A DNA stretch of 16,021 nt from Gammaproteobacteria bacterium. Lineage in GTDB: Bacteria > Pseudomonadota > Gammaproteobacteria > UBA6429 > Thiohalophilaceae. The stretch is taken from the NCBI GenBank assembly GCA_013152045.1, contig JAADGZ010000139.1:1-16021 (forward strand). Reading direction: 5' to 3'. Below, piece by piece: positions 1 to 16,021 of this stretch. The notes beneath the pieces were generated by a model. It was not told the DNA's origin. It did not search any database and saw only the letters and a list, made by a program, of their open reading frames with translations. Within the stretch, counting starts at the first letter, position 1; each line of letters opens with the position of its first letter. A program made the position numbers and the translations under genes.

Positions 1-1396
1 GGTACCAGAAAGGTTTGTTAGTATATTCATCGGCTTTAACCAGAACTGAGTGACTAAAATCATCATTTAGCATTTCCTCCACCTGTCGGCAGAAATTTTT
101 GTCCAGAACCATCACGGTAATTTCAAAATTGATCCTGAATGAACGGTTATCGAAATTGGCTGTACCAACAGTGGCATAATCATTGTCAATGAGCATGACT
201 TTTTGGTGAAGAAACCCTTTCTGGTAACGGTAGATTTTAACCCCGGCATATTCTGCCTGCTCATAGTACGACCACGAGGATAGATAAACCAGCAGATGAT
301 CCGGTTTGTCCGGCAACAAAATACGCACATCTACGCCGCGTAGAGCAGCTAGTTGCAACGCGGTCATGACTTGCTCATCGGGAACAAAATAAGGGCTGAC
401 TATCCAGAGTCGTGTTCTTGCCGAATTGATAGCCTGGACAAAAAACAGGGTGCAAGTTTCCATTTTATCGGCGGGGCCGGACGGAATTGGAAGAATGCGT
501 TGATCTGAATAAGTTAGCTTGTCAGGTTGCCAATCAAGCGTAAGAACCCGATGTGTAGCCCAGTACCAGTCTTCACAAAAAGTTAGTTGCAGGATATGAA
601 CACTGGGACCTTCAAGTTTAAGATGGGTGTCGCGCCAGTGGCCGAAGTGTGATGAATGGCCCAGATATTCATCACCCACATTAAGACCGCCGGCATAAGC
701 AATTTTGCCATCGACGATAACGATTTTTCTGTGATTTCTAAAATTTATGCGTAGGGGATGCGCCCAACCACGAGCCGTTTTGAAACCACTCACCTCGACA
801 CCAGCACGCTCAAGTTCACGCAGATAACGCTTGGGTAAATTAAAACAGCCAATTTCATCATAGAGTAGATAAACCTGGGTGCCTAGTTGCGCTTTTCTGA
901 TTAGTTTTTGTTTTAGTTTCTGGCCGAGATAATCATTTCGTATAATAAAGAATTGCACCAAAATATAGTCGCTGGCCGCATCGATTGATTCAAAAATAGC
1001 CTGAAAAGTCTTTTTTCCGTCGATCAGGAGCTGCGCTCTGTTGCCTCGGGTGACAGGTAATTTTGTTAACGAACTAACGATATCCTTGAATGGAATTGGG
1101 GCATCGCAGGTCAGATTTTTACCACCAGAATAATCTAGCAGACCTTCGACGATATGATGCAACTCCGTGTCACCACTGCGGCGGGCCTTAATATAACCCC
1201 AAAAACGATGTCCTCCAAAAACCAGGTAAAGTGGAAGTGCAATATAGGGAAGTTCGAGCAGAACAATAACCCAGGCTACCGTGCCTTGCGCAGTGCGCCC
1301 ATTCATAATTACATGAATAACGGCAACAAGTCCGCCAATATAAAAAGCAATAACCAACAAGGCGAGTGGATAAATAACAAAGGTCGAGTTTTCCAT
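1..1396 (-). CDS. cls: Cardiolipin synthase (phospholipase D family), C-terminus cut by window edge
   Basis: Joins two phosphatidylglycerol molecules (or a related donor pair) into cardiolipin at the inner membrane. The frame stays open from ATG 1396 to the window edge, giving 465 residues. Two N-terminal membrane segments lie at about residues 5-25 and 35-58. Both phospholipase D signature motifs are intact: HRKIVIVD at residues 222-229 followed by GGLN, and HQKVMLID at residues 397-404 followed by GTANFDNRS. Bacterial ClsA-type enzymes are about 480-490 residues, so only some 15-25 residues are missing beyond position 1. No strong Shine-Dalgarno precedes the ATG, but no better upstream start is visible. 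The gene lies 48 bp after the lipoprotein gene on the same strand, so co-transcription is plausible. Family assignment is secure; which Cls subtype is not. Confidence 0.93.
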   Translation of the reverse strand, partial: MENSTFVIYPLALLVIAFYIGGLVAVIHVIMNGRTAQGTVAWVIVLLELPYIALPLYLVFGGHRFWGYIKARRSGDTELHHIVEGLLDYSGGKNLTCDAPIPFKDIVSSLTKLPVTRGNRAQLLIDGKKTFQAIFESIDAASDYILVQFFIIRNDYLGQKLKQKLIRKAQLGTQVYLLYDEIGCFNLPKRYLRELERAGVEVSGFKTARGWAHPLRINFRNHRKIVIVDGKIAYAGGLNVGDEYLGHSSHFGHWRDTHLKLEGPSVHILQLTFCEDWYWATHRVLTLDWQPDKLTYSDQRILPIPSGPADKMETCTLFFVQAINSARTRLWIVSPYFVPDEQVMTALQLAALRGVDVRILLPDKPDHLLVYLSSWSYYEQAEYAGVKIYRYQKGFLHQKVMLIDNDYATVGTANFDNRSFRINFEITVMVLDKNFCRQVEEMLNDDFSHSVLVKADEYTNKPFWY

Positions 1397-1444
1397 TACT
1401 AGTCAGCGGCAGAGGTAGGGCTGTGAATTAAAATGCTTTCATTA

Positions 1445-2077
1445 TTATTTAATAAGTTTAGCTTTGCGCATAGATTGAATAAATTCCCAGGCTAGTGATT
1501 CTGATAGTGTTTTAATATTTCGGGATTTAAGATCAAATATTTTGGTTTGAGTGGACCACAGAAGTTTGCCAGAGTCAGGCTGATAGAGATTGCTTTCCAG
1601 TTTTACATTTTCATAGTTGATTTTGTAACCATGGGTATGGTGTTTTTGGTAAACCTGGGGGTAATAAGTCCATATATTGTAATAATAGGGCAGGGGAGTG
1701 GCATAGCTTGTTACTGGCGGGTAGTAGAGCTCTTCATTTTCAATTGCCGTGATGGTGGTAACGATGATGCTATCCAGGTTAAGTGCCTTGGCCTTTTTCG
1801 AAATTATTTTTTTACTGAGTTTGTCTACGCCAGGAAATAAGCGATAGCTGGCGCTTGCCTTGATACCATTTTGACCAAATTGGCTGACTAAAGCATCTTC
1901 AAAAATGCGCCTGTTTAATGTGTTTTTTGTTACCGCTATAATCATGACGTTTTTCAGTGGCGCGCCCGTGTATTGCTTGTCAAACCATACGTTTTTTAGG
2001 TTGGCGGTTGTACTGCAGGCATGGATAAAAAGTGCAAAAATACTGAGCAAAAGTATACGAATGTTGTTTGTTGCCAT
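1445..2077 (-). CDS. Putative lipoprotein of unknown function
   Basis: A 210-residue protein that I do not recognise beyond being an envelope lipoprotein. Residues 5-20 form a hydrophobic signal segment ending in IHAC, with Cys21 as the probable lipidated residue. The mature part has no further cysteines, has a tyrosine- and proline-rich stretch at residues 118-144 (YYPP, LPYYYN, TYYPQVY) and a short histidine cluster, HHTH, at 146-149. The C-terminal half (LWSTQTKIFDL) resembles beta-strand-rich small lipoproteins such as the DUF4136-like group, but this is only a resemblance. A modest ACAGG Shine-Dalgarno lies about 9 bases before the ATG. It is followed by the cardiolipin synthase gene and separated from the HD-GYP gene upstream by 177 bp containing a possible promoter. 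Confidence 0.8.
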   Translation of the reverse strand: MATNNIRILLLSIFALFIHACSTTANLKNVWFDKQYTGAPLKNVMIIAVTKNTLNRRIFEDALVSQFGQNGIKASASYRLFPGVDKLSKKIISKKAKALNLDSIIVTTITAIENEELYYPPVTSYATPLPYYYNIWTYYPQVYQKHHTHGYKINYENVKLESNLYQPDSGKLLWSTQTKIFDLKSRNIKTLSESLAWEFIQSMRKAKLIK

Positions 2078-2184
2078 AGTGGAAACCTGTGATGAATTAA
2101 CAATTTAAATAAACATCTACTATTTCACAGGGCAAAATATAACACCCATTAATGATAGAATTAATCTATGGTTATTGACATAGA

Positions 2185-2213
2185 AAACTACGCCCAGATG
2201 ATCAGCTTGTCAA
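2185..2213 (-). promoter_or_regulatory. Possible sigma70-type promoter for lipoprotein-cls
   Basis: On the minus strand a perfect TTGACA (2208-2213) is followed after 17 bases by TAGTTT (2185-2190), a weak -10. It would start transcription about 100 bases before the lipoprotein ATG at 2077. The -35 is strong and the spacing ideal, but the -10 matches only 3 of 6 consensus positions. Confidence 0.3.
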
Positions 2214-2250
2214 GAAACTCTATTCTGGCGTTAAATAACCCTTTCTTGAC
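2209..2250. repeat. 9+9 inverted repeat between HD-GYP and lipoprotein genes
   Basis: GTCAAGAAA (2209-2217) and its exact reverse complement TTTCTTGAC (2242-2250) are separated by 24 bases. It begins just after the HD-GYP stop codon and overlaps the proposed -35 of the lipoprotein promoter. It could be the base of a long-loop hairpin that ends the upstream transcript or an operator; there is no U-tract typical of an intrinsic terminator. Confidence 0.45.
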
Positions 2251-2254
2251 TGAT

Positions 2255-3583
2255 TTAGTAACTGAGCGTATTGATGCCGCTATGAAAGTAGCGGTTTGTC
2301 ACTATGTGAAGCTGATCTTTGAGCCCACCATCATCACGGCCTGAAAATTCAGAGTACAGCTTGTTGGCGATCAGGCTAAACTTGTCTACTAGTTCAGGAT
2401 CGAAATGAGTTCCCTTCTCCTGTTGAATAATTTGCATGGTTTGTTCAAATGAAAAGGGTTGCTTGTAAGGCCGACGGGATGTCAGGGCATCGAAGACATC
2501 CGCGATGGCAAAAATTCGAGCATTTAATGGAATGGCATCAGCAGCTAGACCTTGAGGATAACCTTGGCCATTATATTTTTCATGATGTGCGCCTACCACA
2601 TCTTCGGCATCCTGCAACCAATCGGAATTATGAATGATATCCAGGCCGTGGTTGACGTGATCTTTCATGGTTGAAAATTCATCTTGATCCAGTTTCCCAG
2701 GTTTGAGAAGGATATTGTCACGGATACCAATTTTGCCGACATCATGCAGAAATGAACCTTTGATAAGTGATTTCATTGCCTTTTTCTCAAGGCCGATTGC
2801 TTCTGCAAGAGCAACGGCATAAATAGTTACGCGGTAATTATGCGCGTCAGTGTCACTATCGCGCTTAGCAATGGTCGCACCTAGCACCTCCAACATTTCA
2901 AGGTTGGCATTGAGTAGGCTGGTGGAAAAGTCAGAAAGTTTTCCTGCCAGGTGAGTAATTACGGGATAGAGCAGCAAGGTGGTTGAAAAGACAATTGTAA
3001 ACACGTAAAAAATAGTTTCCATAATCTGCTTTCTGACCAGTTCAATCGCATAGTCAGAGAGGGCGAATACTGCATGTAGATAGATGGGGGACTGTTTTGC
3101 ACCTGCGATTAGGCGGGTGTTGGTATAGATATAGGGTTGGCCGGCAATATCTATTACAGAATATTCAAGTTTGTCGGTAGTTGGGTAGCTTGCGGGCATG
3201 TTGTTGATGTACTGCTTGACAGTATTTAAAGGGGCATAGTTGTGGTCTTCATAGGCTTCGATATGATGCCCCTGGTTATTATAAATCATGGCATAGACAT
3301 AGCGTCCTTCCCTGATGCGTATGTTTGAACCTGGAGGATAGTTTATGGCTTCAAGCAGAGCCTGTTTTGTTTCAAGCTTGCCTTGTTTCATCAGTTGCCT
3401 AAATTGAGCACGAACCATGCTAATTTTCAGTTGAGAGACTTTGATTACAGTGTCGATGACCATGTCTTTAGAATGATCATAGGCGATGAATGAAACTACA
3501 CCGGCAATGATAAGCGCCGCCAGCGTTAGCCGGCGAATGAGAATATGATAGACAAATTTTTTCAGGGGTCTGTTTTTTTCCAT
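2255..3583 (-). CDS. Membrane-anchored HD-GYP cyclic-di-GMP phosphodiesterase with periplasmic sensor
   Basis: A 442-residue protein expected to hydrolyse cyclic-di-GMP. Membrane segments at about residues 18-36 and 188-210 enclose a periplasmic sensor region of about 150 residues. The cytoplasmic C-terminal part is an HD-GYP domain with its metal and substrate motifs intact: HD at 280-281 in FLHDVGKIG, then KPGKL at 294-298, DHVNHGLDII at 308-317, HHEKYNGQGYP at 333-343 and IADVFDALTSRRPYK at 360-374. There is no receiver domain or HAMP motif that I can recognise. The protein is therefore a direct one-component sensor. A GGGGAT Shine-Dalgarno precedes the ATG. It starts 47 bp after the arsM stop codon and is probably the last gene of the arsR-arsM operon, which would link the signal sensed there to surface or motility behaviour. 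Family is secure; ligand unknown. Confidence 0.93.
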   Translation of the reverse strand: MEKNRPLKKFVYHILIRRLTLAALIIAGVVSFIAYDHSKDMVIDTVIKVSQLKISMVRAQFRQLMKQGKLETKQALLEAINYPPGSNIRIREGRYVYAMIYNNQGHHIEAYEDHNYAPLNTVKQYINNMPASYPTTDKLEYSVIDIAGQPYIYTNTRLIAGAKQSPIYLHAVFALSDYAIELVRKQIMETIFYVFTIVFSTTLLLYPVITHLAGKLSDFSTSLLNANLEMLEVLGATIAKRDSDTDAHNYRVTIYAVALAEAIGLEKKAMKSLIKGSFLHDVGKIGIRDNILLKPGKLDQDEFSTMKDHVNHGLDIIHNSDWLQDAEDVVGAHHEKYNGQGYPQGLAADAIPLNARIFAIADVFDALTSRRPYKQPFSFEQTMQIIQQEKGTHFDPELVDKFSLIANKLYSEFSGRDDGGLKDQLHIVTNRYFHSGINTLSY

Positions 3584-3630
3584 TTTGTTGTCATCCCCGC
3601 TGTTTTTGTTATTGGTTAATTCTGCGCCTG

Positions 3631-4503
3631 TTATGAAGCGGGTTTGAGTGCTTGGATATAGGCTGATAGAACGTAGTCTTCTACGCCTGTATCAGGAGCC
3701 CAGTCACGGATAAATTCACGGGATTCATCTTTGGGGGTTATTTCTATTTGTTCAAAGCCTGCTTGTTCCAGCATGTCGCGAAGATCTTCAATCAGGGAGG
3801 CACCGGCCATGCAGCCGGCATGCAATTTTTTATCGTTACGCATTTCTTCTGGTAATTCGATTGCAGCGACGACATCTGAAATAGCCAGTCGGCCCTGTGG
3901 TTTTAGTATGCGGAAGGCATCACGGAAAACCTGCGCTTTATCAGGAGATAAATTGATAACACAGTTGGAAATAATAACATCGATGCTGTTGTCAGCAACG
4001 GGTAGATGTTCAATTTCACCCAGCCGAAATTCAACATTGCTAAAATCTGCTTTATCGGCATTATTGCGTGCCTTGCTGATCATAGTTGGGGTCATGTCGA
4101 TACCGATAACCAAACCGTTTGCGCCTACTTCGCGAGCGGCGAGAAACACATCAAAACCACCGCCACTGCCAAGATCAACGACCTTATCGCCTGCTTTCAG
4201 ACTGGCAATGGCATGAGGATTCCCACATCCCAGTCCCATATCGGCACCTTCTGGAACACTGCCCATATCGTTTTCACTGTAACCAAGGCGTAGGGAATTG
4301 AGGGTATTGATGTCCAGTTCAGCGGAAACGCCGCAACAGGAGGATTCGACTCCACAGCTTTCACCATTATTACTGGCTTCGGCAACTTGGGCATAACTGT
4401 CGCGAACATGCTTTCGTATATCGTCATTCTGGCTATGCTGACGGTCTTCTGTTTGTTCAGAGGGGGGGGTGCCACAGCAGCTATCGGGTGTTTCATGGCT
4501 CAT
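3631..4503 (-). CDS. arsM: Arsenite S-adenosylmethionine methyltransferase
   Basis: Methylates As(III) with SAM to mono-, di- and trimethyl arsenicals in the cytoplasm, a detoxification step. The protein has 290 residues. Motif I is VVDLGSGGG at 108-116 with the acidic SAM residue in GIDM at 134-137. The three cysteines that define active ArsM are present: Cys93 in GLGCGNP, Cys181 in ISNCVINL and Cys231 in HAGCMAGA. Additional N-terminal cysteine pairs (Cys9-Cys10, Cys56-Cys57, plus Cys50) may bind arsenic. The ATG has an AAGGAAT Shine-Dalgarno. It lies 62 bp after the ArsR-rhodanese gene and 47 bp before the HD-GYP gene, suggesting one arsenic- or sulfur-responsive operon. An uninterrupted run of eight C residues on the coding strand (4462-4469) lies near codons 12-14, upstream of all catalytic residues. 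Confidence 0.95.
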   Translation of the reverse strand: MSHETPDSCCGTPPSEQTEDRQHSQNDDIRKHVRDSYAQVAEASNNGESCGVESSCCGVSAELDINTLNSLRLGYSENDMGSVPEGADMGLGCGNPHAIASLKAGDKVVDLGSGGGFDVFLAAREVGANGLVIGIDMTPTMISKARNNADKADFSNVEFRLGEIEHLPVADNSIDVIISNCVINLSPDKAQVFRDAFRILKPQGRLAISDVVAAIELPEEMRNDKKLHAGCMAGASLIEDLRDMLEQAGFEQIEITPKDESREFIRDWAPDTGVEDYVLSAYIQALKPAS

Positions 4504-4565
4504 GAGTGATATTCCTTTTATTGATTAAGTTAATCTTTGTGAAGTGTAAATCTTTTTTCTGATCG

Positions 4566-5225
4566 TTATGTTTCAACCGGCAATCCCGCTTTTTTCCATT
4601 CAGGAAAGCCGTCTTCCAGACGGCGGGCCTTGAGGCCTTTTTCCCGCAGGCGCGCTACCGCATCAAAGGCCAGTACGCAGTGGGGGCCTCGGCAGTAGGC
4701 AACCACTTCCTGATGAGGATCGAGTTTATCAAGATGCTGTTCTAGTTCACTGAGCGGTACATTGACCGCACCGGGCACATGGCCGGCAGCATATTCTTCT
4801 GGTGGCCGTACGTCCAGCACGGTGACCAGCCCCTCGCGCGCACGATCCAGCAGTTCTTGAGCGGGCACGGCCTCCAGGTTGTCCTTCACGGTAAGATAGG
4901 TTTTCACCAGTTGATTTACTTCAGCCAGATGACGCTCGGCCACGCCTCGCACGGCTTCCAACAGACCAATGACATCATCGCCGCTCAGCCGGTAGAAGAC
5001 TTTTAAGCCCTGTTTGCGGGAAATAACCAGCCCGGCTTGGCGTAATTGCTGCAAATGCTGGGAGGTGTTGGCGACACTGAGATTGGAGACTTTGGCCAGC
5101 TGATCGACGCTACGTTCGCTCTGGGCCAAAAACTCTATTAATTCCAGTCGGTTAGCATTGCTTAATGCTTTTCCTATACGAGCAAACTGGATAAATAAAT
5201 CCTGTTTAAAATGTCCGCTTGACAT
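4566..5225 (-). CDS. ArsR/SmtB-family repressor fused to a rhodanese domain
   Basis: A 219-residue two-domain regulator. Residues 10-100 form an ArsR-type winged helix, with SNANRLELIEFL in the second helix, the recognition region SNLSVANTSQHLQQLRQAG at 47-65 and the wing at about 66-80. Residues 118-219 are a rhodanese domain with LDVRPPEEYAAGHVPGA and an active-site loop CRGPHC at 178-183. The helix-turn-helix half has no cysteine, so the classic ELCVCDLC arsenic site of ArsR is absent; sensing may be through the rhodanese cysteines, for example persulfidation (inference). The frame extends upstream to 5327, but I choose ATG 5225 because AGAGGA lies about 10 bases before it, ArsR proteins normally begin here, and the longer form would translate through the palindromic operator. 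It heads the leftward operon and is divergent from the redox operon. Confidence 0.92.
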   Translation of the reverse strand: MSSGHFKQDLFIQFARIGKALSNANRLELIEFLAQSERSVDQLAKVSNLSVANTSQHLQQLRQAGLVISRKQGLKVFYRLSGDDVIGLLEAVRGVAERHLAEVNQLVKTYLTVKDNLEAVPAQELLDRAREGLVTVLDVRPPEEYAAGHVPGAVNVPLSELEQHLDKLDPHQEVVAYCRGPHCVLAFDAVARLREKGLKARRLEDGFPEWKKAGLPVET

Positions 5226-5247
5226 ATCTTGAAAATCCTCTATTCTA

Positions 5248-5271
5248 CTATTCAATTGATCTATTGAATAG
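5248..5271. promoter_or_regulatory. Palindromic operator in the divergent control region
   Basis: Arms CTATTCAAT (5248-5256) and ATTGAATAG (5263-5271) are exact reverse complements separated by 6 bases. The ATTCAAT/ATTGAAT half-sites and their size resemble ArsR/SmtB-family operators. The site lies 23 bases before the regulator start codon and overlaps the proposed -35 of the rightward promoter, so binding of the ArsR-rhodanese protein could control both directions. Assignment to that protein is inference from position. Confidence 0.75.
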
Positions 5272-5285
5272 ATGACCACTATACT
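5256..5285 (+). promoter_or_regulatory. Predicted promoter of the rightward redox operon
   Basis: TTGATC (5256-5261) and TATACT (5280-5285) are 18 bases apart, matching sigma70 consensus at 4/6 and 5/6 positions. Transcription would start near 5292, about 57 bases before the ATG at 5349. The -35 and spacer are covered by the palindrome at 5248-5271. Confidence 0.5.
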
Positions 5286-5348
5286 AATTTTAGCACTCCT
5301 TGTGGGCGGGGCAAATTCCCCCTTCAACTTTTAGAGAGATTATTTACG

Positions 5349-6200
5349 ATGACAGACTTTGTGCTGGCCAATGAAGTGAGTATTCGACTCAGCTTCTTTT
5401 TTGGCATTTTTATTCTGATGGCCGTGTGGGAATGGCGTGCGCCACGGCGGGTCTTGCAGGTCTCGAAACTGCTTCGCTGGAGTAATAATCTGGGACTGGT
5501 TTTCCTTAACAGCTTTATCTTGCGCCTGCTGTTTCCCGCTGCGGCGGTAGGTGTTGCTGCCTTTGCCCATGCGCAGGGCTGGGGGCTGTTTAATTACTAT
5601 GCGATACCGGATTTTGTGGCGATTATCGCAGCTGTCATTATCATGGATTTCATCATCTATCTACAACATGTGATGGTGCATGCTATCCCAGTACTTTGGC
5701 GTTTGCATCGGGTGCATCATGCCGACCTTGACTACGATGTCACCACCGGGGCGCGCTTTCACCCACTTGAGATCATTCTTTCCATGTTGATTAAATTCGC
5801 AACAATTTTGCTATTAGGTCCGCCGGTGGTAGCGGTGATTATTTTTGAAGTCGTACTCAATGCGATGGCTATGTTTAATCACGGCAACGTGGGCTTGCCT
5901 AAAGGCCTGGACAGGCTGTTGCGTTATTTTATTGTTACCCCGGATATGCATCGGGTACATCACTCAGTGGAAGATGATGAAGCAAATAGTAATTTTGGTT
6001 TTAGCCTCAGCTGGTGGGACCGGTTACTTGGAACTTACCGTTCACAGCCGCGAATGGGCCATCAGGCTATGATTATTGGCATCCATAAATTTAGAGAACT
6101 AAAACAAAGTACCTGGATAACAGGAATCTTGAGCATGCCTTTTGTAGGCAAGCTTAGTGGTTACGTGATTAATCGTCGCCAATGGAATGAAAACTCCTAA
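5349..6200 (+). CDS. Fatty acid hydroxylase / sterol desaturase family membrane protein
   Basis: A 283-residue integral membrane protein of the di-iron hydroxylase superfamily, which hydroxylates or desaturates lipid chains using O2. Several hydrophobic segments are visible (about residues 12-27, 48-75, 88-106 and 145-172). The histidine clusters that hold the di-iron centre are present: HVMVH at 107-111, HRVHH at 120-124, FHP at 137-139, NHGN at 177-180 and HRVHH at 201-205. The characteristic NSNFGFSLSWWDRLLGTY follows at 213-230. The actual lipid substrate cannot be told from sequence. AGAGAGA precedes the ATG. It is the first gene of the rightward operon and lies 21 bp before the TVP38-rhodanese gene. 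Its place next to sulfur and electron-transfer genes suggests a membrane lipid change tied to the same stress or growth mode. Confidence 0.9.
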   Translation: MTDFVLANEVSIRLSFFFGIFILMAVWEWRAPRRVLQVSKLLRWSNNLGLVFLNSFILRLLFPAAAVGVAAFAHAQGWGLFNYYAIPDFVAIIAAVIIMDFIIYLQHVMVHAIPVLWRLHRVHHADLDYDVTTGARFHPLEIILSMLIKFATILLLGPPVVAVIIFEVVLNAMAMFNHGNVGLPKGLDRLLRYFIVTPDMHRVHHSVEDDEANSNFGFSLSWWDRLLGTYRSQPRMGHQAMIIGIHKFRELKQSTWITGILSMPFVGKLSGYVINRRQWNENS

Positions 6201-6221
6201 ACCGGCTTAACAGGTCATATT

Positions 6222-7184
6222 ATGAATTCAAAATTATTACGTTTTAGTCTGTTGTTTTTGCTAGTTGCCGGTATTGCCTTGGCAGTCATGTATCGGGATC
6301 AGCTGGATACTGCAGCACTGGAGTCCTGGGTGCAGGGCGCGGGTGCAGCTGGACCGCTGTTATTTATGTTGATTTACATATTGGCTACCGTTTTTTTTGT
6401 ACCTGGGTCGATGTTGACGTTAGCTGGTGGTGCTTTGTTCGGGCCACTGCTGGGCACTTTCTATAATCTTACTGCTGCGACCATCGGCGCGATCATTTCC
6501 TTTCTTGCTGCGCGCTATCTAGCTTCGGACTGGGTGGAGAAAAAAACTGGCGGATGGATGAAACAATTAATAAATGGCGTCGAAAACGAGGGCTGGCGTT
6601 TTATCGCCTTTACTCGCCTGGTGCCCTTATTTCCCTTTAACTTGTTGAATTATGCTCTAGGTCTGACCCGTATAAGTTTCAGTCAGTACATTGTTGCCAG
6701 TTATATATGCATGTTACCCGGCGCGATTGCTTATACCTACCTGGGTTATATCGGTCGTGAAGCGGCAACCGGCGGTGAAGATATTGTCCAGAAAGCCATG
6801 CTAGCGTTAGCGTTGCTGGCAGTAGTCAGTTTTCTGCCACGTTTGATTGGCAAATTGCGCAGCAAACCCATGCTTACGATTGCAGAACTGAAGCAGAAGT
6901 TGGATGCAGGAGAAGATGTGCTGGTGCTGGATGTGCGTACGCCAGAAGATTATGCGGGGGAGCAGGGGCATATTGCCGGTTCCAGGTTGTTGCCGCTGGA
7001 AGAACTGAATGCGCGTATTCATGAGCTGGATGATTATCTGGAAAAAACCATCGTCACTATCTGCCGCACGGATCGCAAATCAGCAAAGGCTGCGCAGATA
7101 TTGACACAAAAAGGTTTTGCCGATGTGCATGTGGCGAAGATGGGGATGACGGACTGGAACAAACAGGGGTATCCGATCAAATAA
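6222..7184 (+). CDS. TVP38/TMEM64 (DedA-like) membrane protein fused to a C-terminal rhodanese domain
   Basis: A 320-residue fusion. Residues 8-210 form a TVP38/TMEM64 (VTT) domain, with FVPGSMLTLAGGALFGPLLG at 59-78 and the family motif FTRLVPLFPFNLLNYALGLT at 130-149, and several membrane helices. Residues 216-320 form a rhodanese domain with LDVRTPEDYA at 236-245, GHIAGS at 249-254 and an active-site Cys281 in CRTDRKSA. The rhodanese would lie on the cytoplasmic side and transfer sulfane sulfur; VTT proteins are associated with lipid scrambling or small-molecule transport, and the role of the fusion is unknown. A weak CAGG lies upstream of the ATG. It is the second rhodanese domain encoded around this control region, which supports a persulfide-based function. 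It is followed by a gap of 103 bp with a hairpin-forming repeat. Confidence 0.9.
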   Translation: MNSKLLRFSLLFLLVAGIALAVMYRDQLDTAALESWVQGAGAAGPLLFMLIYILATVFFVPGSMLTLAGGALFGPLLGTFYNLTAATIGAIISFLAARYLASDWVEKKTGGWMKQLINGVENEGWRFIAFTRLVPLFPFNLLNYALGLTRISFSQYIVASYICMLPGAIAYTYLGYIGREAATGGEDIVQKAMLALALLAVVSFLPRLIGKLRSKPMLTIAELKQKLDAGEDVLVLDVRTPEDYAGEQGHIAGSRLLPLEELNARIHELDDYLEKTIVTICRTDRKSAKAAQILTQKGFADVHVAKMGMTDWNKQGYPIK

Positions 7185-7186
7185 AG

Positions 7187-7216
7187 GTAGGTTGGGCTGA
7201 GGTACGAAGCCCAACA
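7187..7216. repeat. Dispersed hairpin repeat, copy 1
   Basis: Begins with GTAGGTTGGGCTGAG, which occurs again at 10857-10871. Here it folds into a stem of GTTGGGCT (7191-7198) with AGCCCAAC (7208-7215) and a 9-base loop. It sits 3 bases after a stop codon, as REP-like elements usually do. I recall closely similar GTAGGTTGGGYT hairpins as frequent intergenic repeats in gammaproteobacteria. It may attenuate or stabilise the operon transcript. Confidence 0.75.
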
Positions 7217-7287
7217 TCGATTATTGAGTTAAACCAACTTATATATTCTGAGGCTTTTGTGCCTGAATTTTTTAAAAGGAAAAGAGT

Positions 7288-8070
7288 ATGTCGATTACAG
7301 TTATTTTTGCAGGCCTGATTACAGGCATGTTGCTGGGAGTATTTGGCAGTGGTGGTTCTATTATTACCGTGCCCGCACTGCTTTATTTACTTCATATTGA
7401 ACCCAAGTCGGCTATTGCCATGAGTCTTGGGATTGTTTCAGTAACCGCGACCATCACGGCCTTGCAGCACTGGCGCAAGGGTAATGTGAATTTCAAGGTT
7501 ACTGCCATCTTTGGTTTATTTGGCGTTATCGGTTCCTTTGCCGGTGCCAAACTCGGGCTTATCACGCCGGTAGTCATCCAGCTCAGTGCATTTGCGCTGG
7601 TGATGTATGCGGCCGCCTGGCGAATGTTAAAACCGATAGCACAGCACAAATCTGTAGGTGCTGCCTGCACGGAGTGTGCTGATGGTCACTGTAATAATAT
7701 AGATTATCGGCATATCGCCCTGCATGGAGTTGCGGTGGGACTTCTATCCGGAGTAGTTGGTGTTGGCGGTGGATTTCTGATTGTTCCGGCTCTGGTGTTG
7801 CTTTCCGGTCTGCCTATGAAACAGGCAGTAGGGACGTCGTTAAGCATTGTGGCGCTGCAGTCTTTTTCCGGCTTTGCAGGCTATGCCGGAGCAGTGGAGA
7901 TTGATTATTCTCTGATGGCGATATTTACCAGCATAGCCATTACCGGAAGCGTTGTGGGAAGTATGCTGGCCCACCGCTTGCCAGCGGATCTGCTCAAACG
8001 AGGGTTTGGCTTTTTCCTGGTATTGGTGGCCAGTTATATTTTGATTGAACAATTTTTCTTAGCGAGGTAA
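7288..8070 (+). CDS. TauE/SafE-family sulfite or sulfur-anion exporter
   Basis: A 260-residue polytopic inner-membrane protein of the TauE/SafE (formerly DUF81) family, whose characterised members export sulfite or sulfoacetate. The two family repeats are clear: GMLLGVFGSGGSIITVPALL at 13-32 and GLLSGVVGVGGGFLIVPALV at 151-170, each in the N-terminal part of its half. About eight membrane helices are expected. The central loop (residues 115-140) is unusual in carrying a CTEC...C cluster (Cys127, Cys130, Cys135) that could bind metal or carry persulfide. An AAGGAAAAGAG Shine-Dalgarno supports ATG 7288. It sits directly before the DsrE-like gene, so a role exporting a sulfur oxyanion made by this pathway is reasonable, but the substrate is inferred. 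Confidence 0.9.
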   Translation: MSITVIFAGLITGMLLGVFGSGGSIITVPALLYLLHIEPKSAIAMSLGIVSVTATITALQHWRKGNVNFKVTAIFGLFGVIGSFAGAKLGLITPVVIQLSAFALVMYAAAWRMLKPIAQHKSVGAACTECADGHCNNIDYRHIALHGVAVGLLSGVVGVGGGFLIVPALVLLSGLPMKQAVGTSLSIVALQSFSGFAGYAGAVEIDYSLMAIFTSIAITGSVVGSMLAHRLPADLLKRGFGFFLVLVASYILIEQFFLAR

Positions 8071-8074
8071 AACC

Positions 8075-8428
8075 ATGTCCAGTGTCATCATTGTTATTCA
8101 AAACGCACCTTATAAAACCAATAATAAGGCCTGGCATGCGCTGCGTTTTGCCTGTGCAGCATTGACAGAAGATATGGATGTTCGGGTACACCTGCTTGAT
8201 GATGGGGTTGAAGTCGGGCGAAGGAATCAGCAAGCACCAGACGGCATGGTGAATCTTGAGGTTTTTATTTCTGAGTTGATTGACTGTGGTCTTGAGGTGC
8301 GAGCCTGTGGTATGGCGCTGGATGGCTGTGCCATTGATGAAGCGAGCATGATCGAGGGTGTCGAACGAGGCTCTATGAAAGCGCTGTCTTCCTGGGTTAA
8401 AGACAGTGATAAGGTTATGGTTTTCTGA
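8075..8428 (+). CDS. DsrE-family sulfur-relay protein
   Basis: A 117-residue cytoplasmic protein of the DsrE/DsrF/TusD-like fold. Proteins of this family carry persulfide sulfur on a conserved cysteine to or from sulfurtransferases. The N-terminal strand VIIVIQNAPY, the segment VRVHLLDDGVEV at 36-47, and the cysteine region CGLEVRACGMALDGC at 71-85 fit the family; Cys78 is the best candidate for the sulfur-carrying residue. It starts 4 bp after the TauE stop codon, and its Shine-Dalgarno (GAGGT) overlaps that stop, so the two genes are translationally close. No DsrF, DsrH or DsrC partner is visible, so it probably does not act in the reverse dissimilatory sulfite reductase pathway as a full complex. 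Confidence 0.88.
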   Translation: MSSVIIVIQNAPYKTNNKAWHALRFACAALTEDMDVRVHLLDDGVEVGRRNQQAPDGMVNLEVFISELIDCGLEVRACGMALDGCAIDEASMIEGVERGSMKALSSWVKDSDKVMVF

Positions 8429-8507
8429 AACAGATTTATTTCACCGAAACAAATGCAGATTGGGTTAAGCAACAGCTATATGCCCAATTTGCATACTGAA
8501 CGATGGC

Positions 8508-10874
8508 ATGATAATGCAAATAAAAAATACCCAGACCCATAATCCTCGCGTTGTTAAGAGTACGCAACAGGATCTTATGCCGGCGCGCTATAGCCTATCA
8601 GTTCAGTTGTTGAGCATGGCGGCATTTACCCTGGCCTTTGTTGGCTGGCTGAATGAAACCTGGTTAATGTGGTTCGAGAACCCTATCTGGCTCAATCGCT
8701 ATACCGAATATGCAATTATTTTATGCTTCGGACTCTGGCGTATCCTGGCGGAGAAAAATGCTTATACCCGCAAGCGGCTGATGATTCTTGTTTTTATGGT
8801 GACCGTATTCTGGTGGTTGATCCCCTGGCTGTATCCAGTATCTGAACCCTATGTAGGCTTTCTCTGGGGGCAGCCGGTATTTCCTTCCCTGCATGTTCCT
8901 GGAACCATAACGTTCTTTTTAATTTTGGTCGCTGTATTTTTATTTGGTCGCCGTATTATCTGTGGTTTTAACTGCCCCTGTGTCGGTGTGCGTGAAACTG
9001 TGGGCTTTGCTTTTCGTGATCGCACCCTGCGTTCCGATTGGACCTGGAAGTTGCGTCACTCAAAGTGGTTTTTCTTTATTTACTACGTTGGTGTGATGGT
9101 GGTTACTCAGTTCCCACCCAATTCATGGACAGTAAGTTTTGTTGGTGGCTTTTATCTTGTCGTCGCGATGACTTATTTTGGCAGTTTTTTTATTGCCCCC
9201 GTCGTTGGTAATCGTTTTTATTGTCGTTACCTATGCCCCTATGGTGCTACCTTTGGCCTGCTTAACCATGCTGGTTTTTATGGCATCAACATGGATACGG
9301 AAAAATGTATTGATTGTCTGCGTTGTGAACAGGTCTGCGATATGGGTATCCCGGTATGGAAACAGGGTAAGGAAGCAGGGCGTATTACTGCGCTGGAAGA
9401 TTGCATGGGTTGTGCCCGCTGTGTCGTCTCCTGTCCGACCGATGCGCTGGAAGTGCGCGATGTGCGTAATCTATTCCGGCCTGCCCTGAGGCAAAATGCC
9501 AGTCATTTATTAAAAGGTAAAACTACAGATAAAATAGAACGACAAGATAGCGGCTATCAGCCTGTTACCGAGCGCCGTCAGGGCTGGCAAGAGGTGAGTT
9601 TGTCTCCTGTTTTTGCACAGATTCAGAAACAGGCGGCCCGCTGTCTGGACTGTGGTGTGCCGGGGTGCACAAATGCCTGTCCGTTAAAAAATCGTATTCC
9701 TGAATGGCTGGAAGCACTTGCCAGTGGTGATATAAAAACAGCGGCGGAGATCTCACATTCTACCAGTAATTTGCCAGAAGTCTGTGGCCGTCTTTGTCCC
9801 CAGCATCGCCTCTGTGAAGGTAGTTGCACCAAAGCCAGAGAAGAAGATGGTGCCGTTACTATCGGTCTGGCGGAACGCTTTATTACCGATGAGGCTTTCA
9901 GACAGGGCTGGCAACCGGCGCAGCCAGAGAAACAAAAACACAAAGGCAGAAGCATCGCTATTATCGGTGCGGGCCCGGCTGGACTGGCCTGTGCTGATGA
10001 ACTGAACAAGACCGGTTGTGAAGTGACGGTGTTTGATCGGGGAATGTTGGCAGGTGGTTTGATGGCCACCGCAGTGCCGCCTTTTAAGCTGGAGAAATCC
10101 ATCCTCAGACGACGTCAGGGCTTGCTTGAACAGCGGGGGGTGCATTTTCAAATGGGCATCGAAGTGGGTGCAACGCTGATCCAAAAACTGGTGAACAGTT
10201 ATGACGCGGTTTTCCTGGGACTCGGTGCACAGATCTCGCGGACACTGGATATACCCGGCTGTGATCTTGACGGTGTTTATACAGCGCTGGATTTTCTAGC
10301 CGAAGTTAATCGCAATAATGGTGGTGACGCTATGTCAGCTAAACGGGTGCTGGTGCTGGGTGGTGGTGATAGCGCCATGGATTGTGCTCGCTCGGCAATT
10401 CGTCAGGGTGCCACTAGCGTTAGCGTGATCTGTCGCGGGGCAGAGAAGGCGATGCGTGCCTCGCCGAAAGAACAGCAGATGGCAAAGGATGAAGGTGTGC
10501 AGTTTATATTTGAAACTTCACCGCTTGAAATTATGGGCGAGCAGAAGATCACTGCAGTGAGTTTTGATAAGGCTGGTGATATATCGGTGCAAATGATTCT
10601 GGATTGTGATGCGCTGATTTTTGCTATCGGTCAGCTAGCGCAGGCACCATCATGGTTGTCGCAACTGGGTATAAAAACGAATGAGCAAGGTCTTATTCGT
10701 ATCAATGCACAGGGACGGACCTCGCATTCGAAAATCTATGCCGGTGGCGACAACACCCATGGACCCGATCTGATTGTTACCGCTGTTGCCGCTGGACGGT
10801 GTGCGGCTGAAGGTATTCTTGACAGTTTCCGACCCGTGTATAAGCTTAAAAAAATCGTAGGTTGGGCTGAGTAA
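8508..10874 (+). CDS. NapH-type membrane polyferredoxin fused to a GltD-like NAD(P)H:FAD oxidoreductase
   Basis: A 788-residue electron-transfer fusion. Residues 30-250 are membrane-embedded with about five helices and the cysteine motifs of NapH-like proteins, CGFNCPC at 152-158 and CRYLCP at 239-244. Two 4Fe-4S ferredoxin motifs follow: Cys267/270/273/277 and Cys299/302/305/309. Residues 370-460 are the iron-sulfur domain found in glutamate synthase small subunit (Cys379, 382, 387, 391 and Cys426, 430, 436, 440). Residues 480-775 hold the FAD site GAGPAG (487-492), the NAD(P) site GGGDSA (618-623) and YAGGDNTHGPDLIVTAVAAG. No glutamate synthase large subunit is present, so it likely moves electrons between NAD(P)H and the quinone pool or periplasmic cytochromes. 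The start is uncertain: ATG 8508 lacks a Shine-Dalgarno; 8514 and 8577 (AGGA just upstream) are alternatives. The last residues, VGWAE, are encoded by the dispersed repeat. Confidence 0.92.
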   Translation: MIMQIKNTQTHNPRVVKSTQQDLMPARYSLSVQLLSMAAFTLAFVGWLNETWLMWFENPIWLNRYTEYAIILCFGLWRILAEKNAYTRKRLMILVFMVTVFWWLIPWLYPVSEPYVGFLWGQPVFPSLHVPGTITFFLILVAVFLFGRRIICGFNCPCVGVRETVGFAFRDRTLRSDWTWKLRHSKWFFFIYYVGVMVVTQFPPNSWTVSFVGGFYLVVAMTYFGSFFIAPVVGNRFYCRYLCPYGATFGLLNHAGFYGINMDTEKCIDCLRCEQVCDMGIPVWKQGKEAGRITALEDCMGCARCVVSCPTDALEVRDVRNLFRPALRQNASHLLKGKTTDKIERQDSGYQPVTERRQGWQEVSLSPVFAQIQKQAARCLDCGVPGCTNACPLKNRIPEWLEALASGDIKTAAEISHSTSNLPEVCGRLCPQHRLCEGSCTKAREEDGAVTIGLAERFITDEAFRQGWQPAQPEKQKHKGRSIAIIGAGPAGLACADELNKTGCEVTVFDRGMLAGGLMATAVPPFKLEKSILRRRQGLLEQRGVHFQMGIEVGATLIQKLVNSYDAVFLGLGAQISRTLDIPGCDLDGVYTALDFLAEVNRNNGGDAMSAKRVLVLGGGDSAMDCARSAIRQGATSVSVICRGAEKAMRASPKEQQMAKDEGVQFIFETSPLEIMGEQKITAVSFDKAGDISVQMILDCDALIFAIGQLAQAPSWLSQLGIKTNEQGLIRINAQGRTSHSKIYAGGDNTHGPDLIVTAVAAGRCAAEGILDSFRPVYKLKKIVGWAE

Positions 10875-10937
10875 AACGATGCCCATCATTTTATGATGGG
10901 TCGTTAGAATTCATAAACAGCATTCAGCCTAACCTGC
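10857..10937. repeat. Dispersed repeat copy 2, an 81-bp element with imperfect terminal inverted repeats
   Basis: The left end GTAGGTTGGGCTGA (10857-10870) matches copy 1 and is the reverse complement of TCAGCCTAACCTGC (10924-10937) with two mismatches. Inside it is a second hairpin, CCCATCA (10882-10888) with TGATGGG (10894-10900), extended by ACGA/TCGT. The nested arrangement resembles a small non-autonomous element. Its left end overlaps the last five codons and the stop of the NapH-GltD fusion gene. There is no T-run, so I do not call it an intrinsic terminator. Confidence 0.65.
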
Positions 10938-10968
10938 ATGGTTAGCATATTTAGAGTTATACAAAAGT

Positions 10969-11181
10969 ATGATGAAAAAATTAATGGTTATCTTATCAAT
11001 GTTATCTTTGCCTGCGTGGGCGCATCATACCAGGGAACACATGATGCTTTTAGAAGGTAGTGATCAGGTGATTGCCGGGACCCAACAGGGCGCGGAAGGT
11101 GGTGGACTCTGGTTGTTATGGGTGGGGGTTTTCCTGTTTATGTTGTTAGGGTTTATCCGTTGGTGGAAGAGTCGCTCATGA
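10969..11181 (+). CDS. Small membrane protein preceding the octaheme cytochrome
   Basis: A 70-residue protein that I cannot assign to a named family. Residues 1-18 look like a signal peptide with a probable cleavage after AWA, exposing a mature N-terminus HHTREHMM that is rich in histidine and methionine and could bind metal or heme. Residues 46-63 form a single membrane helix followed by a basic RWWKSRS tail, so the protein would be anchored with its short N-terminal part in the periplasm. Two ATG codons (10969, 10972) are in frame. Its stop overlaps the cytochrome ATG by four bases (ATGA), so translation is probably coupled. The context suggests an assembly factor or small subunit for the multiheme complex; this is inference. 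Confidence 0.78.
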   Translation: MMKKLMVILSMLSLPAWAHHTREHMMLLEGSDQVIAGTQQGAEGGGLWLLWVGVFLFMLLGFIRWWKSRS

Positions 11182-12533
11182 AAGCAAAGAGAGTACGTTA
11201 TATCTGGATTCCGCTCATCATCATTATGATTGTAGTGCCGGTCGGTTTTTATTATGTCAAATGGAGCGAGAGTGGTGCGGGAGCAGGTTTATATTCGCGG
11301 TTATGGAAGCCAGAGCCTATTTTTTCTTACTGGGATCCTGATAACTTTTACGAGTCGGTAAAGACCATGACCGGTGTGTTCAAAGGCAAGGAATGTGTTT
11401 CTTGTCATGCCGCAGTAACGCCAGGTATCGTTAATGATTGGCGCAAGAGTCGCCATTCACAGGCGAAGAAAATTGTTTATTGCTCCGATTGTCACGGCCA
11501 TGATCACCAAAACCTGCACTTACCTACGCCCAAAATTTGCGGTGGTTGTCATACCACTCAGCATGCCGATTTTAATGATGAAAAGCGTTTCGGTTTTCCT
11601 TCGCATGCGCTGGCGATGGACCGGGCTCAGGATGCAAAACATTTTGTCGATAAACCCAAGGCAGAAGTGACCGCCTGTTTACAGTGTCATTCGATTGCGA
11701 CTAAGTGTGATTCCTGCCATACCCGACACCAGTTTAGTGTGGCGGAAGCGCGTCGTCCTGAGGCTTGTATTACCTGTCACAGCGGCCCCCCTCATCCGGA
11801 TGATGAAACTTACTTTGCTTCGAAGCATGGACAGATCTATCTGGCTGAAGGAGACAGTTGGGATTGGTCGAAGCCTTTGCGAAAGGGAAATTATAAAGTA
11901 CCGACTTGTGCTTATTGCCATATGAATCGAGGCAAACATCAAGTGGCGGAGAAATCCATTTGGAAGTTTGGTCTAAAGCAAGTTAATCCGCTGACCTCTG
12001 GCAATGAAGTGAAACGGGAAAAATGGGTGAAACTATGCAGCGACTGTCATGAACCTGATTGGGCTAGACAGCAACTGACTAAAATGGATGCAGAAAGAAA
12101 ACGAGCATGGAAAAAACTCTATGCGGCCGAGGGGATATTAAAAGATCTGCGTAGTAAGGGACAGTTATATCCATCCGCCAAACAACGTCCGCCTTATCCA
12201 ACTGATTCTGAAAACTCCTTTTTTCAAATGGAAAGGATAGGTTTTTTTGAGGGACAGGCATCGGCTTTTTATAATGTCTCCCCGATTGAACGGGATTATT
12301 TTAATATGTGGTATTTTGATAATTTAGGTGCCTACAAGGGTGCTGCGCATGGTGCTGCAGAGTTTGTTCGTAAAGGTCATGCGGCTATGGATAGCGCATT
12401 GGAAAATATTCGCCGTAACGCCAATGTTTTGCGCACCCTGAGCGAGGCAGAAAAGAAAGCCGGGATTAAGCCTGAAGCCGATGCCTTCTGGAAACAGGGT
12501 GAATATACGGATTACAATCGGGAGAATAATTAA
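11178..12533 (+). CDS. Membrane-anchored octaheme c-type cytochrome, HAO superfamily
   Basis: A 451-residue periplasmic cytochrome with an N-terminal membrane anchor at about residues 9-26. Eight CXXCH heme sites start at Cys73, 102, 121, 167, 177, 197, 244 and 287. The block CDSCHTRHQFSVAEARRPEA at 177-196, followed by CITCHSGPPHP, is typical of the hydroxylamine oxidoreductase (HAO) superfamily, which includes oxidases and nitrite or hydroxylamine reductases. In that order the fourth site (CLQCH) would be the catalytic heme. Whether a tyrosine cross-link exists, which separates oxidases from reductases, cannot be judged; Tyr378 and Tyr386 lie in the relevant C-terminal helical region. I choose ATG 11178 because it overlaps the upstream stop as ATGA; a longer frame from 11118 would duplicate the upstream coding region. 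Tetrathionate, sulfite, nitrite and hydroxylamine are all possible substrates. Confidence 0.92.
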   Translation: MKAKRVRYIWIPLIIIMIVVPVGFYYVKWSESGAGAGLYSRLWKPEPIFSYWDPDNFYESVKTMTGVFKGKECVSCHAAVTPGIVNDWRKSRHSQAKKIVYCSDCHGHDHQNLHLPTPKICGGCHTTQHADFNDEKRFGFPSHALAMDRAQDAKHFVDKPKAEVTACLQCHSIATKCDSCHTRHQFSVAEARRPEACITCHSGPPHPDDETYFASKHGQIYLAEGDSWDWSKPLRKGNYKVPTCAYCHMNRGKHQVAEKSIWKFGLKQVNPLTSGNEVKREKWVKLCSDCHEPDWARQQLTKMDAERKRAWKKLYAAEGILKDLRSKGQLYPSAKQRPPYPTDSENSFFQMERIGFFEGQASAFYNVSPIERDYFNMWYFDNLGAYKGAAHGAAEFVRKGHAAMDSALENIRRNANVLRTLSEAEKKAGIKPEADAFWKQGEYTDYNRENN

Positions 12534-13472
12534 ATGAATAGCTCCTCTCCTGATGGCGTTAAATCAAGCGCAGATTACGTTAAGGTACAGAGAAATGGAG
12601 CTGTAATTTTTGTCTGTACTGTATTGGCCTGGTATTTGTTTTCAGGGGCCGCTTTTTCTGCCGATAAAAAAACCTTTCCGGAAGGAAAATTCAATAACGA
12701 TCAGTGTGTTCAGTGCCATGAAAAAATAAATGCAAGTTTAGTGGCTGAGTGGCGTGTGAGCGCCCATGCTAAAGATGAACCGGTAGCAAACTGTGTTGCC
12801 TGTCATGGTGACTCGCATAGTGGCGCTGCGGTAAAGGCGCGGCAGGATGAAACCTGTATTGCCTGTCATGGTGGCCAGAAAACCCCGGTGGTTCATAGTT
12901 ACGCTAATTCCAAGCATGGATTGATATTAAAACTTGAAAAAAAGAAATGGGATTGGACGCAACCTCTGGCGCAGGCCAATTATCGCACTCCCGGCTGTGC
13001 TTATTGCCATATGCATGCTGCTGGACATAATGTTTCAGCAATGGTCCGCAATCAAGATCTGCTACAGGAAAATAAGCAAGAAATAAACGCTATCAAGGAT
13101 GCTAGACGCCAAGTCTGCCAGGACTGTCATGCCCCGCGTTATCTTAGTCGCTTGTTTGACAATGGTGAAAAAATGCTGGAGATTGCTCGCATGAAGGTCA
13201 GGGAGGCGAGAAACTTGCTGTTACAGGCGCGCAAGCAGTATACCAGCGAGGAACTTAAATCTGCTGAAAAACGTTACCAGGAGATGCAATCCGTGCACCT
13301 TAAAAATGTTTATCTGGGGGTTGCGCACCAGTCACCAGATTATCAATGGTGGTATGGCCAACCGGCTCTGGACGGGGATTTGCTGCGGATCAAAGGCGAC
13401 ATCAATGAACTGGAGCGAATAAAGAATGTTAATGTCATGCAGAAAACACAGTGTGTGCAGACAAGCAAATAA
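12534..13472 (+). CDS. Pentaheme c-type cytochrome, shortened relative of the upstream octaheme protein
   Basis: A 312-residue exported cytochrome. A hydrophobic segment at residues 22-42 ending in FSA is either a signal peptide or an anchor. CXXCH sites start at Cys58, 87, 108, 155 and 195. Spacing between sites 1-2 (29 residues) and 3-4 (47) equals that between hemes 1-2 and 6-7 of the octaheme protein, and SKHG, WDW and CAYCHM recur in the same places. Hemes 3-5, including the presumed catalytic one, are therefore missing and about 75 residues are absent, so an electron-transfer role is likely (inference). Residues 203-260 are helical and rich in charged residues, as in the HAO family C-terminal helices. 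Its ATG directly follows the octaheme stop codon, with GGGAG upstream, so the two are co-expressed. Confidence 0.9.
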   Translation: MNSSSPDGVKSSADYVKVQRNGAVIFVCTVLAWYLFSGAAFSADKKTFPEGKFNNDQCVQCHEKINASLVAEWRVSAHAKDEPVANCVACHGDSHSGAAVKARQDETCIACHGGQKTPVVHSYANSKHGLILKLEKKKWDWTQPLAQANYRTPGCAYCHMHAAGHNVSAMVRNQDLLQENKQEINAIKDARRQVCQDCHAPRYLSRLFDNGEKMLEIARMKVREARNLLLQARKQYTSEELKSAEKRYQEMQSVHLKNVYLGVAHQSPDYQWWYGQPALDGDLLRIKGDINELERIKNVNVMQKTQCVQTSK

Positions 13473-13487
13473 TGTTCTCAAGAACAT
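13472..13487. promoter_or_regulatory. 7+7 inverted repeat between pentaheme and methyltransferase genes
   Basis: ATGTTCT (13472-13478) and AGAACAT (13481-13487) are exact reverse complements 2 bases apart, beginning at the last base of the pentaheme stop codon. A TATAAAAT sequence lies 14 bases downstream (13501-13508), so the repeat could be an operator near a secondary promoter, or a short hairpin. No good -35 is visible. Confidence 0.4.
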
Positions 13488-13555
13488 GGATGGCTCTCTG
13501 TATAAAATATTTTCTGTTAACGAAGGTTTAAAACGTCGGGTAAGGAGAACGATGG

Positions 13556-14221
13556 GTGGATATCGATACTTATGAAGCCTGGTATCACACTCCACGGGGG
13601 CACTGGATCGGGGAGGAAGAATTTTCCCTGTTAATGCGACTGTTGCCAGTGCAGTTAAATACCGGAATTCATCGGCGCCTACTTGATATCGGCTGTGGCA
13701 GTGGTTATTTTTCGCGCCATTTTGCCGCCTCAGGGTTGCAGACAATCGGTCTTGATTCTAATGCGGCGGCACTCAAATATGCCCGAGAACAAGATTCAAA
13801 AACGCTTTATATACAAGGCACAGCGGAAGCACTGCCCTTTGAAAGTGATAGTTTTGACTATTGTTCGGCGATTACCAGCTTGTGTTTTGTGGCGCAACCG
13901 GAAAAGGCGTTACTGGAAATGTGGCGCCTGGCAAAGAGGGGCGTACTGCTGGGTTTACTGAACAGGCACAGCCTGCTTTATCGGCAGAAACAGGGGCAGG
14001 GTGCCTATCGAGGTGCGCGTTGGGACACACTGGCGGATGTCAGAAAATGGATTGACGTGCTTTCCCCCCAGCCGCTTGCATTCAAATCAGCAACAGCGAT
14101 ATTTCTGCCAAGTGCAGGGGTGGGAGCGCGAATACTGGAACGACTATTACCCGCGTCGTTTCCCTGTGGCAGTTTTCTTGCCGTCTATATCGAAAAAAAA
14201 TCTCCTGGCTCAGAGTTCTGA
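13556..14221 (+). CDS. Class I SAM-dependent methyltransferase
   Basis: A 221-residue soluble methyltransferase. Motif I is LLDIGCGSG at 42-50, followed by GLDSN at 65-69 with the acidic SAM residue and by the motif GTAEALPFESDSFDYCSAI at 88-106, as in the Methyltransf_11/UbiE-like group. The N-terminal EAWYHTPRGHWIGEEE is common in small bacterial members whose substrates are not known. Translation most likely starts at GTG 13556, because AAGGAG lies 8 bases upstream; the nearby ATG at 13552 is in another frame with an early stop. It is 83 bp after the pentaheme gene on the same strand, so it may belong to the operon or have its own promoter. It is not similar to arsM in the cysteines needed for arsenic. 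Substrate unknown. Confidence 0.88.
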   Translation: MDIDTYEAWYHTPRGHWIGEEEFSLLMRLLPVQLNTGIHRRLLDIGCGSGYFSRHFAASGLQTIGLDSNAAALKYAREQDSKTLYIQGTAEALPFESDSFDYCSAITSLCFVAQPEKALLEMWRLAKRGVLLGLLNRHSLLYRQKQGQGAYRGARWDTLADVRKWIDVLSPQPLAFKSATAIFLPSAGVGARILERLLPASFPCGSFLAVYIEKKSPGSEF

Positions 14222-14494
14222 CAATTGTCTTGCTGACTTTATTTAGGTGCGGCATGTGAGCATGTTGGATATGTAGGCTGTTCATAAATTCATGAAAGCC
14301 ATTTCATCTTTTTCAGGGGGCTTTGATGTGATGGCAAAAATATAAAAGTGTACTGGTATTTGGAACGCTTATTTAGTTGAATCTATTCGACTAATTTTCC
14401 GGATACTAGTGATATTGATATAATGTGAACTACCACGCAACATTAATATTTACTAATAAGTATTTTCCTAGATTCAGCTGACACTGTGCTATAC
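14222..14494. other. AT-rich intergenic segment without a recognisable gene
   Basis: No convincing coding frame or RNA gene is seen. Short symmetries are present: a 10-bp palindrome GACAATTGTC at 14219-14228 over the methyltransferase stop, and AAAGCC (14295-14300) with GGCTTT (14319-14324). Either might contribute to transcript ending, but neither is a classical terminator. Base composition shifts to AT-rich from about 14330 onward. Confidence 0.6.
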
Positions 14495-14535
14495 ATAATA
14501 CAAGTATTAATTGGATCAATTAATACTTGTATTAT
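14495..14535. repeat. Perfect 19+19 inverted repeat upstream of the exported jelly-roll protein
   Basis: The arm ATAATACAAGTATTAATTG (14495-14513) is repeated as its exact reverse complement at 14517-14535 with a 3-base spacer, and continues for four more pairs after one mismatch. It covers a possible promoter for the gene at 14571 and ends 35 bases before its ATG. Such symmetry fits an operator or the tip of a mobile element. Confidence 0.85.
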
Positions 14536-14538
14536 ATA
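14511..14538 (+). promoter_or_regulatory. Possible promoter within the palindrome
   Basis: TTGGAT (14511-14516) and TATATA (14533-14538) are 16 bases apart, 33 bases before the downstream ATG at 14571. The surrounding sequence is so AT-rich that chance matches are likely. Confidence 0.35.
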
Positions 14539-14570
14539 TATTCTAGAAAGTTAAATTTGGGCTGCAAAAA

Positions 14571-15446
14571 ATGTCTTTATTCAGAAATTTACTAATCACT
14601 ATTTTGTTTAGCATATCTGCAACTTCTTATGCGACTATATATTTTAAATATGATGCGGAAGCTTATCCATGTGATGGAAGTGATTTACCAAACCCTCCAT
14701 TCTGGACATTTAACTCGGCTTATCGAGGTCATACATCATGTGGTAAATCTCCACAAGGAAATAAGTACATCGAATTTACAACTGTAGCCGGCCAGCCACA
14801 TCACTTTACAGAAATTCATAATACTCAGAATCTTCCAATAAGCAATGTAATGGGAAAAACATTTTACTTAGCTTGGTATTTTAACTTTTCAAGAATTAAC
14901 GGAAAGGATATTTGGCATGAAACAGGGGCAAGTGGTGATAAAGGTCTTGAAATCGTCGGCTCAGGAATAAGGTGGGTACTAGGTCGTGGACAATGGGGAA
15001 ATATGCTGAACAAAGATCACCATTACACAATATTTGCGGGTAATCCTTCATACCACCTTAATCGTAAACTTGAAATAAATGATATTTACGTACAGAATCA
15101 AAGTGGTTATTATTCAGCAAATACAATGCAATTACCTTATGATCAATGGCATTCAGCCGTCGTCGCTCTTAAAATAGCATCGGATAATACGGGTTCATTT
15201 ACTGCTTATATTAATGGGGTAAAGATTATTGAATATACAAATATTAAAACAGCCGCTAATGACAATCCAACAATTACAGATATAGCTTTAGGTGGAACAA
15301 TTGCTCAGGGTAACGGTGCCCCTGATGCTCCAGCACATAATAGGAGATTTGATGCCTTGTTACTAACTGATAGTTGGCAAGATATTATCGATGGAGGTTA
15401 TCTGAAAACAACACCTAAAGCACCAATCCAATCTAAGCCACAATAA
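14571..15446 (+). CDS. Exported protein with a predicted jelly-roll (lyase- or lectin-like) fold
   Basis: A 291-residue secreted protein. Residues 1-21 are a signal peptide ending in SYA. The mature part has only two cysteines, Cys34 and Cys57, which probably form a disulfide. The pattern of alternating strands, with FYLAWYFNFSR at 98-108, LPYDQWHSAVVALK at 188-201, GSFTAYINGVKIIEYTN at 208-224 and a C-terminal RRFDALLLTDSW, resembles concanavalin A-like domains of polysaccharide lyases (heparin lyase-like) and LamG-type lectins. I cannot identify catalytic residues with confidence, so activity is not assigned. Codon use is strongly AT-rich compared with the redox operon, which suggests separate acquisition. 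It lacks a clear Shine-Dalgarno and stands alone behind a long palindrome. Confidence 0.82.
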   Translation: MSLFRNLLITILFSISATSYATIYFKYDAEAYPCDGSDLPNPPFWTFNSAYRGHTSCGKSPQGNKYIEFTTVAGQPHHFTEIHNTQNLPISNVMGKTFYLAWYFNFSRINGKDIWHETGASGDKGLEIVGSGIRWVLGRGQWGNMLNKDHHYTIFAGNPSYHLNRKLEINDIYVQNQSGYYSANTMQLPYDQWHSAVVALKIASDNTGSFTAYINGVKIIEYTNIKTAANDNPTITDIALGGTIAQGNGAPDAPAHNRRFDALLLTDSWQDIIDGGYLKTTPKAPIQSKPQ

Positions 15447-15465
15447 TATTTACTTTTATTATCTT

Positions 15466-15490
15466 CCTTAATATTTTTGAAATATTAGGG
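15466..15490 (+). terminator. Possible AT-rich terminator hairpin after the jelly-roll gene
   Basis: CCTTAATATTT (15466-15476) pairs with AAATATTAGGG (15480-15490), including one T-G wobble, with a 3-base loop, 20 bases after the stop codon. The stem is stable enough to be real, but no T-run follows, so this is only a candidate. Confidence 0.45.
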
Positions 15491-15836
15491 GAGTATCAAG
15501 ATAGTGAACAGTTCGGGCACTGTGAAGGGGAAAAAGTGCCGGAGGGATTATTTTTTAACCAGTTGGCACTACGTCTATAAACTTTTTATTAACTCGCTCC
15601 TCATATAACTATCGTAATACTTCCATTTTCTTTTTAATCCCTTATACTGCAGAAAATTTATTACAAATAACAATAATGATAATAACAATAAACCTTTCTT
15701 ATGCTGAGTGATTAAGGTGTAATTATTACCTTGATGTAATCAGGAAAAGCATGGAAAACATAGATTAATAATCTTTTCCTACAGATTTGTACAGTAAGAA
15801 ACTGGATTTCAACCACATCAATCAGGATGACGAACG
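15491..15836. other. Intergenic region of about 350 bp with no gene seen
   Basis: No coding frame of note is visible. It contains GGCACT at 15516 and 15565 with its reverse complement AGTGCC at 15535, giving two mutually exclusive hairpins, the second enclosing a T6 run (15551-15556). Around 15670-15694 there is a simple AATAA/TGATAA-rich stretch. Near 15712-15742 GATTA...TAATC flanks AGGT...ACCT, a nested imperfect symmetry that could be an operator for the gene starting at 15837. Confidence 0.5.
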
Positions 15837-16021
15837 ATGTATCATGTTACAAATAAATGTTGCCTGCCTTTTGTCGGTTTTACTTTTTCTTCTGCAATCA
15901 CTGCCGAAACTCTAGTTTCCTCATCCTACTATAGGCAACAAAATGCCTCCGATAGTGCGGTTAAAGAGTTCAACACGGAATTTTCCAAGCTCGAAAAAAT
16001 AAATACCAAAACCTGCAGTCC
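15837..16021 (+). CDS. Start of an exported protein of unknown function, cut by window edge
   Basis: The frame from ATG 15837 is open to the end of the window, giving 61 codons. A Shine-Dalgarno AGGA at 15824-15827 lies 9 bases upstream. The N-terminus has a basic residue (Lys7), then a moderately hydrophobic segment CCLPFVGFTFSSAITA at 8-23 and a polar mature part with many serine, glutamine and lysine residues, consistent with a signal peptide cleaved after ITA. Two adjacent cysteines (8-9) lie in the signal. Too little is visible to name a family; the charged segment EFNTEFSKLEKINTKTC may start a coiled coil or repeat domain. It could be an outer-membrane protein or secreted protein of the AT-rich block. 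Confidence 0.65.
   Translation, partial: MYHVTNKCCLPFVGFTFSSAITAETLVSSSYYRQQNASDSAVKEFNTEFSKLEKINTKTCS

Follow-up and report, generated by a model that had tools for sequence, protein, structure and literature searches.

The established reactions of HAO-family enzymes concern nitrogen compounds; the oxidative types (HAO, HOX and HDH) carry a catalytic Asp-His pair and a cross-link tyrosine (Tyr467 of N. europaea HAO). Octaheme nitrite reductases (ONR/TvNiR) have a CxxCK catalytic heme, and NapGH is a quinol dehydrogenase. Reductive HAO-family members without the cross-link tyrosine have also been described (PMC12758564; PMC3701875, both in excerpt), and SqrR/SoxR-type sensors use two ArsR-domain cysteines (PMC10451225, in excerpt). 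Here we compare these systems with a gene cluster in a gammaproteobacterial window of 16,021 nucleotides (the whole stretch of DNA analysed). Our leading, though still tentative, explanation is that a regulon conserved among sulfur oxidisers encodes a periplasmic reductase of sulfur compounds or sulfur-bound metalloid compounds.

Gene content and conservation of the cluster

The window contains every gene claimed in the initial annotation, from the ArsR-rhodanese gene through the methyltransferase gene. The ArsR-type repressor fused to a rhodanese is encoded on the minus strand (4566-5225; 219 aa from the ATG at 5225; Pfam HTH_5, PF01022, and Rhodanese, PF00581), and comparison with relatives supported this start and rejected the TTG at 5327. 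On the plus strand lie genes for a fatty-acid hydroxylase family membrane protein (5349-6200; PF04116, 5.7e-30), a VTT-domain membrane protein with a C-terminal rhodanese (6222-7184; PF09335 and PF00581), a TauE/SafE transporter (7288-8070; PF01925, 4.1e-49), a DsrE-like protein (8075-8428; PF02635), a NapH-like and GltD-like fusion (8508-10874; TIGR02163 and TIGR01318 matches, both below curated cut-offs), a 70-aa membrane peptide (10969-11181), a membrane-anchored octaheme cytochrome c of the HAO family (11178-12533), a pentaheme cytochrome c (12534-13472) and a SAM methyltransferase (13556-14221; score under the DVU_1556 family cut-off). The tight junctions claimed earlier were borne out: TauE and DsrE are separated by 4 bases, the peptide and octaheme genes share an ATGA (octaheme ATG at 11178, a start at 11118 being rejected by comparison with relatives), and the octaheme stop codon ends at 12533, with the pentaheme ATG at 12534. 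Wider gaps separate VTT and TauE (103 bases), DsrE and the fusion (79), the fusion and the peptide (94), and the pentaheme and the methyltransferase (83). A terminator scan found no plus-strand terminator in the gaps between cluster genes; a hairpin at 10882-10900 scored as a terminator on the minus strand only.

The comparison sample comprised 75 public loci, retrieved via the pentaheme. The octaheme gene precedes the pentaheme gene by no more than 1 kb in 65 of the 70 loci with room for it, with nothing between them in 64, and a NapH or NapH-GltD gene is found upstream of the octaheme in 52/53 loci; the idea of a single system was upheld by this co-occurrence of fusion, octaheme and pentaheme. 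Where a locus extended 6 kb or more beyond the octaheme on its upstream side (44 loci), we counted ArsR-rhodanese in 38, hydroxylase and VTT-rhodanese in 30 each, DsrE in 18 (two subtypes pooled) and TauE in 6, and the window methyltransferase clusters with ORFs of 8 other loci. Since the same order recurs in dozens of genomes, the gene run is not due to chance. Two members of the operon first proposed, TauE and the terminal methyltransferase, are dispensable to the conserved run, their frequencies ruling both out as core members.

Within the order, 7/40 genomes carry the cluster, a patchiness that marks it as accessory. Full-length NapH-GltD fusions occur in 5/40 of these genomes, all five of which bear the octaheme. 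Mirror-tree correlations between cluster proteins (r 0.45-0.89) leave shared ancestry uncontrolled and were given no weight. Animal symbionts are among the carriers, as are Thiobacillus and Thiohalobacter, two genera with members in culture. The cluster is one conserved, probably co-regulated system common to many sulfur-oxidising bacteria. Full-text searches of an open-access collection, which covers few subscription papers, returned no paper on the cluster as judged by titles and the openings of abstracts; within that scope this agrees with the initial annotation, which knew of no described pathway with this gene set. For the Lamellibrachia barhami symbiont, a cluster carrier (locus L069), the excerpted text of PMC7540712 mentions only an octaheme tetrathionate reductase.

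Active site of the octaheme cytochrome and its proposed electron supply

The octaheme matches PF13447 with 149.9 bits (cut-off 21.9) and, to judge from its alignments, is part of an HAO-family subfamily with an altered active site. All 62 distinct members have eight CxxCH motifs. In each of them the catalytic aspartate is replaced by proline and the paired histidine is kept, so that the Asp-His pair of oxidative HAO, HOX and HDH is absent. The cross-link tyrosine of these enzymes is missing at the aligned site, placed in the PDB alignment by residue counting, in 62/62 members. The column holds valine in 49/62, with a conserved histidine four residues on in 59/62; two members have a tyrosine elsewhere in the aligned stretch. 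A planctomycete homologue used as outgroup (L103) keeps both the tyrosine and the aspartate. Because all 62 members lack the tyrosine and have proline for aspartate, the subfamily looks reductive, and the missing tyrosine agrees with the HAOr type. However, reductive HAOs have histidine at the tyrosine site according to the excerpt of PMC12758564, and the prevalence of valine here counts against the match to reductive HAOs on which our explanation draws. CxxCK occurs in none of the 62 octahemes, and no chain named ONR or TvNiR was found among the PDB matches. The octaheme was also modelled with AlphaFold, but at a mean pLDDT of 55 the model was set aside.

HOX kustc1061 (4n4j; E 6.7e-76), hydrazine dehydrogenase (6hif) and HAOr (6h5l) resemble the octaheme in their eight CxxCH motifs and near full-length alignment. 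Unlike all three, it has an N-terminal hydrophobic anchor, the proline substitution and a sulfur gene context, and it differs from HOX and HDH in the tyrosine. BOGUAY_0691, the orange octaheme of Beggiatoaceae, is likewise a sulfur-oxidiser octaheme related to HAO, but is described as soluble, whereas that of the window is anchored; this comparison is by description (PMC6449678, in excerpt).

The main rival substrate is nitrite. The octaheme would then be a reductive HAO of the periplasm that yields hydroxylamine or ammonium from nitrite or NO, with NapH-GltD replacing NapC and the sulfur genes serving only regulation or protection. We regard this as unlikely, if a serious contender. The octaheme resembles HAOr-type nitrite reductases in lacking the tyrosine, nitrite reduction has been proposed for an HAO-type protein of Nautilia (PMC3701875, in excerpt), and the native orange Beggiatoaceae octaheme reduces nitrite (PMC6449678, in excerpt), but the aspartate common to HAOr, HOX, HDH and HAO is proline here.

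The pentaheme has five CxxCH motifs and a PF13447 match without the catalytic-heme segment, and from sequence comparison it is an HAO derivative that lacks the catalytic heme. This origin adds to the earlier description of paired multiheme cytochromes, a pairing that is conserved across loci (65/70). The 70-aa peptide, which begins like a signal peptide and carries an HHT and a single hydrophobic transmembrane helix ending GFIRWW, gave no Pfam or NCBIfam match. Its slot holds a cytochrome with one or two hemes in 32/60 rows, mostly ending in a similar transmembrane helix, and the peptide looks like a heme-less anchor of the membrane cytochrome c that occupies the same slot elsewhere.

The NapH-like part of the fusion contains two Cx3CP motifs and two 4-Cys ferredoxin motifs, and the GltD-like part is an Fe-S/FAD/NAD(P)H domain. 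The NAD(P)H-linked polyferredoxin proposed earlier is present as a NapH-like and GltD-like fusion, but the GltD half is absent in 5 of the 52 loci that have NapH ahead of the octaheme, so the input from NAD(P)H looks like an addition to a NapH module. NapGH is similar in the Cx3CP and ferredoxin motifs of NapH; the window system differs in the fused GltD-type NAD(P)H domain and the HAO-type cytochrome partners, and the genes of the window include no NapG-like protein. AegA/YgfT (partial matches) likewise combine ferredoxin clusters and a GltD domain in one protein, but the window fusion scores below their cut-offs and has an added membrane NapH part. Reverse-HURM, in which Nautilia HaoA works with NapC/CycB, offers a proposed precedent for quinol-type input to a reductive HAO (PMC3701875, in excerpt); unlike it, the window genes include no NapC-type tetraheme, in place of which there are NapH-GltD and a small anchor protein. 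By homology, the cytoplasmic GltD part would draw electrons from NAD(P)H, and the NapH part, which might also accept electrons from quinol, would pass them on into the membrane. From there the pentaheme and the octaheme, together with the membrane-anchored cytochrome c (present in this locus as a heme-less anchor only), may relay them to the open heme 4 of the octaheme.

Divergent control region and its putative regulator

An operator-like dyad, ATTCAATTGATCTATTGAAT (ATTCAA-N8-TTGAAT; 5250-5269), lies between the divergent genes. It is exact in 25/34 divergent intergenic regions, window included, and has at most one mismatch in 31/34; 1370 kb (1.37 Mb) of control sequence contained no occurrence. 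A weak sigma-70-like site ends at 5285, and its -35-like TTGATC (5256-5261) is overlapped by the dyad; the promoter scan overall returned 18 sites vs 14.7 expected, not clearly above chance.

The rhodanese motif CRG-x2-C is present in 36/36 regulator sequences, including that of the window. No cysteine precedes this motif in the window regulator, nor in 22/36 sequences altogether. SqrR, BigR and SoxR, which are sulfane-sulfur ArsR repressors, share the ArsR fold and the sulfur context, but the two conserved ArsR-domain cysteines of that group are absent from the window regulator, which has a fused rhodanese. This absence counts against our leading explanation. We infer that the repressor holds the dyad until sulfane sulfur or a thio-metalloid reacts with the cysteine of its rhodanese part. 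The conserved dyad makes the regulon directly accessible to study, and with cultured representatives in some carrier genera the single-system idea is testable.

Arsenic, sulfur and nitrogen genes around the cluster

Arsenic genes of several unrelated kinds flank 26/75 loci vs 1/74 control stretches (0/35 dsrA stretches and 1/39 others), and in matched genomes they lie near 14/40 clusters vs 0/35. Besides sulfur, arsenic is the strongest gene-context signal; these flanking genes went unremarked in the initial annotation. The modules vary by lineage, comprising ArsM, ArsS with TIGR04282/TIGR04283, ArsJ with its GAPDH, ArsC with ACR3, or an ArsP-type permease. ArsM is located close behind the pentaheme in Thiobacillus-type loci (e.g. 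L096-L098), and ArsS and arsenite methyltransferase, with five members each, head the NCBIfam list for 136 of the 284 nearest flanking ORFs.

This enrichment, and the unrelated modules in different lineages, would suit a dedicated arsenic system in which periplasmic reduction of thioarsenate or arsenate yields arsenite for methylation, arsenosugar synthesis or efflux. We consider such a system improbable: 49/75 loci had no arsenic seed match (some contigs being short), MerA-type oxidoreductases and other ArsR-type regulators also occur near some loci, and ArsS is distributed independently of the octaheme. ArsS was rejected as a phyletic marker, with no association in the order (5/7 with the octaheme, 23/33 without). 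These counts also weigh against our leading explanation, as do the close relationships among several of the loci with arsenic genes (five from tubeworm symbionts, several from Thiobacillus); shared metal-resistance islands could be the source of the proximity.

The sulfur link is seen in dsrA, present in 35/40 carrier genomes vs 40/114 class genomes. Within the order, dsrA over the cut-off is not tied to the cluster (5/7 with, 24/33 without). Together with the rhodanese, DsrE and TauE content, the frequency of dsrA among carriers would accord with activation of sulfur globules or polysulfide, in which stored periplasmic sulfur is reduced for import to the reverse Dsr pathway. However, only 7/40 order genomes have the cluster and 29/40 have dsrA over the cut-off, so this cannot be a general route, and we think it very improbable.

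Nitrite stays a candidate because napA is enriched in carriers (29/40 vs 18/114 class genomes). Set against this, narG is found in only 9/40 carriers, napA was not found in the window's own genome (67% complete), and a second HAO-family gene in that genome could serve nitrogen. The repressor, the VTT protein and DsrE moreover bear sulfane-sulfur domains, and, as a weak point, no nitrogen-cycle family is among the best 25 of 244 NCBIfam families (136 flanking ORFs; overlapping models).

Coupling of sulfane-sulfur handling to electron flow between NAD(P)H, quinone and hemes had been proposed in the initial annotation. What persists of this is a conserved system joining persulfide-type, Fe-S/flavin membrane and multiheme proteins; we infer the direction of flow and the substrate. 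The most likely reading is a periplasmic reductase that takes its electrons from NAD(P)H or quinol and works at the junction of sulfur and arsenic chemistry. As the least certain step, the octaheme of this reductase may reduce oxidised sulfur compounds or metalloids bound to sulfur, e.g. thioarsenate. Freed sulfur would pass to rhodanese, DsrE and TauE where present, and freed arsenic to neighbouring ArsM, ArsJ/ArsP or Acr3. The hydroxylase fits nowhere in this scheme.

A narrower version, which we judge rather doubtful, has the new HAO subfamily using electrons from NAD(P)H to cleave sulfur-metalloid compounds (e.g. thioarsenates) reductively in the periplasm, under control of the rhodanese-fused ArsR; the arsenite would go on to be methylated or exported, and the sulfur would pass to rhodanese and DsrE carriers. 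If true, sulfur oxidisers would possess a respiratory-type detoxification system that has not been described before. The HAO fold would gain a wider range through a conserved subfamily whose active site is altered, which has its own NapH/NAD(P)H input and which is set among sulfur and arsenic genes. In the window itself, a gene for the arsenite methyltransferase ArsM (3631-4503, minus strand; NCBIfam PRK11873, 367.5 bits, cut-off 263) adjoins the cluster, outside the stretch first described (5225-14221).

Gene content and conservation of the cluster

Every gene named in the initial annotation was found in the window by ORF reading and profile matches. The ArsR-rhodanese regulator gene (4566-5225, minus strand) diverges from a plus-strand run encoding a PF04116 hydroxylase, VTT-rhodanese, TauE, DsrE, a NapH-GltD fusion, a 70-aa peptide, an octaheme cytochrome c (11178-12533), a pentaheme cytochrome c (12534-13472) and a methyltransferase. 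On reading the sequence, the tight junctions described earlier proved real, with 4 bases at TauE-DsrE, an ATGA overlap of peptide and octaheme, and a gap of 0 between octaheme and pentaheme. The regulator gene is followed downstream by a further minus-strand gene (3631-4503), whose product scores above the PRK11873 cut-off as an arsenite methyltransferase. Phospholipase-D-family, HD-domain and polysaccharide-lyase-like genes are neighbours (2-1396, 2255-3583 and 14571-15446). The 11-base string GGTTGGGCTGA occurs twice, at 7190, just past the VTT-rhodanese gene, and at 10860, at the end of the NapH-GltD gene. Searches of an open-access full-text library listed no published description of the cluster. 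The kinds of parts are already known; what is new is the combination of octaheme subfamily, electron input, dyad control site and arsenic linkage.

The proposal of a single system called for co-occurrence of the fusion, octaheme and pentaheme genes in other genomes, and this held up. A contig search with a pentaheme alignment (A1, 29 sequences) returned 76 loci, and 75 were counted after a planctomycete HAO-family (hydroxylamine oxidoreductase) locus, L103, was set aside as outgroup. Record titles of the carriers name Gammaproteobacteria (including Thiogranum, Thiohalobacter, Thiodiazotropha and tubeworm symbionts), Thiobacillus and Magnetococcales, as well as MAGs labelled Rhodospirillaceae and Nitrospinota. 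The octaheme gene lay within 1 kb upstream of the pentaheme gene in 65 of the 70 loci with at least 400 bases available upstream; nothing intervened in 64 of these, and a VTT gene did in L093. The loci without it were L057, L091, L104, L105 and L106; in L091 the octaheme lies further upstream, with a VTT gene intervening. NapH(-GltD) was found within 3 kb upstream of 52/53 octahemes with 2.6 kb available, as NapH-GltD in 47 and NapH alone in five (L068, L078, L091-L093). In the single miss, L086, the fusion match runs into a truncated octaheme match and was hence passed over by the counting rule. Among 44 loci with at least 6 kb upstream of the octaheme, we observed ArsR-rhodanese in 38, hydroxylase in 30, VTT-rhodanese in 30, DsrE in 18 and TauE in 6. 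An aminotransferase class V ORF resembling a cysteine desulfurase sits between TauE and the fusion in one locus (L048:6304-7524).

The search that gave all 75 loci used the pentaheme; a pentaheme-independent view came from 40 genomes of the window organism's order. The octaheme was present in seven and the full-length fusion in five, all among those seven, and the remaining fusion matches were GltD-length. In the other two octaheme genomes, the fusion is in broken pieces (G025, locus L009) or the stretch stops just past the peptide (G003, locus L005).

The octaheme and its partners

The closest solved structures to the octaheme are kustc1061 HOX, hydrazine dehydrogenase, HAOr and HAO. We counted residues in 62 distinct members, namely the window and 61 loci. 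All have eight CxxCH motifs and none has CxxCK. The cross-link tyrosine of N. europaea HAO, which we take to be Tyr467, corresponds approximately to Val396 of the window octaheme, counted along the printed alignment, and no member (0/62) has a tyrosine at this site; in L076 and L089 a Tyr just after HG lies elsewhere. The aligned column holds Val in 49/62, with a conserved His four residues on in 59/62. The Asp of the Asp-His pair is replaced by Pro in 62/62 and the His is retained in 62/62; the outgroup L103 retains both Asp and Tyr. By these tests the octaheme is an HAO-family protein and not an oxidative HAO, and we infer that it is of the reductive type. As excerpted, a 2025 phylogeny (PMC12758564) describes reductive HAOs without the Tyr and with His at that site, whereas the subfamily here has mostly Val and the His at +4. 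The same excerpts name a magnetococcal species as an example of the few that cluster with the HOX/HDH subclade, in agreement with our Magnetococcales loci. The window's genome contains a second HAO-family multiheme protein (G000:C290; L109:149-1684, plus strand), adjoining a further multiheme protein that has a hydrophobic stretch close to where the retrieved sequence ends.

In alignments, the pentaheme's motifs correspond to hemes 1, 2 (or 5), 6, 7 and 8 of the HAO fold, and the segment with catalytic heme 4 is absent. The protein probably serves as a partner in electron transfer. Some Thiobacillus pentaheme ORFs have three motifs only. In L042, another five-CxxCH ORF (10810-12138) and a MerA/dihydrolipoyl-dehydrogenase-like gene (12138-13547) follow the pentaheme. 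Since NapH proteins hold ferredoxin clusters at the inner face of the membrane and the GltD domain of the fusion has Fe-S, FAD and NAD(P)H motifs, electrons would most likely pass outward from NAD(P)H or quinol to the hemes in the periplasm, as one would expect for a reductase.

The slot between NapH(-GltD) and octaheme was tabulated in 60 rows, the window counting twice (WIN, L108). It held a mono- or diheme cytochrome in 32, a peptide in 14 and nothing recognised in 14, by a rough filter that admitted three peptides unlike the family (L068, L092, L094) and missed small peptides detected by tblastn in several empty rows. Most of the 32 cytochromes have a C-terminal TM helix that carries RWW or a similar motif. 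Because the window peptide shares this ending (LLGFIRWW), it may be a heme-less counterpart of the slot cytochromes, to judge from this likeness at the ends. In a metagenome protein (P0229, alignment A2), a small peptide is apparently fused to the octaheme N-terminus, which agrees with a physical peptide-octaheme partnership.

The regulator and its candidate operator

The dyad ATTCAA-N8-TTGAAT was exact in 25/34 regions between the regulator and the first forward gene, window included, and present with at most one mismatch in 31/34; single-base shuffles gave means of 0.0 and 0.1 regions. Exact matches numbered 28 in the 75 loci (1068 kb) versus none in 74 control stretches (1370 kb). Four of the 28 fell outside the defined regions (L060, L067, L074, L091), at coordinates ahead of cluster genes. 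In the window, the dyad (5250-5269) shares bases with the -35-like hexamer of a weakly matching promoter, from a scan not clearly above chance overall (18 found, 14.7 expected, sd 4.1). CRG-x2-C was present in 36/36 regulators, window included. As excerpted, PMC10451225 describes SqrR/SoxR/BigR repressors as using two ArsR-domain cysteines, whereas all cysteines of the window regulator lie in the rhodanese loop; it would thus represent a different sensor design.

Arsenic, sulfur and nitrogen genes

Flanking genes over curated cut-offs included ArsS, TIGR04282, TIGR04283, ArsC, ACR3, ArsJ, ArsJ-linked GAPDH and a Pfam ArsP_1 permease. With ten seeds of these kinds, derived from these loci and the window and so biased toward close relatives, at least one match occurred in 26/75 loci, some of them close kin and the 26 not independent, versus 0/35 dsrA stretches and 1/39 other stretches. 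The control stretches were drawn from 40 of the genomes in this set, and the 39 were hand-picked from long contigs. In matched genomes, arsenic genes accompanied 14/40 cluster loci versus 0/35 control stretches. For 136 of the 284 ORFs that flank the clusters most closely, the NCBIfam list was led by ArsS and arsenite methyltransferase, with 5 members each, and the Pfam list by methyltransferases (11). The arsenic module beside the cluster differs from lineage to lineage (ArsM; ArsS with two glycosyltransferases; ArsJ-GAPDH-ArsP; ArsC-ACR3), which suggests that the association arose repeatedly and not by descent only. A shared metal-resistance island is a possible explanation of the proximity, since ArsS presence per genome was independent of the octaheme in the order (5/7 with, 23/33 without).

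Carriers mostly bear dsrA (35/40 versus 40/114 class genomes; Fisher p 8e-9) and often napA (29/40 versus 18/114; p 1e-10). Both genes are enriched by these tests, in which the carrier set extends beyond the class and the genomes are not independent of one another. Across the order, the presence of dsrA above its cut-off did not follow that of the cluster (5/7 with, 24/33 without). Since periplasmic nitrate reductase is frequent in carriers, alongside dsrA, nitrite is a possible octaheme substrate. narG, counted in carriers alone, was present in 9/40.
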